From: Bacillota bacterium | GTDB lineage: Bacteria; Bacillota_A; Clostridia; Lachnospirales; Lachnospiraceae | DNA: 64,000 nt | Assembly (NCBI GenBank): GCA_023407175.1 | Contig: JAEYMU010000056.1 | Span: 414,482-478,481 of the forward strand | Reading direction: 5' to 3' | In this document: piece by piece, positions 1 to 64,000 of the stretch | How positions within the stretch are numbered: position 1 is the stretch's first letter | Layout of the letters: each line of letters begins with the position of its first letter | Notes under the pieces: generated by a model | Told to the model about the DNA's origin: nothing | Database searches by the model: none | What the model saw: only the letters and a program-made list of their open reading frames with translations | Program-made: the position numbers and the translations under genes

Positions 1-1193
1 ATCACATACATGACCTGAAAAAGCGCATTATGGCTCATATCCCTTTCGATTGTCAGCATCTCAATCATCCTCTCCAAGGGAAGGTCCTGATGCTCATAGG
101 CTTCCAGGGTAATTTTTTTCACCTGGCGCACCGTTTCCCGAAAGGTCGCCTGTTCGTTTAATTTTATGCGAATCGGGATCGTGTTTACAAAAAAACCAAT
201 GATATTTTCCAGCTCGGTTCTGTTTCTGTTGGCGATAGGAGAGCCGATGATGATATCCGTTTGTCCCGTATAGCGGTAAAGCAGTATAAAATAGGCCGCC
301 AGAGTAACCATGTACAAGGTCGCGTCCTCCTCGACGCACAGTTTGTTCAAATCCTTATACAGCTGCTCCGGCAGATCCTTTATGACGGTTGCGCCGCGAA
401 AGCTCCTGACCGGAGGGCGCGGTCTGTCCGTGGGAAGCTCCAATACCGGAATATCCCCCTCCAGCATACCTTTCCAATAGCGTTCATGCTCTTTGAAATG
501 CTCCGACTTTTCGCTGCTTCTCTGCCAGCAGGCAAAATCCGCATATTGAAGGACCAGGGGCTTCGCTTCAACCTGATGGTGATTTGACAGGGCCTCATAA
601 TTACTTTGCAGTTCATTGATAATGATATCCAGAGACCATCCGTCGCAGGCGATATGATGGATGTTCAGCAGAACATAATTCCTCTGGCCGCTCAGCATAA
701 ATAAATAAGCCCGGATTGGGAATTCCCTTTCCAAATCAAAGGGGAGCAGCGCTTTTTCCTTTATGAACGTTTCCCGAAGCTCTTTTTCACTCAGAGCATG
801 GTCTGTTAAATCATGGATTTGCAGACAAAGGGGTTCATAGGGATGGATGATCTGAACTGCTTCTTCCTTAATCATCCTGTAAGTCGTCCGCAGTATCTCA
901 TGCCGTTCCAGTAGTTTATTGACAGCCTGCTCCAGCAGTCCTGTATCCACCTCAAATTTCAGGCTGAATATGCAGGGAATGTTATAGGAGGGACTTTCCG
1001 GCTCCCACTGATATAAAAACCACAGGCGCTGCTGGGAAAAGGAAAGCGGAAATTCCTGCGGCAGGTTTTCCCGTGGAACCGGGCAAATCCCCTGCTTCAC
1101 AGCCTCCAGACTATTTTTAAAATAAATTCTGTCCATCAGAAGTTTCTTTTTCTCCGGTGGGAGAAGGTTTATACGTTCATAAACTTCATTCAT
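1..1193 (-). CDS. Non-ribosomal peptide synthetase, N-terminal condensation domain (partial, runs off the left edge)
   Basis: The frame is open from an ATG at 1193 to the window edge, giving 397 visible residues. After about 45 residues that include a short leader (INLLPPEKKKLLMDRIY), a condensation domain begins with SFSQQRLWFLYQWEPESPSY. It continues with the catalytic HHIACDG (residues 179-185) and the late motif IGFFVNT. The opening motif and the HHxxxDGWS form resemble LCL-type domains, which join two L-residues. This fits the upstream carrier module, which has no epimerase. The domain should condense the carrier-bound amino acid from the upstream A-PCP protein with the residue loaded by its own module, which lies outside the window. 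The gene starts 1 base after the stop of the upstream glycosyltransferase, so translation is probably coupled. The product and total module number cannot be seen. Identification as an NRPS condensation domain is secure. Confidence 0.93.
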   Translation of the reverse strand, partial: MNEVYERINLLPPEKKKLLMDRIYFKNSLEAVKQGICPVPRENLPQEFPLSFSQQRLWFLYQWEPESPSYNIPCIFSLKFEVDTGLLEQAVNKLLERHEILRTTYRMIKEEAVQIIHPYEPLCLQIHDLTDHALSEKELRETFIKEKALLPFDLEREFPIRAYLFMLSGQRNYVLLNIHHIACDGWSLDIIINELQSNYEALSNHHQVEAKPLVLQYADFACWQRSSEKSEHFKEHERYWKGMLEGDIPVLELPTDRPRPPVRSFRGATVIKDLPEQLYKDLNKLCVEEDATLYMVTLAAYFILLYRYTGQTDIIIGSPIANRNRTELENIIGFFVNTIPIRIKLNEQATFRETVRQVKKITLEAYEHQDLPLERMIEMLTIERDMSHNALFQVMYV

Positions 1194-1194
1194 A

Positions 1195-2493
1195 TTATTT
1201 CCTTCTTTCTTGCAACAGACTCATTAACTGTTCTCGCTTTGCGGGGCTTAGCATGTTAACCCTCCCAAGAATACCGCCGACTGCGGACGCAGGACCCATT
1301 AAAGGGTTAGAAACAGGCGCTTCGACGATTTCCTGAAAATACTGTTCAAATGCCTCAAAGCCCAGGGAAGTCTGGAAGGCCAGGGCCTTTTCATAGGAAG
1401 CCCTAGACAGGCTGTCATAATGTGCCCTGTCAGACAGGAGGCTTTCCAGTGCCACAATCCAGGGACCGAGCTCCTGCTTTGGAACCACGGGCTGGGCAAC
1501 GGTACCCATAAGAGAATAATCCGTGCTGTATTGCCTGATCGGTGCAACCGGCAGAATATAATCCAAACCCAGCTTGGCCTCAGGCAGCCCTCCCACATTG
1601 CTGGCAATGACCGGTATCCCCCGAAGCATGGCCTCAACCACAACCTGTCCAAAGGATTCTCCCCAGAGAGAGGGCATGAGAAAAACCTTGGTTCTTCTGT
1701 AGATATCATTTACATCCACCGAAGGCTTCAGCAGGGTTATATTCGGCGCCGCCTTCATCTCCTCCAGCTCATCTTCCCCCGTCGCCCAGGTCGGTACTGC
1801 CGCAAACTGCACCTTCGGCATACGTTCTGCAAGCTCACGAAGGATGCAAAAGCCCTTCAACGCAGAGGGGTTGATTACCGTTACATAGGGGTTATCAAAA
1901 TCAGCCAGATAAGGGAAGGGTCCCTGTCCATAGGAGGGAAAATAAATTACCCTGGACTCGACACCGGCCCATTTGCGGAAATAATTCTCCAAAAACCGGC
2001 TGACCGATATGATCCCCTGTAGTTTTTGAAACAGCCTAAGCTTATCCGGGTCCTCCTCGAAGCTGTCCGGTCCGAAGGGAAGGGTGGATTGGCTGTGTGC
2101 GATAAAGACAGCCCTCGTATCTAATTCCGTAACCGTTTCCAGCAAAAGATAGGGCTGCGTATCGGAAACCAGAGTAAGATCCGGCCGGAATTCCTCCACT
2201 GTCTTTTTTATAAAGGAGATAATCTTGAATTCACTGGTAACCGTGTAGGCATCTACTCCGCTGATACGTATATGGGTCAGGCTCTCCGTGCTTTCCAGGA
2301 GCTCCAGCTCCCCTGTTTTACTCTTTTTATTGATATATTCATTTTCATTAAACCCGGGAGGACTTAACAGAGGATTGATCACAAGACATTCATGCCCTCT
2401 CTTGGCCATCCATTCCATCAGGATTTTATTGGCTTTGTTAGCTCCTGCCCAGGGGTACAGATACCCCATGGATTGAATCAGCAGTAATTTCAT
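1195..2493 (-). CDS. GT4-family glycosyltransferase, second of a tandem pair in the NRPS operon
   Basis: The 432-residue protein has a GT-B fold layout. The N-terminal half starts MKLLLIQSMGYLYPWAGANKANKIL (glycine-rich acceptor-side loop). The C-terminal nucleotide-sugar half carries MPSLWGESFGQVVVEAM followed by GIPVIASNVGGLPEA, the EX7E-like block of retaining GT4 enzymes. No signal peptide or membrane segment is apparent, so it should act in the cytosol. It overlaps the stop of its upstream paralogue by 4 bases (ATGA) and sits 1 base before the NRPS start, so it belongs to the biosynthetic operon. The two paralogues share long identical blocks, which points to tandem duplication. Inference: it transfers a sugar to the peptide, the carrier-bound residue or the sugar placed by its twin. 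Donor and acceptor cannot be read from sequence. Confidence 0.88.
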   Translation of the reverse strand: MKLLLIQSMGYLYPWAGANKANKILMEWMAKRGHECLVINPLLSPPGFNENEYINKKSKTGELELLESTESLTHIRISGVDAYTVTSEFKIISFIKKTVEEFRPDLTLVSDTQPYLLLETVTELDTRAVFIAHSQSTLPFGPDSFEEDPDKLRLFQKLQGIISVSRFLENYFRKWAGVESRVIYFPSYGQGPFPYLADFDNPYVTVINPSALKGFCILRELAERMPKVQFAAVPTWATGEDELEEMKAAPNITLLKPSVDVNDIYRRTKVFLMPSLWGESFGQVVVEAMLRGIPVIASNVGGLPEAKLGLDYILPVAPIRQYSTDYSLMGTVAQPVVPKQELGPWIVALESLLSDRAHYDSLSRASYEKALAFQTSLGFEAFEQYFQEIVEAPVSNPLMGPASAVGGILGRVNMLSPAKREQLMSLLQERRK

Positions 2494-3791
2494 TTATTCT
2501 CCCCCGCTCTCATCAGCATTTCATACAGCCATCCACGTTTTTCAGGTGAAAGCATTTGAATCCGCTCCAGTGCCTTATTTGCAACAGAGCTGTCCGCCGG
2601 CTTGGGTCCCTTCCCGGGATAAGCCTCCACAATTTCCCTGAAATACTGTTCAAATGGTTCAAACCCCAGCTTTGAATGAAATTCTATCGCTTTCTCATAG
2701 GATTGCAGGGACAGTTCTTCATAGAAGGCTTTGTCATTCATCAGCCGGTCCAGAGCCCTAATCCACGGTTCCAAATCCTGTTCCGGCAAAACCGGGCGGT
2801 GAACACTCATCAGCAGCTCCTTTTCACTGATATATTCCCTGATGGGATTCACAGGCAGAATATAGTCAAGTCCCTGCTTGGCTTCGGGAAGTCCGCCTAC
2901 ATTGCTTGCAATGACCGGAATGCCGCGAAGCATGGCTTCTATCACCACCTGCCCAAAGGCTTCTCCCCAGAGGGAGGGCATTAAAAACACCTTAGTCTGC
3001 CGGTAAATCTCATCGACATCCTCTTCCGGTTTTCTGATTACTATATTTTCAATAGATTTTAATTCTGCCAGCTCCGCATTCGTGGTTGACCAGGTAATTA
3101 CTACGGCAAACTTAACCTTGGGAAAGCTTCCGGCAAGCCCGGTTATGATGGGAAATCCCTTGATTCCGGAGGGATTGATTGCCGTAATATAAGGATTGTC
3201 AAAGCTCCCAAGAAAGGGGAAGGGACCTTCTCCGTAGGACGGAAAGTAGATTCTTTTTGATTTCAGCCCCGCCCATTTCATAAAATACTCCTGTACATAA
3301 TCGCTGACACTGATAATTCCGTGAAGCTTTGTGTAAAGGTTAAACTTGTCCTTCTTCTCCTCGAAGCATTCCGGACCGAAGGGCAGCACTGTCTGACTGT
3401 GGGCCAGGCAGATTGCCCTGGTTTCCGTCTCCAATACAGCCTCCATCAGCAGGTGGGACTTGTCCTCGGAAATCAGGGTAATATCCGGCTTAAAATCCGC
3501 AACTGTCCTTCTGATAAAGGAAAAAATCTTATAATCTCCCTCCACCCGGTAGATGGTAACACCCTTCTTATGGATACCGGTAACATTTTCACTTTCTTCA
3601 AATATCTCGAATTCATTGCTGTTTCTTTTTTCATTAAAATATTCTTCAAAGCCTCCGATATATACCTCCGGAGTCACAACCATACACTCATGTCCCCTTG
3701 CGGCAAGCCCCTCCATCAAAATCCTGTTTGCCTTATGTGCTCCTCCCCAGGGATAAAGGTACTCCAACAGCTGCACCAATAATATTTTCAT
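2490..3791 (-). CDS. GT4-family glycosyltransferase, first of a tandem pair in the NRPS operon
   Basis: The protein has 433 residues and the same architecture as its downstream twin. It starts MKILLVQLLEYLYPWGGAHKANRIL and carries FLMPSLWGEAFGQVVIEAM followed by GIPVIASNVGGLPEA in the donor-binding half. The start at 3791 lies 37 bases after the stop of the A-PCP gene and its own stop overlaps the next start by 4 bases. Like its twin it lacks signal peptide and membrane segments. GT4 enzymes use nucleotide sugars with retention of configuration (family knowledge). Its place between an adenylation-carrier gene and a condensation-domain NRPS gene suggests sugar attachment during or after peptide assembly. 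A role in a separate cell-surface glycan would be surprising given the tight operon. Confidence 0.88.
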   Translation of the reverse strand: MKILLVQLLEYLYPWGGAHKANRILMEGLAARGHECMVVTPEVYIGGFEEYFNEKRNSNEFEIFEESENVTGIHKKGVTIYRVEGDYKIFSFIRRTVADFKPDITLISEDKSHLLMEAVLETETRAICLAHSQTVLPFGPECFEEKKDKFNLYTKLHGIISVSDYVQEYFMKWAGLKSKRIYFPSYGEGPFPFLGSFDNPYITAINPSGIKGFPIITGLAGSFPKVKFAVVITWSTTNAELAELKSIENIVIRKPEEDVDEIYRQTKVFLMPSLWGEAFGQVVIEAMLRGIPVIASNVGGLPEAKQGLDYILPVNPIREYISEKELLMSVHRPVLPEQDLEPWIRALDRLMNDKAFYEELSLQSYEKAIEFHSKLGFEPFEQYFREIVEAYPGKGPKPADSSVANKALERIQMLSPEKRGWLYEMLMRAGENK

Positions 3792-3828
3792 AATAATCCT
3801 CCATTCTGCTGCAAATCTCCAAATCTCC

Positions 3829-5748
3829 TTACTGTTCCTTCAGGATTGCCGCCAGCTCTTCTTCTGAAATTGCTTCCAGCTCCGCCAGGAGTCTTTCCAG
3901 CTCCTCCGGTGCATACTGTTCCAATTGATAACGCTCAATCGCGGCGGCTGTCTGCTCCACCGTCGGAGTGGTTTCAAAGAGAACATGAAGGGGGATTTCC
4001 GTTCCCAGTGTCGAGCGTATCCGGGATACAATTTGGGTAGCCATTAAGGACTGTCCTCCCAAATCAAAAAAATTATCGCAAACCCCTACCCGGTCTATTT
4101 TTAATACCTCACACCAGATTTGTGCAATCGTCTCCTCCATCTGGTTTCTGGGCTCAATATAAACACTGTCGATATCCGGTCTGACATCCTCCATGGAAGG
4201 GAGGCGGTCCTTATCCAGCTTACCGCTTTCCAAAACAGGAATTTCATTGATAAACATAAATCTTGAAGGTACCATATAAGCTGGCAGCTTGGCTCTTAAA
4301 AAAGTTTTAATCTCCTTAATGCCAGGCCTTTGGTCTAAGGCAGTGATAATATATGCATAGATTTGTTTATTTTTAAAGCTGTCATCCACAATGGTAATAA
4401 CTGCATCCATAATGCCGGGATATTCCCGAAGGAGCTTGATAATCTCATCCAGATCAATTCTTAAGCCTGCGATCTTAACCTGATTATCCTCTCTTCCCAC
4501 CCACTCAAAGGAAGTCTCGGAAACTCTCCGGCAGATATCCCCTGTCTTATAGAGCCGCTCACTGATCCCCTCCATAAAGGGATTCTTGACGAAGCTTTCC
4601 TCCGTCAGAGAGGGCAGGTTCAGATAGCCCCGGGCAAGGCCGACTCCGGCAACACAAAGCTCACCTGCTTCACCGACTGGCACAGGATTAAGCTGCTTGT
4701 CCACAAGATAAAGCGCTGTACCGGCAATCGGTTTTCCCAGGGAAATGGCCTCCTCTGTCAGACTGCATCGATTCATCGAGACACATACGGTGCATTCCGT
4801 CGGCCCATAGGCATTGATAAAATTCAGCTTTGATTCCCAGTATTCGATCAGCTTTCTGGTGCAGGCCTCTCCGGCGGAGACAAGTGTTTTCAAATCAGGC
4901 AGCGCCCCCTGGGGCAAGGTATTCAAAACTGATGGTGTAAGTGTAACCACTGATATTTTTTTATGTAATAAAACCTCGTAAAGGTCTTCTCCCAGGTAAT
5001 ACCCTTTCCCAGGCAGGAGTACCAGTGTTGCTCCTGCAAGCAGCGTTGTGAATATCTCCGACACCGAGGCGTCAAAGGAAACGGAGGCATATTGCAAAAC
5101 CCGGTCCTGCTTACCTAGCTCAAAGACATTGATTTGCTCCAGTACCATATTCGGAATTCCCCGATGTTCTACCATAACGCCCTTTGGTCTCCCGGTGGAC
5201 CCTGAGGTATATATGACATACGCCAGATTATCCCTTCCATTCAGACAGGGCAAATTCTCCTTAAGCTCATACTTTAGAGTCTCCTTTTCCCTGTCCAGAT
5301 ACAGACAGGTTACCGGTGCTTTCGTATCCAGTTCCGACAGATTCTTTTGCAGGTCGGAGGAGGTAAGGATTAATTCCAGCCCTGTATCATTGATAATATA
5401 CTCCTGACGTTCCTTCGGATAGGTTGTAGAAATCGGGGTATATGCGGCACCTGCCTTGAATACGGCAAGAATCGATATAATCAATTCCGGGCTTCGCTCC
5501 AGATAAATACCGATCATTGCCTCCGGCCCTGCTCCGAGCCTTCTAAGATACCTGGCAAGCTGATTTGCTCTCCCGTTTATCTCCCCATAACTAAAAACCT
5601 CGTCCCCATACTCAATACAGGGCAAATCCGGATTCTCCCCGGCAATATCCTGGAAATACTCATAGATCGGCTTAAAGCCTTCGGATAAATTACTCTCCTC
5701 CCGGACAAGTACCTGTCTGATTTTCAATTCTTCCAATGTGTTATTCAT
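3829..5748 (-). CDS. Stand-alone NRPS adenylation-carrier protein, predicted to load tyrosine
   Basis: The 639-residue protein has an adenylation domain (about 1-525) and a peptidyl carrier domain (about 530-605). Core motifs are YTSGSTGRPKG (180-190), FDASVSEIF, NAYGPTECT (312-320), YKTGD (400-404) and the lysine in ESGKLD (K510). The carrier motif is DNFFDLGGQSL, with the phosphopantetheine serine at 567. Aligned to GrsA, the ten specificity positions read D-A-S-T-V-A-A-V-C-K, which matches a published tyrosine code as I recall it. There is no condensation domain before it, so it can start a chain or load in trans. The start has a strong site (GGAGGAG) and the gene is first in the operon, about 100 bases from a consensus promoter. 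Its C-terminal tail is acidic and helical and could dock the next synthetase (inference). Confidence 0.95.
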   Translation of the reverse strand: MNNTLEELKIRQVLVREESNLSEGFKPIYEYFQDIAGENPDLPCIEYGDEVFSYGEINGRANQLARYLRRLGAGPEAMIGIYLERSPELIISILAVFKAGAAYTPISTTYPKERQEYIINDTGLELILTSSDLQKNLSELDTKAPVTCLYLDREKETLKYELKENLPCLNGRDNLAYVIYTSGSTGRPKGVMVEHRGIPNMVLEQINVFELGKQDRVLQYASVSFDASVSEIFTTLLAGATLVLLPGKGYYLGEDLYEVLLHKKISVVTLTPSVLNTLPQGALPDLKTLVSAGEACTRKLIEYWESKLNFINAYGPTECTVCVSMNRCSLTEEAISLGKPIAGTALYLVDKQLNPVPVGEAGELCVAGVGLARGYLNLPSLTEESFVKNPFMEGISERLYKTGDICRRVSETSFEWVGREDNQVKIAGLRIDLDEIIKLLREYPGIMDAVITIVDDSFKNKQIYAYIITALDQRPGIKEIKTFLRAKLPAYMVPSRFMFINEIPVLESGKLDKDRLPSMEDVRPDIDSVYIEPRNQMEETIAQIWCEVLKIDRVGVCDNFFDLGGQSLMATQIVSRIRSTLGTEIPLHVLFETTPTVEQTAAAIERYQLEQYAPEELERLLAELEAISEEELAAILKEQ

Positions 5749-5846
5749 AAATCTCCTCCATTTCTGCCGTTAATCTACGGCTCCAATATAAGTTAAAGCA
5801 CAAACCCCAACTACTCCCCTTGTTTATGTCGCCTTTTTTTTCCATG

Positions 5847-5857
5847 TTATGACATAA
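5847..5857 (-). promoter_or_regulatory. Near-palindrome TTATGACATAA beside the NRPS promoter
   Basis: An 11-base near-perfect palindrome touches the downstream edge of the -10 box, around the expected transcription start. This is a usual place for a repressor site. The half-site GTCATAA recurs at 5993-5999 in the same intergenic region. No regulator gene lies next to it in the window, so its role is only inferred. Confidence 0.3.
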
Positions 5858-5885
5858 TTATACTTCCAGTTTTTGCATGAGTCAA
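5857..5885 (-). promoter_or_regulatory. Sigma-A promoter of the NRPS-glycosyltransferase operon
   Basis: On the minus strand TTGACT (5885-5880) and TATAAT (5862-5857) are separated by exactly 17 bases. The transcript would start near 5850 and leave a leader of about 100 bases before the start codon at 5748. No other good promoter was seen within the operon. Confidence 0.75.
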
Positions 5886-6085
5886 CTTGAAACATTAACA
5901 TTTCGGATTGATTTTTCGATAATTTTCGATAATATTGCCAGGCTATTTTATGAGAAAATCAAAATAATCTTAAACAAATCTTGTATTTTAGGTCATAAGT
6001 CCTAAATATTATCTGGATTACTTTTTTTATAAATTAACTCCTTAATTTTACACAGTGATTTTTTATTATTCGAAGCTTGAACCAT

Positions 6086-6127
6086 AAAAAAATACTGCCG
6101 GGCAAATAAGGAATTTACCCGGCAGTA
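6086..6127 (-). terminator. Rho-independent terminator of the GNAT gene
   Basis: The arms TACTGCCGGG (6093-6102) and CCCGGCAGTA (6118-6127) pair perfectly. On the minus strand the stem is followed by a run of seven T. It lies 43 bases past the stop of the acetyltransferase gene. Confidence 0.85.
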
Positions 6128-6170
6128 CAATCTATCAGTATTATATTTGTTTTCATAAAACAAACAGGTA

Positions 6171-7064
6171 TTAGTTTTTTCTCCATAGAGTGGAGGTTGT
6201 ATAAGGGCGTAAGCCAATGCTATAATAAAACTGCTGTGAGGAACCTACCAAGGCCAGCTTTGCTCCAAGCGCATTCACCCGCCGAATACCCTCCAATACC
6301 GCAGCCCTGCCCAAGCCCATCCTCCGGTATTCAGGGTCTGTCGCAACCGGCTCTATTACTGCATAGTCTGCGTCCGGATCATACCACATACCGCAGTAGG
6401 ATACAAAATTGCCATTGGGCGCCATTACCGCCACCTTTAAATTCAAATCCACATTGGGGCGAAGCATTTCTTCCTCTGCTTCCTTTTCCCGTTCTTTCGA
6501 TGCAATGAACCTGCCCTCTCCATCCCGTTCATGGTTAAAGCCCTTCCATAGTACACATCCATATTGATACAGGTCATAGGTTTCCTTCATGGTTGTAATG
6601 CGAAAGCCTTCCGGCAATTCATAATCCATTGATGTCTTATCGCAATAAAAGGCCGCATCACATTCTTTTTCTTCTGTTGCTGTAAATCCCAGCCGGGCTG
6701 CTATATCCTGAAACAAGAAATCCGTATCCTTTATGACGACTCCGAATTCCTTATCCTTTGAAAGCCTTTCCAGGGAATAGAGCAGCATTTCCTTCTTCAA
6801 GGACGCATATTCCGGCAAAGTCAGGCAAAATACCTTTCCCAGCTGGCAATCAAAGGTTGCTAAACCTACTATCTCATGATCTGCTTCCCATATACCGATC
6901 TTACCGACTGCGGACTTATCAAGATAGCCGTGTGTTGCCATCCAGTCCCATCTTGCATAGGTAAATTCTGAATACCCCAGCCTGATCAAAAAGGCCCTGA
7001 CCCTATGATAATCCTCCGTAATACCTGCTTGTTCCGTATAATTTCGAAATTGAACTGACATCAT
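6171..7064 (-). CDS. GNAT-family N-acetyltransferase
   Basis: The protein has 297 residues when started at 7064, where GGGAGG lies 6 bases before ATGATG. The longer open frame to 7136 has no ribosome site. The C-terminal part carries the acetyl-CoA signature of GNAT enzymes: VIEPVATDPEYRRMGLGRAAVLEGIRR, with the R-R-M-G-L-G loop. It ends GSSQQFYYSIGLRPY, also typical. At about 300 residues it is longer than single-domain GNATs, and its N-terminal half may be a second, degenerate GNAT domain. The substrate is unknown. It is monocistronic with its own terminator and is divergent from the BlaI/M56 pair, whose operator region lies about 150 bases away. It might share that control, but no evidence was seen. 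Confidence 0.85.
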   Translation of the reverse strand: MMSVQFRNYTEQAGITEDYHRVRAFLIRLGYSEFTYARWDWMATHGYLDKSAVGKIGIWEADHEIVGLATFDCQLGKVFCLTLPEYASLKKEMLLYSLERLSKDKEFGVVIKDTDFLFQDIAARLGFTATEEKECDAAFYCDKTSMDYELPEGFRITTMKETYDLYQYGCVLWKGFNHERDGEGRFIASKEREKEAEEEMLRPNVDLNLKVAVMAPNGNFVSYCGMWYDPDADYAVIEPVATDPEYRRMGLGRAAVLEGIRRVNALGAKLALVGSSQQFYYSIGLRPYTTSTLWRKN

Positions 7065-7209
7065 ATCACTCCTCCCTTTTGAATTATTATAGCTGCTGAG
7101 GCTATGATAGGGTATTCCTATTTTATCTATATTCAATCTATACCAAAGCCCGAACGGGCTTGTTCGTAGTTATGGTTCAGCCTGGCAGGGAAATTGTCAA
7201 ATCATCCTC

Positions 7210-7238
7210 TTGACAAACAGGACTACATAGAGTAGTCT
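7210..7238 (+). promoter_or_regulatory. Promoter of the blaI-like/M56 operon
   Basis: TTGACA (7210-7215) is followed after 17 bases by TAGTCT (7233-7238). The -10 box lies inside the first operator half-site, so bound BlaI-type repressor would block polymerase. Confidence 0.7.
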
Positions 7239-7261
7239 ATATGAGACCACTTGATGTAGTC
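7221..7261 (+). promoter_or_regulatory. Tandem BlaI/MecI-type operators
   Basis: Two 17-base inverted repeats are present. GACTAC-N5-GTAGTC (7221-7237) is perfect and GACCAC-N5-GTAGTC (7245-7261) has one mismatch. Their centres are 24 bases apart. The TAC/GTA core resembles the TACA/TGTA sites bound by BlaI and MecI dimers (family knowledge). One covers the -10 box and the other lies just before the ribosome site, which suggests autorepression. Confidence 0.75.
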
Positions 7262-7277
7262 TATGGAGGGATATATT

Positions 7278-7640
7278 ATGACAGAAATTCAGTTAGGCAT
7301 GATTGAAGCTCGCTATGCAGACATGATTTGGAAGCGCGAGCCGGTAACTTCTTCGGAATTGGTAAAGCTCACGGCAACCGAGTTCAACTGGAAGCGAACT
7401 ACCGCACACAATGTGCTGCGGCGGCTGTGTGACAAGGGATTATTCCGAAATGACAATGGTACGGTAACATCGCTGATTTCCCGGCAGGAGTTTTATGCCC
7501 TGCAAAGCAAAAGGTTTGTGGAAGACACATTTAACGGCTCTCTTCCGACATTTATTGCTGCCTTCACCAAAAACAGCACACTAACCCCGGAGGAAGCGGC
7601 TGAAATACGACAAATGATTGACCATGCAGAGGGACGCTGA
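7278..7640 (+). CDS. BlaI/MecI/CopY-family transcriptional repressor
   Basis: The protein has 120 residues, the usual size of the family, when started at 7278 (GGAGGG 7 bases upstream). A winged helix-turn-helix spans about residues 5-75, with the recognition stretch WKRTTAHNVLRRLCDKGLF. This matches the W-x-x-x-T-V-x-T-x-L-x-R-L-x-x-K-G motif of BlaI. The C-terminal part (FIAAFTKNSTLTPEEAAEIRQMI) is the family's dimerisation and cleavage region. It lies directly behind two operator-like repeats and 2 bases before an M56 metallopeptidase gene, the usual repressor/sensor pairing. Inference: it represses its own operon until the partner peptidase triggers its loss. No beta-lactamase or PBP gene is in the window, so the regulated function may not be beta-lactam resistance. 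Confidence 0.92.
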   Translation: MTEIQLGMIEARYADMIWKREPVTSSELVKLTATEFNWKRTTAHNVLRRLCDKGLFRNDNGTVTSLISRQEFYALQSKRFVEDTFNGSLPTFIAAFTKNSTLTPEEAAEIRQMIDHAEGR

Positions 7641-7642
7641 CG

Positions 7643-9331
7643 ATGGATGCATTTTTTTTGAAGCTGCTGAATATGAACATTGCCACAAGCTGGCTGATTA
7701 TGGCGATATTTGTGCTGCGACTGTTTATGAAAAGGACCCCGAAGCGGATTGCGTACATACTTTGGGGGATGGTTGCGGTCCGTCTGATTTTTCCGTTCTC
7801 TTTTGAAAGCGTATTCAGCTTGATACCGAGTGCGGAAACCATACCGGTTCAAGGTGTTTTTGCGGATAATTCTGATGCTGCAAATAACCCGTATCATTTT
7901 CAGCTGCAAACCGGTATTCAGGCTATCGATCGGGCCGTTAATCCTGTTACCCGGAAAACGACCGGCTCCTCGATGCGTTCAGGCATTGAAATCCTTGCAT
8001 GGATCTGGCTGGCAGGAGCTGTCCTGTTATTCCTGTATGCAATTATCAGCTATCTGTGGATGCGGCGCAGGGTGCGGGAGGCTGCTCTTTTGCAGGATAA
8101 CATCTGGCTCTGTGATGCCGTGAAATCTCCGTTTATTTTAGGCATTATCAGACCCCGGATTTATCTGCCCTCCGGTATAGCCGAAGAACAGATGAAATAT
8201 GTAACCGCTCATGAGCGGACTCATTTAAAACATAGGGATCATTGGTGGAAGCCGCTGGGATTTCTACTGCTGGCGCTATATTGGTTCAATCCGCTGGTAG
8301 GAGCGGCGTATCTTCTGTTCTGCCGGGATATTGAACTTGCCTGCGATGAAGCGGTAATCAAAAATATGAAGCTTGATGAAAAGAAAGCCTATTCCCATGC
8401 ACTGGTATCCTGCAGTATGCAGCGGAACATGGTGATGGTTTGCCCCCTTGCTTTCGGTGAGGTCGGCGTAAAGGAAAGGATTAAAGCTGTGTTAAATTAT
8501 AAGAAACCTGCGTTTTGGACTGTTGTAGCAGCCATTGCTGTCTGCATTATTGTTGCAATTTGTTTCTTAACGAATCCAAAGGAGCAGGATAAACCCAATG
8601 AGACGCCGTCGCAGGAAACCGATGCTTCGGAATACGACAAATCTATAACCGAACCGCTGGAAGAAACCGATGATTCCCGACACAACGAACCTATAGCAGA
8701 ACCGTCGGAGGAAACCGATGATGCGGAATACAGCGATCCTATAGCAGAACCGTCAGAGGAAACCGACGCTTCCGGATACGACAAGCTTATTGCCATGGCA
8801 AGAGATGCGCTCGAAAATTTTGACGGTAACTATCCGGAAGAGCAGCCCTTCAGCAGCGTAATTTATCAGAACTGGGACTATGAAACGCTTGGTTATCTGA
8901 TAAGAGATCTGGATGGAAATGGCATTGATGAACTCATATTCGGCGCAAATACTGATGGCTGGGATAAAGATGGTGGCTGGGATGGCATCGTCTATGACAT
9001 CTATACGACAGTAAACGGTGAAGTGTTCCGTGTGCTGGACGGATGGGAACGAAACCGATATTATCTCTGTGAAAACGGCTGCATTGCCAATGAGGGCTCA
9101 AGTAGCGCTTTTGAGTCCAGCTACAGCTATTATCGATATAATGGAACCGAATTGACCCTGGTGGAATCTGTTTTATATAACAGTCTGCATGATGAAGAAA
9201 ATCCATGGTTTTATTCAACCGAGGAGGAACCTGATATTAATAATGCCGAACCGATCAGTACAGACAAAGCCTCTGAGATTATGAATAAATATGTACATGA
9301 ACATCCACAATACACACCCTTTGTTGAATAA
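7643..9331 (+). CDS. M56-family (BlaR1-like) membrane metallopeptidase with a non-PBP C-terminal sensor region
   Basis: The 562-residue protein has hydrophobic segments near 12-28, 36-56 and 117-138, and the zinc motif HERTH (190-194) with ELACDE (231-236), diagnostic of M56 peptidases. Further hydrophobic segments lie near 204-226 and 291-309. After the last comes a 16-residue acidic repeat rich in EPSEETD (about 325-380). The final, presumably extracellular, 180 residues contain DLDGNGIDEL (422-431), an EF-hand or FG-GAP-like loop, and many aromatic residues. The SxxK, SxN and KTG motifs of the BlaR1 penicillin-binding sensor are absent. It is 2 bases after the BlaI-type repressor and should cleave or signal to it. 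The sensed ligand is unknown; a metal ion or a carbohydrate is possible. Confidence 0.88.
   Translation: MDAFFLKLLNMNIATSWLIMAIFVLRLFMKRTPKRIAYILWGMVAVRLIFPFSFESVFSLIPSAETIPVQGVFADNSDAANNPYHFQLQTGIQAIDRAVNPVTRKTTGSSMRSGIEILAWIWLAGAVLLFLYAIISYLWMRRRVREAALLQDNIWLCDAVKSPFILGIIRPRIYLPSGIAEEQMKYVTAHERTHLKHRDHWWKPLGFLLLALYWFNPLVGAAYLLFCRDIELACDEAVIKNMKLDEKKAYSHALVSCSMQRNMVMVCPLAFGEVGVKERIKAVLNYKKPAFWTVVAAIAVCIIVAICFLTNPKEQDKPNETPSQETDASEYDKSITEPLEETDDSRHNEPIAEPSEETDDAEYSDPIAEPSEETDASGYDKLIAMARDALENFDGNYPEEQPFSSVIYQNWDYETLGYLIRDLDGNGIDELIFGANTDGWDKDGGWDGIVYDIYTTVNGEVFRVLDGWERNRYYLCENGCIANEGSSSAFESSYSYYRYNGTELTLVESVLYNSLHDEENPWFYSTEEEPDINNAEPISTDKASEIMNKYVHEHPQYTPFVE
8615..8794 (+). repeat. 48-bp in-frame tandem repeat in the M56 peptidase gene
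   Basis: The sequence GAAACCGA starts a new unit at 8615, 8663, 8711 and 8759, an exact 48-base period (16 residues: ETD....YDxxIxEPxE). The fourth unit is partial. The repeat forms a flexible acidic linker between the last membrane segment and the extracellular domain. Copy number may vary between strains. Confidence 0.85.
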
Positions 9332-9353
9332 GGTATGGATGCCGGCGGAAACA

Positions 9354-9402
9354 GACGGGGGAATAGCTCCTGGTAAACCAAGCCTTAAGCTCTTCCCCCG
9401 CC
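9354..9402. terminator. Terminator hairpin after the M56 gene
   Basis: The arms GACGGGGGAATAGCT and AGCTCTTCCCCCGCC pair over about 15 bases with two mismatches. A T-rich stretch follows on the plus strand at 9414-9422. It separates the operon from the convergent 86-residue gene and may serve both. Confidence 0.7.
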
Positions 9403-9423
9403 TAATCCGGGCCCTTCTTTTAT

Positions 9424-9684
9424 TCAGCTCTTATATATAATTTTTCTAACCGTTTCATATGCTAATCCAAATTCCAAAGCTATCTGTTCCATCGTACAGC
9501 CTCTTTGGTATTGATGCTTTATCTTTTTATTCCTGGTCTCAAAATATTGTTTGGAACCATTTTTTTCTCCCCACTTGAAATGTTCCTCTCCGGTGGGGAT
9601 ATATAAGACCTCTCCGCTGATATGCTTTTGAATTTCAATTAAAAGATGCTCCGGCAATACTTCTGCTGCATTCAAGTATTTCAT
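9424..9684 (-). CDS. CD3324-family small protein, Mor-like helix-turn-helix
   Basis: The 86-residue protein starts MKYLNAAEVLPEHLLIEIQKHI and contains GEVLYIPTGEEHFKWGEKNG, as in the clostridial CD3324 family. Its C-terminal half (about 50-86: TRNKKIKHQYQRGCTMEQIALEFGLAYETVRKII) is a helix-turn-helix resembling the Mor transcription-activator fold. No function has been established as far as I know. It is monocistronic and convergent with the BlaI/M56 operon. It is probably a small DNA-binding regulator (inference). Confidence 0.8.
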   Translation of the reverse strand: MKYLNAAEVLPEHLLIEIQKHISGEVLYIPTGEEHFKWGEKNGSKQYFETRNKKIKHQYQRGCTMEQIALEFGLAYETVRKIIYKS

Positions 9685-9910
9685 ACAATCCGCTCCTTAT
9701 TTATCGTTACTAAATAAGTGCAGAGCACAGCAGACAGTAATCTATTGTCCCATACAGAATAGTTACTATCGCTTACTCTGCATGGGATAATACTTGATCT
9801 AAACTATTTCGCAATATTATTCTAACCTTCATACGCTTCTCACCCCCCGCTTAGCATACTCTTTCTTATAGAACCATATACCATATGGCAGGCGGTGTCA
9901 ATCAGGCTTC

Positions 9911-11149
9911 TTAATTATGGCTTGTCTTTTCCTTCGGTACAATCAGAAAGACACAGAAGCCAACAATAAAAAGAGGTATAATCGACAGAATGCTTAATCT
10001 GGCATTCCCGGTCAGGGATGTTGTCAGAGCCATTACTCCCGGACCGATAATCGCCGAGAATTTGCCGAATATATTATAAAACCCGAAAAACTCATTGGAA
10101 TTTTCCTTGGGAACAAGCTTCGCGTAATAGGATCTGCTAAGGGACTGAATACCGCCCTGAGCTGAGCCTATCATCGCTCCCAGAATAAAGATATGCCATA
10201 CAGAGGATATAAAATAAGCGGCAATGCAGGAAATGATATATGTAATAATTCCGGCAATAATCATAGTTCTTGTGGAATATTTTTTAGCCAGGTTACCATA
10301 CAGGATTGCAAAGGGAAATGCGATAATCTGTATAATCAGCAAGATTCCAAGGAGTGCAAAGGTATCGAGAGCATCCGCTCCCAGCACCGAAGTTGCATAG
10401 GGTACCACCATCTTGATGATTGTATCCACACCGTCAATATAGAAAAAATAGGCCAGCAGGAAAATAACAATATGCTTATAATGAAGAATATTCTTCAATG
10501 TAGCAAACAGCCTTTTAAAGCTGTTGAAAACCGGGCGGGGCTCCGGCTCAATATAGTATTTCTGCTTTACGTCCTTAAGGATCGGTACTGTAAACAGTGC
10601 CCACCAAAGGGCGGTGATCATAAATCCGAACTGATACCCGATCGCCTTGTCCATTCCCATCAGGAAAATCAAAGCGAGACTGATGCCGAAGGGAATTACA
10701 CTAAAGATATATCCAAAGGCAAATCCCCTGGAGGATACCCTATCCATTCTCTCATCAGTTGTAACATCCACTAAAAATGCATCATAGAAGATTAAGGAGC
10801 CGCTGAAGCCTAATACAGACAGGACAAAGAACAGAATCAGCAGCTGCCACTGGCCGCTGGAGGGCGGCACAAACGCAAGCGCAGCTGTGGTTACGATACC
10901 CAGGATGGCAAAAAACAGGAAAAAGCGCTTTTTCTTATCCTTGTAATCTGCAATGGTACCCAAAATCGGACTTAGAACTGCTATGATAATACTTGCAAAC
11001 GAATTAAAATATCCTAAATCCATGCTGCTTTTTACATTATCGAACATACCGAATACAATCGGCAAAAGAGCTGTTGTCACAGCCATAGAGTAAGCCGAAT
11101 TTCCGCAATCATATAAGATCCATGATCTTTCTTCCTTGCTTAATTTCAT
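9911..11149 (-). CDS. MFS transporter, UMF1/Atg22-like
   Basis: The 412-residue membrane protein has about twelve hydrophobic segments. It begins KLSKEERSWILYDCGNSAYSMAV, the signature opening of the UMF1 (Atg22-like) branch of MFS permeases. DYKDKKKRFFLFF is the family's loop 2-3. The start at 11149 is chosen because AAGGGG lies 8 bases upstream; a frame extending to 11167 lacks a ribosome site. Substrates of bacterial UMF1 proteins are mostly unknown; efflux of amino acids or small metabolites is possible. A TATAAT box lies about 45 bases upstream, though its -35 is weak. The gene appears monocistronic. Confidence 0.88.
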   Translation of the reverse strand: MKLSKEERSWILYDCGNSAYSMAVTTALLPIVFGMFDNVKSSMDLGYFNSFASIIIAVLSPILGTIADYKDKKKRFFLFFAILGIVTTAALAFVPPSSGQWQLLILFFVLSVLGFSGSLIFYDAFLVDVTTDERMDRVSSRGFAFGYIFSVIPFGISLALIFLMGMDKAIGYQFGFMITALWWALFTVPILKDVKQKYYIEPEPRPVFNSFKRLFATLKNILHYKHIVIFLLAYFFYIDGVDTIIKMVVPYATSVLGADALDTFALLGILLIIQIIAFPFAILYGNLAKKYSTRTMIIAGIITYIISCIAAYFISSVWHIFILGAMIGSAQGGIQSLSRSYYAKLVPKENSNEFFGFYNIFGKFSAIIGPGVMALTTSLTGNARLSILSIIPLFIVGFCVFLIVPKEKTSHN

Positions 11150-11234
11150 AATGAAATCCCCTTGCATTTTTTATTACCTTCATTATAACATACTGCCGGA
11201 AATAAAAAGCAAAATGTATGTAAAATTCAAGTAA

Positions 11235-12221
11235 TTATCCTTTTAATTTTTCTTCTAAAAATGCAAAGATTTCCGTATAATACTCCGTTATTATTTCTGT
11301 GCCCGAATTATATATCTCATGCTTCGATTCCGGCAGCCGTACCAGTTTAGTATTCTCAGTCTTTCTGGCAAATGCAAGCTGGCCTCCCGATTTAACCGTT
11401 GTATCCCTGCCGGCCTGAAACATCAGAATCGGCGTCTTAATTAACCCTGCCTGCTTGTGCAGCTTTCGCAGAGCCCTTAGACTGGCCAAAGCCCAGGCAC
11501 AGGAAGCTCCATAGGTTTGATACTGCTTATCCTGCTGCCGTTTTGAAAAAATATGTTGGTATCTTGCCTCGGACAGACAGCTGCTTCTTTTAAAATCTGC
11601 AATCCCGTCAAAGCCCCCATGGCCTGGCGCATAGCTTTTCTCTATTCGCAATAGCTTGATTAATAACAGTAAAAACCACACAATTGCTGTCGGTACCATA
11701 CCAAAATTCATCTCCAGCATGGGAGATGACAATATGGCGCAGGAGAAAATATCAGGATGCTGCTCCAGATACAGGGCGGCTATGGCTCCTCCCATAGAAT
11801 GTGCATACAACACCAGCTTTTTATGCCTGTTCTCCTTCACTACGATTTTTGTAATAAAGCTGTGAAAATCCTGAACATATTCCTCATAGGAATGGATATA
11901 CACCTTGCCCCCATCCTCCACCATTCTTTCTGAATATCCATGTCCCCGGTGATCAAGAATATATACCGTGTATCCGGCCTGGAAGAAATAAAAGATTACT
12001 TCCTCGAATTTTTGCGTAAATTCACAAAAGCCGTGGGAAATTACGATCGCGGCCTTCTCCTGCGGATTTTCATAGCATTCGTAATAGAGCCTTGCATCAT
12101 CAAAGCTCTTGAAATAGCCGGTCTTCCGGTTTTGTTCCAGTATGGGGCGAACCAGCTGCTCCATCTGCCCGAAATAATCCTCTTCTTTAATAAAGCTCAA
12201 TTCAGGAATCAACCCTTCCAT
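11235..12221 (-). CDS. Alpha/beta hydrolase, monoacylglycerol-lipase/lysophospholipase-like
   Basis: The protein has 328 residues from the start at 12221, where AGGAAGG lies 5 bases upstream; the frame also extends to 12245. The alpha/beta-hydrolase core includes VISHGFCEF (oxyanion region), ILDHRGHGYSER and the nucleophile elbow AHSMGGAIAA. ILMFQAGRDTTV (acid) and SKHEIYNSG (histidine) complete the triad. The DHRGHGxS and HSMGG motifs are those of Hydrolase_4 lipases. No signal peptide is evident. It lies 10 bases downstream of the glycerophosphodiester phosphodiesterase gene on the same strand. The two probably form a lipid-turnover operon that releases fatty acids and glycerol phosphate (inference). 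Confidence 0.88.
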   Translation of the reverse strand: MEGLIPELSFIKEEDYFGQMEQLVRPILEQNRKTGYFKSFDDARLYYECYENPQEKAAIVISHGFCEFTQKFEEVIFYFFQAGYTVYILDHRGHGYSERMVEDGGKVYIHSYEEYVQDFHSFITKIVVKENRHKKLVLYAHSMGGAIAALYLEQHPDIFSCAILSSPMLEMNFGMVPTAIVWFLLLLIKLLRIEKSYAPGHGGFDGIADFKRSSCLSEARYQHIFSKRQQDKQYQTYGASCAWALASLRALRKLHKQAGLIKTPILMFQAGRDTTVKSGGQLAFARKTENTKLVRLPESKHEIYNSGTEIITEYYTEIFAFLEEKLKG

Positions 12222-12231
12222 CTTTTCCTTC

Positions 12232-12960
12232 CTATTCATCCACAACCCTTCGGCCTAAATCAGGATAATTTGTAATCATCACTTCAATTCCGCGGTCACA
12301 TAGCATTCTCATATCCTCCAGATCATTTACCGTCCAGGCCCGCACAGCAATGCCTCTTGCTTTACAGTCCTCGATAAAATTAGGATATTGCAGGTTATAG
12401 AGAGCCGGGTGCAGAGCTTCTATTCCATATCTTGCCGCATATCCCGGCATATCCAGATACCCGTCCTCATATAAAAAGCCCGCTTTCACCCAGGGGTCCA
12501 GCGTCTTCAGCCGCATCACCGAATAGTGATTGAAGGAGGAATAAATCGTGCGCTCCTTAAGCCCCATCCTATTGATTAAATCCATGACCTTTTCTTCTAA
12601 GTTTTCATAGAACACAATACTGTTTTTTAATTCAACATTAATCACCAATTCCGTATCCTTAATGAGTGAACATACCTCCTGCAGGGTTGGAATTCTCACC
12701 TTGCCGTATTCAGGAAATTTTTTATTCACATTCAGTTTACTCAATTCTTCATAGGTAAAATCCTTTACCTTCCCGCTTCCGTTACTGACACGATTAACCG
12801 TTTCATCATGTATAATGACAAGCTCTCCGTCCTTCGTCATCTGTACATCAAGCTCTATGCCATCCGCTTTCAGCTCAATTGCTTTTTGAAAGGCCGCAAG
12901 GGTATTCTCCGGAGCATATCCGCAGGCACCTCTGTGGGCCCATACTGAGGTTTTTTTCAT
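12232..12960 (-). CDS. Glycerophosphodiester phosphodiesterase
   Basis: The 242-residue protein shows the GDPD signature near the N-terminus: AHRGACGYAPENTLAAF, then GIELDVQMTKDGELVIIHDETVNR. The HR, E-x-D and HD residues that bind metal and substrate are present. TIP-barrel elements ELVINVELK, IYSSFNHYSV and VRAWTVND follow in family order. There is no signal peptide, so it is a cytosolic enzyme that hydrolyses glycerophosphodiesters to glycerol-3-phosphate and an alcohol. Its length is normal. It is the first gene of a two-gene unit with the lipase-like hydrolase. Confidence 0.95.
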   Translation of the reverse strand: MKKTSVWAHRGACGYAPENTLAAFQKAIELKADGIELDVQMTKDGELVIIHDETVNRVSNGSGKVKDFTYEELSKLNVNKKFPEYGKVRIPTLQEVCSLIKDTELVINVELKNSIVFYENLEEKVMDLINRMGLKERTIYSSFNHYSVMRLKTLDPWVKAGFLYEDGYLDMPGYAARYGIEALHPALYNLQYPNFIEDCKARGIAVRAWTVNDLEDMRMLCDRGIEVMITNYPDLGRRVVDE

Positions 12961-13147
12961 CGACTGTCCCTTTCTGAAATTAGCTTTCCATAACCTTCCG
13001 TATTACTATAAACATATCCTCACTACGTTTTTATTATATCATATATTTATGCAGATTAGGAACTCAAGGACTGCGTCCTTTCGTGTATATTATTATATAC
13101 CCCATTGGAATAGATTTCAAAACCTATTCTGTGATATATTTTATTCC

Positions 13148-13176
13148 TTGTAATTTTCCGGTCAATGTATTAGAAT
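13148..13176 (+). promoter_or_regulatory. Probable promoter of the EamA transporter gene
   Basis: TTGTAA (13148-13153) and TAGAAT (13171-13176) are 17 bases apart, about 50 bases before the start codon at 13229. The rest of the 268-base gap before this gene shows nothing else convincing. Confidence 0.55.
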
Positions 13177-13228
13177 GAGTCTAATTGCCTGTACAACAAA
13201 TTACATAATAAGATGAGGTGTTCTATTC

Positions 13229-14149
13229 ATGAAACAAAATTCGTTACTTGGAGAAGCCATGCTGCTCCTTTCCGCTTTTATCTGGGGTATTGCCTTTACC
13301 GCCCAACGGGTCGGAGGCGATATTACCGGCTCTTTTACCTTCAATGCGGTGCGTATGCTTATCGGCGGCGTTACACTGCTCCCGGTCATCTATCTGCTGC
13401 GTAATAAGAGCGGTCAAAACAAGCAAGAGAACACGGAGAAAAAATGGTTAAAGAATAATAAAAAGCTTATACTCGGCGGTATCCTTTGCGGGACAATATT
13501 GTTTGTCGCCTGTAATCTGCAGCAAATCGGCCTAAGCTATTCCACTGCATCAAAAGCAGGCTTCATTACTGCTTTGTATATCATTATTGTTCCTGTGCTG
13601 GGTATATTATTCAAAAAGCGTCCCGGCATAACCCTGTGGATCAGCATATTGATCGCTTTATGCGGTATGTACTTACTTTGTATCACGGACAGCTTTAAGA
13701 TTGCTCCCGGAGATATTCTGCTGATTCTAAGTGCCCTTTCCTTCTCCTTACATATATTGGCAATCGATCATTTTTCCCCGCTTGTGGATGGTGTCAAGCT
13801 ATCCTGCCTTCAATTTTTTGTGTGCGGTTTGTTCTCCTCCATAGCAATGTTTGCTGTTGAGACTCCTAAGGTTTCCTCCATACTTCACGCCTGGATACCC
13901 TTGCTTTACACAGGTGTTTTATCCTGCGGAGTTGCATACACCTTTCAGATCCTCGGTCAGAAAAGAGTAAATCCTGTCATTGCCTCCTTAATCATGAGTA
14001 TGGAATCGGTATTCTCCGCTCTGGGGGGATGGCTCCTGCTAGGGGAGTCCCTGACCCTTCGGGAATTATCCGGCTGTGTTTTACTTTTCACGGCAATTAT
14101 TCTGGCTCAGATACCTGGGAAAACAAAAAATTGTGAATTACAGGTTTAA
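13229..14149 (+). CDS. EamA-family (drug/metabolite transporter) permease
   Basis: The 306-residue protein has ten hydrophobic segments in two EamA halves. The first opens LGEAMLLLSAFIWGIAFTAQRVG; the second ends VNPVIASLIMSMESVFSALGGWLLLGESL, a hallmark of the DMT superfamily. The start at 13229 has GATGAGGTG about 9 bases upstream. Members export amino acids, nucleosides or other metabolites; the substrate here is not predictable. It stands alone between its promoter and a strong hairpin terminator. Confidence 0.9.
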   Translation: MKQNSLLGEAMLLLSAFIWGIAFTAQRVGGDITGSFTFNAVRMLIGGVTLLPVIYLLRNKSGQNKQENTEKKWLKNNKKLILGGILCGTILFVACNLQQIGLSYSTASKAGFITALYIIIVPVLGILFKKRPGITLWISILIALCGMYLLCITDSFKIAPGDILLILSALSFSLHILAIDHFSPLVDGVKLSCLQFFVCGLFSSIAMFAVETPKVSSILHAWIPLLYTGVLSCGVAYTFQILGQKRVNPVIASLIMSMESVFSALGGWLLLGESLTLRELSGCVLLFTAIILAQIPGKTKNCELQV

Positions 14150-14178
14150 AAGCTATGATGAATAAATGAATATAAAAA

Positions 14179-14220
14179 TGGCTATGTTTTCGATTTATGA
14201 AAAACATAGCCATTATCTTT
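14179..14220 (+). terminator. Terminator of the EamA gene
   Basis: The arms ATGGCTATGTTTT (14179-14191) and AAAACATAGCCAT (14202-14214) pair perfectly, followed by TATCTTTTTATC. The stem is symmetric enough to act on both strands. Confidence 0.8.
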
Positions 14221-14311
14221 TTATCTGGCACTAAAAAATACTTTTATTTTTGTATGTATAGTAATCATAGGCATTCTGATCTCATCTTCTCCTCGGAGGA
14301 CTGTCTAATCC

Positions 14312-14704
14312 TCATTCATCCCCTGGTTGAGAAATCACCTTTTTGACTATAATTTCGATCTTACCAGCCGGAACCTCCCATTCTATAACATTTCCTTCCC
14401 GATATCCCAGGATTGCTGTGCCAAGGGGAGACAGAACAGATATCTCATTTTTACGGACATTTGCATGCTGCGGATAAACCAAAGTGATTTCTTCTTCCTC
14501 ACCATCAACCAGCAGCAAAACCCTGGAATTCATCGTTACTACATTTCTTGATAACTGGATTTTGTTTATAACCTCTGCTTTGTTTATCTCCGCTTCCAGC
14601 TTTTTCAGATAGACGTTCGACTTAAGCTCGCTATATCTGCCTTCCTCAATCAGCTTACTCAGTGTCTCCTTGTCTGCTTGTGTAATATAAATAGGATCAG
14701 CCAC
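14312..14704 (-). CDS. GreA/GreB-like C-terminal domain protein (Rnk-type)
   Basis: The 130-residue protein starts at a GTG (14704) with AGGAGG 6 bases upstream. The C-terminal half matches the Gre C-terminal fold: ITLVYPQHANVRKNEISVLSPLGTAILGYREGNVIEWEVP. The N-terminal helices (about 1-50) are shorter than the GreA coiled coil, as in Rnk. Rnk-type proteins bind RNA polymerase in the secondary-channel region without the acidic cleavage tip (family knowledge). It lies 34 bases after a MerR-type regulator on the same strand and may be co-transcribed with it. Confidence 0.82.
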   Translation of the reverse strand: MADPIYITQADKETLSKLIEEGRYSELKSNVYLKKLEAEINKAEVINKIQLSRNVVTMNSRVLLLVDGEEEEITLVYPQHANVRKNEISVLSPLGTAILGYREGNVIEWEVPAGKIEIIVKKVISQPGDE

Positions 14705-14738
14705 AATTTACCTCCTTCCCTGCAGCATAGATCTTAAA

Positions 14739-15479
14739 TCAGTCATAAATCTCTGCATAAGCTTTATAATAGTCATAATATTTGGTATCACAGGCAGAGA
14801 ATAAATAACGAGCAAAAATATTAGCTATCTTATATCCCTTCTCTTCAAAATATTCCAGATGTGGTTTATAGGCGTCTACTGACGGATTACTATAATCAAC
14901 CTTAAGGATAAAGGACAAAAAAGTAGCCCTTCTGTCCTTCTTCCAGATTATCTCATGATGCTCCGCCGTAGATATGGCCAGCCCTGTCTCTATTTTGTTA
15001 TCAGCCGGATTGTATAACAGGATGCTCTGATATTGATCCTTTATATACACGGACCAGGCCTCAGTATCATCAATGGAAAATGCGTAAATACAGTCATAAT
15101 CCGGCTCTTCCTCCTGATACTGATGTGCAAGCATTCTATTATATTCCCGGATGCAGTGAACCTTTTTATTAATATATTCCTTCGCAGTATATAATTCCTG
15201 GAGCTTTTGATCCAAGTCATGGTCCAGGGCAATCAAGGACTCCTCCAGCTCATCCGGGGACAGCTGCGGCTGCCGCTTCATTTCCTGAAGTGACATTCTT
15301 AAACAACGAAAATGTGCCAAATCAGAGATGGTATACACTGAGCCATGATTATATTTCCGGTAATTATTCACATTATCCCGGGGTAATTTAATCAATCCCT
15401 CACTCTCCCAATAGCGGATCGTTGATTTGGGGATATTTAGAAGCCGGGATATTTCACCGATTGTAAATGTGTTTTTCAT
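14739..15479 (-). CDS. MerR-family transcriptional regulator with a GyrI-like effector region
   Basis: The protein has 246 residues when started at 15479 (GAGGTG 5 bases upstream). An N-terminal MerR winged helix reads FTIGEISRLLNIPKSTIRYWESEGLIKLPRD, followed by a coiled-coil dimerisation helix to about residue 125. The remaining 120 residues are rich in aromatic and acidic positions, a plausible effector-binding part. Its resemblance to GyrI-like domains is tentative. Downstream is the Rnk-like gene, upstream a GNAT gene on the same strand. The target promoter is not evident. Confidence 0.85.
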   Translation of the reverse strand: MKNTFTIGEISRLLNIPKSTIRYWESEGLIKLPRDNVNNYRKYNHGSVYTISDLAHFRCLRMSLQEMKRQPQLSPDELEESLIALDHDLDQKLQELYTAKEYINKKVHCIREYNRMLAHQYQEEEPDYDCIYAFSIDDTEAWSVYIKDQYQSILLYNPADNKIETGLAISTAEHHEIIWKKDRRATFLSFILKVDYSNPSVDAYKPHLEYFEEKGYKIANIFARYLFSACDTKYYDYYKAYAEIYD

Positions 15480-15512
15480 ATGCACCTCATTCATTTGCCA
15501 GTACGGACAATA

Positions 15513-16025
15513 CTATACAAGAATTTGTTTGATATAGCGTTCCAGGGTGATACTGTAAAGCCTGCAATGGGTCAGGTCACTTTCGTAATGAAATCCCGAT
15601 TTTTCAAAGGCTTTTATTGATCTTACATTATTGGGGTGTATTTTTGCAATAATACGGGGTATTCTCCATTGGAAAAATGCCTGTTTTAACCCCTGTTCAA
15701 TAGATTTTGTTCCAAGTCCCTGCCCCCATCGCTTTTCATCTCCGATTACAACCACCATCTCTGCCTCTCCCTTTTTATGAACTAGCTTTATAAAACCGAT
15801 GGGCTTATCATGATTGGACAGTATCATACAAAAGATTCCGTTGCGGTTAAACAAATGTGTCATAATATCCATATTAACTTTCTCGATGATATAGTTAATT
15901 TCAGAGGATATATCGGAGGTTTCATTCAAATATTTCGTTATTTCAGAATTTTTCAGCCATTCTCCGATGATTAAGGCATCCTTTCGTGTTACCTCCTGAG
16001 TTAGTGTTACACTAAATGCTCCCAT
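15513..16025 (-). CDS. GNAT-family N-acetyltransferase (RimJ/RimL-like)
   Basis: The 170-residue protein has a complete GNAT fold. It contains the central strand IFCMILSNHDKPIGFIKLV and the acetyl-CoA loop KRWGQGLGTKSIEQGLKQAFF (Q-G-L-G-T). It ends RIIAKIHPNNVRSIKAFEKSGF, typical of RimJ/RimL-type enzymes. The substrate is unknown. The gene ends 34 bases before the MerR gene on the same strand, so an operon GNAT-MerR-Rnk is plausible. Confidence 0.85.
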   Translation of the reverse strand: MGAFSVTLTQEVTRKDALIIGEWLKNSEITKYLNETSDISSEINYIIEKVNMDIMTHLFNRNGIFCMILSNHDKPIGFIKLVHKKGEAEMVVVIGDEKRWGQGLGTKSIEQGLKQAFFQWRIPRIIAKIHPNNVRSIKAFEKSGFHYESDLTHCRLYSITLERYIKQILV

Positions 16026-16210
16026 TATATCATTCCTTTCATAATATAATAAAAGCCTTTCATAGGATCAGATGTACTATGACGGTTCTTTACTATTATC
16101 AACATTATAAACGTTAAAGTTCCTTTAATGTCAATAGTGCTGCTGTCAAATTCTGTTTTCCAAAAAATATCATTAAAAGACATTTTATAGTCATTTCTTT
16201 AGTTTGCAGA

Positions 16211-16239
16211 TTGCATAAATAAAAGAATACATGTATAAT
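16211..16239 (+). promoter_or_regulatory. Promoter of gdhA
   Basis: TTGCAT (16211-16216) and TATAAT (16234-16239) are 17 bases apart, about 58 bases before the gdhA start codon. The rest of the 272-base gap shows no riboswitch-like fold. Confidence 0.75.
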
Positions 16240-16279
16240 GAAAAAATGCAAATGCAAAGACGTATTTGTAAGTTCTTAA

Positions 16280-17632
<1,353 letters not shown>

Positions 17633-17667
17633 AGCATAAATATTGTAACGAATAGAAACTCCTTGAA

Positions 17668-17718
17668 GGAGCCTTGCATAATAGCTGATTTGGCTATGAA
17701 GCAAAGGCTTCTTTTTTA
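17668..17718 (+). terminator. Terminator of gdhA
   Basis: AGGAGCCTTGC pairs with GCAAAGGCTTCT with one bulge, enclosing a second small stem ATAGC/GCTAT. It is followed by TTTTTTAT. Confidence 0.75.
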
Positions 17719-17799
17719 TCCCCCGCAGCATACCCAAACATTGTATTTCAGCCGCTTAAGCATGGATACATCCATGGAAATATCCCCAATTAATAATGG

Positions 17800-17829
17800 T
17801 TTACTTACCTTCTCTCTATCTGTTATAAT
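17800..17829 (+). promoter_or_regulatory. Possible promoter of the kinase-cyclase operon
   Basis: TTTACT (17800-17805) and TATAAT (17824-17829) are 18 bases apart, about 60 bases before the kinase start. The -35 box is imperfect. Confidence 0.5.
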
Positions 17830-17890
17830 TAGTTGGATTGCACTAAAATCAGATACATTCAGATCATTTATTCCATAATTCGGAGGAGCT

Positions 17891-20254
17891 ATGTCATTTA
17901 ATAAATTAAAGCTTAATCAAAAGCTATATTTCGGTTTTGGTATCGTAATACTTCTTATGGTTATATTGATTGGATATACCTATGTTAACTACAACACACA
18001 GGTGGACGCCGTGGAAATCAACCTGCATACCTATCAGGTAATGAGCGAGGCAGACGGTATTTTAGAAAGTCTGTTGAATATGGAAACCGGTGCAAGGGGC
18101 TTTGCCCTTACAGGCAAAGAGGAATTCTTAGAACCGTACAATAATGGCAAGACGGAATATGAACAGCATTATGAAGAAATAAAGTCCTTAACCACTAAAA
18201 ATTCTTCACAACAGGATAGACTGCTTCAATTGCAGGAGCGGTATGAAACCTGGTATGAGTGGGAATCGAATAAAATCGTGGACGGAAGAAGAAATGTTAA
18301 TAACGGCCAGATGAGCATGGATGCTCTTATTTCATTGGTCCAGACGAATACCGGCAAAAATGAGATGGACAGCATACGGCTTATTGTTAAGGATATTATT
18401 AAGGAAGAACAGAGATTGCTGGATATAAGGGATCATGCTTTAAGAAGCACACAGAGGGCAACCGCATATGCAATTATAATCGGCGGAATATTAGCCGCCT
18501 TACTGGCAGTTCTTATATCCTTATTCACCGCCAGAAGTGTCTCAAAGCCTGTAAAGCTTCTGATAAAGGCTACTAAAGAAATAACGGATAAAAATTATCA
18601 ATCCTCCATCGAACTGAAAACAGATAAGGAATTGGGTGTTCTGATTGAACGTTTTAATGAGATGCAGAATGCAATTCTTCTGCGGGAGGAACAGTTGGAG
18701 AAGAAGAACGAAATCCTCAAGTCCCAGATGGTTGAGGTCAATGAGGCAAACCGGCTGAAAAGCCAATTTTTAGCCAACATGTCACACGAGCTGCGAACGC
18801 CTCTTAACTCAATCATTGGTTTTACTACCCGTGTATTAAAAAAGAGCGGTGACTGTCTGCCGGAAACTCAGAAGGAAAACCTGACTATTGTAAAGGAAGA
18901 GGCCCAGCATCTGCTGGAGCTCATAAACAGCCTTTTGGACTATTCCAAGATTGAAGCAGGAAAAATGGAAGTACATATCGAAGCCTTTAATCTTGTCAAT
19001 GTGGTCAATGAGGTATATCTTATGACAAATACACTGGCCGAGGGCAGAAATATTCAATATACGCAGGAGCTTCCCAGTGATGATACTCTCATAATTATCA
19101 GCGACAGAATAAAAATCAAGCAGATTATGATTAATTTGTTAAGTAATGCTTTCAAATATTCTGATAAGGGCACCATAACACTATCCCTAAAGCGGGAATC
19201 CAATTCCTGTTATATTCGTGTACAGGACCAGGGTATCGGAATATCTCCGGAAAACATAGATAATATTTTTGATGAATTTCGCCAGGTGGATGGCACCTAT
19301 ACTAGAAAGGTGGGCGGTACAGGTCTCGGCCTCTCGATTACAAAAAAGCTCACCCAAATGCTGGGCGGCAAAATAACGGTCACCAGTACCCTTGGTGAGG
19401 GAAGCTGCTTCACAGTAGTTTTACCCGTTGATTATTTTGAAAAAAACACTCCAAAGGAAGCTTCCGTACCGGAAAGCAAACCAACAAAGGCCGGTAAGAG
19501 GGTTGTCTGCATTGACGATGATTTCAATGTGCAAAGGCTCTATTCCCAGTATCTCGGCGAGCATAATTTTGAGATCATAAAGCTAAACGGTCAGGAAAAT
19601 GTTGTTGCCGAGATCATTGAACTGATGCCGGATATAATTATCCTGGATATTCTCCTCCCTCACAGGGATGGCTGGGAGATATTGAGCGACTTAAAGAACA
19701 ATGCAAGGACAAAAAAGATTCCCGTGATTATGGCTTCCGTACTTAGTGAGAAGAATCTGGCCTATCAGATGAAAGCAGATGAATTTCTCATAAAACCCGT
19801 TACACAGGAAGAGCTTATTGATACCATTACACGCACACTTTTTGATAAAACAGCCATTGATGTACTGGTTGCCGATGATGATGAAAACTTTCTTAATCTG
19901 ATGGAGCAGTTCTTAAGGGAAGAAGCCCTTGCATACCGGTTTGCCAGGGATGGTGAAGAAACCCTCCGGCAGATGCAGCACAAAAAACCGGATATCCTTA
20001 TCCTGGATTTAATGATGCCAAAAAAAGATGGATTTTCTGTGCTGGATGAGATAAGAAGTACCCCGGATATAAAGGATACGCCTGTAATTGTTGTAACATC
20101 CAAGGATTTGACCAATAAGGAAAAGGAAGAGCTTCAAAGCAGGTCAAGTATGGTTATTCAAAAGTCGGGAGTTATGATTGAACAGGTTATGGATATTTTA
20201 ATAGTTAAAATCAAGGAGAAATCAAATCATGACAAAAAAAGTTCTGCTGGTTGA
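17891..20254 (+). CDS. CHASE3 hybrid histidine kinase with two receiver domains
   Basis: The 787-residue protein has a membrane segment at about 13-33 and a CHASE3-type extracellular domain (34-185) with METGARGFALTGKEEFLEPY. A second membrane segment spans about 190-213, followed by HAMP (214-265). The HisKA box SQFLANMSHELRTPLNSIIGF has H299. The ATPase region carries NLLSNAFKYSDKG and GTGLGLSI. Two receivers follow (about 535-650 and 655-775), with phosphorylatable aspartates in ILDILLP and ILDLMMP. It probably autophosphorylates in response to an external cue and passes phosphate through its own receivers or to the next gene. That DivK-like receiver gene overlaps it by 26 bases. The layout resembles the PleC side of a PleC-DivK-PleD pathway. 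Signal unknown. Confidence 0.93.
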   Translation: MSFNKLKLNQKLYFGFGIVILLMVILIGYTYVNYNTQVDAVEINLHTYQVMSEADGILESLLNMETGARGFALTGKEEFLEPYNNGKTEYEQHYEEIKSLTTKNSSQQDRLLQLQERYETWYEWESNKIVDGRRNVNNGQMSMDALISLVQTNTGKNEMDSIRLIVKDIIKEEQRLLDIRDHALRSTQRATAYAIIIGGILAALLAVLISLFTARSVSKPVKLLIKATKEITDKNYQSSIELKTDKELGVLIERFNEMQNAILLREEQLEKKNEILKSQMVEVNEANRLKSQFLANMSHELRTPLNSIIGFTTRVLKKSGDCLPETQKENLTIVKEEAQHLLELINSLLDYSKIEAGKMEVHIEAFNLVNVVNEVYLMTNTLAEGRNIQYTQELPSDDTLIIISDRIKIKQIMINLLSNAFKYSDKGTITLSLKRESNSCYIRVQDQGIGISPENIDNIFDEFRQVDGTYTRKVGGTGLGLSITKKLTQMLGGKITVTSTLGEGSCFTVVLPVDYFEKNTPKEASVPESKPTKAGKRVVCIDDDFNVQRLYSQYLGEHNFEIIKLNGQENVVAEIIELMPDIIILDILLPHRDGWEILSDLKNNARTKKIPVIMASVLSEKNLAYQMKADEFLIKPVTQEELIDTITRTLFDKTAIDVLVADDDENFLNLMEQFLREEALAYRFARDGEETLRQMQHKKPDILILDLMMPKKDGFSVLDEIRSTPDIKDTPVIVVTSKDLTNKEKEELQSRSSMVIQKSGVMIEQVMDILIVKIKEKSNHDKKSSAG

Positions 20255-20600
20255 AGATAATCCCAACAATATGCGTCTGATCAGGCAACTTATGGAGGAC
20301 ATCGATGAGGATATCGAATTAATTTGCGCAGACCAGGGAAAGACCGCCATACAGCTTGCAAAGGATATTCCTTTGAAGCTGATATTAATGGATATATCAC
20401 TTCCTGATATGAATGGTATAACAGTTACAGATAAATTGAAGGAATATCCTCATCTGAAGAATATTCCCTTTATCGCTGTTACTGCATATGCAATGACCCA
20501 GGACGAACAAGGCTTCAGAGAAACCTTTGATGACTATATATCCAAGCCGATTGATGATGATATCTTTACAGATAAAATAAAGCAATGGATAAGAGGATAA
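20229..20600 (+). CDS. Single-domain response regulator, DivK/CheY-like
   Basis: The 123-residue protein is a receiver domain only. It has VLLVEDNPNN at the N-terminus, the phospho-acceptor D55 in ILMDISLPDMNG, T in AVTAYAM, and K in YISKPID. The DNPNNMRL stretch and DISLPDMNG are typical of DivK-like relay receivers. It has no output domain, so it acts by protein contact or phosphotransfer. The start lies inside the 3' end of the kinase gene (26-base overlap), with AAGGAG about 9 bases upstream. The diguanylate cyclase follows 6 bases after its stop. Confidence 0.93.
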   Translation: MTKKVLLVEDNPNNMRLIRQLMEDIDEDIELICADQGKTAIQLAKDIPLKLILMDISLPDMNGITVTDKLKEYPHLKNIPFIAVTAYAMTQDEQGFRETFDDYISKPIDDDIFTDKIKQWIRG

Positions 20601-20606
20601 TAATAA

Positions 20607-21500
20607 ATGAGTGAGAAAATTCTAATCGTCGATGATAACAAAAATAATTTAAGGCTGCTTCAGAACATTCTGGAGGATGAGGACTTTGAAGTGTTTGCAA
20701 CCAGCAATAGCCTGGAGGTTGTTGGCATGACCGTAGAGGTAAAGCCCTCCGCAATCCTCCTGGATGTGATGATGCCCGGACTGGATGGCTTTGAGGTCTT
20801 CAGTCTGCTGAAAAAAGAACCTACGGCTAAGGATATACCGGTTATAATGATTACAGCCAGAACAGATGCCCAGGATTTAAAGACGGCTTTCGACCTTGGC
20901 GTCTTTGATTATATCAAAAAGCCCATTGATGAAGTTGAAGTTATTGCACGTGTTAAATCCTCCTTAAGATTTAAAGAACAGCAGGATAAATTAAAGAAAA
21001 TGGCCTTCACGGACGGATTAACCGGCCTGTTTAATCATGCCCTGCTGATTGAACTGTTTGAAAAAGAATATAGGAAGCTGAAATGCAATAAAAGCAATAT
21101 AGCTTTTATGATGCTGGATATCGATTATTTTAAAAAGGTTAACGACACCTACGGTCATCCGGCCGGAGACATGATCCTTAAGCAGATTGCGGAAATTCTT
21201 ATAAATCACACCAGATTCAGTGATATTGTCGGCAGATACGGAGGGGAAGAATTCGGAATATTCCTTCCCGAAACCAATGAACAGGAGGCCTGCCTGATCA
21301 GTGAAAAAATACGTCAGACCGTTGAAAGCAACTATTTTGACATTGGCAGTGAAAAAATAAAAATAACCTTGAGTATCGGTATTTGTTCATCGGAATACGT
21401 CGAAACCGTTAAATATAAGGAAGTAATAAAAAAGGCCGATGAAGCCCTCTATCAAGCGAAAATGAACGGCCGGAACCGGGTGGAGCTCTTCAGAGCGTAA
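20607..21500 (+). CDS. PleD-like response regulator with GGDEF diguanylate cyclase
   Basis: The 297-residue protein has a receiver (1-120, phospho-acceptor D53 in LLDVMMPGLDG) and a GGDEF domain (about 130-295). The active-site loop is GGEEF at 212-216, with DIDYFKKVNDTYGHPAGD for metal and substrate binding. A product-inhibition I-site, RFSD, sits exactly five residues before GGEEF. The enzyme should make cyclic di-GMP from GTP when phosphorylated and be feedback-inhibited. It is the last gene of the three-gene operon, so the cue sensed by the hybrid kinase probably sets local c-di-GMP. No PilZ or EAL protein is in the window. Confidence 0.95.
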   Translation: MSEKILIVDDNKNNLRLLQNILEDEDFEVFATSNSLEVVGMTVEVKPSAILLDVMMPGLDGFEVFSLLKKEPTAKDIPVIMITARTDAQDLKTAFDLGVFDYIKKPIDEVEVIARVKSSLRFKEQQDKLKKMAFTDGLTGLFNHALLIELFEKEYRKLKCNKSNIAFMMLDIDYFKKVNDTYGHPAGDMILKQIAEILINHTRFSDIVGRYGGEEFGIFLPETNEQEACLISEKIRQTVESNYFDIGSEKIKITLSIGICSSEYVETVKYKEVIKKADEALYQAKMNGRNRVELFRA

Positions 21501-21518
21501 TCCGTTGTACGTATTCCT

Positions 21519-22031
21519 TCAGATACTCCACTTCTCCAACGGTGCCTGTTCCAGCTTTAACAGCTGTATTTTTTTATCGATTCCGCCTGCATATCCTGTC
21601 AGACTACCATTAGCACCGACCACACGATGACAGGGAACGATAATGGAAATCGGATTGTGTCCGACAGCTCCCCCCACAGCCCGTGCAGAGGTATGACCTT
21701 CGCTTTCCATATCACTTAGCTGTTGTGCAATACTGCCGTAAGTAACCACGGTTCCATAGGGAATTGTACAAAGTATCTCCCACACTGCCTGACGAAACGT
21801 ACTGCCCCTTGGAGCAAGCGGCACAGAAAAATCCGGTTTCTTTCCAGCAAAATAGACATCCAGCCACTCCTTCGCAAGATCAAAGACGGGAAGCTTCTGT
21901 GTCTCGGCTTGATTCTCCAATGTAGCAGCATAATATTTTTGTCCCTCCAGCCAAAGACCTGTTAATTTTTGCCCGTCGCTTGCCATGGTCAGTTGACCGA
22001 CGGGCGAAGGTATCTTATATATATAATCCAT
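21519..22031 (-). CDS. ogt: Methylated-DNA--protein-cysteine S-methyltransferase
   Basis: The 170-residue protein has the C-terminal MGMT domain: GSTFRQAVWEIL, IPYGTVVTYGSIA, and the active site IIVPCHRVVG with the acceptor cysteine at 134. It transfers the alkyl group from O6-methylguanine to itself in a suicide reaction. The N-terminal half is the small Ogt-type lid domain without Ada zinc cysteines. It converges on the cyclase gene with only 18 bases between the stops. Confidence 0.95.
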   Translation of the reverse strand: MDYIYKIPSPVGQLTMASDGQKLTGLWLEGQKYYAATLENQAETQKLPVFDLAKEWLDVYFAGKKPDFSVPLAPRGSTFRQAVWEILCTIPYGTVVTYGSIAQQLSDMESEGHTSARAVGGAVGHNPISIIVPCHRVVGANGSLTGYAGGIDKKIQLLKLEQAPLEKWSI

Positions 22032-22192
22032 CTTTCATTTCCTTTCCTGGCTTCTACTCCTTGTCTATGTTTGTTTTAAAGCTTTCATGGTCCAAGTTCA
22101 GTATATAATAAATCCCAAAAACTTGCAAGAAACCTTGTACTATAAGAAAAATATTCAACAGAACTTAAAAACAAAGCAATTTCTCGTTTATA

Positions 22193-22226
22193 TAAAAAAA
22201 GCGCTGCTTATTTTTTAGGCAGCGCT
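22193..22226 (-). terminator. Terminator of the coiled-coil ABC exporter operon
   Basis: On the minus strand AGCGCTGCCT and AAGCAGCGC pair around an A-rich loop, followed by TTTTTTTATA. It lies 15 bases past the permease stop. Confidence 0.85.
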
Positions 22227-22240
22227 CTATTACTATTTTA

Positions 22241-25200
22241 CTAATCTACTGATTTTAAAGATTCCAGCATATCAATATTTTTAATTCGCGGCTTCATGCA
22301 CTGGTTGACAATCCAGGTAAACAGCATTGTCAGAATTGCTGCTCCAAGATATCCCAGCAGGGTCAGCTCACGGGTCAGCAATATCATATCCGGTTCTACC
22401 GTTGCTACAACTGCCCGGTATAGGAAAATTCCGCCGAATAGACCAAGCAGGCATCCGATGATTGACAAAATGACAGTTTCACGGAAGATATAGCTGTAGG
22501 TCTCTCTGTCATAAAAGCCCAATACCTTCAAAGTTGCCAGCTCTCTCTGACGCTCGCCTACGTTGATGTTGGTCAGGTTATAGAGAACAATAAAGGCAAG
22601 AAGTCCTGCCGCAATAATCAGAATCCAGATTATATTGTCAACACTGTTAATGGAGGTTTTGATATTTCCCATTAAATCATCCGTAAAGGAAATAACACCG
22701 ATTCCGGTAGCAGCGGATAAGTAGGACTTTATCTCATCGTTGCTGTGGCTGTCATTTGCAATTACAAAGAACTGGTTGTATTCCGGCTCTTCCCCAAATA
22801 CTTCATGATAGGCGCTGCTGCCCAGATACAAATAATTGAAGGCATAATTCATAGTGATGCCGGTGATGGTTACCGTGTGGTATTCATTATCATCCAGATA
22901 TTTTACCGTGATCGTATCACCGATACCCACCTTCAGATTCATAGCCAGCTTTTCTGTTATCACAGCACTGTCTTTGCTGAATGCCAGCTCCTTTTTCGAC
23001 TGGGGATCAGATAAAGTTACCATATCAGAAAAGCCTTCCGTATCCCTGGCAGCTACAATATAAATATTGTAAGTATCTCCATCCTCTTTCTTCAAGCTGG
23101 CCTCCGCAGATTTTCGCAATACCTCTGTAGCTTCTTCAAAATAAGTATCATCTGACAGAAGTGAAACCAGCTCATCGGAAGGCTTATCATCATTAAATCC
23201 TACCGTTACATTATAATGGAATATGCCGCCAAACTGCTTATCAAGTATGGTTCTTACCGCATTCTTTGCACCGAAGGCCGTTACCACCAGAGCCGTACAG
23301 CCAAGAATACCGATTAGTGTCATAATCAGACGCTTCTTATTCAACCCCAGGTTTCTGACCGTTAGCTTCTTGGTAAAGGAAAGCCGGCTCCACACCGGTT
23401 TTACATATTCCAGGAATACCCTCTTTCCGCTTTTCGGAGCCTTCGGACGCATCAGCTGTGCAGGTGATTCTATCAGTGATTTCTTGGCGGCAATGCCGGT
23501 AGAAAGAGTGATGATAAAAACGGTTGCAAAAATCGAAAGAAATGCGATGCCGTAATAAAAATCGGGTACCAGCTCCGGCAGTGCAAAAACGATACCGTAT
23601 GCATTCCAGATAATTGTGGGAAGCAGCCAAAAGCCGGACAGTACCCCCACCACACTCCCAATCAAGCTTGCGGAAGCAGCATATTTTAAATATCTGCCTG
23701 CAATTCTTGTATTGGAATACCCAAGTGCTTTAAAGGTGCCGATTAACGTCCTGTCCTCATCCACCATTCGTGTCATGGTGGTTAAGCAGACAAGCGCCGC
23801 TACGAGGAAGAAGATAACCGGGAATACCGTCGCCAAATCGTGCATACGGTCTGTATCGTCATAATAGGTCGCAAAGGATTCGTTCATATTGCGGTCAAGA
23901 ACATACCATTTCGGCTCTCCCAGCTCGGATAATTTCGTTTCCGCGGCTTCGATTTCCTGCTCGGCATCTGACAGCTTGCTATAGGCTTCCTCTTTTTTAT
24001 CGTCGTATTCCTGTTGCTTTTTTACAAGCTCCTCTTCTCCGTCCTTAATCTTTTCCTGAGCACTTTCCAGCTTTGCCCATGCATCCGCAAGCTTTGCATC
24101 CGCTTCAGATTTCTGCTTATTATATTCCGAAAGTCCGGCTTGATAGGATTTTTTTGCGGAGGTAATCTCATTTTCTGCCTTCTCTAGCTGTACTGCGGCA
24201 TAATCCAATTCCTTCGCCTTCTCAGAATATTCCATTTCCGCGCTATCCAGCTTATTTTTTGCTTCGGCCAGCTCCATCTCTGCTGTTTTTATCTTCTCAC
24301 TGGCAACGTTGTATTCCGACCATTTCTTCGCCAGCTCACTTTTTGCCGATACCAGTTCCTCCAATTGGTCATACTGCTCTCCCAATTCCTCTTTCATGGA
24401 TGGCAGGGCGGCTTCGATTTGCTCCATGGTCATACCGGTTGTACTTTCAGCCGTCTTCACCTTTGCCTCATACTGGGCCTGCGCTTTATCAAGACTCGTC
24501 TTATTTTCAGCAAGGAGGGCCTTTTGACTGGTAAGTGTTCTGGCCTTGCTGTTATACTCGCTCCAGCCGCTGTCAAGCTCTGTCCGCGCTTCCTTTAACT
24601 GTGCTTTAGCTGTACTGAATTCTGTCTGCTTTACAGCAAGCTCCTTCTCTCCCTCGGATATCTGTGCCGCTGCATCCTCAAGCTGGGCCTTTGCGTCCGC
24701 CAGCTTCTGGTCCGCGTCTGCTTTTCGTGTATTATATTCCGAAAGTCCGTCCGCATATTCCTTCTTCGCATCAGCCAGGGCTGCCTCTCCATCCTCAAGC
24801 TGGTTTTTTGCATCCGCCAGTTTATCATCTGCCTCTTTTTGGGCATCGGCGTACTCCTGCTTAGCCTTCGTCAAGTCAGCCTGGAACTGGTCATACCTTA
24901 GGGTTTCCCGTTGGCCGGCAAGTGTTTCAAGCCTGTTAACCGTATCTTCGATGTAGTCAAAATATTTTTCCTCAAAGGCATTTATCTCCTTTGCCCCCTG
25001 AATCGTTACATAAAGCTCGGTATAGCCGTCAACAATAAAATTATCCCGGGGTACATAAAGGACATAATCGAGCATACCGTTTCCCACTGAGGTATTTCCC
25101 TGCATAAATGACAGGTAGTAAGGAGACTCTGCAATTCCTACCACAGTATATTCCATCCTGCCAAGAGTATCGGGAAGTGCATCATTGGAGGCTGCATCCA

Positions 25201-25675
25201 GGGAAACGGTACTGCCCAATGTAATATTCTTAAGACCAATGGACGGACGTATGATAATGGCTTCCTTACTGTTAACCGGCCACCTGCCGTCAACCAGCTT
25301 CAGCCGGTTGATATAATCTGAATTGTCCGCATCTGCCGCATCTGTCAAACCGCTGATGCGAAATACATAATCCTTGTCTCCGACCGTCCCCGAAGCATCA
25401 ACCGCATAGCTGGCCATGATACCGGAAATTCCCTGTGTATTCCTGATTGCCTGAACATCCTCTTCTGTGAAGCCATAGGTGGAAAGCATACGGACATCCA
25501 TTACATTCTGATCATCATAATACTTGTCTCCAACCCGTTTCATATTCGGTGAAACGGCAGCCAGTCCGGCAAATATGCCTGCCCCCAGAAAGGATATCAG
25601 GGCAATGGAGACAAAACGCGTCATGGAGCTCTTTACTACCCTTATGGAACTCTTTTGAAATGCTGTGCCTTTCAT
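22241..25675 (-). CDS. Large FtsX-type ABC transporter permease with extended coiled-coil insert
   Basis: The 1144-residue protein has an N-terminal membrane segment (about 17-42) and a MacB-type periplasm-like domain up to about 245. A long alanine/lysine/glutamate-rich coiled coil follows at about 250-590, full of ADAKxQLEDG-like repeats. Three membrane segments lie around 615-760, then a second FtsX half of one plus three segments (near 800-820 and 1010-1130). Such permeases work with a LolD/MacB-type ATPase to do mechanical work or extrude lipids or peptides. The ATPase gene ends on the base before this start. The coiled coil would lie outside the membrane, where it could reach wall or surface partners (inference). 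Divergent TetR gene upstream. Confidence 0.88.
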   Translation of the reverse strand: MKGTAFQKSSIRVVKSSMTRFVSIALISFLGAGIFAGLAAVSPNMKRVGDKYYDDQNVMDVRMLSTYGFTEEDVQAIRNTQGISGIMASYAVDASGTVGDKDYVFRISGLTDAADADNSDYINRLKLVDGRWPVNSKEAIIIRPSIGLKNITLGSTVSLDAASNDALPDTLGRMEYTVVGIAESPYYLSFMQGNTSVGNGMLDYVLYVPRDNFIVDGYTELYVTIQGAKEINAFEEKYFDYIEDTVNRLETLAGQRETLRYDQFQADLTKAKQEYADAQKEADDKLADAKNQLEDGEAALADAKKEYADGLSEYNTRKADADQKLADAKAQLEDAAAQISEGEKELAVKQTEFSTAKAQLKEARTELDSGWSEYNSKARTLTSQKALLAENKTSLDKAQAQYEAKVKTAESTTGMTMEQIEAALPSMKEELGEQYDQLEELVSAKSELAKKWSEYNVASEKIKTAEMELAEAKNKLDSAEMEYSEKAKELDYAAVQLEKAENEITSAKKSYQAGLSEYNKQKSEADAKLADAWAKLESAQEKIKDGEEELVKKQQEYDDKKEEAYSKLSDAEQEIEAAETKLSELGEPKWYVLDRNMNESFATYYDDTDRMHDLATVFPVIFFLVAALVCLTTMTRMVDEDRTLIGTFKALGYSNTRIAGRYLKYAASASLIGSVVGVLSGFWLLPTIIWNAYGIVFALPELVPDFYYGIAFLSIFATVFIITLSTGIAAKKSLIESPAQLMRPKAPKSGKRVFLEYVKPVWSRLSFTKKLTVRNLGLNKKRLIMTLIGILGCTALVVTAFGAKNAVRTILDKQFGGIFHYNVTVGFNDDKPSDELVSLLSDDTYFEEATEVLRKSAEASLKKEDGDTYNIYIVAARDTEGFSDMVTLSDPQSKKELAFSKDSAVITEKLAMNLKVGIGDTITVKYLDDNEYHTVTITGITMNYAFNYLYLGSSAYHEVFGEEPEYNQFFVIANDSHSNDEIKSYLSAATGIGVISFTDDLMGNIKTSINSVDNIIWILIIAAGLLAFIVLYNLTNINVGERQRELATLKVLGFYDRETYSYIFRETVILSIIGCLLGLFGGIFLYRAVVATVEPDMILLTRELTLLGYLGAAILTMLFTWIVNQCMKPRIKNIDMLESLKSVD

Positions 25676-26377
25676 TTACCATTCAATCCTTTCCGCGGGT
25701 ATGGGATTTGAATTCACCCGCATTTCTGAAACCGTACCGTTGCTGACACGAATGATCCGGTCGCCAATTGCCTCAAATGCCAGGTTATGGGTAATGATTA
25801 CTACAGTTTTCCCATTGTTACGACAGGTATCCTGTAATAATTTCAGAATGTTTTTACCTGTAACATAATCCAGAGCACCGGTGGGCTCGTCACAAAGCAT
25901 CAGCTTTGGATTCTTCGCAAGGGCTCTGGCAATTGCCACCCGCTGCTGCTCACCGCCGGATAGCTGGGAAGGGAAGTTCTGAAGCCGCTCCCCAAGGCCC
26001 ACATCAATCAGACACTGTCTGGCATCCAGCGGGGCCTTACAAATCTGGGAGGCAAGCTCAACATTCTCTACTGTTGTAAGATTTTGCACCAGATTATAAA
26101 ACTGGAATACAAAGCCGATGTCTTCACGACGATATTTGATCAACTGATTACGGTTGAATTTGCTTATTTGAGCTCCGTCCAGAAAGATATCTCCCGAGGT
26201 ACAGTTATCCATTCCACCGAGCATATTTAATACAGTCGTTTTTCCGGCTCCCGAAGGTCCTACCAGGATTACTAGTTCTCCTTCATTTATGGTAAAGTTT
26301 ACACCTTTCACCGCCTCAACCTTTACCTCACCACTCTGATATACTTTACGTACATTTTTAAATTCTACAAATGCCAT
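25676..26377 (-). CDS. ABC transporter ATP-binding protein, LolD/MacB-type
   Basis: The 233-residue protein has Walker [11 protein letters not shown]-loop [13 protein letters not shown], signature [14 protein letters not shown], Walker [14 protein letters not shown] and the H-loop histidine in VVIITHN. The closing DEPTGALD form is typical of the type VII (MacB/LolD/FtsE) class that pairs with FtsX permeases. It is directly followed by the large permease and preceded with a 1-base overlap by a small unknown gene. It powers the permease by ATP hydrolysis at the inner face of the membrane. Confidence 0.95.
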
Positions 26378-26697
26378 TAGCTTTCCTCTCCCTTAGTTGA
26401 TATGGTCTCTATTTTTCCTAAAACGGGCATGGCATACTTTTCCGAGTTTATCATAAGCTCTAATTGTTTTTCATCAATGCTGCCCTCTGCCATAAACTCA
26501 ATCCTGTGCATTGGTGTTATAAATATGCCTGAAAACCGGCAACTCCCATCAGCCAGTATTTCACCCTGAATTTTATTGCTATGACCAAGAATATCTATAT
26601 ATCCTGATAGAATATTCTCTTTCTGATATAGAGTTAATCGACCATACTTTTTCCCCATCAGCGTTTTCATTATAATTTGGTAAGTGCCATTTATCAC
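26377..26697 (-). CDS. Small protein of unknown function, first gene of the ABC exporter operon
   Basis: The product has 106 residues when started at the GTG at 26697, where AGGAGG lies 8 bases upstream. An earlier GTG at 26706 sits inside that ribosome site. I do not recognise the family. It is a soluble, mostly beta protein: alternating strands such as GRLTLYQKENILSGYIDILG and GEILADGSCRFSGIF suggest a small barrel. There is no signal peptide or membrane segment. It overlaps the ATPase start by one base, so it is translationally coupled to the transporter. A regulatory or accessory role for the transporter is a guess. Confidence 0.7.
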   Translation of the reverse strand: MINGTYQIIMKTLMGKKYGRLTLYQKENILSGYIDILGHSNKIQGEILADGSCRFSGIFITPMHRIEFMAEGSIDEKQLELMINSEKYAMPVLGKIETISTKGEES

Positions 26698-26751
26698 TTT
26701 GTTCACCTCCTGACTATGCTCATACTATAATACCCGTCCAAGCTTCTTAAA

Positions 26752-26808
26752 ACGGTCAATTCTCCATGCTTTGTGTAAAATACGGACAAAACATCCTTAA
26801 TTGACGGT
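26752..26808. promoter_or_regulatory. Candidate TetR operator elements between the divergent genes
   Basis: ACGGTCAATT (26752-26761) and AATTGACGGT (26799-26808) form an inverted repeat with a 37-base gap. The same intergenic region holds further GGACA half-sites at 26784-26788 and 26841-26845, and the inverse GTCC at 26736-26739. The 26841 copy lies inside the TetR promoter. The true operator unit is uncertain. Confidence 0.4.
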
Positions 26809-26826
26809 TAAATGATGATTTCTATA

Positions 26827-26855
26827 TTGCCAAATTTACCGGACATTTGTATAAT
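26827..26855 (+). promoter_or_regulatory. Promoter of the TetR-family gene
   Basis: TTGCCA (26827-26832) and TATAAT (26850-26855) are 17 bases apart. Transcription would begin near 26862, so the true start codon is 26877 and not the upstream ATG of the longer frame. Confidence 0.8.
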
Positions 26856-26876
26856 AAACACATTAGGAGGAAACTT

Positions 26877-27458
26877 ATGAAGCACGAAGCAACAACTCTG
26901 ATGACAAAAAAGGCTCTCGCCTCTTCCTTAAAGAAAATTATGGAAAAAAAGTCCTTGGGAAAGATTTCTGTACGAGAAATTATTGAAGACTGCGGCGTAA
27001 ACCGGAAGACCTTTTACTATCATTTTCAGGATATTTATGATTTGCTTAAATGGATTTTTGAAGAAGAAGCAATAGAGATTGTCAAACAATATAATTTAAT
27101 CATTGATTATCAGGATGCTATTGAATTTGTACTGGATTATGTAGAGGAGAATCAGCTGATCTGCAACTGTGCCTTTGATGCTCTTGGCAGGGATGAACTA
27201 AAACGCTTTTTTCAGAAGGACTTTTTTTCTGTAATCAGCAGCATTGTAGATCAGCTGTCTGAAGGAAAGAATATTCCTGAAGATTACAAGGAATTCCTCG
27301 TAAATTTCTACATGGAAGCCCTTGCATCTCTTCTTATCGACTGGATTAGAAATAAAGAAAAACGTGATAAACAAAAAATGATCAAATATCTTTCCTTGAC
27401 TTTATACGGTTCTATTAAGCAAATACTTGAAAAGGCGGAAAATGAATTAAATCAATAG
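26877..27458 (+). CDS. TetR/AcrR-family transcriptional regulator
   Basis: The protein has 193 residues from 26877 (AGGAGG 6 bases upstream and 15 bases after the predicted transcription start). The helix-turn-helix covers about 10-58: TTLMTKKALASSLKKIMEKK, ISVREIIEDCGVNRKTFYYHFQDIYDLL. The rest is helical, as in the TetR_C_8 (DhaS-like) group. It is divergent from the coiled-coil ABC operon across a 179-base gap with repeated GGACA elements. It probably represses that operon and itself (inference). The ligand is unknown. Confidence 0.9.
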   Translation: MKHEATTLMTKKALASSLKKIMEKKSLGKISVREIIEDCGVNRKTFYYHFQDIYDLLKWIFEEEAIEIVKQYNLIIDYQDAIEFVLDYVEENQLICNCAFDALGRDELKRFFQKDFFSVISSIVDQLSEGKNIPEDYKEFLVNFYMEALASLLIDWIRNKEKRDKQKMIKYLSLTLYGSIKQILEKAENELNQ

Positions 27459-27480
27459 AGATTGAAAGCCCTTGGAGATT

Positions 27481-27852
27481 CTATTTCCGCCAAAAAGTAG
27501 AACATTCTGCCTTATCCAGAATATTAAACTCAATCATTTTCTCAAGCAGGGATAAATCAACCGGACTACCCCAGGGAATGCGTACCAGCTCCTTGGTATG
27601 GTCATAGCCGGCTTGGATAACTTGGCCGGAAAAATGATTAATTCCCGCCTTTTCAGGGGCAACAGCCATATGATGCTTGGATATGCTAAAGCCAATAATA
27701 AATGTGCCGTGATCGGTAAACATAGGCTGATTCCACGCAATTTTAGGCGTTAAATTCGGAAATTTCTCAATGATCCACCCCAAAACCTCTTCCATTCGGG
27801 TCCGATGCTGGGGGTTATCAATACGCGCTAAATATTCCTCAAAAACTTCCAT
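27481..27852 (-). CDS. DUF1801 (frataxin-like, YdhG-type) protein
   Basis: The protein has 123 residues when started at 27852, where AGGAGG lies 7 bases upstream. The fold signature is VLGWIIEKFPNLTPKIAWNQPMFTDHGTFIIGFSISKHHMAVAPE, with the C-terminal VRIPWGSPVDLSLLEKMIEFN. Related proteins have been proposed as frataxin-like iron chaperones, but the biochemical role is weakly established. It lies before a second DUF1801 gene on the same strand. Confidence 0.82.
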   Translation of the reverse strand: MEVFEEYLARIDNPQHRTRMEEVLGWIIEKFPNLTPKIAWNQPMFTDHGTFIIGFSISKHHMAVAPEKAGINHFSGQVIQAGYDHTKELVRIPWGSPVDLSLLEKMIEFNILDKAECSTFWRK

Positions 27853-27961
27853 GCCGTTTCCTCCTAAAACGCACCCATTTACCATTTTAAATGAGTGCGC
27901 CAAATGTTAATTCTTCCATCAATTTACTAAATTTTTTATAAGCATTCGTATCCGTAGAGAC

Positions 27962-28372
27962 TCACCCTTTGCGGGAAGGCTTCCGACCGGACTCATTTAA
28001 GGCAATGGCGGCACGGATTAACTCCTTAAGTGCCTCTTCCTTCACCTCGTCTCCCTCGTGGAAATCAATGGCCCTTCTGGCGTTTCCCTCCAGACTTGAA
28101 TTAAACATATGGGATGGGTCTTCAAGTGATGCCCCCTTGGCAAAAGTCATCTTTACGACTTCCTTGTAAGTCTCCCCGGTACATATCATTCCGTCATGAT
28201 ACCACACGGGAGTGCCTCTCCACTTCCAATCTTCAACCACCTCCGGGTCAACCTGCTTGATCAAATTCCTTAGCTTTGCCAGCAGCTGTCCCCGCCAGTC
28301 CCCAAGTTCTTCAATTCTCTCGTCAATTAACTGGGACGGAGATTTCGTATCTTTTCTATCTTGCTCTTCCAT
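27962..28372 (-). CDS. DUF1801 protein, second copy
   Basis: The protein has 136 residues when started at 28372 (GGAGGG 7 bases upstream). It contains DWRGQLLAKLRNLIKQVDPEVVEDWKWRGTPVWYHDGMICTGETYKEVVKMTFAKGASL, the DUF1801 core. It then has ARRAIDFHEGDEVKEEALKELIRAAI and a basic tail. It is clearly of the same superfamily as its downstream neighbour but distant in sequence, so the pair is not a recent duplication. Function unknown; the ligand-binding beta sheet is conserved. Confidence 0.82.
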   Translation of the reverse strand: MEEQDRKDTKSPSQLIDERIEELGDWRGQLLAKLRNLIKQVDPEVVEDWKWRGTPVWYHDGMICTGETYKEVVKMTFAKGASLEDPSHMFNSSLEGNARRAIDFHEGDEVKEEALKELIRAAIALNESGRKPSRKG

Positions 28373-28473
28373 AGTAAAACCCTCCTTCCATAGATTTTTG
28401 AATATAGTCCCCATTTCAGTAATTAACTATTCCTTATCCGAATATCAGAAATATTTAACCCTATTTCTGCCGA

Positions 28474-29085
28474 TTATTTCACGGATACATATTCATTGCC
28501 TTCTATATAAAATCTCCAAGGATAGTCCCTGGCTTCCTCGGCATAATCGATTCCCACGCGTTTTGTTGTAACTATACTAAAGCTCTCTCCCTTACCTTCC
28601 TCCACATATATTTCATTCCCGCACAAATCCATGCCGTTGAAGCTTCTGTCTATTGATAATGCACCGCATAGCTTCCCCGGGCCGCTGGTAAGCCCTCTGC
28701 GCTGGCTTTTTGTCAGCAGCTCATATGACTTTCCAAATCTTCTTTGCGCCATCCATTCGATTCCTTCCAACGGCTCCGCCGCCCTTATTAAAACCGCCTG
28801 TGGGGTTTCTTTTTCATTTGCCACGATGTTAAAACAGCAGTACATGCCATAGATCATAAATATATAGGAAAACCCGGGGCTCCCGTACATAACCTCCACT
28901 CTGGGCGTCCTTTTGCCGCCATAGGAATGGGCGGCCTTATCTTGAACTCCCATATACGCCTCTGCCTCGACAATCTTAGCTGAAATTCTTTGCCCGTCTA
29001 TCTCGTGTACAAGCACCTTTCCCAGAAGCTCTCTGGCCACAAGGATGGAATCCCGGTTATAAAATTCTCTGTCAAGCTTTTTCAT
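28474..29085 (-). CDS. DNA-3-methyladenine glycosylase (AAG/MPG family)
   Basis: The 203-residue protein matches the MPG fold along its length: FYNRDSILVARELLGKVLVHE, IVEAEAYMGVQDKAAHSYGGKRTPRVEVMYGSPGFSYIFMIYGMYCCFNIVANE, then AVLIRAAEPLEG and LTSGPGKLCGALSI. The glutamate in VEAEAY is the catalytic base and the GMYxCFN tyrosine intercalates (family knowledge). It excises alkylated purines. The start overlaps the YaaA stop by 4 bases, so the two stress genes are co-translated. Confidence 0.95.
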   Translation of the reverse strand: MKKLDREFYNRDSILVARELLGKVLVHEIDGQRISAKIVEAEAYMGVQDKAAHSYGGKRTPRVEVMYGSPGFSYIFMIYGMYCCFNIVANEKETPQAVLIRAAEPLEGIEWMAQRRFGKSYELLTKSQRRGLTSGPGKLCGALSIDRSFNGMDLCGNEIYVEEGKGESFSIVTTKRVGIDYAEEARDYPWRFYIEGNEYVSVK

Positions 29086-29837
29086 TCCATGACCCTCTCT
29101 TTAAGAAAAACATAGGTATTTTCATCGGACAAATCCTTTGCATAAGTAAAATTCAATCTATTAAATTGTTTGATCTCTTCTATTTTTTCAATTTCCCTCT
29201 CCGCCATAAAGCGAACCATCTCACCTCTTGCCATCTTTGCATGGGTTCCTTTTTCAACTACTTTGTCTTTTATTCTTTCCCCAAAAATACAGGTCACAAA
29301 ATGAATATCCTTCTCTAAGTAACGTGATATGCATTTGCTGTATTCTACGGAAGCAAGATTCAAGATCAGCCTGCTCTCAGAAAATAATTGTGCAGCAAGC
29401 TTTGTATTCCAGTAATCATAAAGAGTGTTCGCTTCTTTTACCGGAAGCTTTGCCTGCATCTCAAGCCGATAGGGAACAACTCCGTCAAAGGGTTTTAGCA
29501 AGCCATAAAATCCTGAAAGAATCCTTAGATGTTCTCTGATATATTCCATCTCATTGACCTGAAATACGGAGGGTGCCATATATTGATACTGAATTCCTTC
29601 ATAGGAAAGAATAGCAGGGGTCAGATTATGATAAAGGTCTAAGCCTCTAAGCCTTCTATAATGAAAGGCAGCAATTTCATCATTACAATTCCAAAGCCTC
29701 CTGGCTTCCTCGTAGCTTAGCCGTTCTAAATGCTCTGACAGCACCTTTGCTTCTTTTATAAAAAAGGGAAGCTCTTCAAACGATAACGTATCCGTATCAA
29801 TTTTCATTCTTTTTGCCGGTGATATGATGATTTTCAT
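29082..29837 (-). CDS. yaaA: Peroxide stress protein YaaA
   Basis: The protein has 251 residues when started at 29837 (AAGGG upstream and the family's conserved opening MKIIISPAKRM). Further YaaA blocks are ALLSYEGIQYQ-like AILSYEGIQYQYMAPSVF, LRILSGFYGLLKPFDGVVPYRLEM and the C-terminal HAKMARGEMVRFM. In E. coli YaaA lowers free iron and limits oxidative DNA damage (established). Its overlap with a DNA-repair glycosylase gene fits a damage-response operon. Confidence 0.95.
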   Translation of the reverse strand: MKIIISPAKRMKIDTDTLSFEELPFFIKEAKVLSEHLERLSYEEARRLWNCNDEIAAFHYRRLRGLDLYHNLTPAILSYEGIQYQYMAPSVFQVNEMEYIREHLRILSGFYGLLKPFDGVVPYRLEMQAKLPVKEANTLYDYWNTKLAAQLFSESRLILNLASVEYSKCISRYLEKDIHFVTCIFGERIKDKVVEKGTHAKMARGEMVRFMAEREIEKIEEIKQFNRLNFTYAKDLSDENTYVFLKERVME

Positions 29838-30019
29838 TTTTTCCCTTATTTCTGCACTTTTTGCGCTCTCAAGTTTGTGGATGCAGCCCATATACAAGCT
29901 TGAAGAGTGAAAGTATGACGCTTTGCGGCATCTCTCGGATTTTTATGTCACTGAGCTCATTATAGGGATTAGCAGGGAATGGGTCAAGAAATATGTAGCA
30001 ATTTATGGTCTCATTCCAT

Positions 30020-30084
30020 CAAAATAAAACAGAACTATGTAATTCAACCTGTAAAGCTCAACCAGGTTTGAATTACATAGTTCT
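30020..30084 (-). terminator. Long hairpin terminator of the xylanase gene
   Basis: AGAACTATGTAATTCAA (30031-30047) pairs with its complement at 30068-30084, extended by CCTG/CAGG. On the minus strand it is followed by TGTTTTATTTTG. It lies just past the xylanase stop. The rest of the gap to the yaaA start shows nothing else. Confidence 0.75.
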
Positions 30085-30107
30085 AACCAACCTCCACTAT
30101 TGAAAGT

Positions 30108-32297
30108 TTACTCTATTAAGACACCGTCATAATACACCCGGACAACCGGATTGGTAATTGTGTCATACACGGACCAATCAGTCTTGGCAAATCGGATATC
30201 CATAACAAGGCTTCCGGTGCCCGCAGCTAATTCCACACTTTTACTGATGCTCAAGGTGAGAATTTTATTACTTATCGTTCCTGTCACCGAACCGTTCAAT
30301 GAAGTATAATACGGGGAAACCGTAAGCTGTAAGGCTGCATGGTCACACCAGACATTCTGCTGTGCACTGCTCATGCCGTCTCCGGTAAAGGTTATGGTTA
30401 CCTTCGAGAGGTCAATGGTACCTCCTACTGCCGTAACAGTATATTTTTGGCTGACCGTATTGCCGTTATTTTGTGTAGTAACATTCACCGCCGGAACACC
30501 CTTTCCGGGGCTTTGGGTCGGTGTTACGCTTGGCGTCACCGTTGGTGTAACAGTAGGCGTTACACTCGGCGTTATTGTTGGAGTTACAGTCGGTGTCACC
30601 GTTGGTGTGACAGTAGGCGTTGCAGTTGGCACCGGAGTGACAGTTCCTGTAGGGGTTATTCCTTCAATAATGGAATAATACGCGGGCTTTGCTTTATACT
30701 CCGCATCAAATAACAAAGGATATCCCCCCAGCCAACTGGTTGCATCCGTTACTCCCCAGAAGATTACTGCCGTAAAATTAATCCCTTCCTTTTTCAGAGC
30801 AACTACTTTATCCATGAGCAGCTTATAACGGTTTGCCTGGGCAGTCAGGGCACTTTGACTGCCATCCGGCTGCTTGATATCCAATTCCGTAAGCTGAAGC
30901 TCAATTCCTAGGGAATTATATTTCCTGGCAGCTGTTTCGAACATACTGATGCTTGGATAATCCATTGTCCAGTGGGATTGCATGCCCATGCCGTCAACAA
31001 GATTTTTACTTTTCAGATTTGCTAAAATATTATAAATAAAGGTACTTTTTTTGTCTTCGTATTCATTATAGTCATTATAAAAGAGCTTGCAGCCTTCGGG
31101 AGCATATTTTCTGGCATATTCAAAGGCCTTCTCAATATATTCTGCACCCACCGTCTGCATCCACAGAGAATTACCCGATGTGGTATTATTGGAACCAGGA
31201 TTTCTCATTCCGGTAGAAGTATTGGGATCAACCGCCTCATTTACCACATCCCATGCATAAAATTCTACCGTAGGATAGCTTGTCTCAATCAGCTCCATAA
31301 GATTTTTGATATAGTTTTCAAGCCTTTGCAGCATCACTTCCTTGGAAGCCCAGGAAGCACTGGAGTCCGTAGAATAATTTTCCCGGAAGAACCATTCCGG
31401 GGTCTGGGCATGCCAAACCAAAGTATGTCCTCTTACCGGTATGTTATTATCTCTGGCATATTCCAGTAAAGTCCTGGCTGCCCTTAAATTAACCTGCGGA
31501 TTTACCTGGTCATCGGGATGTGCTTGAAGGTACGCTATGGTGGCATCATAATCCAGAACCGAATCCGGTTTTAACTCATTACCGGGTGTCAGCAGGTTAT
31601 AATGCTTCGATACCAATGCCTTTCCCGGCGCCGGAGCTATTTCATTGGCTGTTGCCGCTCCTCCCACCTTAAAATAAGGTGCAAATACATCCTTAAGGCT
31701 TGCTATGTTATATTCAATTTCAGGCAGCACAGCCGGCGTTGCCGTAAAATCATCAATATAAAAATCCAAAAAGTCCTGGTTTGTCGGGGAAGACTTGTAT
31801 TCTGTCTCCACATAGATGAATACATTAGTTGCATCCGTAGGTATGGTATACTCCCCTTCCAGATGTGTCCAGGTTCCTTTGGTCACGGCCGCTGTTTTGA
31901 TGGTTTTATACTGGTCGTTTACACCGTCATTATATTGAAGCTGCAAGCTGAATCTTTGAGTTGAGGAATAGGAATCTCCCACATATTTGATCCATATTCC
32001 AAATACATAAGTTTCTCCCAGAGTAAGAATTTCCGTTTTATCACAGGTTGCTCCATGCCAGGTCTTTGTACGGTTGGTTATTTTTACACTATTCACCCCG
32101 GAATAGGCTTCCTCTGTACTTATACTTACTACTTCTGCATCAACACCTCTGGGCCCCCAGCCATTTAAACCGTTCTCAAAATCGTCAAGTACCAAATTCC
32201 CGTAAGCAGCAGCTTCCTGATGATACCCGTTAAAGCTTATACCGGTTATTAATACAGACAAAGCTGTAAAGATTGCTAAAAATTTTTTACCCTTCAT
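30108..32297 (-). CDS. Secreted modular endo-1,4-beta-xylanase (CBM22-like, GH10, CBM3-like)
   Basis: The protein has 729 residues from 32297 (AGGAGGTGG upstream). A signal peptide (MKGKKFLAIFTALSVL... cleaved near EAAA-YG) is followed by a CBM22/CBM4_9-like module (about 35-190). The GH10 barrel (about 195-555) has the acid/base E354 in DVVNEA and the nucleophile E471 in QLTELDI, plus GHTLVWHAQTPEW. A Thr-Pro-Val linker (about 555-600) leads to a C-terminal CBM3-like module with VWCDHAALQL. It cleaves xylan chains outside the cell and binds both xylan and probably cellulose. No dockerin or SLH domain is seen, so it is a free enzyme. It is monocistronic. Confidence 0.95.
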   Translation of the reverse strand: MKGKKFLAIFTALSVLITGISFNGYHQEAAAYGNLVLDDFENGLNGWGPRGVDAEVVSISTEEAYSGVNSVKITNRTKTWHGATCDKTEILTLGETYVFGIWIKYVGDSYSSTQRFSLQLQYNDGVNDQYKTIKTAAVTKGTWTHLEGEYTIPTDATNVFIYVETEYKSSPTNQDFLDFYIDDFTATPAVLPEIEYNIASLKDVFAPYFKVGGAATANEIAPAPGKALVSKHYNLLTPGNELKPDSVLDYDATIAYLQAHPDDQVNPQVNLRAARTLLEYARDNNIPVRGHTLVWHAQTPEWFFRENYSTDSSASWASKEVMLQRLENYIKNLMELIETSYPTVEFYAWDVVNEAVDPNTSTGMRNPGSNNTTSGNSLWMQTVGAEYIEKAFEYARKYAPEGCKLFYNDYNEYEDKKSTFIYNILANLKSKNLVDGMGMQSHWTMDYPSISMFETAARKYNSLGIELQLTELDIKQPDGSQSALTAQANRYKLLMDKVVALKKEGINFTAVIFWGVTDATSWLGGYPLLFDAEYKAKPAYYSIIEGITPTGTVTPVPTATPTVTPTVTPTVTPTITPSVTPTVTPTVTPSVTPTQSPGKGVPAVNVTTQNNGNTVSQKYTVTAVGGTIDLSKVTITFTGDGMSSAQQNVWCDHAALQLTVSPYYTSLNGSVTGTISNKILTLSISKSVELAAGTGSLVMDIRFAKTDWSVYDTITNPVVRVYYDGVLIE
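30523..30650 (-). repeat. Thr-Pro-Val linker repeat in the xylanase gene
   Basis: Short 12-base units encoding TPTV (TPTVTPTVTPTITPSV and so on) are repeated about ten times. They form the extended linker between catalytic domain and C-terminal binding module. The DNA units vary at third positions. Confidence 0.85.
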
Positions 32298-32668
32298 ATA
32301 ACCACCTCCTAAATTAAGTAATAAACACCTCTCATCAATTCCTCCATTATAGACAAGCAAGTATTTGGCTGAGGGCTTATCTATAAGGCAGTATTAATTA
32401 TACAATAAATTACATAAAATAGGAAGCTATATTTCCTTATATTTACAATCGGGGCAAGAATCACCGCAAAATGGCCTTGCCCATTCGTAATTATTAAAAT
32501 CGCCGCCAGCCTTGAACCATACGGCTTGAATTTCTCAAAACGTATGTGTTATACTATTCGTTAGATTACTCGAACATTACATTAACACATTGCTTCTTAT
32601 CAAGAAATTGAGAAGCATCCCGTTTTTCGGGTATTACTGTATTTAAAACAGGCAGGTGAGCAAAGAGT
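32298..32668. other. Intergenic region between xylanase and AraC genes
   Basis: On the minus strand a TATAAT box (32351-32346) without a clear -35 lies upstream of the xylanase. Behind it a GGAGG precedes a tiny frame, MRGVYYLI, whose TAG stop overlaps the xylanase ribosome site. On the plus strand lies the AraC promoter (32526-32555) and then a GCTTCT-N13-AGAAGC hairpin near 32590-32614. Nothing else was seen. Confidence 0.5.
32526..32555 (+). promoter_or_regulatory. Probable promoter of the AraC-family gene
   Basis: TTGAAT (32526-32531) and TATACT (32550-32555) are 18 bases apart, about 110 bases before the start codon. The leader contains two small hairpins, one of them CCCG-N5-CGGG. Confidence 0.55.
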
Positions 32669-33649
32669 ATGAACCTACAACCGGCAGAAAAGACAGACTC
32701 TACCCACGAAAAGCGGATGGAACGTTGTTTTCGGCAAATGAATGATGGAGCGTTTGATTTCTTTGAGGCGGATACCGATTTGGCCGCCGGCAGGATGAAA
32801 CAGCTCTCGTTTGAAAACAAGTTCTTTGTTTCCATCATGGACTATTCCTTTCGATACGCCACACGAAAGGATTATTTAATATCCAATCAGTTTTTGGAGG
32901 TCTTATATTTTGAATCCATCAAGGCGGAAAACTGGGAATATGGCTTCGGAAGATTTCCCCTCCTGGTCGGGGTCAGCACTTATATAAATCAAAGGCGTCC
33001 GGGGAAGCTCGTCTTCTGGCCGGATACACCCGTTCGCGGTGTCCGTATTATGATTTTTGAAGAATTTTATCTTCAATATTTACGGCAGCACTTTTCAGAT
33101 AATTATCTGGATATTGACAGCCTGATTAAAATGAATAATAAAGGCTATCATATCCCGGAGCTGCAGCTTGTCCTGAAGCAGATCAAGCGCAGTATGGAAT
33201 CCGATGTATCCTCCGAACTGTATTATGAAGGAAAAATCCTGGAAATTCTGTACATGATCACAGCAAAAGCCCAGGAAATGCTTTCTTCACCGCGCTTCCA
33301 TAAGCGTCGCTTGACAGAGGAAGATTTTGCGGCTGTGAATAAAGCGAAAACGATCCTCGATGAACGTCTTTCAGACTCTCCCAAAATATTCGAATTGTCC
33401 CGCATGACAAATACCAGCGCCGCTAAGCTTCAGCATGATTTTCAGCTTGCCTTTGGCAGCACGATTCACGGATATGTATTGCAGGTACGCATGAAGGAGG
33501 CATTGTATAAGCTTGACAGCTCCAATGAACCAATCTACGCCATTGCAAAAAGCGTAGGCTGCAAAAACCCTGGCCGGTTTGCGGAGCTGTTTAAAAAGGT
33601 CTATGGGATAACGCCCACGGAATACCGCAAGCTTAAAAATAACTGCTGA
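32669..33649 (+). CDS. AraC-family transcriptional regulator (YbtA/PchR-like)
   Basis: The 326-residue protein carries the AraC double helix-turn-helix at its C-terminus (about 225-326): ILDERLSDSPKIFELSRMTNTSAAKLQHDFQLAFGSTIHGYV, then YAIAKSVGCKNPGRFAELFKKVYGITPTEYRK. The N-terminal 220 residues are an effector domain without a recognisable cupin motif. The layout resembles PchR/YbtA-type regulators, which sit beside siderophore ABC systems. Here two half-type ABC exporter genes converge on it. Inference: it activates them or a linked metabolite system. Confidence 0.88.
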   Translation: MNLQPAEKTDSTHEKRMERCFRQMNDGAFDFFEADTDLAAGRMKQLSFENKFFVSIMDYSFRYATRKDYLISNQFLEVLYFESIKAENWEYGFGRFPLLVGVSTYINQRRPGKLVFWPDTPVRGVRIMIFEEFYLQYLRQHFSDNYLDIDSLIKMNNKGYHIPELQLVLKQIKRSMESDVSSELYYEGKILEILYMITAKAQEMLSSPRFHKRRLTEEDFAAVNKAKTILDERLSDSPKIFELSRMTNTSAAKLQHDFQLAFGSTIHGYVLQVRMKEALYKLDSSNEPIYAIAKSVGCKNPGRFAELFKKVYGITPTEYRKLKNNC

Positions 33650-33684
33650 TTCTTTCTATACATACCTTTACCATGGAAAACTAT

Positions 33685-35418
33685 CTATGCGGACCGGCCG
33701 CTAATTTTCCATGCTTTTGCCTGCTGCTGAGCCGTCCATAATTCATAGTAAAGTCCGCCCTGGTTCAGCAGTTCCGGGTGCTTTCCCATCTCGACAATTC
33801 GGCCTTCCTGCACAACCAGGATACGATCTGCCGATTGTATTGTCTGTAAACGGTGTGCGATGACCAGTACCGTTCTGCCGGCGGATAAATTGCTGATTGC
33901 CTTCTGGATAGATACCTCATTCATAGTATCCACATTACTGGTAGCCTCATCAAGCAGAACAATAGGGCTGTTTTTCAAAAGGGCCCGGGCGATAGAAAGC
34001 CTCTGCCGCTGCCCGCCGGAAAGTCCTGCACCGTTTTCCCCCAGCATGGTATCATATCCTTCCGGCAAACTCATGATAAAATCATGCATCATGGCTTTTT
34101 TGGCTGCGTCAATCACCTGCTCCCTTGTTGCGCCGCTGCTTCCCATTTTGATATTCTCATAAATCGTATCGGCAAACAGGATTACATTCTGCATGACAAT
34201 ACTGATTTTCGAAAGTAGTTCATCATAATCCATTCCCCGGATATCTACACCACCTATTTCAATTCTTCCGGAATGGCAATCCCAAAACCGCAAAAGCAAA
34301 TTGGTGATAGTTGTTTTACCCGAGCCGGAGGGCCCCACCAAGGCCGTAAGACTGCCCTGCTCCAAGGTAAAATCTGTATCGCTTAGCATAAAGCCATTTT
34401 CCTCATAATGAAATCCCACATGGTCAAAATGGATGTCACACCGGCTGGGTGACTTGGGGTTGGAGGGATGTGCCACGACAGGCATATTGAGCAGCCTGGC
34501 AATTCTTCCATAACTGTCTAGCATACCGGTGTAGCTCATACGATAGCTTTCCAGACCGGCAAACGGCCGGTAAAACTCCTGACTGAAAACAACAAAGTAG
34601 ACATAGCTGTCCACATTAAGAGCCTTATACCACGTCAATATCCCCCCAATCAAGGCAATCAGACCAAAGCAAAGCTCAAAGGGAATAAAGTATTTTGCAG
34701 AATCCCCAGCCCCGGCTTTCGCTTCCGCCTTGCTGCTTTCCTCAAAGCGCTGCGCACTTTCTGTTAAGCGCTTCTGAAAAAACTGATTCTCCGGGAAAGC
34801 CTTAAGCAGAGGAATGCCCTTTGTATACTCGACAAACCGGCTGACCATATCGGCAAGATTTTGCTTATTCTTTTCTTTTAAAATCAGCGCTTTTTTCACA
34901 CTTGCCGACTGAAGCCATACTGCCAAAGGAAGCAGAGAAACCATCACCAGCCCCATTTTCCAGTCAAGCATAAAAAGAGCCGCGCCAATAACAAAGGCTG
35001 TAATCACATCGCTCACTATTTTGGAGCCTATATGCGCCACAGCGCCCTCCAGGTTGTCCACATCATTTTGGACAATCGTACTGATTTCACCGAGGCGTTC
35101 TTTCGTGTAAAAGCCTAAGGAGAACTGTTTCAGTCTGCGAATAATTCTTTCCTTTAAATTTACTTCCATCTCAAAACCGGCAAAATGGGTAGTCCCGTTA
35201 GAAATAATATTGGCAGCGAATTTTACGGCCAGCATTCCTGCCAGAGCCCACCAATATCCGGTCAGCTCCTTTCTCCCCTCCGTAATGGCCGTCAGCATAC
35301 GAAAAATTGTCAACAAAATTCCCGCGAACATAAGGGAGCTTACGGTGTTGGAAGTTATGGCCGCCACCAGCATCCACTTACCCTTTTTACTGATATAGGA
35401 AAATAGTCCCCTTACCAT
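33685..35418 (-). CDS. ABC transporter, fused permease/ATPase (second of a heterodimeric pair)
   Basis: The protein has 577 residues from 35418 (GGAGG 10 bases upstream; overlaps the preceding stop by 7 bases). Six membrane helices (about 15-300) precede a nucleotide-binding domain: Walker A GPSGSGKTT, signature LSGGQRQRLSIARA, Walker B PIVLLDEATSNVD, H-loop VIAHRL. Its signature is intact, as is its partner's. It is of the MsbA-like type IV class and should form a heterodimer with the upstream protein. Pairs beside AraC regulators include the YbtP/YbtQ and IrtA/B importers of siderophores (family knowledge), so direction of transport is not certain. Confidence 0.93.
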   Translation of the reverse strand: MVRGLFSYISKKGKWMLVAAITSNTVSSLMFAGILLTIFRMLTAITEGRKELTGYWWALAGMLAVKFAANIISNGTTHFAGFEMEVNLKERIIRRLKQFSLGFYTKERLGEISTIVQNDVDNLEGAVAHIGSKIVSDVITAFVIGAALFMLDWKMGLVMVSLLPLAVWLQSASVKKALILKEKNKQNLADMVSRFVEYTKGIPLLKAFPENQFFQKRLTESAQRFEESSKAEAKAGAGDSAKYFIPFELCFGLIALIGGILTWYKALNVDSYVYFVVFSQEFYRPFAGLESYRMSYTGMLDSYGRIARLLNMPVVAHPSNPKSPSRCDIHFDHVGFHYEENGFMLSDTDFTLEQGSLTALVGPSGSGKTTITNLLLRFWDCHSGRIEIGGVDIRGMDYDELLSKISIVMQNVILFADTIYENIKMGSSGATREQVIDAAKKAMMHDFIMSLPEGYDTMLGENGAGLSGGQRQRLSIARALLKNSPIVLLDEATSNVDTMNEVSIQKAISNLSAGRTVLVIAHRLQTIQSADRILVVQEGRIVEMGKHPELLNQGGLYYELWTAQQQAKAWKISGRSA

Positions 35419-37157
35419 AGCTTTGCAACCTCCTTTATGCTCCAATGCTCAGCTTGCTGCTCTGCCTCTGCCATTGTTTTATATAGCTCGTTTGTTTCCA
35501 TCAGTTCATCATGCCTTCCTTTTGCGATCAATTCACCGTCTTTCATCACAAGGATTTGGTCGGCTGATTGGATGGTATTTAAGTGATGTGCAATGATGAT
35601 TAGGGTCTTGTTCTCGCACAGTTGAACGATGGCTTGCTGAATCAGCACCTCGTTGTAGGGATCAACAGCTGCAGTCGCTTCATCCAGTATGACAATGGGT
35701 GCGTCCTTTAAGATCATGCGGGCCAAAGAAATCCGTTGCTTTTCTCCGCCGGACAGCTTAGCTCCGCCTTCTCCTGCTATGGTCTCATAGCCTTCCGGGA
35801 AGCTCATAATCGTATCATGTATCCTCGCTTTTTTTGCAGCGCGAATGATCTCCTCCCGGCTTGCATTCTTTTTGCCGATCCGGAGATTCTCCTCGATTGA
35901 GCTGTTAAATAAAAAGCTATCCTGCTGTACAATTGAAATCAGTGCGGACAGATCTTGTTCGTGATAATCCTGTACCTTCCGTCCGCCAATCATAATGGCT
36001 CCGCTGTCGGGCTGCCAAAAATTCATGATTAAATTGGCTATGGTGCTCTTACCGGCCCCGGAAGGGCCGACAATGGCATTGACGGAGTTTTTTTTGAACA
36101 CAACGCTGATGTTCTTAAGAACTGCCCGCCTTTCCTCGTAGCCAAAGGTCACATTCTGGAATTCGATGTCTCCCGCCGATGGGTTTTCCTTCCTTTCTTT
36201 TTCCGGTGCCACCGGAGTATCGATCACGGAATTTACCGCAGCCATAGTATTTTTAAAAACAATTTTGTTATATTGAAGAGCCATGGATTTCGAAAAATTC
36301 TTTGAAAATTGCCCAGCCAGAATGATAGCCAAAATGTAGACGATAATCCCCCAGGCGGTAATGGGCCGGTAGCTTAAAATGACGGAGCCGACGATGGCCA
36401 CTACAACGATACCGCCCTCCATAAGCAAGGTAATAAAACTCATCGGAACCGACTGCACGTAAATCGCTTTTTTAGCGCTGTCGATATAATCATACATGCT
36501 TTGAAGAACCTTCTCTGTTTTCCTTTCCCCGTTACTGAAGGCCTTGATTGCGGATATCGATCCGATATATTCCATAATATTTTCGGAAACCCTTTGAATG
36601 CTCCTTTGATAATTACCCACAGATTTGGACCAGAGCTTATTGAAAGCGGGCATTAATACAAATACCAGCGGAACAGTTGAGATCAGCGCAATTCCCAAAC
36701 GCCAATCCAGAAGTATAACCATCACAAAAACAGCCAGACAAACGATATAGGTAATAACCATATCAGGCAGCGTGTGGGCCAGATAAAGTTCGATACGCTC
36801 CACATCACGGTCGATGATATTCGCTAAATCACCGACCTTTCTTTTCTGGAAGAAGGAAAAAGGCAGCTTCTTCATATGACCGATCATATCAAGCCGGATT
36901 TCCAGCAGCGACGAATAGGCAAAATCATGGGCTTTCCATAACGCCAATGCGTAAAAAACAGCCTTGATAACCTGGCAAAGGCATACGGCAGCGCCTAATA
37001 AAAGCAGCTGTTCCAGCGACGTTCCATCCCACAATAGGCTTACTATATAGATGACTATGAAGATGGACAATATCCCGGAGATTACACTGACGGTTGTAAA
37101 GAAAGCAGATAGCCGTCTCTCGGAATGATGGACATTCATTCGTTTCATTTTTTTCAT
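35412..37157 (-). CDS. ABC transporter, fused permease/ATPase (first of a heterodimeric pair)
   Basis: The protein has 581 residues from 37157 (GGGAGGG 7 bases upstream; the frame extends to 37241 without a ribosome site). Six membrane segments (about 20-310) precede Walker A GPSGAGKST, signature [14 protein letters not shown], Walker B PIVILDEATAAVD and H-loop IIAHHL. It is the first gene of a two-gene unit. Substrate unknown; neighbouring AraC regulator suggests an iron-chelate or peptide substrate (inference). The NRPS operon is about 30 kb away, so a link with it is only a possibility. Confidence 0.93.
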   Translation of the reverse strand: MKKMKRMNVHHSERRLSAFFTTVSVISGILSIFIVIYIVSLLWDGTSLEQLLLLGAAVCLCQVIKAVFYALALWKAHDFAYSSLLEIRLDMIGHMKKLPFSFFQKRKVGDLANIIDRDVERIELYLAHTLPDMVITYIVCLAVFVMVILLDWRLGIALISTVPLVFVLMPAFNKLWSKSVGNYQRSIQRVSENIMEYIGSISAIKAFSNGERKTEKVLQSMYDYIDSAKKAIYVQSVPMSFITLLMEGGIVVVAIVGSVILSYRPITAWGIIVYILAIILAGQFSKNFSKSMALQYNKIVFKNTMAAVNSVIDTPVAPEKERKENPSAGDIEFQNVTFGYEERRAVLKNISVVFKKNSVNAIVGPSGAGKSTIANLIMNFWQPDSGAIMIGGRKVQDYHEQDLSALISIVQQDSFLFNSSIEENLRIGKKNASREEIIRAAKKARIHDTIMSFPEGYETIAGEGGAKLSGGEKQRISLARMILKDAPIVILDEATAAVDPYNEVLIQQAIVQLCENKTLIIIAHHLNTIQSADQILVMKDGELIAKGRHDELMETNELYKTMAEAEQQAEHWSIKEVAKLW

Positions 37158-37395
37158 AATGCTCCCTCCCGTGATAGGAAGAAAACAATAAAGCGCAGAC
37201 AAAAAAACACGGATTGCTTCAGCCTGCCTTATTGTAATCATATCCAGTGATTATTCAAACAAGGTAAGCCTAACATCCGATCAATCATACGGCAATAGAA
37301 CAGGTTGAATTTGATTCTTTCTTGGCAGAAGTTTATCCGGAATGGATAGGACCGGCATCAATAACACGCACTCCACGTGCCTTGAGCGGTAAGGA

Positions 37396-38505
37396 CTACG
37401 TATTTCCTGATGCATCCGGATTAGAAGGGATTCGTACAGTTACAGTCGTACCCGCATTCTCCTCGCTGTCATAGGTAATATTTCCGTTCAATATTTCCAG
37501 AATTCGTTTTACGATGGAAAGCCCAAGACCGTTTCCCTGTTTTTTATGGGATTCTTCACACTGATAGAATTTGTCAAATATCTTTGGCAGCTTTTCATTA
37601 CTGATACCGATGCCCTTATCCTGAATGCTGACAATCAGCTCCTTCTTGCGGAAGGTTTCCACAATCCGGATTGTACCGGTTTGGGGCGAATATTTAATAG
37701 CATTATCGATTAGATTGGTCCAGACCTGCATTAGAAGATCTGCATCGCTTTCAATAACTGCCGGACTGAGCTGAAGATCATATTCGATATTATGGCCGGA
37801 CCATTTTTCGGATAGCATGATGATACATTTTCTAATCTGTTCATCAATCCGAAACTCATCTTTTCTTACTACAATCTGCTGATTATCAAGGCGGGACATG
37901 CGCAGCATGTTTTCACATAGAATCGACAGCCGTCTGGATTCCTGATTGACCACTCTTAGGTATTCCTTCCTATCCTCATCCTCCAGATTGTCCTCCAGTA
38001 AGATTTCAGTAAATCCGGTAATGGCAGCAACCGGAGTCTTTACTTCATGAGATACGTTGCTCATGAAATCCTTACGCATATAATCCATTCCGTTCAGCTC
38101 GGTAACCATCTTGTTTACAATCTCCGACAGCTCGTCAAGCTCATTGGTATACAGATATTTGCCTCTCTTTGCCGCATCACGGGGGATTTTTACGGTAAAA
38201 TCACCTTTTGCCACCTTCTGGACAGCAGCACTTACTATCTCAAGGGGTTTGGTCAGATGGATTGAGCCAAAAAACATCATGATACCTCCCAGCAGCATGG
38301 ACAGGGCACAGACCAGAAGACATAGCAGGATGACTGCAGCCGAGGTAAGCGGCTCGTGATAGAATAGCTTTACACCCAATATGACCAAGGCGCAGGAAAT
38401 CAGACAGGCAAAACAAAGCGTCACAGTTGCGGCCAGCGCAAAATATAACCGGAGAGTGATCCGGAACTTGCGCTGTGCCTCCTGAGCTTTCCTTGGTTTC
38501 ATCAT
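37396..38505 (-). CDS. Sensor histidine kinase of an ABC-exporter-linked two-component system
   Basis: The 369-residue protein has two membrane segments (about 20-46 and 55-80) with a very short outside loop. HAMP follows (about 82-140), then HisKA DFMSNVSHEVKTPVAAITGF and the ATPase NLIDNAIKYSP, DKGIGI, GNGLGLSIV. The short extracellular loop means it probably senses within the membrane or through the transporter, as in intramembrane-sensing kinases. It follows the response regulator (74 bases) and the FtsX/ATPase genes on the same strand. The HEVKTP box is complete. Confidence 0.93.
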   Translation of the reverse strand: MMKPRKAQEAQRKFRITLRLYFALAATVTLCFACLISCALVILGVKLFYHEPLTSAAVILLCLLVCALSMLLGGIMMFFGSIHLTKPLEIVSAAVQKVAKGDFTVKIPRDAAKRGKYLYTNELDELSEIVNKMVTELNGMDYMRKDFMSNVSHEVKTPVAAITGFTEILLEDNLEDEDRKEYLRVVNQESRRLSILCENMLRMSRLDNQQIVVRKDEFRIDEQIRKCIIMLSEKWSGHNIEYDLQLSPAVIESDADLLMQVWTNLIDNAIKYSPQTGTIRIVETFRKKELIVSIQDKGIGISNEKLPKIFDKFYQCEESHKKQGNGLGLSIVKRILEILNGNITYDSEENAGTTVTVRIPSNPDASGNT

Positions 38506-38579
38506 TTCTTACTCCATTCCGCCGCAGACACCGGCACAAAATCTTACAAATCTTACAAGCTTATGAGAGAAGCGGATGC

Positions 38580-39248
38580 TTAATATTTTGCCTTATATCC
38601 CAAACCGCGTATGGTCACTATTTCAAAATCGGGACAGGTTTCAAATTTTCGCCTTAGCTTTTTAATATGGGAATCAACCGTACGCTCATCCGCTTCCGAA
38701 TCCATCCCCCAGATTTCATCCATTAACTCCAGGCGAGTGAATATTTTACCCGGATTACTAAGCAATCGGAAAAGAAGATAGAATTCCTTGGGAGGCATAT
38801 CAATTTCCCCTCCGCAGATATGCACGGTCAAGGTATTATAGTCCAAAACGACGCCGCCTATAACCAATCTCTTTTCATTCACAATCTTAGCCCTTCGGAG
38901 AAGGGCATTAACCCTGAGAATCATTTCCTTCATATGGATTGGTTTAATCATGTAATCATCTGTCCCGGCCTGAAAGCCTTTCTCCAAGTCCTCCATCTGA
39001 TCCTTTGCAGTAATCATCAGAATAGGCAAAGTATAGTCGGCGCTCCGAAGCTCTCTCGTCAATTCATATCCATTCATTTTTGGCATCATAATATCACAGA
39101 TAATCAGATCAATATGCTCCATGTCCAGGATATCCAAGGCTTCTAAGCCGTCAAAGGCGGAAAATGCCTTGAAGCTCTCCTGCTTTAATTTGGCGCACAT
39201 CATTTTATTCAGGGTATCATCATCCTCAACCACCAATATGGAAAACAC
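38580..39248 (-). CDS. OmpR-family response regulator
   Basis: The 222-residue protein has a receiver (VVEDDDTLNKMM, phospho-acceptor D52 in ICDIMMPKMNGYE, K in DYMIKPI) and a winged-helix Trans_reg_C domain (ELMDEIWGMDSEADERTVDSHIKKLRRKFE). It starts at a GTG. It lies 15 bases after the ABC ATPase stop and precedes its kinase. Probable role: control of the FtsX/ATPase operon in response to its substrate or to envelope stress. Confidence 0.95.
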   Translation of the reverse strand: MFSILVVEDDDTLNKMMCAKLKQESFKAFSAFDGLEALDILDMEHIDLIICDIMMPKMNGYELTRELRSADYTLPILMITAKDQMEDLEKGFQAGTDDYMIKPIHMKEMILRVNALLRRAKIVNEKRLVIGGVVLDYNTLTVHICGGEIDMPPKEFYLLFRLLSNPGKIFTRLELMDEIWGMDSEADERTVDSHIKKLRRKFETCPDFEIVTIRGLGYKAKY

Positions 39249-39263
39249 ACCATCACCATCCTG

Positions 39264-39938
39264 TTAAGCCATCTTTTTTAACACTCCGTTATCCAAATAA
39301 TAAACCGTATCTACAAGGCTGAGTACGCGTTCATCATGCGTTACCATGATGGCAGCCTTATTTCTCTTCTTCACCTCCCTGCGGATCATTTCCACCACCT
39401 GACGGCCACGTTCCCCGTCAAGACTGGCAGTAGGTTCATCCGCTAAAATCACGTCAGGTTCATTCATAAACGCCCGTGCTATGGCAGTACGCTGCTTCTC
39501 ACCGCCGGATAAATGCTCCGGATATTTATCCTTGCAGGAGTCCAGCCCCAAATCCTTAAGCAGCTCCGGAACATCCACCTTCTTACCCTTTTTTGTCATA
39601 TTCTGCACCAGCTTTAACTGCTCCGATACTGTCAGATAAGGCAGAAGCTGATGATTCTGGAAGATGAAGCCAATCCTTTCCCTTCGGATGCTTGTCCAAT
39701 GCTTCTGCTCTCTGGAAGAAATATTCTGCTTTCCGATTATTATAACACCTTCGTCCGGAGAAAGTAAGGCCCCTGCAATCGAAAGCAGGGTGCTTTTACC
39801 GGAGCCGGATGGACCGACGATCGCGGCAAATTCCGAACTCTGCACCTTCAGGGAGATATTCTTAAGAACTATATTTTCTCCGTCTCCGTCCCTGTAGGCT
39901 TTTCCGATATTCATAAGCTGTATTGCATATTCTTTCAT
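39264..39938 (-). CDS. ABC transporter ATP-binding protein, MacB/LolD-type
   Basis: The 224-residue protein has Walker [11 protein letters not shown]-loop [13 protein letters not shown], signature [14 protein letters not shown], Walker [13 protein letters not shown] and H-loop IMVTHD. Its start overlaps the permease stop by one base (TAATG), so the two are made in step. It energises the single FtsX permease, which probably works as a dimer. Confidence 0.95.
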
Positions 39939-41017
39939 TATTCATTACCTCCGATTGTAATCAGCGGATCTACCTTGGCAATTCTTCTTGTGGAAAGCAG
40001 ACCGCAGAAAATGGATATTCCGATAAACGCAGCAGAAACCGCCAGTGCATCGCTGCCTTTCACATAAAAGGGCATACTGCCCGGCAAAAAGGCTGCCATG
40101 GAAAATGCCAGAAGGTTGCCGGCAAAGGCGCCAAACAAAGCCAGGAGCGCAATCTGGAAGGTGATCATTCCTGTGATTTCCCCCATCCTCATTCCGATGG
40201 CCTTCATTACGCCAAACTGCTTTTGCTTCTGTATGGTCAGGATATAGAAGAATACACCCAAAATTGCACCCGAGATGACAACCAATACCCATAGGATCAT
40301 TCGGATTGTCGTCTGTTCCGCAGAGTATCCCGGTATATGATCTACGATTGCCGTCTTATCTGTGAATACAAGACCGTCCAACTCCCCCAAGCCCTCACCC
40401 TGAATTGCTGCCGTATTGTAAAAGGCTTCATAGTTTGGATTGAGAGCAGTTTTAATATTGTTATAGGTATCCGTGGATAGATATCCAACAAAGCTATGTC
40501 CATACAGGGCATCCCTGGTAAAGCCGACCACCGTCATCTGTATTCCTGAAGCAGAATCCTCTACAATGTCGCCAAGTTGAATTCCTTCTTCAATGAAGGC
40601 CTCATCCAGTACAATGCTATACCCGGAGGAAGAAAGCTTTTCCCCCTTGCTAACCTCAGGGCTTAAGAATTCCTGTGGATCAATGGCAAAATAAGTTACA
40701 TCCAACTTGTTGCCGCTGCCCTTCAGGTTAATGTTGGTTCTCTGGATACTCAGGGCTGCCACCGGGTCGGAGGCTGACAGTTGAATTTCTTCGTATTTCT
40801 CCGCATCCAGATGGGAAAGGGTAATTAAACTTTCTGCATCATTGCTAAGAATGAATCCGGTCGCAGGCGTATTCTCAATTGCGGCACTGACTGCCCTGGC
40901 CAAGCCATTTGCCAGTCCAGACAAGAAAATTACCATAAAAATCATAAGAACAAGAGTAATTTCTATCAAAAAATATTTCTTTTTACTATGTTTTATTTCT
41001 TTCCATGCTAATTGCAT
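39938..41017 (-). CDS. FtsX/MacB-family ABC permease
   Basis: The 359-residue protein has an N-terminal membrane helix (about 14-40) and an outside MacB-like domain (45-235). Three C-terminal helices (about 240-345) follow: ILWVLVVISGAILGVFFYIL, then the FtsX motif QFGVMKAIGMRMGEITGMI. Together with the ATPase it forms a MacB/Vex-like system. With the downstream regulator-kinase genes it forms a four-gene operon typical of antimicrobial-peptide or bacteriocin defence modules in Firmicutes (inference). Confidence 0.92.
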   Translation of the reverse strand: MQLAWKEIKHSKKKYFLIEITLVLMIFMVIFLSGLANGLARAVSAAIENTPATGFILSNDAESLITLSHLDAEKYEEIQLSASDPVAALSIQRTNINLKGSGNKLDVTYFAIDPQEFLSPEVSKGEKLSSSGYSIVLDEAFIEEGIQLGDIVEDSASGIQMTVVGFTRDALYGHSFVGYLSTDTYNNIKTALNPNYEAFYNTAAIQGEGLGELDGLVFTDKTAIVDHIPGYSAEQTTIRMILWVLVVISGAILGVFFYILTIQKQKQFGVMKAIGMRMGEITGMITFQIALLALFGAFAGNLLAFSMAAFLPGSMPFYVKGSDALAVSAAFIGISIFCGLLSTRRIAKVDPLITIGGNE

Positions 41018-41095
41018 TTCAGTAATTCCTCCCTGCTTCCCTTACAATCACCGCCACACCCTTGGAAAGATAACGCTCCAAATTAAACTCCTGTG

Positions 41096-41539
41096 TCATA
41101 AGCTGGATTCCTCTATCATTTTCTCAGTAAATTGCTTTGCTCTAACCAAATCCTGATCATTTGGCCTGTTCTTATGCAGGAAAGTAAATTGCCCCCGACA
41201 GTAGAAATCCTCAGAAGCTACCCGAATTCCCTTTACGGATAAATGCTTTTTGATTTCAGGATAAGCACGTTCAACCAAGGCAGAAGTAGAAAAAATGACA
41301 GCTATTCCGACCTTTGAGCCGTCCAGGGACTCAATAAAATCCTTAACATTTTTATCAATTCCGGCTCCGTATACGGAGGCTCCTATAAAAAGTATATCTG
41401 CTCTTTCTTTCAAGAAAATATCCGTTGTTTTTGCTTCGCAACCGGCAGTCCTTGCTATTGTGTTTGCCAGCTTTGCAGTATTACCTGTTCTTGAAAAATA
41501 TCTCACTTCAATTTTTTTATTTTTCATATCATAAATCAT
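41096..41539 (-). CDS. Flavodoxin-family protein
   Basis: The 147-residue protein begins with the FMN-phosphate loop YFSRTGNTAKLAN. It contains ADILFIGASVYGAGIDKNVKDFIESLD, the second flavin-contacting segment, and AVIFSTSALVERAY. The fold is that of short-chain flavodoxins (Flavodoxin_4-like). It likely carries single electrons or acts as an FMN-dependent reductase in the cytosol. The GGATG site before the ATG at 41539 supports the start. It is 78 bases upstream of the FtsX permease start and could belong to that unit. Confidence 0.85.
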   Translation of the reverse strand: MIYDMKNKKIEVRYFSRTGNTAKLANTIARTAGCEAKTTDIFLKERADILFIGASVYGAGIDKNVKDFIESLDGSKVGIAVIFSTSALVERAYPEIKKHLSVKGIRVASEDFYCRGQFTFLHKNRPNDQDLVRAKQFTEKMIEESSL

Positions 41540-41679
41540 CCTTTCAACTTTTTATTTTTATAAAATTCACTTATGAAGGAAGTATATTATACGAATATGA
41601 CTTGAATATGACCAAGGAATATACTTTGATTTTTCACTCAAGGATGTTCTATTCCACTTATTTGCCTTTTATTCAATTC

Positions 41680-41732
41680 TGTATAATAAGGACATAGCTT
41701 CCCCTAGCGGAAAGCTATGTCCTTATTATACA
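41680..41732. repeat. Perfect 21-bp inverted repeat, probable terminator or attenuator
   Basis: The arms 41680-41700 and 41712-41732 are perfect complements around an 11-base loop (core AAGGACATAGCTT / AAGCTATGTCCTT). It lies just after the stop of the SGNH hydrolase gene. It lacks a clean T run on the minus strand, so termination efficiency is uncertain. Confidence 0.7.
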
Positions 41733-41746
41733 ACCGACTGAATTGT

Positions 41747-42466
41747 TTATTTCTGTAAAGCACGCAGACCCTTATATATCCGGGTATCGATAAATTCATT
41801 TGCGAAATTGTAAAAAGATGATGCTATGATTTTTTGACCTGAAGTATTTGGATGTGTTCCATCCTCGCAAAGCAGCTCTTTTATATTTCCAGCTTTTAAA
41901 AACGCTCCTCTTAAATCAATTAACGGCACTTGTGTTTCCCATGCGATTTTTTCGATTATTCTTGAGTAACTTTCCTGATGAAAGTAAATGTTATTAATAT
42001 CATCAAGCCACATAAGTATATTCTTTTTATTTAGATCTCTGCAAAACCATTCAAAAAATCTTTGTGGTTCTAATGGCGGCAATGTAGTTAATATAGGTAA
42101 AATATTTTTTTTCTTCAATGTAACAATGATATCACGATATATTTCTGTGAAAAGTTCCATCGGGGTATTAGGAGAATGATTGCCCTTCGGATTTTCCGAG
42201 ATTGCTTTCCAATTATAGTCGCAGTCATTTCCACCATAATCCATGACAATTACATCGCATCCTATATTTTTTTCCAATCTTTTTTTAAGCAAATCACTAC
42301 CTTTTTTTACAGTACATCCAAAGCTTGAATAGTTTTGTATTTGTATTGGGTATTGTTTGCTTAAGATTTCTACATCAATATTATTATTAACATAATATTT
42401 TTTATTTACCGGATTAATCTGTATTCCTTTCAATATCGAGTCCCCAAACAATCCTATATTTACCAT
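41747..42466 (-). CDS. SGNH/GDSL-family hydrolase
   Basis: The protein has 239 residues when started at the ATG at 42466; a TTG at 42496 is also possible but neither has a strong ribosome site. The block I motif is IGLFGDSILKG (nucleophile serine). Block III is DYGGNDCDYNW (oxyanion asparagine) and block V is CEDGTHPNTSGQ (catalytic D and H). It has no signal peptide, so it is an intracellular esterase or acyl hydrolase. The gene is clearly more AT-rich than its neighbours, a possible sign of transfer. Substrate unknown. Confidence 0.82.
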   Translation of the reverse strand: MVNIGLFGDSILKGIQINPVNKKYYVNNNIDVEILSKQYPIQIQNYSSFGCTVKKGSDLLKKRLEKNIGCDVIVMDYGGNDCDYNWKAISENPKGNHSPNTPMELFTEIYRDIIVTLKKKNILPILTTLPPLEPQRFFEWFCRDLNKKNILMWLDDINNIYFHQESYSRIIEKIAWETQVPLIDLRGAFLKAGNIKELLCEDGTHPNTSGQKIIASSFYNFANEFIDTRIYKGLRALQK

Positions 42467-42665
42467 CTTCTCAAGCGCTCTCTTTCTCTTTTTCAATACG
42501 ATTTCATGTAGTCTTTATTACTATATGATACGTTATTTAAAATTATTTGTCAATCAGTTTATAATAACTATATTATAATTAAATTTTGATTTTATAATCA
42601 TTACAGCCAACTGATAAAATAAGAGCGCAAAAGCAAAATCGCTCTTACGCTCCATGTTTTATTAC

Positions 42666-44081
42666 TCATTTTCTAAGGACACAAGCAGCATCACAATAGC
42701 ATTGTCCAACTTTTCTGACAAGTCCGGCCAGCTCAACACGAAAATCCTTATCTAAAAGTGCTTTACGGTTTGCATCAAAGAAATAACCTCCCTGAAATTC
42801 CACAAGTCTTTGAAGTGCCTCCGCTTCTTTTTTATAAGCCTGTTTAAGATCTTCAATCATAATTTTCATATCGGGACAATACTCCAAAGCCCGGTTAAGA
42901 TATTCTTGAATATAATGCATATTGGTACCGGCAGAAACTATACAACTGCCATAGGTATCCAAAGGTCCCGCCAACATCTCTTCATTTTTAAAATACTCGT
43001 CACACAATAATGACTCCGCCCATTGTTCAAAAGCATTTCCCCCAAAATATATGTTATCCCTGGGTGCCAATGAAGCCAAAACAGGTATGTTTAAAATGGA
43101 TAAACGTATGTTTTCCGCAATATCTGGCAGCTTCTCTTTTCTTTTCAAAAAAATCAGAGCCTCCGAACGGTCAAGACCGTTTTTCTTCGCAAAATAATTT
43201 TCCGATGTTACCAAATCCGTTGGAATATCTTCTCTGGGTTCATCCGTGAATTGCGACCACCCAATTAATACATCACCGTTTTCATCATAGCCGCAGATAA
43301 TGGAACAAATAGGAGGGCCGACAATGCCGAAGGTTAAAACAGGTATGCCCTTGTCTATAGAGTCAACTATTTTTTGTATACATTCGTGTTTCATTCTTAT
43401 AATATCGTCTTTATAAAAATATTCATAGGAATATCCGCAAGCATCAAAGGCTGCTTTCATAGGAAGCTGAGTGTCCTTACATACAGTTGAATATGAATCG
43501 TTGTATTGCCATTTTGGCTCGAGCCATATCTGTGAAAACAAGTCCCCTGTGACACCGGCAAAAAAGAGAAAATCCATTTCATTTTTTTCAGCGAGTGTAC
43601 CCATTACAGATCGCATACAGCTGGGAAACATATAATTTTCAGCAGGGTTTTCATACAATTTTGATACATTCGGAATTAATCTTCTGGACATATTAAATCC
43701 TCCCTTAACATTAATTTGTATTGTGAGAGGGCTGAAACATTTGAGACTTTTAGGGAATGCGATCACCTCAGACGGAGTCATGCCATGAAAACGTGAAAAC
43801 GCTTTTGTAAAGCTTTCAGGAGTTTCATATCCGTATTTTAAAGCAATTTCTATTATTTTGCTTTTTGAGGATAATAAATCTTCACCGGCAAGTGATAATC
43901 TTCTATTTCGCATATATTCACTGATGGAGAAGCCCGTCACTATACGAAATACTTTATTAAAATAATCACTTGATGAATACACATGGTTCGACACATCATC
44001 AATGCCGATATCTTCTAACAAATGCATTTCCATATAATTGATTGCTTTTTGAGTATCTTTCATCCAATCCATATTAGCCAC
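42666..44081 (-). CDS. AraC-family regulator fused to a BtrH-like/C39-like domain
   Basis: The 471-residue protein has an N-terminal AraC helix-turn-helix pair (about 1-108): INYMEMHLLEDIGIDDVSNHVYSSSDYFNKVFRIVTGFSISEYM and IALKYGYETPESFTKAFSRFHGMTPSEV. The remaining 360 residues resemble the BtrH_N papain-like domain: FPSCMRSVMGTLAE supplies a cysteine in the right place. The later GIPVLTFGIVGPPICSIICGYDENGDVLIGW lacks the usual histidine. It may therefore be a ligand-binding rather than a catalytic module (inference). Putting the DNA-binding part at the N-terminus is unusual for AraC proteins. The target is not evident. Confidence 0.75.
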   Translation of the reverse strand: MANMDWMKDTQKAINYMEMHLLEDIGIDDVSNHVYSSSDYFNKVFRIVTGFSISEYMRNRRLSLAGEDLLSSKSKIIEIALKYGYETPESFTKAFSRFHGMTPSEVIAFPKSLKCFSPLTIQINVKGGFNMSRRLIPNVSKLYENPAENYMFPSCMRSVMGTLAEKNEMDFLFFAGVTGDLFSQIWLEPKWQYNDSYSTVCKDTQLPMKAAFDACGYSYEYFYKDDIIRMKHECIQKIVDSIDKGIPVLTFGIVGPPICSIICGYDENGDVLIGWSQFTDEPREDIPTDLVTSENYFAKKNGLDRSEALIFLKRKEKLPDIAENIRLSILNIPVLASLAPRDNIYFGGNAFEQWAESLLCDEYFKNEEMLAGPLDTYGSCIVSAGTNMHYIQEYLNRALEYCPDMKIMIEDLKQAYKKEAEALQRLVEFQGGYFFDANRKALLDKDFRVELAGLVRKVGQCYCDAACVLRK

Positions 44082-44410
44082 CTCACAGTATAATTGTAGC
44101 GAACGATTTAATGCTTTTCCTGTCTTTTTTCGGTTTTATCTGTCCAAAAAATAAAGCTCCAAACCAATGCTTAGTTGCGGTTTTTTTCACAAATATCATT
44201 TTTCTTCAATTATATTTGATTTTAGCATGCTGCCAATTTTATTCCAATATAAAGTTACAAAATTCACTTTTTGAATAAAGGTTAACCCATTACCGGTCTT
44301 TGGTATTATTCGTATAATATTTTCCCCGGAAGCCAAAATAATGATTATACCATCTTTTTATACCCCATAATTTTATATTTTGTTTTTATTCATATTGAAC
44401 GGAGAAAGAA
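44082..44410. other. Divergent intergenic region before the M48 peptidase gene
   Basis: This AT-rich gap holds the promoter of the M48 gene (44290-44318). On the other strand a promoter for the AraC-BtrH gene is expected, but no good match was found. No small gene or clear palindrome was seen. Confidence 0.5.
44290..44318 (+). promoter_or_regulatory. Probable promoter of the M48 peptidase gene
   Basis: TTACCG (44290-44295) and TATAAT (44313-44318) are 17 bases apart, about 90 bases before the start codon. Confidence 0.55.
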
Positions 44411-46447
44411 ATGATTAATTATAAGATAAAACGTTTCTATACCATATTGTTAATAACATTCCTTATTGCCTGGTTCATTTTTCTTATACTAGCAATTCTT
44501 ATGATAGTTCAAGATAAAGTCAGCCGTCTGCCTTATTTGCTTGGTATCTTTGGGATTGCCGAATTTGTTCTTTTGTTCCTGGCCGGTGTCTATTGTATGC
44601 TTTTTAAGAAAAAAGCTATAGATTATGCAGATGATGGCTACGAGGAGATATTTGATAAGTTAAAGCAAAAAGCGATCGAAGCCCCAGAAAAAATCAATAT
44701 AAGAATGATAAGACTATACTATTATGGTAACCTTTACGTCGCAGTAATGATAATTACAATTCTTCTAACCATACTTGGATTAATATCAATCGGCATTCAG
44801 ACAGGAAGCTCCATGGGTGGCTTCGGTACCTTCGTGATGGCTTTGCTTAGTATTCTGTATATCCTATTTCGGTCCATTTATATTAAACCCGAGTATCCGG
44901 AGGGAATAACAGCTGATGCAGAAAGTAACCCGGAAATTTTTCGTGTTCTTGATAGCGCAATCCGTGATACAAATGCCGAACAGATTGACAAAATTTATAT
45001 AACGGAGGATGCCAATGCAGCTGTCTGCTTCATTCCTTCCGGATTTGGTTTTGGCGGAAAAAGCCTGATGCAAATGGGGATTCTTTTGTTAAGCATATTA
45101 GAGGAGGAGGAACTAAAATCTGTCATCATTCATGAACTGTCCCATATCTATAACAAGGATACAAGGATTAGCAGCAAAATATCTTACAATATTATTAGAT
45201 GGATGAGGATTATGGAGCGTTCTGAAAATATTGTTGCTCATGTACTTTTAATTTCGTTTGCCGAAAATTATATTGATACCATGCAGCTGCACCTTGCAGC
45301 GATTTCCAAAACCAGGGAAACGATAGCGGATAAGGAAGCCGCAACGTTTACCGGTAAACAGACCTATGCAATAGCCAGCATGAAGCTGGAGCTTTTGGAC
45401 CTGTATCGTGATGATGCCTATGCTATGGGAGAAATCAGGATGAGAACGGAACCGCCACACAACTTTTATTCCTTGCTGCTAACGAGCTTCTATGATGAAT
45501 TTGCTAACAATTACGATCCTTGGATAAATCAAATCAAAAAAAGAATTTCATCCATATATGATACCCATCCAAGCTTTAAGGAGCGGATGCAGGCACTTGG
45601 AATTGAAGATTATTCTTATCCGGTAGTCTTTCGATTTGAAAACAATAGCTACAGAAAAGAGATCCAAGCTCTACTTGATGCAAAGAATCAGGAATTCTTT
45701 GAAGCTTTATCAGAGAATTGGTCTGAATATACCGAAGAGTACCAAGCACAGCTGGAGATTGTTAAGAATTTTAAAGAGTCCGACGATCCAGACAGCAATC
45801 TCAAATATGCGATGGCCCTTGAGGAGACAGGAAATAGAGACGAAGCATACAGCGTTTATAACAAAATCATTTCAAAGCAAGCGGATTATTCTCCTGCACT
45901 TTACCGGCTTGGCCAGCTTTTGCTGCACAAAAATGATGGCAGCGGCATCGATTATGTGAAAAAGGCGATTGAGTTAAATACGGACTTCATTATACCCGGG
46001 CTTTCACTGATCGGTGAATATCTAATGTCGAACGGTCTGACGGAAGAAAGGGATATTCTCATGCCCTGGATGAAGCAGAAATCAATGCTTGCCGATAAAA
46101 TTCAAGAGGAAACCAATCGCATCGATATAAAAGATATTTTTATCGAAAGTGATCTGGCGCAGGATAAGCTGGAAAAAATCAAAGATATCATAAAAGAAAA
46201 TAATAAGATTACGCGAGCCTACTTTGTGAAAAAGCAAATGCGATTCAGTAGTGAAAACTGCTATGTGCTCGCGTTATCCTTTCATTCTTTACTAAGTAAA
46301 AATAAAGCCAGGGCGTCAATACAGGATATGACAGAGAAGGTCGGTGACTTAGGAGTATCCTGCTTCATCATGGATTTGAATGATAACCCAACCTTCTATC
46401 GAAGCCTTAAGCAGGTACCTAACTCGAATATTTTCACCAAGAAGTGA
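44411..46447 (+). CDS. M48-family membrane metallopeptidase with C-terminal TPR region
   Basis: The 678-residue protein has two pairs of hydrophobic segments (about 11-34, 42-63 and 108-130, 134-155). The zinc motif HELSH lies at 241-245, with the third ligand expected in the ETIADKEAATF stretch near 304. After the catalytic domain, TPR-like helices run at about 460-540 (NLKYAMALEETGNRDEAYSVYNKII). A C-terminal alpha/beta region of about 110 residues was not recognised. M48 relatives such as HtpX clear misfolded membrane proteins (family knowledge). The TPRs could recruit substrates in the cytosol. The start has GGAGAAAG upstream. The MFS gene follows but has its own promoter. Confidence 0.87.
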   Translation: MINYKIKRFYTILLITFLIAWFIFLILAILMIVQDKVSRLPYLLGIFGIAEFVLLFLAGVYCMLFKKKAIDYADDGYEEIFDKLKQKAIEAPEKINIRMIRLYYYGNLYVAVMIITILLTILGLISIGIQTGSSMGGFGTFVMALLSILYILFRSIYIKPEYPEGITADAESNPEIFRVLDSAIRDTNAEQIDKIYITEDANAAVCFIPSGFGFGGKSLMQMGILLLSILEEEELKSVIIHELSHIYNKDTRISSKISYNIIRWMRIMERSENIVAHVLLISFAENYIDTMQLHLAAISKTRETIADKEAATFTGKQTYAIASMKLELLDLYRDDAYAMGEIRMRTEPPHNFYSLLLTSFYDEFANNYDPWINQIKKRISSIYDTHPSFKERMQALGIEDYSYPVVFRFENNSYRKEIQALLDAKNQEFFEALSENWSEYTEEYQAQLEIVKNFKESDDPDSNLKYAMALEETGNRDEAYSVYNKIISKQADYSPALYRLGQLLLHKNDGSGIDYVKKAIELNTDFIIPGLSLIGEYLMSNGLTEERDILMPWMKQKSMLADKIQEETNRIDIKDIFIESDLAQDKLEKIKDIIKENNKITRAYFVKKQMRFSSENCYVLALSFHSLLSKNKARASIQDMTEKVGDLGVSCFIMDLNDNPTFYRSLKQVPNSNIFTKK

Positions 46448-46483
46448 ACTTCTTTGTTACTCAAAAGCAATTTATAAAATTCA

Positions 46484-46512
46484 TTGAAAGCATCAATTTC
46501 ATATGTTATAAT
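46484..46512 (+). promoter_or_regulatory. Promoter of the MFS gene
   Basis: TTGAAA (46484-46489) and TATAAT (46507-46512) are 17 bases apart. Transcription would begin near 46519, which rules out the most upstream in-frame start. Confidence 0.7.
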
Positions 46513-46550
46513 TGCTGGAAGTTATGACTACTATGAGAGCTGGTAAACAA

Positions 46551-47723
46551 ATGAGATTACGCACAAATTTCTATATCGAACGGGACTTTAATTTATTTTT
46601 GCTTGCGGGACTATTCTCCGGAATTGGTTCAGGCATTTATATATCCATATTCAACAACTACTTAAGCGATATCTTCAAACTATCCGAGGATATCAGGGGT
46701 TTTCTTGAGGTACCTAGAGAAGCACCGGGCTTCTTTATTATGCTGATTCTGGCGGCATTAAGTTTTCTGGGCGACGTGCGAATTGCGATGCTCGGTATGG
46801 CAGCGGCGGGACTGGGTATGCTCGGACTCGGTATGCTGTCACCGACCTTTGCACTTATGATCATCTGGATGATGATGTACAGCCTCGGTACACACATGGC
46901 CATGCCTGTCACGCCATCCATCGGTATGTCCCTGTCCAATCAGGGTTCTTTCGGAGCCAGGCTTGGAACAGTCAGTGCCTTCGGCTTATCAGGAAGTATC
47001 GTTGCCTACCTTTATATTTTTCTGGGTTTTAATTTTATGCATATGACTTATCAGACCGCGTTTCTTACCGGCACCGTTTTCTATGTGTTCGCTGCTTTTG
47101 CAGTGGGGATGATGAAAAAGGGCGGACCAGAAGTCCGAAAAGTGAAATTTGTTTTTAGAAAACGGTATTCGCTCTATTATGTACTGGCCGTTATCAGTGG
47201 TGCAAGGAATCAAATTTTTCTGACGTTTGCACCGTGGGTATTAATTAAAGTGTTTGACGTAAAGCCTCAGATGTTTGCTATCTTGGGTATGGTGGTTGCC
47301 CTTATCAGTATAGGCTCGCGAAAGCTAATCGGTAAATTGATTGATAGCCGTGGTGAGCGGTTCGTCCTGACTGCGGAAGCCGTTCTATTATTTGCCATTT
47401 GCCTCGGATATGCCTTCTCGGACAGAATTTTCTCCGCCGATATCGCTGTGGTAATCATTGCCGGCTGTTATGTCATTGACAATTCCATGTCTGCGGTTGA
47501 AATGGCACGGTCAACGTATGTACGAAAGATTGCCGTCGATCTTGCCGACGTAACCCCTACACTGTCGACCGGCGTAAGTCTGCAGCATATCGCTTCAATG
47601 GTCATTCCTATTTTCGGAGGCCTTTTGTGGTTGGAAATCGGATATCAGGCCGTATTTATGGCAGCCGCTGTTATCGCGTTCCTCAACCTGGTTCTTTCAC
47701 GAAAAATTAAGATTGTGTTATAG
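46551..47723 (+). CDS. MFS transporter
   Basis: The protein has 390 residues from 46551. The frame opens earlier, but a promoter overlaps its first start and the segment before MRLRTNFYIERD looks non-conserved; an intermediate start at 46533 is possible. About ten to twelve hydrophobic segments run through the protein, beginning FNLFLLAGLFSGIGSGIYIS. LLWLEIGYQAVFMAAAVIAFLNLVL lies near the end. The GSRKLIGKLIDSRGER loop is the central MFS motif A. It resembles UMF/YnfM-like uncharacterised MFS proteins; substrate unknown. Confidence 0.82.
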   Translation: MRLRTNFYIERDFNLFLLAGLFSGIGSGIYISIFNNYLSDIFKLSEDIRGFLEVPREAPGFFIMLILAALSFLGDVRIAMLGMAAAGLGMLGLGMLSPTFALMIIWMMMYSLGTHMAMPVTPSIGMSLSNQGSFGARLGTVSAFGLSGSIVAYLYIFLGFNFMHMTYQTAFLTGTVFYVFAAFAVGMMKKGGPEVRKVKFVFRKRYSLYYVLAVISGARNQIFLTFAPWVLIKVFDVKPQMFAILGMVVALISIGSRKLIGKLIDSRGERFVLTAEAVLLFAICLGYAFSDRIFSADIAVVIIAGCYVIDNSMSAVEMARSTYVRKIAVDLADVTPTLSTGVSLQHIASMVIPIFGGLLWLEIGYQAVFMAAAVIAFLNLVLSRKIKIVL

Positions 47724-47739
47724 TACGAGTTCATATTTG

Positions 47740-48201
47740 TTACGCCTTCTTTGACCCGCGGGGTGCGCCCCGTTTTACCTTTATATCCAGTAATTTTATT
47801 GCTTCATAAACGCAATGAACTTCGGCTCGTATTTGTTCTTTTTCACCGTTGCTGCATTCGAGACTGTCCAATACTGCTGCTGCGGCTTTCATATAATCCC
47901 TCTTGTATTTTGCGTTTAATTCAGTCCAGTTGACACCTGCAAAGTGTGAGGCGATTCTCATATCCAAGGGTAATTTTTCTTGCTTCATCAATATTGCTAT
48001 GACCGGATATCCGGGATATCCTTGCCAGTATGTCGCATTGTCGTCTGAAGCATAGATGTTCCCGTCCCAAGTAATAGTATATTCCTTGCTTTTGTCCGAA
48101 GAAAGGACAGCTGCATGGTCTGGATGCAGAATAATTCGGTTATCCGCTATAGCGCTGTACGCTTCATAGATTTTTTCGATTGGAGGTAATTTGTTTAACA
48201 T
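47740..48201 (-). CDS. Hypothetical protein, unrecognised family
   Basis: I do not recognise this 153-residue protein. It starts at 48201 with GAGGAG 5 bases upstream, so it is very likely real. The first 80 residues look like a small mixed domain (YTITWDGNIYASDDNATYWQGYPGYPVIAILM). The rest is helical (NWTELNAKYKRDYMKAAAAVLDSLE) with a basic tail KVKRGAPRGSKKA. No signal peptide or membrane segment. It converges on the MFS gene with 16 bases between stops. Confidence 0.7.
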   Translation of the reverse strand: MLNKLPPIEKIYEAYSAIADNRIILHPDHAAVLSSDKSKEYTITWDGNIYASDDNATYWQGYPGYPVIAILMKQEKLPLDMRIASHFAGVNWTELNAKYKRDYMKAAAAVLDSLECSNGEKEQIRAEVHCVYEAIKLLDIKVKRGAPRGSKKA

Positions 48202-48311
48202 TCGTTCTCCTCTTCATATTTACTGATTTTATTTTGTATTTATCAACACCCTAAAAAGTTTAACTATTATAATGATAATTTTAAACGCCATTTTAATCAT
48301 CTATAAAAACT

Positions 48312-49367
48312 TTAATATTTACCCACTATTTTCAATATATCATCACCATATTTATTAATCTTTGCTTCACCAAATCCAACTACTGCCTGTAATTCTTCCT
48401 TTTTTCTGGGCATTTTGGATATCAAATCTTTTAGTTGATTATCATTATAGATAAAATAAGGTTTTATATTTTCTTCTCGGCTTTTATTCAATCGGTACAC
48501 CTTTAATTCTTTGAATATATCCATATCTTCCACAGATACTGCAGCATCTACCATATTACTTTCCTCTAATTCCCTAGTAGAAATTATATTTGGGGAATTC
48601 TCTGATTTGTTATTATTTATTTTATACTGCTCGTATTTTTCTGTATAATCTTTCTCAACATCCTTATGTAACTCCAAATATGATTGAGCCCATGCCAGCA
48701 TTCTATCTTCTGAATCTGCTGCCTCTTTAGATTGTTCATACATATCCTTTATGTATTTTACTAATTGATCAACACGGATAACTTTCTCTTTTACATCCTT
48801 TTTAGCAAACTTAGTGTTGAGAACCGTTTTGGGATTTGCCAGTACCACTACTGATTTATAACAATCTTCGAAATATCTCCCTACCATGAATTTTGTTAGA
48901 ATATTTCTTTTATTATCAACTCTTATTTTTTTCATTAATTCCAGATGCCGCTGATTTTGAGTAATCGGAGAATATATCCCTTCTTTCTTCTTCCTTCCGC
49001 CAAATTCTGTAGTTCGAATAAAATCTCCTGCATTATTGATTTCAATATCTCCATAAAGATTTTTACATTCTATAACAAAACAGATTTTTTTTGTAAATAC
49101 AAGATAGTCAATCTGGGCGCTTAAATCTCCATCGTCCAGATAAATATCATGTAATATATACATAGGCATATGGCTGTTTTTCAGTTCAAATTCAATATTC
49201 TTCTCTCCAGCTATTCCATATTCCAGGTATTTTATATCTTGTTTTATGATATTTTGTCCTTCAGTATTAAGTAATGGCTCTATGGCTTTTAGCTTTTCTA
49301 ATTGTGTCTCAGAGTTACTGCTCTCCTTTAGAAAGATTGGTTCTCTCATCCTATTAAATAACCTCAT
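48312..49367 (-). CDS. NERD-domain protein with C-terminal HRDC domain
   Basis: The 351-residue protein has a NERD (nuclease-related) domain at about 48-165: GIAGEKNIEFELKNS, LHDIYLDDGDLSAQIDYLVFTKKICFVIECKNLYGDIEIN. The D-x-x-(V/I)-x-(E)-x-K arrangement (QIDYLV...IECK) matches the restriction-endonuclease-like core. The C-terminal 70 residues form an HRDC domain (FKELKVYRLNKSREENIKPYFIYNDNQLKDLISKMPRKKEELQAVVGFGEAKINKYG), a nucleic-acid-binding helical bundle of RecQ helicases. A catalytic nuclease role is plausible but unproven. The gene is AT-rich. The start has GAGGAGG upstream. Confidence 0.85.
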   Translation of the reverse strand: MRLFNRMREPIFLKESSNSETQLEKLKAIEPLLNTEGQNIIKQDIKYLEYGIAGEKNIEFELKNSHMPMYILHDIYLDDGDLSAQIDYLVFTKKICFVIECKNLYGDIEINNAGDFIRTTEFGGRKKKEGIYSPITQNQRHLELMKKIRVDNKRNILTKFMVGRYFEDCYKSVVVLANPKTVLNTKFAKKDVKEKVIRVDQLVKYIKDMYEQSKEAADSEDRMLAWAQSYLELHKDVEKDYTEKYEQYKINNNKSENSPNIISTRELEESNMVDAAVSVEDMDIFKELKVYRLNKSREENIKPYFIYNDNQLKDLISKMPRKKEELQAVVGFGEAKINKYGDDILKIVGKY

Positions 49368-49569
49368 ATGTTATTTCCTCCTCTTACGTAGTAATATAAT
49401 TAGATTATATCATAAAAAATCCCATTTTGTACCATATTTTCTCTTTAATAATATCTAAAATTATAACATCATTGTAAGTGTAAAAGTATTTATTATTAAT
49501 TTAGTATCTCCCCCTGCGACTTTTGGATGCTTAAAAACAAGTATTTTAATAGTAAAAATTGAAAAGGGC

Positions 49570-49616
49570 GCGTCACAAAATGAACCGCCCACTGTCTACT
49601 TGACAGGAGGCGGTTC
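49570..49616 (-). terminator. Terminator of the lipoprotein gene
   Basis: GAACCGCC-CACTGTC pairs with GACAG-GAGGCGGTTC around a short loop (49582-49616), and TTTTG follows on the minus strand. It lies about 45 bases past the stop. The gap up to the NERD gene start shows nothing else. Confidence 0.6.
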
Positions 49617-49661
49617 AATTCAATTGATGCAACGTGCCATTTTCATTATAATTCCCTTGGA

Positions 49662-50366
49662 TTAATCTAAAAGAGAAAATATTTGGATACTCTCAACCTT
49701 TTTATCTTTTATATGAAAGCTCATTACATCCACATAATTAACCGGCTCGTACCGGAAGTCATCCTCCTGGTCACTCAATTCCCCTCCCATCAAAGTTCCT
49801 TCAGGATAAGTCTCTTTTAGCTTTTCAAAGCTATCTCCGACTTTAATGTTTCTTACTGTAGGATATTTCGGGTCAGTAATTTCAATGTTAAAGATAAATG
49901 ATTTTTTATCTTCAGTCGCATCAATCGTTTTTATGACAAGTCCGGGATATTGATACTGCTTTTCTGTCATTCCATTAAGCTGATCCATGTTTAAGCCATC
50001 ATCCTCAGAATAAGTGTGAGATGTAATCTCGTCCGCTTTTCCCAGCATACTCTCAAGTATTTTATCATCTACAATATCTGAAATGGCAATTGTATTCTCC
50101 TGGTAAACAAATGCCAGCTGTTTTAGAATAACATTTCCGCTCTTTTCTACCGTGCCTTCCTTTATTATTTCTTCAGAATCATCCGTTGAACTGTCATCTG
50201 TAGTATCAGCCGATGTATCAGTCTGGGATTCGTTGGTTGAATTAATTGGTGTATCAGTTAATGTATTTCCCGGTAATTTAACTTCGTTCTTCTCACAGCC
50301 TCCCAAAATCATCCCGCAAAACACCAAAAATGTGGCCATTATCACTATCTTTCTAAATATTTTCAT
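49662..50366 (-). CDS. Secreted lipoprotein of unknown function
   Basis: The 234-residue protein has a lipoprotein signal peptide with the lipobox LGGC (cysteine at about 24). A Thr/Ser/Asp-rich linker (about 35-72) follows. The mature domain (about 75-234) is alpha/beta without a recognised family: KQLAFVYQENTIAISDIVDD, NIKVGDSFEKLKETYPEGTLMGGE. The repeated VGDSFEKLKETYPEG resembles the turn of small BLIP/SmpA-like folds, but this is tentative. It is just downstream of the sensor kinase gene, on the same strand. It could be part of the signal-input side (inference). Confidence 0.8.
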   Translation of the reverse strand: MKIFRKIVIMATFLVFCGMILGGCEKNEVKLPGNTLTDTPINSTNESQTDTSADTTDDSSTDDSEEIIKEGTVEKSGNVILKQLAFVYQENTIAISDIVDDKILESMLGKADEITSHTYSEDDGLNMDQLNGMTEKQYQYPGLVIKTIDATEDKKSFIFNIEITDPKYPTVRNIKVGDSFEKLKETYPEGTLMGGELSDQEDDFRYEPVNYVDVMSFHIKDKKVESIQIFSLLD

Positions 50367-50472
50367 CGCTATTCCTCCTTCAAATAATTCAAATTAATTT
50401 CTTTATGTTACAGTGCCATTATAAATAAAAATAATATCAGAATAATAACAAACCTGTATCATTCCTGTAACA

Positions 50473-51870
50473 TTATGCTAAAGGAAGAAGAAGTGAAACA
50501 CTGGTTCCGACTCCAATCTCACTTTCTATTATTAATTGACCATTAAATTTCTCTACAATCTCTTTACAAAGAGAAAGTCCCAGCCCAGAACCATTTGCAA
50601 AGTTTGAATTTCCCGCCCTGTAAAATCTTTCTTGTACCAAAGAAAGATCACTCTTATGAATACCAATGCCCTGATCACTTATTTTTATAACTGCTGTATT
50701 TTGGTCAGTAGAAGTCTCTACCCTGATATGTCCTCCTGGATTAGAATATTTTATTGCATTATCTAAAACATTTGCGATTGCATGCATCATCAACATTTTA
50801 TTAACATCCGCACAAATCCCATTCTCAAAATTTACTTCCATTGATATTTCTCTTTTTTCTGCTTTTGGCTTCATCTCTTGAATAACTCTGTAGGTTAATT
50901 CCGATAAATCTTCCTTCTCTGTGCTAAGCTCCGATGTTGCTTTGTCAAATTTAGATAGAATTAACAGCTCATTAATAAGCTGTGTCAGGCGCTCCGATTC
51001 ATTTACCAGATGGAAATATATCTTTTTTAAATCTTTATCCTCATTTTCTCCCTCGAATAAATATTGAGAAAAACCCCGGATTGCGGCAAGCGGTGATTTA
51101 AGCTCGTGAGATACATTGGAAACAAACTGCTTTTGATACTGTATATAGTCGTTTAATTTAATACCCATCTGATTTAATCCTGCTGCAAGCATTCCAAGCT
51201 CATCCTTCCTGTTTAATTTGACCTGGTCAAATTGCTGCCTGGCGAACTTTTCTGTTGCTCCAAGAAGATATTTAATCGGCTTTGTTGTTTTACGGGCAAT
51301 GTACAAACTTGAAAGAGTTATGAGAAAAATAAACCCGCCTGCCCCGATTATTAATATAGATCTAATCTTATCCATGATATCATAAAAATAAGATATGTTT
51401 TCTACTATCTCAAAAACGTAAGCATTTTGATAATATTTATCCTGAATAGGGATTGCAAAATAAATCAGGTTCTTATTCGTGACCGTATAAGAATAGTTTC
51501 CTTTCAAGGCATTTCTCACATTCCCTTCAAAAATTGGGGGAGAGTCGTTATACACTACTATTCCATTCGCAGCCATCCCTAAAAGCTTTAGCTTATTATC
51601 ATAGATTCTTATTTCCCTTCCTGAAGCTTTTAAAGCTTCGAGGACATCCTTTGTCACCTCCGAAGCTTCTACCTGAGTAGTTGATTTTTCATGCCTTGAA
51701 AGTATTTCTCTAAAGGACAGCTCACAAATATCTGCCTTTTCCATCATCTGCTTCTCTATTGCCACAAAGCTATAGTAATCAATCGCTTTATTAACCCAGA
51801 TAATAATAATGGAAAAGGATAATATGGAGAAAAATAAATAACTTAATAAAAGCCTGGTTGCATACTTCAA
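50473..51870 (-). CDS. Sensor histidine kinase
   Basis: The 465-residue protein starts at a TTG (51870) that overlaps the response-regulator stop by 4 bases, with GGAGG 9 bases upstream. It has two membrane segments (about 7-27 and 168-192) around a 140-residue outside sensor domain. HAMP is at about 193-245. HisKA carries QFVSNVSHELKSPLAAIRGF, and the ATPase NVLDNAIKYSNPG, DQGIGI, GSGLGLSLC. The extracellular region is probably a Cache/PAS-like fold, though no motif proves it. It pairs with the upstream OmpR-type regulator. Confidence 0.93.
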   Translation of the reverse strand: MKYATRLLLSYLFFSILSFSIIIIWVNKAIDYYSFVAIEKQMMEKADICELSFREILSRHEKSTTQVEASEVTKDVLEALKASGREIRIYDNKLKLLGMAANGIVVYNDSPPIFEGNVRNALKGNYSYTVTNKNLIYFAIPIQDKYYQNAYVFEIVENISYFYDIMDKIRSILIIGAGGFIFLITLSSLYIARKTTKPIKYLLGATEKFARQQFDQVKLNRKDELGMLAAGLNQMGIKLNDYIQYQKQFVSNVSHELKSPLAAIRGFSQYLFEGENEDKDLKKIYFHLVNESERLTQLINELLILSKFDKATSELSTEKEDLSELTYRVIQEMKPKAEKREISMEVNFENGICADVNKMLMMHAIANVLDNAIKYSNPGGHIRVETSTDQNTAVIKISDQGIGIHKSDLSLVQERFYRAGNSNFANGSGLGLSLCKEIVEKFNGQLIIESEIGVGTSVSLLLPLA

Positions 51871-52565
51871 TCGATGGCACCTCCAAACTGGTAGCCGAAG
51901 CCATAAATGGTTTTTACATATCTCGGGTTTTCGGCATCATCTTCCAGTTTCTTTCGGAGCCGCATAATTGTCATATCAACACTCCGGCTATCACCCAAAT
52001 AATCGTACCCCCATATAATTTCCAGGAGTTCATCCCTGGTAAAAATTTTTTTAGGCCTTTTTGAAAGAGTTTCAAGAATTTTAAATTCCTTTGCTGTCAG
52101 GGAAATTTGATTTCCACCCTTTAGCACCCTTTTTGTTTCAAAATCAATTTCCAGTTCTCCACATGTAATCAGGCCTGTATTGTTATTTATTATCTGGTCA
52201 CTCGGTTCATATCTTCTTAATACAACTTTGATTCTAGCTACAAGCTCTCTATTATCAAAAGGCTTTGTCAAATAATCTTCTGCTCCAAGCTCAAGCCCCA
52301 ACACTTTATCAATAATTTCGTTCTTTGCAGATAACATTATAACGGGAATTATTGATTTTTTTAATATTTCTTTACAAAGATCGTAGCCGGAATAGTCCGG
52401 TAGCATTAAGTCCAGCAAAACTAAATCCGGCTGGAAGGAATCAAGCTCCATCAGTCCAACAGCACCATTTTCAGCAGTTTTTACCTGATAATTTTCCCTT
52501 TTTAACACCAATTCTATCAGATCTCTAATTGCAATCTCATCGTCAATTACAAGAATTTTTTTCAA
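51867..52565 (-). CDS. OmpR-family response regulator
   Basis: The 232-residue protein has a receiver (ILVIDDEIAIRDL, phospho-acceptor D52 in LLDLMLPDYSGYD, K in DYLTKPF) and a winged-helix output domain (IFTRDELLEIIWGYDYLGDSRSVDMTIMRLRKKLEDD). The architecture is PhoB/WalR-like. It is the first gene of the two-component operon; the kinase start overlaps its stop by 4 bases. Targets may include the lipoprotein gene downstream or the ABC-2 transporter upstream, but no shared site was found. Confidence 0.95.
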   Translation of the reverse strand: MKKILVIDDEIAIRDLIELVLKRENYQVKTAENGAVGLMELDSFQPDLVLLDLMLPDYSGYDLCKEILKKSIIPVIMLSAKNEIIDKVLGLELGAEDYLTKPFDNRELVARIKVVLRRYEPSDQIINNNTGLITCGELEIDFETKRVLKGGNQISLTAKEFKILETLSKRPKKIFTRDELLEIIWGYDYLGDSRSVDMTIMRLRKKLEDDAENPRYVKTIYGFGYQFGGAID

Positions 52566-52886
52566 CTTGGAAGTTCTCCTTTTATAATTAATATGTTTAA
52601 TCCGTAGATAGGAGCCAGCTTTCTCTTGCTTTACTATATTTACATTTTTTACATCTTTTAATACTGCTATCTTAATAATGGTATAATATTTTATTCCCTC
52701 ATAGCAAGTTTAATTTTCAATATTGAACCTATTTTACCGTTATGAACTCTTCTATATAAAAAGAGGACGTGAAAGTTCTCTCATGTCCTCTTTTTTAATA
52801 GGGTCTTTGCGTAAAATTAATCCTATTCTTCATAATATACTAATTTTCAGGATAACGCATCTATATGCTTCGCGGTAAAAAACTTT
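52566..52886. other. Intergenic region between the response regulator and the ABC-2 permease
   Basis: The gap holds the terminator of the ABC-2 operon (52754-52796) and an AT-rich stretch with no clear promoter match for the regulator gene. No small gene was seen. Confidence 0.5.
52754..52796 (-). terminator. Terminator of the ABC-2 transporter operon
   Basis: AAAGAGGACGTGA and TCATGTCCTCTTT pair around a short loop. On the minus strand CTCTTTTTATA follows. The stem closely resembles the terminator at 61436-61475. Confidence 0.8.
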
Positions 52887-53543
52887 CTACAGCTCAGTCT
52901 TTTTATAAATTGAACAGGATATAGCGCCTGAAATCACGAACAAAATCAATCCAATACCGATGCCCGACAACAAAAGCATAACCTGATGCGCGGAAAAGTA
53001 GATAAAAATATTCTTCAAATTATTGAGAGCATTTGCTTTTCTGCTAAGAAAAACCGCACCTATAAAAACAAGGTATATCGGCACCATCGTAAATACATAA
53101 GCTTTCGAAAAGCCGAATTTAAAATAAACCGGAAATTCAACACCGACCGCAAAGCAAAAATAGATAAAAGACAGAGATAAAGTGGCTGTGAGTGTGAAAT
53201 TATCCGGTACTATTTTCGTTACCCGTGAAATTACATATGATATGCTTCCTGCAAAAATCGCCTGGACGATACCAAAAAGAAAGGCATATAGATATCTTCC
53301 GATAACAACCTCCGATTTTCCGAGAGGCAAAGTCCCGTACAGCTTATTGAGATGGTTTTTCTCGTATATGGAAAAAACCATCCCGCTGAAAAATACACCG
53401 AAAACCATAATGAGAAAAATTGGTATTACCGGCTGCGCGATAAAACCAAATAAAATCGAAATTAAATAGGTTAAAACGGCCATCCGATAGATTGATTTTA
53501 CAGTATAAAAATCCAGCCTGACAACACTTTGTATATTACTCAT
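52887..53543 (-). CDS. ABC-2-type transporter permease
   Basis: The protein has 218 residues when started at 53543 (AGGAGG 8 bases upstream). Six hydrophobic segments follow a short N-terminus: YRMAVLTYLISILFGFIAQPVIPIFLIMVFGVFFSGMVFSIYEKNHLNKLYGTLPLGKSEVV. The YEKNHLNKLYGTLPLGKSEVVxGRY stretch is typical of the ABC2_membrane_5 group. The start overlaps the ATPase stop by 8 bases. With the ATPase it should form an exporter of unknown substrate, often linked to peptide or drug resistance. Confidence 0.87.
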   Translation of the reverse strand: MSNIQSVVRLDFYTVKSIYRMAVLTYLISILFGFIAQPVIPIFLIMVFGVFFSGMVFSIYEKNHLNKLYGTLPLGKSEVVIGRYLYAFLFGIVQAIFAGSISYVISRVTKIVPDNFTLTATLSLSFIYFCFAVGVEFPVYFKFGFSKAYVFTMVPIYLVFIGAVFLSRKANALNNLKNIFIYFSAHQVMLLLSGIGIGLILFVISGAISCSIYKKTEL

Positions 53544-54282
53544 GGAGCCTGCCTCCTTTACTGATAAATACCAAAATCTCATCAATAGTTAAGAGTGCAG
53601 AAGACGGCAGCAGCCCGGAAAACCGTTTCAGCAAATCATCCTTTGTTCCGGTATAAATCAAATTTCCATTATCAATCAAGGTAATGTAATCAGCAATTTT
53701 CTCCAGGTCCGAAGTGATATGGGTTGAAAATAGAATGCTTTTCTGTCCATCGGCGATATATGCCTTTAATATTTCCAACAGCTCATCGCGGGCAACAGGG
53801 TCAAGTCCGCTTGTTGGCTCATCGAGTATCAGAAGCTTGGCCTCATGAGATAGGGCAACTGCCAGCATCAGCTTCATTTTCATGCCACGCGATAAATCCT
53901 TTATTTTTTTATCCACAGGCAGCCGAAATTTAGTTAAATATTGACGGTACAGTTTGCTGTCCCATTTGCTGTAAAAACCACGAATAACTTTTTCGACCTC
54001 GCGTACTCTCCAGATATCAACGAAAAAAATCTCGTCAAATACAGCACCAATATCCTGTTTGATTTTCTGCTCATCGTTTAAATTATCCAGTCCGAATATC
54101 CTGATTTCTCCGCCATCCCGGTTCGCCATATTGAGGATCAGGCGAATCATAGTAGTCTTCCCTGCGCCGTTTTGACCGACGAGCCCCATGATACAACCCA
54201 TGGGTAAAGAAAAAGAGAGGTTGTTCAGTGAAAAATCTGTATAATTTTTGCAAACATTTTTTACTTCAATCACATTACTCAC
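53536..54282 (-). CDS. ABC transporter ATP-binding protein, ABC-2 system
   Basis: The protein has 248 residues when started at the GTG at 54282, where GGGAGGG lies about 8 bases upstream; the open frame extends to 54381 without a ribosome site. Walker A GQNGAGKTT, signature LSRGMKMKLMLAVAL, Walker B LLILDEPTSGLD and H-loop LFSTHI are present. The LSRGMKxKLMLAxAL form is typical of BcrA/YtrB-type ATPases, which often follow a GntR-type repressor gene. No such gene is present here. It is the first gene of the two-gene exporter. Confidence 0.93.
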   Translation of the reverse strand: MSNVIEVKNVCKNYTDFSLNNLSFSLPMGCIMGLVGQNGAGKTTMIRLILNMANRDGGEIRIFGLDNLNDEQKIKQDIGAVFDEIFFVDIWRVREVEKVIRGFYSKWDSKLYRQYLTKFRLPVDKKIKDLSRGMKMKLMLAVALSHEAKLLILDEPTSGLDPVARDELLEILKAYIADGQKSILFSTHITSDLEKIADYITLIDNGNLIYTGTKDDLLKRFSGLLPSSALLTIDEILVFISKGGRLHE

Positions 54283-54446
54283 ATCGATTTCCCTCCCTGA
54301 TAATAAACTCAAATCCCAATTTATCAGCACTTTTGCTACGTTCAAGCAAGCATACACTTTCTGTATGCCTTGAAGATACAAAAAGATGTCGTACCTCTCT
54401 CTTATCCGCTGGCAGTAGGTTACATCAACCTTCTATTTATCTAAAG

Positions 54447-54845
54447 TTAAAATGGATTCCATGTCTGATGCAGTTTGATTCCCTTGGGCTGATATGTACG
54501 GATACTATTTTCCAGATTATCCATATACCCGGTATCGAGCGGATTTACCCAGAGAAACTGAACAACCAGCTCGGGCAGCTGGTTCCTTAATTCGGAGACA
54601 TATTGATTGCCGTCACCGTTATCTTTGAGAAAATGTTTATAAGCCAGCCTGTTCATACGGTTCATCATAAAAATGCTGTCGGATTTCTGCTTAAATGGCA
54701 TACTCGGCGGCTTCTGAAGATTTTGGATGTTCTTGGGGCTTGTACATAAAATGACTTTCTCTATATCATATTTTGCAGCCATGTTTCTTATAGAAGCAGC
54801 TGTGCTATAATCGCCTGCCGCATGAGCGTGAATATCAATTATCAT
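54447..54845 (-). pseudogene. Truncated amidohydrolase-like gene
   Basis: The 132-residue product starts at 54845 with CAGGAGG 8 bases upstream. Its start, MIIDIHAHAAGDYS, carries the first metal ligands (HAH) of amidohydrolase-2/TatD-like barrels. PELVVQFLWVNPL and YQPKGIKLHQTWNPF match the middle of such proteins, where a lysine-containing strand is followed by further metal ligands. The frame then stops, so about half of the expected length of 250-280 residues is missing. No continuation was found in other frames downstream, so it is more likely a decayed gene than a simple frameshift. The small protein might still be made. Confidence 0.6.
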
Positions 54846-54962
54846 AAGAACCCTCCTGATTACACGGTATCTATCCTTATTGAGTATACTATATTTTGCC
54901 ATAAAGAGCAAAAATCATTTTATCTCCTCAAGGACATAGGAATAAGATATTAATGAACATGA

Positions 54963-55018
54963 AGAAACGGCATATCTTAAAGTCTGATTATTCAGAGCTT
55001 TCATAATATACCGTTTCT
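54963..55018. terminator. Hairpin terminator between two decayed genes
   Basis: AGAAACGG and CCGTTTCT pair at the outside, with imperfect ATAT and AAAG/CTTT pairing inside. TTTTTAAT follows on the plus strand and TTCTTC on the minus strand. It lies just past the stop of the GNAT fragment and could act both ways. Confidence 0.6.
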
Positions 55019-55057
55019 TTTTAATTGTAATATGAAATATCTTTTAATATATCATTG

Positions 55058-55411
55058 TTAGCGCTTGAGCCAGTAATAAAATTCATCCGTCTCATGCGTT
55101 TTTTCAAAGCCAAGCTTCTCAAGTACACGTATAGATGCAATATTATCCTTTTCTGTTTCAGCAATGACACCTGCGACCCTCATCTTATTAAGGGCCCAAC
55201 TAATAAGACGACCATTTCCCTCGGTTGCGTATCCGCATTTTTGCATATCATCACATATGCCATACCCTATCTCCACGTAACCGTTCTCATTAGGCCCACC
55301 CTTAAATATACCACCGCTTATAACCCTGTTTTCTGATTTGCTATAAAACGTCCAAGTCCTATATATATGCATAACAAATGGCTCTCTCCTTTTTATTGTT
55401 AAATTACACAA
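55058..55411 (-). CDS. GNAT-family acetyltransferase, probably N-terminally truncated
   Basis: The 117-residue product contains the second half of a RimJ/RimL-type GNAT: ENRVISGGIFKGGPNENGYVEIGYGICDDMQKCGYATEGNGRLISWALNKM with the acetyl-CoA loop Q-K-C-G-Y-A-T. The end, ASIRVLEKLGFEKT, is typical. Such enzymes usually have 160-185 residues and begin about 50 residues earlier. The ribosome site is weak and a plausible start, the ATG of MHIYRTW, lies 13 residues in. It is probably a remnant, though a short active form cannot be excluded. Confidence 0.6.
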   Translation of the reverse strand: MCNLTIKRREPFVMHIYRTWTFYSKSENRVISGGIFKGGPNENGYVEIGYGICDDMQKCGYATEGNGRLISWALNKMRVAGVIAETEKDNIASIRVLEKLGFEKTHETDEFYYWLKR

Positions 55412-55496
55412 AGTAAATTATAATAATTTGAAAATAACACAAGCTATCAAATCCATTTTGTATCAGGATATATATAATAATTCCGGGAGGTATCGT

Positions 55497-56036
55497 ATGG
55501 AGGCATGCAGTAATATTAAGAGTAAGGATTATAATTCATTTATAAGAATTTTCGAGGAATATCTTCCGGGTAATTCCGAAGACCAAATTCATAAAATGTA
55601 TAAAAAATACAAAAATACTTTTGTCGGTTATTATCTTGATGAAACTCTCATCGGCATTTGCTATGGATGGCCAAGAAAGGAAGAGGCTGTGAAGGAGCAT
55701 TCATTTTCTATTGCCGGCATTGCAATTATTCATCCTTACAATGCCCAAGGCAGAGGTGCGAAATTAATCACTTACTCTGAGCAAAAGGTTATTGAAATGG
55801 GCTATGATACGATTTCTGTGGGATCGGCAGGCGGCTATGTAGAGAAATTCTACTTGAAGAATGGTTATATACCTACAGAATATAAGGTATTAAGGGAAGG
55901 TAAGGAGACCTATGTTCATCCTATATCTTCTTTTAAGGATTATCAAGACCTTAATAAAGATGAAGTCATTCGCAAGGTAGGTGGGTATCATGGCTTTATT
56001 GTGTTTTATAAGAAATGCTGTCAAAAGCATTCTTGA
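55497..56036 (+). CDS. GNAT-family N-acetyltransferase
   Basis: The protein has 179 residues when started at 55497, where GGGAGG lies 6 bases upstream; the frame opens at 55428 without a ribosome site. It has a GNAT core: FVGYYLDETLIGICYGWPRK, IAIIHPYNAQGRGAKLITYSEQKV (loop Q-G-R-G-A-K) and YVEKFYLKNGYIPTEYKV. The substrate is unknown. It is a full-length family member next to a truncated relative on the opposite strand. Confidence 0.85.
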   Translation: MEACSNIKSKDYNSFIRIFEEYLPGNSEDQIHKMYKKYKNTFVGYYLDETLIGICYGWPRKEEAVKEHSFSIAGIAIIHPYNAQGRGAKLITYSEQKVIEMGYDTISVGSAGGYVEKFYLKNGYIPTEYKVLREGKETYVHPISSFKDYQDLNKDEVIRKVGGYHGFIVFYKKCCQKHS

Positions 56037-56081
56037 TATTCCTTCGGCTCTGCTCCCATGCTGAATAGCACCATATGGGCA

Positions 56082-56609
56082 CTATTTACTCCTATATCTA
56101 ATTGCCAAACCTTTCAAAAAATTTCGTACATATCGGTCTCCACATTCCTTGTAATTACGTTGTCCTTCCCTTCGTAATACCGCACTTAATTCACTGTTGG
56201 ACAGATTGGCTCCGACATCTTTAAAAATATCAAGCATGTCTTCGCCGGTAAGAGAAAGTGCGATTTTTACTTTCTTCAGTAAAACGTTATTAACAGTTTT
56301 ATTATTTTTCATCATAAAAACCTGTTTCTCAGGTTCACCTGGTTTTGATTCTTGTTTGCCTCTTTTGAGAATAATAAAACCGTTTAAAAAAGACTCCAAG
56401 ATATAGTTATTACATATCATCATATCATCATTAGCGATAAACTCATCCTCGTCTGAATCATGATTACTATTGTTTTTGGGCTTTAATAACATTCTTTGAA
56501 GCTCTTCCCTCGTTACAGTTATCCCGCCCAGCTTGAAAATTTTCATCATATCTGTATCCTTGATATCCAAGGCATATCTTAATCTTATTAATATATCGTT
56601 GTTATTCAT
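56082..56609 (-). CDS. DUF1456-family protein (YehS-like)
   Basis: The 175-residue protein has two related helical repeats: NDILIRLRYALDIKDTDMMKIFKLGGITVTREELQRML (about 4-41) and NNVLLKKVKIALSLTGEDMLDIFKDVGANLSNSELSAVLR (about 107-146). Each is followed by a C-(N/G)-xY/RxLxxFLxG segment. This double arrangement is the DUF1456 signature. No function is established as far as I know. It ends the minus-strand unit that starts with the RNA helicase gene 57 bases away, so an RNA- or ribosome-related role is possible (inference). Confidence 0.88.
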   Translation of the reverse strand: MNNNDILIRLRYALDIKDTDMMKIFKLGGITVTREELQRMLLKPKNNSNHDSDEDEFIANDDMMICNNYILESFLNGFIILKRGKQESKPGEPEKQVFMMKNNKTVNNVLLKKVKIALSLTGEDMLDIFKDVGANLSNSELSAVLRREGQRNYKECGDRYVRNFLKGLAIRYRSK

Positions 56610-56666
56610 ACGATCCTTTCTTACAAATTATATTTTCAAATATTAGATATTCATTATACCACTTAA

Positions 56667-58118
56667 TTAAATTTTATCCACTACCTTTGTTACCTTCAAT
56701 AGTTTACCGCTAATCATTGTATTTTTCATTGCTTCCAGTACCAATGGGCCTTTACCATTTAGTATTTCCACATAGGTTAGGGTATCTAGAATGGTTATTA
56801 TTCCGATGTCCTCTGCCTTGACTCCTTCCAGATTAGATATGACTCCAACAAAATTGGTTGCTCTGAGCTTCTTTTTCTTTCCGCCACTGAAACGTAATTT
56901 CATTATATCCTTATTTAATTGATCATTTTTCATTCTTTTAATATGAGGAGCCGTATTCATTTTTTCATCAAAAGAAGGTTTTTGAATGGATACTTCCTCC
57001 ATGGTAGGTTTCGTTATTTCCTGAATTTCAAACCCGATCAGTTCTTCAATATCATGCAAATACCTGGTTTGTGTCGGTGTAACAAAGGAGATGGCTTTCC
57101 CTTTTTGCCCTGCACGCCCTGTTCTTCCCGTACGATGGACATAGTTTTCCTTATCCAAGGGAAGGTCATAGTTAATAACCAGAGAAATATTCTCTATATC
57201 GATACCTCTTGCTGCTACATCTGTTGCAATCAAATAGCGGTACTCTCCCCTTTTAAAACGCATCATAGCAGATAATCGATCGTCTTGTTCCATGCCGCCA
57301 TGTATTTTATTACAGGGATAGCCTAAATCATACAGACGATCACATACGATATCCACAAGGTCCTTTGTACTACAAAAGATGATACAGCTATCCGGCTTTT
57401 CAATAATTGTAACATCGGTAAGCAGTTCAAATTTATCTTTTTCATTCGTAATATAAAGAAAATGATCAATATCAGCTGTCATGATACTGGCCCCGCTGAC
57501 ATCGATACTGATAGGGTTTTTCATATAAATTGATGATATACTTTTTACTTCATCGGGCATGGTAGCAGAAAACAACATTGTCATCCGTTCCTTGGGCAGC
57601 TCTTTCATTATGGCTTCTACCTGGCAGATAAATCCCATATCCAGCATTCTATCAGCTTCATCAATTACTAAGCAGTTAATCTTACTTAAGGTTAATGTAC
57701 CTTTCCTTATGTGGTCCATGACACGCCCCGGTGTGCCAACAACTACATGTGTTTTCTGCTTCAACTCTGCTTTCTCGATAGAAAATTGGTGTCTTCCATA
57801 GATTGCTGCTGCTTTTACTCGTTTAAATCTACCTATATTGAAAAAATCCTCTTTTACTTGAACTGCCAGTTCCCTTGTTGGAGTCAAAATAAGCGCTTGC
57901 GGTTTATTTTCAAGCCATTCAATTAATTCACATATTGGAATTGCATATGCGGCAGTCTTGCCGCTGCCAGTCCGCGCTTTGACGATAAGATCATTTTTTT
58001 CTAAAGCGGATGGAATGACTTTATCCTGAACTTCCGTAGGTATATCATACTCCAGACCATTAAGTGCCTTTACGATATCTTCACTGATTATAAATTTGCG
58101 AAAACTTCTAATATCCAT
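56667..58118 (-). CDS. dbpA: DEAD-box ATP-dependent RNA helicase with DbpA RNA-binding domain
   Basis: The protein has 483 residues when started at 58118 (GAGAGG 7 bases upstream). Helicase motifs are [11 protein letters not shown] (I), PTRELAVQ (Ia), VIDEADRML (II, DEAD), SATMP (III), ARGIDI (V) and [13 protein letters not shown] (VI). The C-terminal 75 residues (about 405-483), including [30 protein letters not shown], match the DbpA RRM. In E. coli and Bacillus that domain binds 23S rRNA hairpin 92 (established). It should assist late large-subunit assembly. Confidence 0.92.
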
Positions 58119-58413
58119 ATCTAAGCCTCTCATTCAATTCAAAACCTGTATCATTGTAAATAGGATTACTAAATTTATGATAAATTGTATACTAACCCAT
58201 TTTACATGGGGATGCCGTTCAATGCAATAAAAACTGTTTCATTAACTCCCAATCATTGTCGGCTTGGTTTTTCCTACAGATTGTTTATTATGTATTTGCT
58301 ATTATGAAATGTATTTGATATCATGTGATTTGTAGGAATATTCAAAATAGTCAGCTTTGCAGACGCTTTTGAAGCATGTATTAAAATAGATATTGAAAAA
58401 GGTGGAAGCAGGA

Positions 58414-59463
58414 ATGGATAATCAAGAACAAAAGCATCAGCGGCGTCCCAGGTATAAAGGAACTCATCCAAAAGTTTTTAAAGACAAATATAAGGAACTG
58501 CAACCAGAGTTATATGCTGATACTGTAGCAAAGGTTATTCAAAAGGGCAGTACCCCTGCCGGTATGCACCGTTCAATTTGTGTAAAAGAAATATTAGAAT
58601 TCTTACAAATCACCCCTGGACAAATTGGACTGGATGCAACCTTAGGTTATGGCGGCCATACTTTAGAGCTGCTTAAATGTTTAAATTCAAAGGGGCACTT
58701 GTATGCTACTGATGTAGATTCTATCGAATTACCGCGTACAAAGGAGCGTTTAGAGTGCTTAGGTTATGGTCCGGAAATTTTAACGATCAAGCAAATAAAT
58801 TTTTCCAATATTGATCAGATTACTTCTGAATCAGGACCACTGAATTTTATATTGGCAGATTTGGGTGTCTCTTCAATGCAAATAGACAATCCTGAAAGAG
58901 GATTTTCCTATAAGACAGAGGGACCATTAGACTTACGACTGAATCCTTCTAAAGGCATCTCTGCAGCGGATCGTCTTAAAACCATTTCGCAGGATGAATT
59001 ACAAGGTATGCTGTTAGAAAATGCGGACGAGCCTCATTCTGCAGAAATCGCTCGTGCTATTACTTCCGCAATTAAAAAAGGGGCAGATATAATAACAACC
59101 AGTCAGCTTCAGCAAATTATCAAAGATGCTTTGAAATTCCTTCCGGAAAAAGATAGGAATGATGAAATCAAAAAAGCTTGCCAAAGATGCTTTCAAGCGT
59201 TGCGGATTGATGTCAATAATGAATTTGAAGTGTTATATGAATTTTTAGAAAAACTTCCTGCCGCCATGGCTGAGGGCGGGCGTGTTGCTATCCTTACTTT
59301 TCATTCTGGAGAAGATCGCCTCGTTAAAAAATCTTTCCAACGCTTCTATCGTGAAGGTATCTATAAAGAAATAGCTCCTGAGGCTATTCGACCATCCGCA
59401 GCCGAATGTAGTTCCAATAGTCGTGCTCGATGTGCAAAATTACGTTGGGCTATCAAAGCTTAA
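58414..59463 (+). CDS. RsmH-like rRNA methyltransferase, divergent paralogue
   Basis: The protein has 349 residues from 58414, with AAGGTGG about 8 bases upstream. It matches RsmH (MraW) along its length: the SAM site GLDATLGYGGHTLELL, DLGVSSMQIDNPERGFSYKTEGPLDLRLN, CFQALRIDVNNEFEVL, and VAILTFHSGEDRLVKKSF. It differs from the usual RsmH by a 70-residue leader with a basic stretch (KHQRRPRYKGTHPK), DLRLN in place of DMRMD, and FHSGEDR in place of FHSLEDR. It also lacks the dcw-cluster context (mraZ, ftsL, pbp genes). It is probably a second RsmH-type enzyme. Its target nucleotide may not be C1402. Confidence 0.85.
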   Translation: MDNQEQKHQRRPRYKGTHPKVFKDKYKELQPELYADTVAKVIQKGSTPAGMHRSICVKEILEFLQITPGQIGLDATLGYGGHTLELLKCLNSKGHLYATDVDSIELPRTKERLECLGYGPEILTIKQINFSNIDQITSESGPLNFILADLGVSSMQIDNPERGFSYKTEGPLDLRLNPSKGISAADRLKTISQDELQGMLLENADEPHSAEIARAITSAIKKGADIITTSQLQQIIKDALKFLPEKDRNDEIKKACQRCFQALRIDVNNEFEVLYEFLEKLPAAMAEGGRVAILTFHSGEDRLVKKSFQRFYREGIYKEIAPEAIRPSAAECSSNSRARCAKLRWAIKA

Positions 59464-59529
59464 TGGGCATACAAAATCATACCAAACCTCTACTTTCATA
59501 AAAAGTCTTCCCTTCTTATCCATACAGTC

Positions 59530-59560
59530 AACAAAAGGGAAACAGCCCATGCTGTTTCCC
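59530..59560 (-). terminator. Terminator of the Rrf2-controlled redox operon
   Basis: GGGAAACAGC (59537-59546) and GCTGTTTCCC (59551-59560) pair perfectly around CCAT; on the minus strand CTTTTGTTG follows. It lies 13 bases past the FMN reductase stop. Confidence 0.8.
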
Positions 59561-59572
59561 TCCCTGTGTAAT

Positions 59573-60121
59573 TTAGGAAATTTTATCAATCCAAGCGGCA
59601 AAAGCTGCTAAAAATCCATTTATAAATTCTTTGGTCGCTTCGTTACTTAAAGCACCGTTTTCATCAATCAAGGTGTGGTAAGCGCCAATATACGCTTCGG
59701 GCTGAGCAAGGGTTATAACATTGAGAAAAGCCAGCACCTGACGCAAATGATGATTTGCACCAAAACCGCCAATCCCTCCGGGAGACTGGCTAATCACGGC
59801 ACCCGGTTTACCGCTCCAAACATTTTTACCATAAGGACGTGAGCCTATATCAAGCGCATTTTTCAGCGCCGCCGGAATGGAACGATTATGCTCCGGCGTA
59901 ATAAATAGCACGCCGTCTAAAGCCTTTATTTCATTGCGGAATGCTGTATATTCCTTCAAGTCTTCGCCATCGTAATCCTGGTTGTAAAGAGGAAGTCCTC
60001 CAATATCGATGGTTTTAAACACATAGCCTTCCGGCGCGTGGTCTTTAACATAGTCTGCAATGCTTCCTGAAAAAGAGTTCTTTCTTAAACTGCCTGTAAT
60101 AATTCCAATTGTCTTACTCAT
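59573..60121 (-). CDS. NADPH-dependent FMN reductase
   Basis: The 182-residue protein has the flavodoxin-like fold: IGIITGSLRKNSFSGSIADYV (FMN phosphate loop G-S-L-R-K-N-S), LPLYNQDYDGE, VLFITPEHNRSIPAALKNALDIGSRP and VISQSPGGIGGFGANHHLRQVLAF. These are the hallmarks of the YieF/ChrR/AzoR-like NADPH-FMN reductases. It likely reduces flavins, quinones or electrophiles in the cytosol. It is the last gene of the operon with the NAD(P)-binding protein and the Rrf2 regulator. Confidence 0.92.
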   Translation of the reverse strand: MSKTIGIITGSLRKNSFSGSIADYVKDHAPEGYVFKTIDIGGLPLYNQDYDGEDLKEYTAFRNEIKALDGVLFITPEHNRSIPAALKNALDIGSRPYGKNVWSGKPGAVISQSPGGIGGFGANHHLRQVLAFLNVITLAQPEAYIGAYHTLIDENGALSNEATKEFINGFLAAFAAWIDKIS

Positions 60122-60157
60122 AAAAATACACCTCCAGTTAAATAAATTATTTTTAAG

Positions 60158-60799
60158 TTACTGATTACATACGGTAAATCTTGTACAAATAAACTGCGGA
60201 TTTTCTATTTCATTCAAAATCGCAACCGCCATGGTTCCGCTTGTTACAACGGACTTGCCGTCGGAGGAGGTTAGTAGATGATCCTTCCCTAGAACAGGAA
60301 CCGTAGCTTCTCCGGCAACAAATTCAGCCGAAGGGGATACTCCCACCCAGTTTACATTTTCAATGCTACGCAAAAAATTAAGGGTCTTATAGGCTTCGGT
60401 GGGTATTGAAATCCAGGATGCGGCGTCTGGAACAGTCTTCAGGGTATCCAGAAACAGCTTGCCGTTTTCATCCAGCAGGCTGGCAGCGCCGAGAATGAAG
60501 AACAGTCTGGGGCTTTTGGTTTCGCGGAACAAACTAACAAGCTTCGCAGCCAGATCCAGATGTAAATATGCTTTAACTGAAGCTGTTGCAAAAGCGTTTA
60601 CAATAACATCAAAGCCCTCCAGATCAAACTTCGTTAATTCAAATACATCCTTGTCGATTACTTTTACTCCATCTCCCAACAAAGAAACGGCTTTATCTTT
60701 ATGTCGGACGATTGCTGTGACCTCGTGTCCGCGTGACACGCTTTCTTTGTACAGGGCTGTGCCAGCCATGCCGGTTGCGCCAATAATTGCAATTTTCAT
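60158..60799 (-). CDS. NAD(P)H-binding Rossmann-fold protein (YwnB-like)
   Basis: The 213-residue protein starts KIAIIGATGMAGTALYKESVSRGHEVTAIVR, a TGxxGxxG-type atypical SDR nucleotide site. It continues with VIVNAFATAS and FFILGAASLL. There is no Y-x-x-x-K triad in the expected place, so it fits the NmrA-like NAD(P)H-binding group. In Bacillus subtilis ywnB sits next to the Rrf2 gene ywnA (established pairing as I recall it). The start has AGGAGG 6 bases upstream and is 18 bases after the Rrf2 stop. Confidence 0.9.
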   Translation of the reverse strand: MKIAIIGATGMAGTALYKESVSRGHEVTAIVRHKDKAVSLLGDGVKVIDKDVFELTKFDLEGFDVIVNAFATASVKAYLHLDLAAKLVSLFRETKSPRLFFILGAASLLDENGKLFLDTLKTVPDAASWISIPTEAYKTLNFLRSIENVNWVGVSPSAEFVAGEATVPVLGKDHLLTSSDGKSVVTSGTMAVAILNEIENPQFICTRFTVCNQ

Positions 60800-60817
60800 A
60801 TCACACCTCCTGATAAA

Positions 60818-61225
60818 CTAAATAAAATCCTTTGTTATGTCGGCCAGAGTAATGGCAGACAACTTTTCTTCTGTTGCGGTCTGTATATTGTTATATAAGT
60901 GTTTCAATATGCCTTCTATCTTTGCTCCCACGGGACAGTTGGGATTGGTGTTACCATGAATACTGAACAAATCACGATGGTCTTCTGCTGCAAGAAAGAC
61001 ATCAAGAAGTGAAATATCCTCTGCTTTTCTTGCAAGACCTGTCACACCAAGCTTAGTACTCGTTTTAATTAGCTTTGCCTTCTTTAAACGGCTCATCAAG
61101 CGCCGGACAAGGGCTGGATTCGTATTAATGCTGGAGGCGATGTACTCTGATGTGACAGGTTGTTCCTCCATCAGTGCAATCACACTTAATATATGAATAC
61201 TAACTGATAATTTAGTTGAATACAT
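60818..61225 (-). CDS. Rrf2-family transcriptional regulator (YwnA-like)
   Basis: The 135-residue protein has the Rrf2 winged helix at the N-terminus: KLSVSIHILSVIALMEEQPVTSEYIASSINTNPALVRRLMSRLKKAKLIKT. It has only one cysteine near the iron-sulfur region (PNCPVG at about 96-99), so it probably does not hold a cluster. This is as in YwnA, unlike IscR. It is the first gene of the redox operon, and its start is about 10 bases after a perfect inverted repeat that overlaps the -10 box. It probably represses its own operon and responds to electrophiles or thiol stress through the single cysteine (inference). Confidence 0.93.
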   Translation of the reverse strand: MYSTKLSVSIHILSVIALMEEQPVTSEYIASSINTNPALVRRLMSRLKKAKLIKTSTKLGVTGLARKAEDISLLDVFLAAEDHRDLFSIHGNTNPNCPVGAKIEGILKHLYNNIQTATEEKLSAITLADITKDFI

Positions 61226-61235
61226 AAGCCCCTCC

Positions 61236-61256
61236 TTTTGTAACCATTATAGTTAC
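61236..61256. promoter_or_regulatory. Perfect inverted-repeat operator of the Rrf2 operon
   Basis: TTGTAAC-N7-GTTACAA is a perfect 7-7-7 palindrome. It completely covers the -10 box (61244-61249), so a bound dimer would block polymerase. Confidence 0.8.
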
Positions 61257-61272
61257 AAATAAACCATTTGTC
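61244..61272 (-). promoter_or_regulatory. Consensus promoter of the Rrf2 operon
   Basis: On the minus strand TTGACA (61272-61267) and TATAAT (61249-61244) are separated by 17 bases: a perfect sigma-A promoter. Such strength is usual where a repressor is dominant. Confidence 0.9.
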
Positions 61273-61331
61273 AAGTATGCAAATTGCATTTTCTTCTGCT
61301 GGAGTAATTATGCTTCATGTTTGAGCCCTAT

Positions 61332-61385
61332 TCAAGACTTCTTAGGTTCAGGTGGTTTAGGCGGTTTGACTATAATCTTTTTCAT
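61332..61385 (-). CDS. Possible 17-residue proline/lysine-rich peptide
   Basis: A minus-strand ATG with GGAG 9 bases upstream opens the frame MKKIIVKPPKPPEPKKS. It has a hydrophobic head and a PPxPP tail. There is no promoter between the GH5 terminator and this frame, so expression would need read-through. It may be chance. Confidence 0.25.
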   Translation of the reverse strand: MKKIIVKPPKPPEPKKS

Positions 61386-61435
61386 AAGGTAGTGCTCCGA
61401 CATCTATGTAAAATGGGTAACTCCATGTATTTTTC

Positions 61436-61475
61436 TATTAAAAAAAGGACATGAAAGTTTTCACTTTCATGTCCT
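61436..61475 (-). terminator. Terminator of the GH5 gene
   Basis: AGGACATGAAAGT (61446-61458) and ACTTTCATGTCCT (61463-61475) pair perfectly. On the minus strand TTTTTTTAATAG follows. It lies about 90 bases past the stop. Confidence 0.85.
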
Positions 61476-61562
61476 GAATTCTAGTGAATTTCTATTATTT
61501 TTATTCTATAATTTAGCTGTTTTTTCGGTGCAACAGGATTTAATATTTCAAATTAATACAAA

Positions 61563-62972
61563 TTACTGATTCCCATAATACTGTCCTAAAGATATTCCGT
61601 TTGTGCCAAGAGGTATCTGGTGATCAAGCCCGATAAATTTTCCGCCTGACTGCCATAAAGCAGGTTTTAACAATGCATATTTTGCTTCATCCCAGGTTTT
61701 CCAATCATATCCCAGTAAGCCTCCGGTATCACCGGAGTTTGGATTGATACACCAGAAGGTATGATTAATACGATTGCTAACGATATAATCCCTTAACAGT
61801 GTCATCCATTTCTGATTCTTTCCTCCGTCCATATATCCTCCCCACTCACCAATGAAAAGTGGAGCAATTCCCTGATCATTAATATATGCCCATGTATCAT
61901 ACCAATAATCATCCAGCAGTGTCTGAGTTGTAAAATCCTTTTCAAACCATGTTTGACTGTAAACGGAAGGACCGTAATCATGGGGTGAATATACGATTTG
62001 ACTGTTTAGGGAGCCTATATTGATTGGATAATCCTTTACTCCTCTCAAATTTCCACCCCACCAGGCACCATACCATGGAGACTGGTCAGCGGTAGCCCCC
62101 CAGATATCCGGGGTAGCATAGGTATAGCCCAATTCTGTTTTCGGGTATTGTTCAACACCTTCAATCATAATTAATAAATTTGGATTTTTATTAAGAATTG
62201 CTCTCGCGCATCTCTCAGCTGCATATTTCCAGTTATTTTCGTCTGTAGAATTGTCCCATTTTGCTATATTCGCAGGTTCAGCGGCACTATATCCTCTTGC
62301 TCCATGCGGTTCATTTTTCAAATCGATTGCTAAAATGGTATCGTCATTTTTATATTTATCAGCTAACCATGCCAGGGTATTGATCCATTTATCTGTCGTT
62401 ATTTCACCTGCTGTTGTTGTGGTAAGGCCATACCATAATGGGTAATTATGCCCTGAATTATTGGCATCCGGGCTATGTACATCCACCATTACCTTGATGC
62501 CCAGCTGTTTGCAAAATCCTATGATAATATCAAATATTTCCATGCTGTTTTTTGTACTATTGGTTACTGAATCATAAAAATCAGGGTTACAAACATAATA
62601 GGGAGGATTATTGACAGCGGTTACGCTCGAAACTTTATTTGGATTTCCAATCATCCAGCTATACAAAAGTTCCGTAGAAATTGGAATTCTTAAAAATCCA
62701 ATACCTCTATCTGCAACAGCTGATAAAATATCCTTAATATCATACCATGCACCATGTAATACATTTTCACTACAGTTAAAACCAAACCAATTCGCACCAG
62801 TCAACCAAACCTCATTATCATTCATGTCATAAATTCGATTGCCTACACAATGCAGCCAGTCATCATTGTTTGTATCAGTGGCAGTTACTTTTTTATCAAT
62901 ATTAAAATAACATGTTGTAATAATAGTCATTAAAATTATAAATATTGAAATTATCCTTTTAATTTTCTTCAT
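61563..62972 (-). CDS. Secreted GH5 endoglucanase
   Basis: The 469-residue protein has a signal peptide (KKIKRIISIFIILMTIITTCYF) and a GH5 barrel. LTGANWFGFNCSE and IGFLRIPISTELL are early motifs. VMVDVHSPDANNSGHNYPLWY and the acid/base E221 in LKNEPHG follow, then YSPHDYGPSVYSQTWF and the nucleophile E376 in FIGEWGG. This is the arrangement of clostridial cellulases. The barrel fills the whole mature protein; the usual linker and carbohydrate-binding module after GTNGISL are absent, and there is no dockerin. It should cut internal beta-1,4-glucan bonds outside the cell. The start has GGAGGAA 7 bases upstream. Confidence 0.94.
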   Translation of the reverse strand: MKKIKRIISIFIILMTIITTCYFNIDKKVTATDTNNDDWLHCVGNRIYDMNDNEVWLTGANWFGFNCSENVLHGAWYDIKDILSAVADRGIGFLRIPISTELLYSWMIGNPNKVSSVTAVNNPPYYVCNPDFYDSVTNSTKNSMEIFDIIIGFCKQLGIKVMVDVHSPDANNSGHNYPLWYGLTTTTAGEITTDKWINTLAWLADKYKNDDTILAIDLKNEPHGARGYSAAEPANIAKWDNSTDENNWKYAAERCARAILNKNPNLLIMIEGVEQYPKTELGYTYATPDIWGATADQSPWYGAWWGGNLRGVKDYPINIGSLNSQIVYSPHDYGPSVYSQTWFEKDFTTQTLLDDYWYDTWAYINDQGIAPLFIGEWGGYMDGGKNQKWMTLLRDYIVSNRINHTFWCINPNSGDTGGLLGYDWKTWDEAKYALLKPALWQSGGKFIGLDHQIPLGTNGISLGQYYGNQ

Positions 62973-63368
62973 TATAATTTCCTCCTTATAAAATTTTTAA
63001 TAACTTTCCTATACTAAAGATCAATTACAAATACTATCCCCCTTTTTATTATAGACTCTTCGCTAACATAGTAAAAATCAATATTGCAGATTATTTTGTT
63101 TAGTTAAATTGTCATTATAAGTTATATATATATTACTATATTTGTAATATTTTTACAATACATTGTTTTGTTTCTATCAATTGCGGTTTCTTTTCCAATG
63201 CAGAAGATGCGTTTTCAAAAAAAGCAGAGTGTATAGATCATTAAATTTGACCTACAAACTCTGCTTATAATTGTTCTACCTGTTTCTTCGATATAAGTTG
63301 CTTCGTCAATATAACAAATTTTGTTTATAACATTTTTAAAGAATTCCAACTAGCAATGGCATTAAATT
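62973..63368. other. Intergenic region between the GH31 and GH5 genes
   Basis: A TATAAT box on the minus strand at 63053-63048, with TTTACT 16 bases upstream, is a weak promoter candidate for GH5. The GH31 terminator is at 63214-63266. No small gene or operator was seen in the rest of this very AT-rich stretch. Confidence 0.45.
63214..63266 (-). terminator. Terminator of the GH31 gene
   Basis: On the minus strand AAGCAGAGTTTGTAG and CTATACACTCTGCTT pair with mismatches around an AT-rich loop. TTTTTTTG follows. Confidence 0.75.
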
Positions 63369-64000
63369 TTATAAGCCGACCGCCTTGCGTTCAAATACCG
63401 GAGAGTATTCGATTGGTGCATCGACTGATACCGTTATGCCGCCGGTATACTTTTCTCCGGTAGAGGTCAATATCCACTCACCGGCAGGGAGATATACGTC
63501 TCTCTTATATTCATTCAGATGAAGAATCGGCGCAACAAGATATTTGTCACCAAACATATACTGATCCTGAAGTTCCCAACATTTCTCATCTTCCGGGAAT
63601 TCATAGAACATAGTGCGAACCAATGGAGAGCCATTCGTATGAGCTTCTTCATAAAGCTTTTTGATATATTCATGCATGCTGATACGGATATCATAGTATT
63701 TCTTCATGATCTTATAATTGTCTTCCCCATAACTCCAAAGCTCATTTGGCTGGCCTGTATGAAGGTAACCGCCACCCCAGTCTCTGTTATCTAGCGGTGG
63801 AATATTGTAAGGGCCTCTGTCCCCGTGCATACGCAGTACAGCTGAATACACAGCGAACTGATACCAACGAATTAGGAGATTTCTGAAATCAGGATCATTT
63901 ACATCATCTGTCATGAAGCCGCCGATATCTGTCGTCCACCAGGGAATGCCTGCAAGTCCCATGTTCAGACCGCACTGTAACTGATCAGCGAAGGCTTCAA
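63369..64000 (-). CDS. GH31-family glycosidase, C-terminal part (runs off the right edge)
   Basis: The frame is open to the window edge and reads in from outside; an ATG at 63962 lies inside the catalytic domain and is not the start. The first visible residues, LQCGLNMGLAGIPWWTTDIGGF, hold the acid/base aspartate region of GH31 (TDIGGF). HGDRGPYN and the beta-sandwich C-terminal domain follow (PEDEKCWELQDQYMFGDKYLVAPIL, VYLPAGEWI). About 210 residues are visible. It is an alpha-glucosidase or alpha-xylosidase, probably acting on xyloglucan or starch fragments. The visible region does not decide which. No signal peptide can be judged. Confidence 0.93.
   Translation of the reverse strand, partial: EAFADQLQCGLNMGLAGIPWWTTDIGGFMTDDVNDPDFRNLLIRWYQFAVYSAVLRMHGDRGPYNIPPLDNRDWGGGYLHTGQPNELWSYGEDNYKIMKKYYDIRISMHEYIKKLYEEAHTNGSPLVRTMFYEFPEDEKCWELQDQYMFGDKYLVAPILHLNEYKRDVYLPAGEWILTSTGEKYTGGITVSVDAPIEYSPVFERKAVGL

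Follow-up and report, generated by a model that had tools for sequence, protein, structure and literature searches.

At the start of the 64,000-nucleotide stretch of DNA analyzed here (the window) lies a gene row best read as the beginning of an NRPS assembly line, in which two GT4 glycosyltransferases stand between a starter subunit and the next condensation (C) subunit and share a docking-like element with the latter. We propose, with a probability of about 0.55, that both glycosyltransferases dock at the starter subunit and glycosylate its carrier-bound tyrosine on-line, before the C subunit extends it.

Organization of the gene row

All four genes lie on the minus strand and, by open reading frame (ORF) calls and Pfam, are transcribed in the order A-PCP, GT1, GT2, and C-domain NRPS. 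The A-PCP starter subunit (3829..5748; 639 aa), recognized by its ORF, Pfam matches (AMP-binding, 5e-86, and PP-binding), and adenylation code, combines an A domain with a single carrier, without a C domain in front. The carrier (PCP) domain (PF00550, residues 539–604; 3937..4134) has an intact LGGQSL motif and leads into an acidic C-terminal tail, IERYQLEQ...EELAAILKEQ (3829..3939). A 37-base gap separates A-PCP from GT1 (2490..3791; 433 aa), which overlaps GT2 (1195..2493; 432 aa) by the four bases ATGA, and 1 base separates GT2 from the C-domain gene (3..1193), which is cut at the window edge and encodes at least 397 aa. Each GT matches Glycos_transf_1/Glyco_trans_1_4, and the C-domain protein matches Condensation (3e-102). 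Three hallmarks of an NRPS are present, namely an A domain, a carrier with its attachment serine, and a C domain with HHxxxDG (HHIACDG), which among solved structures is closest to ordinary C domains of NRPSs. The order A-PCP, GT4, GT4, C-domain NRPS with 4-base and 1-base junctions, as read in the initial annotation, is thereby confirmed.

A-PCP is probably the first gene of the operon, since a terminator-like hairpin of 16 pairs, the strongest of the sites found, lies 3′ of the preceding GNAT gene (6092..6128, minus strand; 9 such hairpins found versus 7.7 expected). A promoter-like site, TTGACT-17-TATAAT, precedes A-PCP (5857..5885, minus strand) and is a consensus match alone (11/12); sites with at least 9 matches number 19 in the stretch, with 11.2 expected. 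A Pfam scan of 30 of the 54 window ORFs, those of the row included (cut-off 1e-8 in three of four batches), returned no NRPS-type thioesterase (TE), MbtH, phosphopantetheinyl transferase, or sugar-nucleotide enzyme. A scan of viral sequences yielded no relative.

The adenylation code of A-PCP, DASTVAAVC, is retained as DAST[VI]AA[VI]C in 38 of the 40 A-PCP-type sequences compared. The code is aromatic and probably specifies Tyr. The same code was not found in the literature searched, as far as its text was available. Unlike this set, the 48 A domains of the fusions described below have widely variable codes. Near-identical A-PCP (99%) and GT2 (99%) are present in public sequence; the same genes are thus public, with no known product found for them.

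GT1 and GT2 are paralogous GT4 enzymes

GT1 and GT2 are 57% identical, and GT1 shows the GT-B fold and E-x7-E pair (E277/E285) of a GT4 retaining glycosyltransferase. In an alignment of 73 sequences E277 is invariant and E285 is found in at least 90%, and the predicted model of GT1 (mean pLDDT 91) adopts the GT-B fold. Structural matches of this model are of the MshA, BshA, HepE, and PimA type, GT4 enzymes with different acceptors, and cover residues 1–394 at most, leaving out the tail. Because all six contigs with a GT pair hold one GT1-type and one GT2-type member (sharing of a contig being a proxy from equal longest-contig size), the two appear to be old separate clades.

A docking-like element shared by the GT tails and the C leader

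The C-termini of GT1 (residues 404–433; 2490..2582) and GT2 (GGILGRVNMLSPAKREQLMSLLQERRK; 1195..1278) form a tail of about 25 residues with the pattern RI..LSPEKR..LL..L. The tail is predicted to contain two helices, at residues 404–412 and 416–430 in the GT1 model, the second beginning at the Pro of LSPEKR and carrying a net positive charge in 35 of 39 tails. The same element precedes C and TE in fusions and starts the window C gene, the N-terminal leader of which (MNEVYERINLLPPEKKKLLMDRI...; 1110..1193) scores 22.8 bits with a matrix built from GT tails alone. The initial annotation had overlooked these tails common to GT1, GT2, and the C gene.

The matrix was trained on 39 tails from the 40 best GTs (P0034 yielded no tail), with the threshold set at the 99th percentile of each sequence's own shuffles, which rule out a chance match. 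Held-out GTs came from P0041–P0120, with six omitted for length or fusion; of the 74 kept, 3 lack room for a tail and 71 were scored, 51 above the threshold and 20 at or under it. The GT-to-C linkers comprised 65 taken from the long relatives described below (best 120 of 175) plus P0081 from the search for GT relatives, and with P0355 too short, 65 were scored (52 above, 13 at or under). Scores exceeded the threshold in 45 of 55 stretches behind the last GT, compared with 11 of the 58 that separate tandem GTs and 1 of the 6 PCP-to-C cis linkers, a small sample. At a stricter cut (>8 bits) there remain 39/65 GT-to-C linkers, 27/71 held-out tails, 0/58 inter-GT stretches, and 26/57 stretches behind the last GT, two of the latter from the search for GT relatives. 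Taken across classes, these counts point to about one copy per polypeptide rather than one per catalytic domain. Only 12 of 62 C-first proteins have at least 20 residues ahead of C, and 2 of these 12 exceed 8 bits, so that the element does not characterize C subunits in general; its presence before every C domain is likewise unsupported by these leaders and the PCP-to-C linkers, both small samples. A second model, of the GT-tail-C protein P0338, has linker blocks under 55 and a pTM of 0.52, and its domain placement was not used.

The A-PCP tail resembles a solved docking domain

When a profile of the A-PCP tail was searched against 177,635 PDB sequences, the top match was 6TRP (E 8.1e-5), compared with a best E of 0.022 for the reversed profile; the single sequence reaches 6TRP at E 0.014. 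6TDN (E 0.044) lies inside the noise of the reversed control and was rejected as a match. By sequence likeness, then, the tail resembles the C-terminal docking domain of 6TRP. Its final 36 residues are acidic in 35/35 sequences, and several Paenibacillaceae A-PCPs stop short of the last helix of the window tail. The tail matrix also gives signals in fused proteins (16 of 32 C-termini) and in other proteins that end with a PCP (32 of 77), which makes this a common type of tail, not one special to GT systems.

In the PAX system of Xenorhabdus (PaxA/PaxB/PaxC; 6TRP, 7B2F, 7B2B), according to the available text of PMC8251938 and PMC9113145, salt bridges link an acidic helix behind the carrier to a partner at the N-terminus of the following C subunit that is helical, basic, and rich in leucine. 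In PaxB this partner is a kinked pair of helices (PMC8251938, available text), and two helices are likewise predicted for the GT1 tail in the model. Unlike in PAX, the partner-like element here also ends GTs and lies between GT and C or TE. Searches of the PDB with the GT tail returned no docking domain (one without a match, another with a single irrelevant match), and the best 60 of 62 matches of a tail profile are unrelated, led by a designed repeat protein (8e-11). The named PaxB residues fit 1 of 13 registers of the tail at 6.4 bits, a weak test in which 315 of 20,000 shuffles did as well. A possible kinship of the GT tail with PAX docking domains is accordingly argued from the pattern together with this PaxB comparison. 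Docking of the COM type, reported at E/C subunit junctions (PMC9113145, available text), was rejected because the upstream A-PCP is without an E domain and there is no E/C junction.

Relatives place the GT ahead of C or TE

The comparison covered the 120 best of 175 long relatives. This GT stands first in 118 of them; a C domain follows the GT in 65, with a further GT between in 5 of them, and 51 of the 55 without C carry a TE label by manual count. A carrier, A, or C domain ahead of the GT occurs in 0 of these 120. Five 'C' matches behind a carrier were read as E domains and dropped before counting. Elsewhere, in other phyla, these components are found in fused form, either as GT-(element)-C-A-PCP or as GT-GT-(element)-TE. 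Records named Paenibacillus, Fontibacillus, Anaerocolumna, Acidobacteria, Pyrinomonadaceae, Thermoanaerobaculia, Chloroflexia, and Myxococcaceae contain fused or neighboring versions, and the arrangement is hence not peculiar to an anaerobe. Since 18 of 37 A-PCP-type relatives apparently share a contig with a member of the top 45 GT relatives, the A-PCP/GT neighborhood is not due to chance; sharing was scored by the proxy of exactly equal longest-contig size, not from operons read directly. By these sequence comparisons, the GTs belong to a large NRPS-linked family. Tail-less relatives in Streptomyces (L002) and Niveispirillum (L003) stand outside modular NRPS in the region examined, two loci being too few as a control; the Streptomyces gene lies beside a stand-alone carrier, a TE, and a HAD-IIIC protein. 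A Patescibacteria match (L001; 39% over 73 residues) was dropped as a generic GT4, and its genome yielded no C domain.

Another reading is that the GTs serve an unrelated substrate such as a cell-envelope glycan, with an incidental operon link. In its favor, the GT4 fold is common to many envelope and thiol-pathway enzymes; the recurrent company of A-PCP and, strongly, the fusions with NRPS domains across many lineages argue against it and leave it very unlikely.

A model for on-line glycosylation and its alternatives

In the model that we favor, A-PCP would activate Tyr or, less likely, another aromatic amino acid and load it on its own carrier. GT1 and GT2 would dock at this carrier by the code that the C subunit also uses; GT1 would act first and GT2 second, each adding one sugar to the carrier-bound Tyr, or the two would assemble a disaccharide there. 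The C subunit would dock afterwards and extend the sugar-bearing starter by the next residue. With the element at the C-termini of GT1 and GT2 and at the N-terminus of C, any of the three could engage the acidic tail of this one carrier, and these shared tails suggest that the GTs work on the starter residue while it is carrier-bound. The earlier proposal of one operon that attaches sugars to a non-ribosomal peptide agrees with our findings, the GT-before-C order being recurrent; glycosylation itself is our interpretation.

Known glycosyltransferases of glycopeptide antibiotics and other non-ribosomal peptides place sugars on the NRPS product, often at aromatic residues, and are stand-alone, post-release enzymes of a different GT family. 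By analogy, GT1 and GT2 might tailor the released peptide, their tails being relic linkers that remained once a GT–C fusion split. We regard this as unlikely, while giving it some weight. A simple split would account for one copy of the element, whereas three are present, one each in GT1, GT2, and C; most held-out stand-alone GTs score above the tail threshold; and fusion ahead of C and TE would be an odd site for such an enzyme. Unlike the glycopeptide-antibiotic enzymes, those described here are GT4, lie within or beside the assembly line, and have docking-like tails.

A second alternative, which we consider improbable, is that the tails do bind but keep the GTs in a stable complex among themselves or with the C subunit, rather than at the carrier tail. 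The same element on three neighbors could self-associate, and docking helices frequently bundle (PMC9113145, available text), but the A-PCP tail bears the opposite charge and matches a solved docking domain. Quite improbable is that the sugar is itself the acceptor, with C or TE moving the aminoacyl chain onto a sugar that the GT has produced or retains, to yield aminoacyl sugars or glycosyl esters. The position of the GT ahead of both C and TE in fusions and the neighbors of the Streptomyces relative are compatible with such chemistry, yet the conserved aromatic code upstream suggests a fixed acceptor side chain, and the C domain resembles ordinary NRPS C domains.

The position of the GT recalls the slot of the NRPS epimerization domain, likewise a tailoring domain between carrier and next C. 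E domains are C-terminal fusions to the carrier; this GT, unlike them, is fused ahead of C or stands alone. The lincosamide synthetase (LmbC, LmbT) combines NRPS parts and a GT-like protein in one gene cluster, with no GT ahead of C and no shared docking tail found in the available text of PMC4351081. Nor was a GT between carrier and C found in the available text of PMC12283262, PMC3360062, PMC8251938, PMC4598715, PMC4787774, PMC4351081, PMC3039948, PMC9113145, and PMC7973640, or described elsewhere in the literature searched, an absence that is weak, subscription papers having been mostly beyond reach.

Implications

More tentatively, at slightly less than even odds, the window may exemplify a general and undescribed form of on-line glycosylation of non-ribosomal peptides, in which each GT4 polypeptide bears roughly one copy of the docking code of the C or release subunit that follows, and tailoring alternates with C or TE on one carrier. 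Across Bacillota, Acidobacteriota, Chloroflexota, and Myxococcota it would take separate, tandem, and fused forms, and in Bacillota it would mark the aromatic starter. Layouts of this kind are widespread in bacterial sequence data, and the literature searched, as far as available, held no paper describing them. If the proposal is true, docking domains may recruit glycosyltransferases as well as other tailoring enzymes, and glycosylated products are predicted from many uncharacterized clusters of soil and anaerobic bacteria. The short tail, which would direct a GT to a chosen carrier, would then offer a modular handle for placing sugars on peptide drugs.

Operon organization and conservation

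Four co-directional genes on the minus strand, from 5748 to 3, encode an A-PCP protein (3829–5748, 639 aa), two GT4 glycosyltransferases, GT1 (2490–3791, 433 aa) and GT2 (1195–2493, 432 aa), and a C-domain protein (3–1193) that is incomplete at the window edge, with successive junctions of 37, −4 and 1 bases. The A-PCP gene is probably the first of the operon, because a terminator-like hairpin of 16 pairs (6128–6092) lies 3′ of the preceding GNAT gene and a promoter-like site with 11 of 12 matches lies at 5885–5857, both as consensus matches only. Because it also has no C domain, A-PCP is probably a starter module. The closest named relatives are those of Anaerocolumna jejuensis, at 82% for GT1 and 78% for A-PCP, and on this basis the host is Anaerocolumna-like.

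The 30 of 54 further window ORFs that were scanned include glycoside hydrolases, transporters and regulators, with no further NRPS or sugar-nucleotide gene seen among them. Divergent from the GNAT gene, a 125-aa ORF directly precedes an M56 (BlaR1-type) peptidase gene (7263–9331), and the two look like a BlaI/BlaR-type regulatory pair. A GH10 with CBM4/9 (30108–32360), a GH5 (61563–62972) and a GH31 piece (63369–63962) are plant-fibre enzymes, a set that fits a fibre-degrading anaerobe.

Among public relatives, 18 of 37 A-PCP-type sequences (P0121–P0157) have a GT partner among P0001–P0045, paired by exactly equal contig size, a proxy taken from the longest contigs and not from operons. Six contigs, again by size, carry two GTs, and all six combine one GT1-clade with one GT2-clade member in a tree of 52 sequences; matched contigs named Paenibacillus, Fontibacillus and Pristimantibacillus have one GT each among those 45 sequences and may have a second, more distant one. 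These pairings and the clade split indicate a conserved operon core in Bacillota and, in GT1 and GT2, paralogues that have long been distinct, in keeping with two sugar transfers in succession. Outside those sets lie two more pairs, GT P0050 with starter P0161 (equal contig size 11,240) and GT P0094 with starter P0160 (6,089); both starters have the aromatic-like code DAFTIAAVW and a carrier tail scoring above threshold.

Read by motif positions, in GrsA numbering, the adenylation code of A-PCP is DASTVAAVC, kept as DAST[VI]AA[VI]C in 38 of 40 sequences compared, the window's own included. Of the two exceptions, P0156 is without the usual motifs and gives a poor alignment, and P0158, of 937 residues, has another code. 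DASTVAAVC is an aromatic code, probably for Tyr; no paper printing it was found in the portions of the literature searched.

Position of the glycosyltransferase in fused proteins

A search seeded with words from the GT portion of a 1469-residue query retrieved 175 long proteins containing this GT, and the best 120 of these were examined. The N-terminal domain is this GT in 118 and another GT type in 2, and no carrier, A or C domain stands in front of the GT in any of these 120. A C domain follows in 65. Their architectures are GT-C-A-PCP, GT-C-A-PCP-TE and GT-GT-C-A-PCP, at times with an additional E-like domain, and 5 of these proteins have >200 residues, labelled as another GT type, between GT and C. 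Of the 55 fusions without a C domain, 51 have a Pfam TE label. This order, GT first and C or TE after, places the GT slot behind an upstream subunit, whose carrier we infer, and ahead of whichever C or TE comes next.

The GT-TE proteins (P0244–P0301; 51 of the 120 listed), some named Acidobacteria or Bryobacterales, mostly have two GT copies in about 940–1110 aa and a docking-like element before the TE, and are candidate release subunits carrying glycosyltransferases. Seven proteins (P0306, P0312, P0313, P0324, P0330, P0333 and P0337) join this GT4 to a second, UDP-glucosyltransferase-like domain, which in five of them lies between GT4 and C.

A shared docking-like element

Of the 40 best stand-alone GTs, all but P0034 have the motif ERI..LSPEKR..LL..L, or a close variant, at the C-terminus. 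The element recurs at the GT-to-C or GT-to-TE junction in the majority of fusions, and also N-terminally in the window C protein. With a matrix trained on those 39 tails and a threshold at the 99th percentile of each sequence's own shuffles, the element is detected in 51 of 71 stand-alone GTs held out of training, in 52 of 65 GT-C linkers and in 45 of 55 segments that follow the last GT, in 11 of 58 inter-GT stretches and in 1 of 6 cis PCP-C linkers, a pattern of roughly one copy in each polypeptide. If a GT-C fusion had simply split, one copy would remain, yet GT1, GT2 and C each own one, which argues for a function. Counting against generality, C-first proteins of the set compared mostly lack the element (>8 bits in 2 of the 12 with a leader long enough).

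The best PDB match of the A-PCP tail profile is 6TRP (E 8.1e-5; aligned stretch YQIETFFAQDIESVQKELENLSEEELLAMLN), which the review PMC9113145 describes as a tethered PaxB C-terminal/PaxC N-terminal docking complex from a PCP/C junction, its N-terminal partner a single helix. The single window A-PCP tail matches 6TRP at E 0.014, and the reversed profile, as a control, reaches a best E of 0.022 with an unrelated peptide. This carrier-tail type is common elsewhere (32 of 77 other PCP-ended proteins). In the PaxA/PaxB pair, the PaxB N-terminal docking domain comprises a helix (N3–S8) followed, after a kink at P10, by a basic helix (L11–A24), in which R14, K15 and R16 pair with acidic residues of PaxA (PMC8251938). 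The predicted model of the GT1 tail also shows two helices, at 404–412 and 416–430, with M413-L414-S415 in between and the second helix opening at P416. Placed in the expected register, the PaxB residues named above reach 6.4 bits, and in each of the 12 other registers they fall below −14; over all registers, 315 of 20000 shuffles did as well. Direct tail searches found no docking domain in the PDB, including among the 60 shown of 62 profile hits. Together, the GT and A-PCP tails support, but do not prove, PAX-like docking.

Donor site and distant relatives

Asn206 of GT1 (2490–3791) is invariant in 73 aligned relatives, in the motif N-P-S/C-x-x-K-G. Most GT4 enzymes have at that site an Arg contacting the donor phosphate, and Asn206 may mark an unusual donor site. 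On a plasmid of Streptomyces sp. NBC_00441 (18560–24261 of that locus), the gene for a stand-alone carrier is followed, with 4-base overlaps, by that for a GT that looks GT1-type by its N-terminus and then by that for a tail-less GT4 relative; TE, HAD-IIIC, sugar-nucleotide and lone C-domain genes are neighbours, and the locus is possibly a carrier-bound glycosylation pathway of another kind. On a Niveispirillum cyanobacteriorum plasmid (19992–24083 of that locus), a tail-less GT4 relative adjoins an ATP-grasp/acetyltransferase fusion and a GINT1_N-like protein; ten ORFs were scanned there, and none is an NRPS gene.

A proposed model for carrier-bound glycosylation

Docking domains and NRP glycosylation are already known; a glycosyltransferase bearing the docking-like element of the next subunit is, to our knowledge, new, and no description of GT4 domains integrated in this way was found in the portions of the literature searched. 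Most economically, the data read as a carrier that GT1, GT2 and C visit one after another; what is observed of these steps is their anatomy, and the reactions are inferred. Tyr-loaded A-PCP would receive GT1, GT2 and the C subunit successively through one docking code, so that the starter would be glycosylated on its carrier ahead of the first peptide bond, and GT-GT-TE fusions would perform the equivalent glycosylation at the end of a line.
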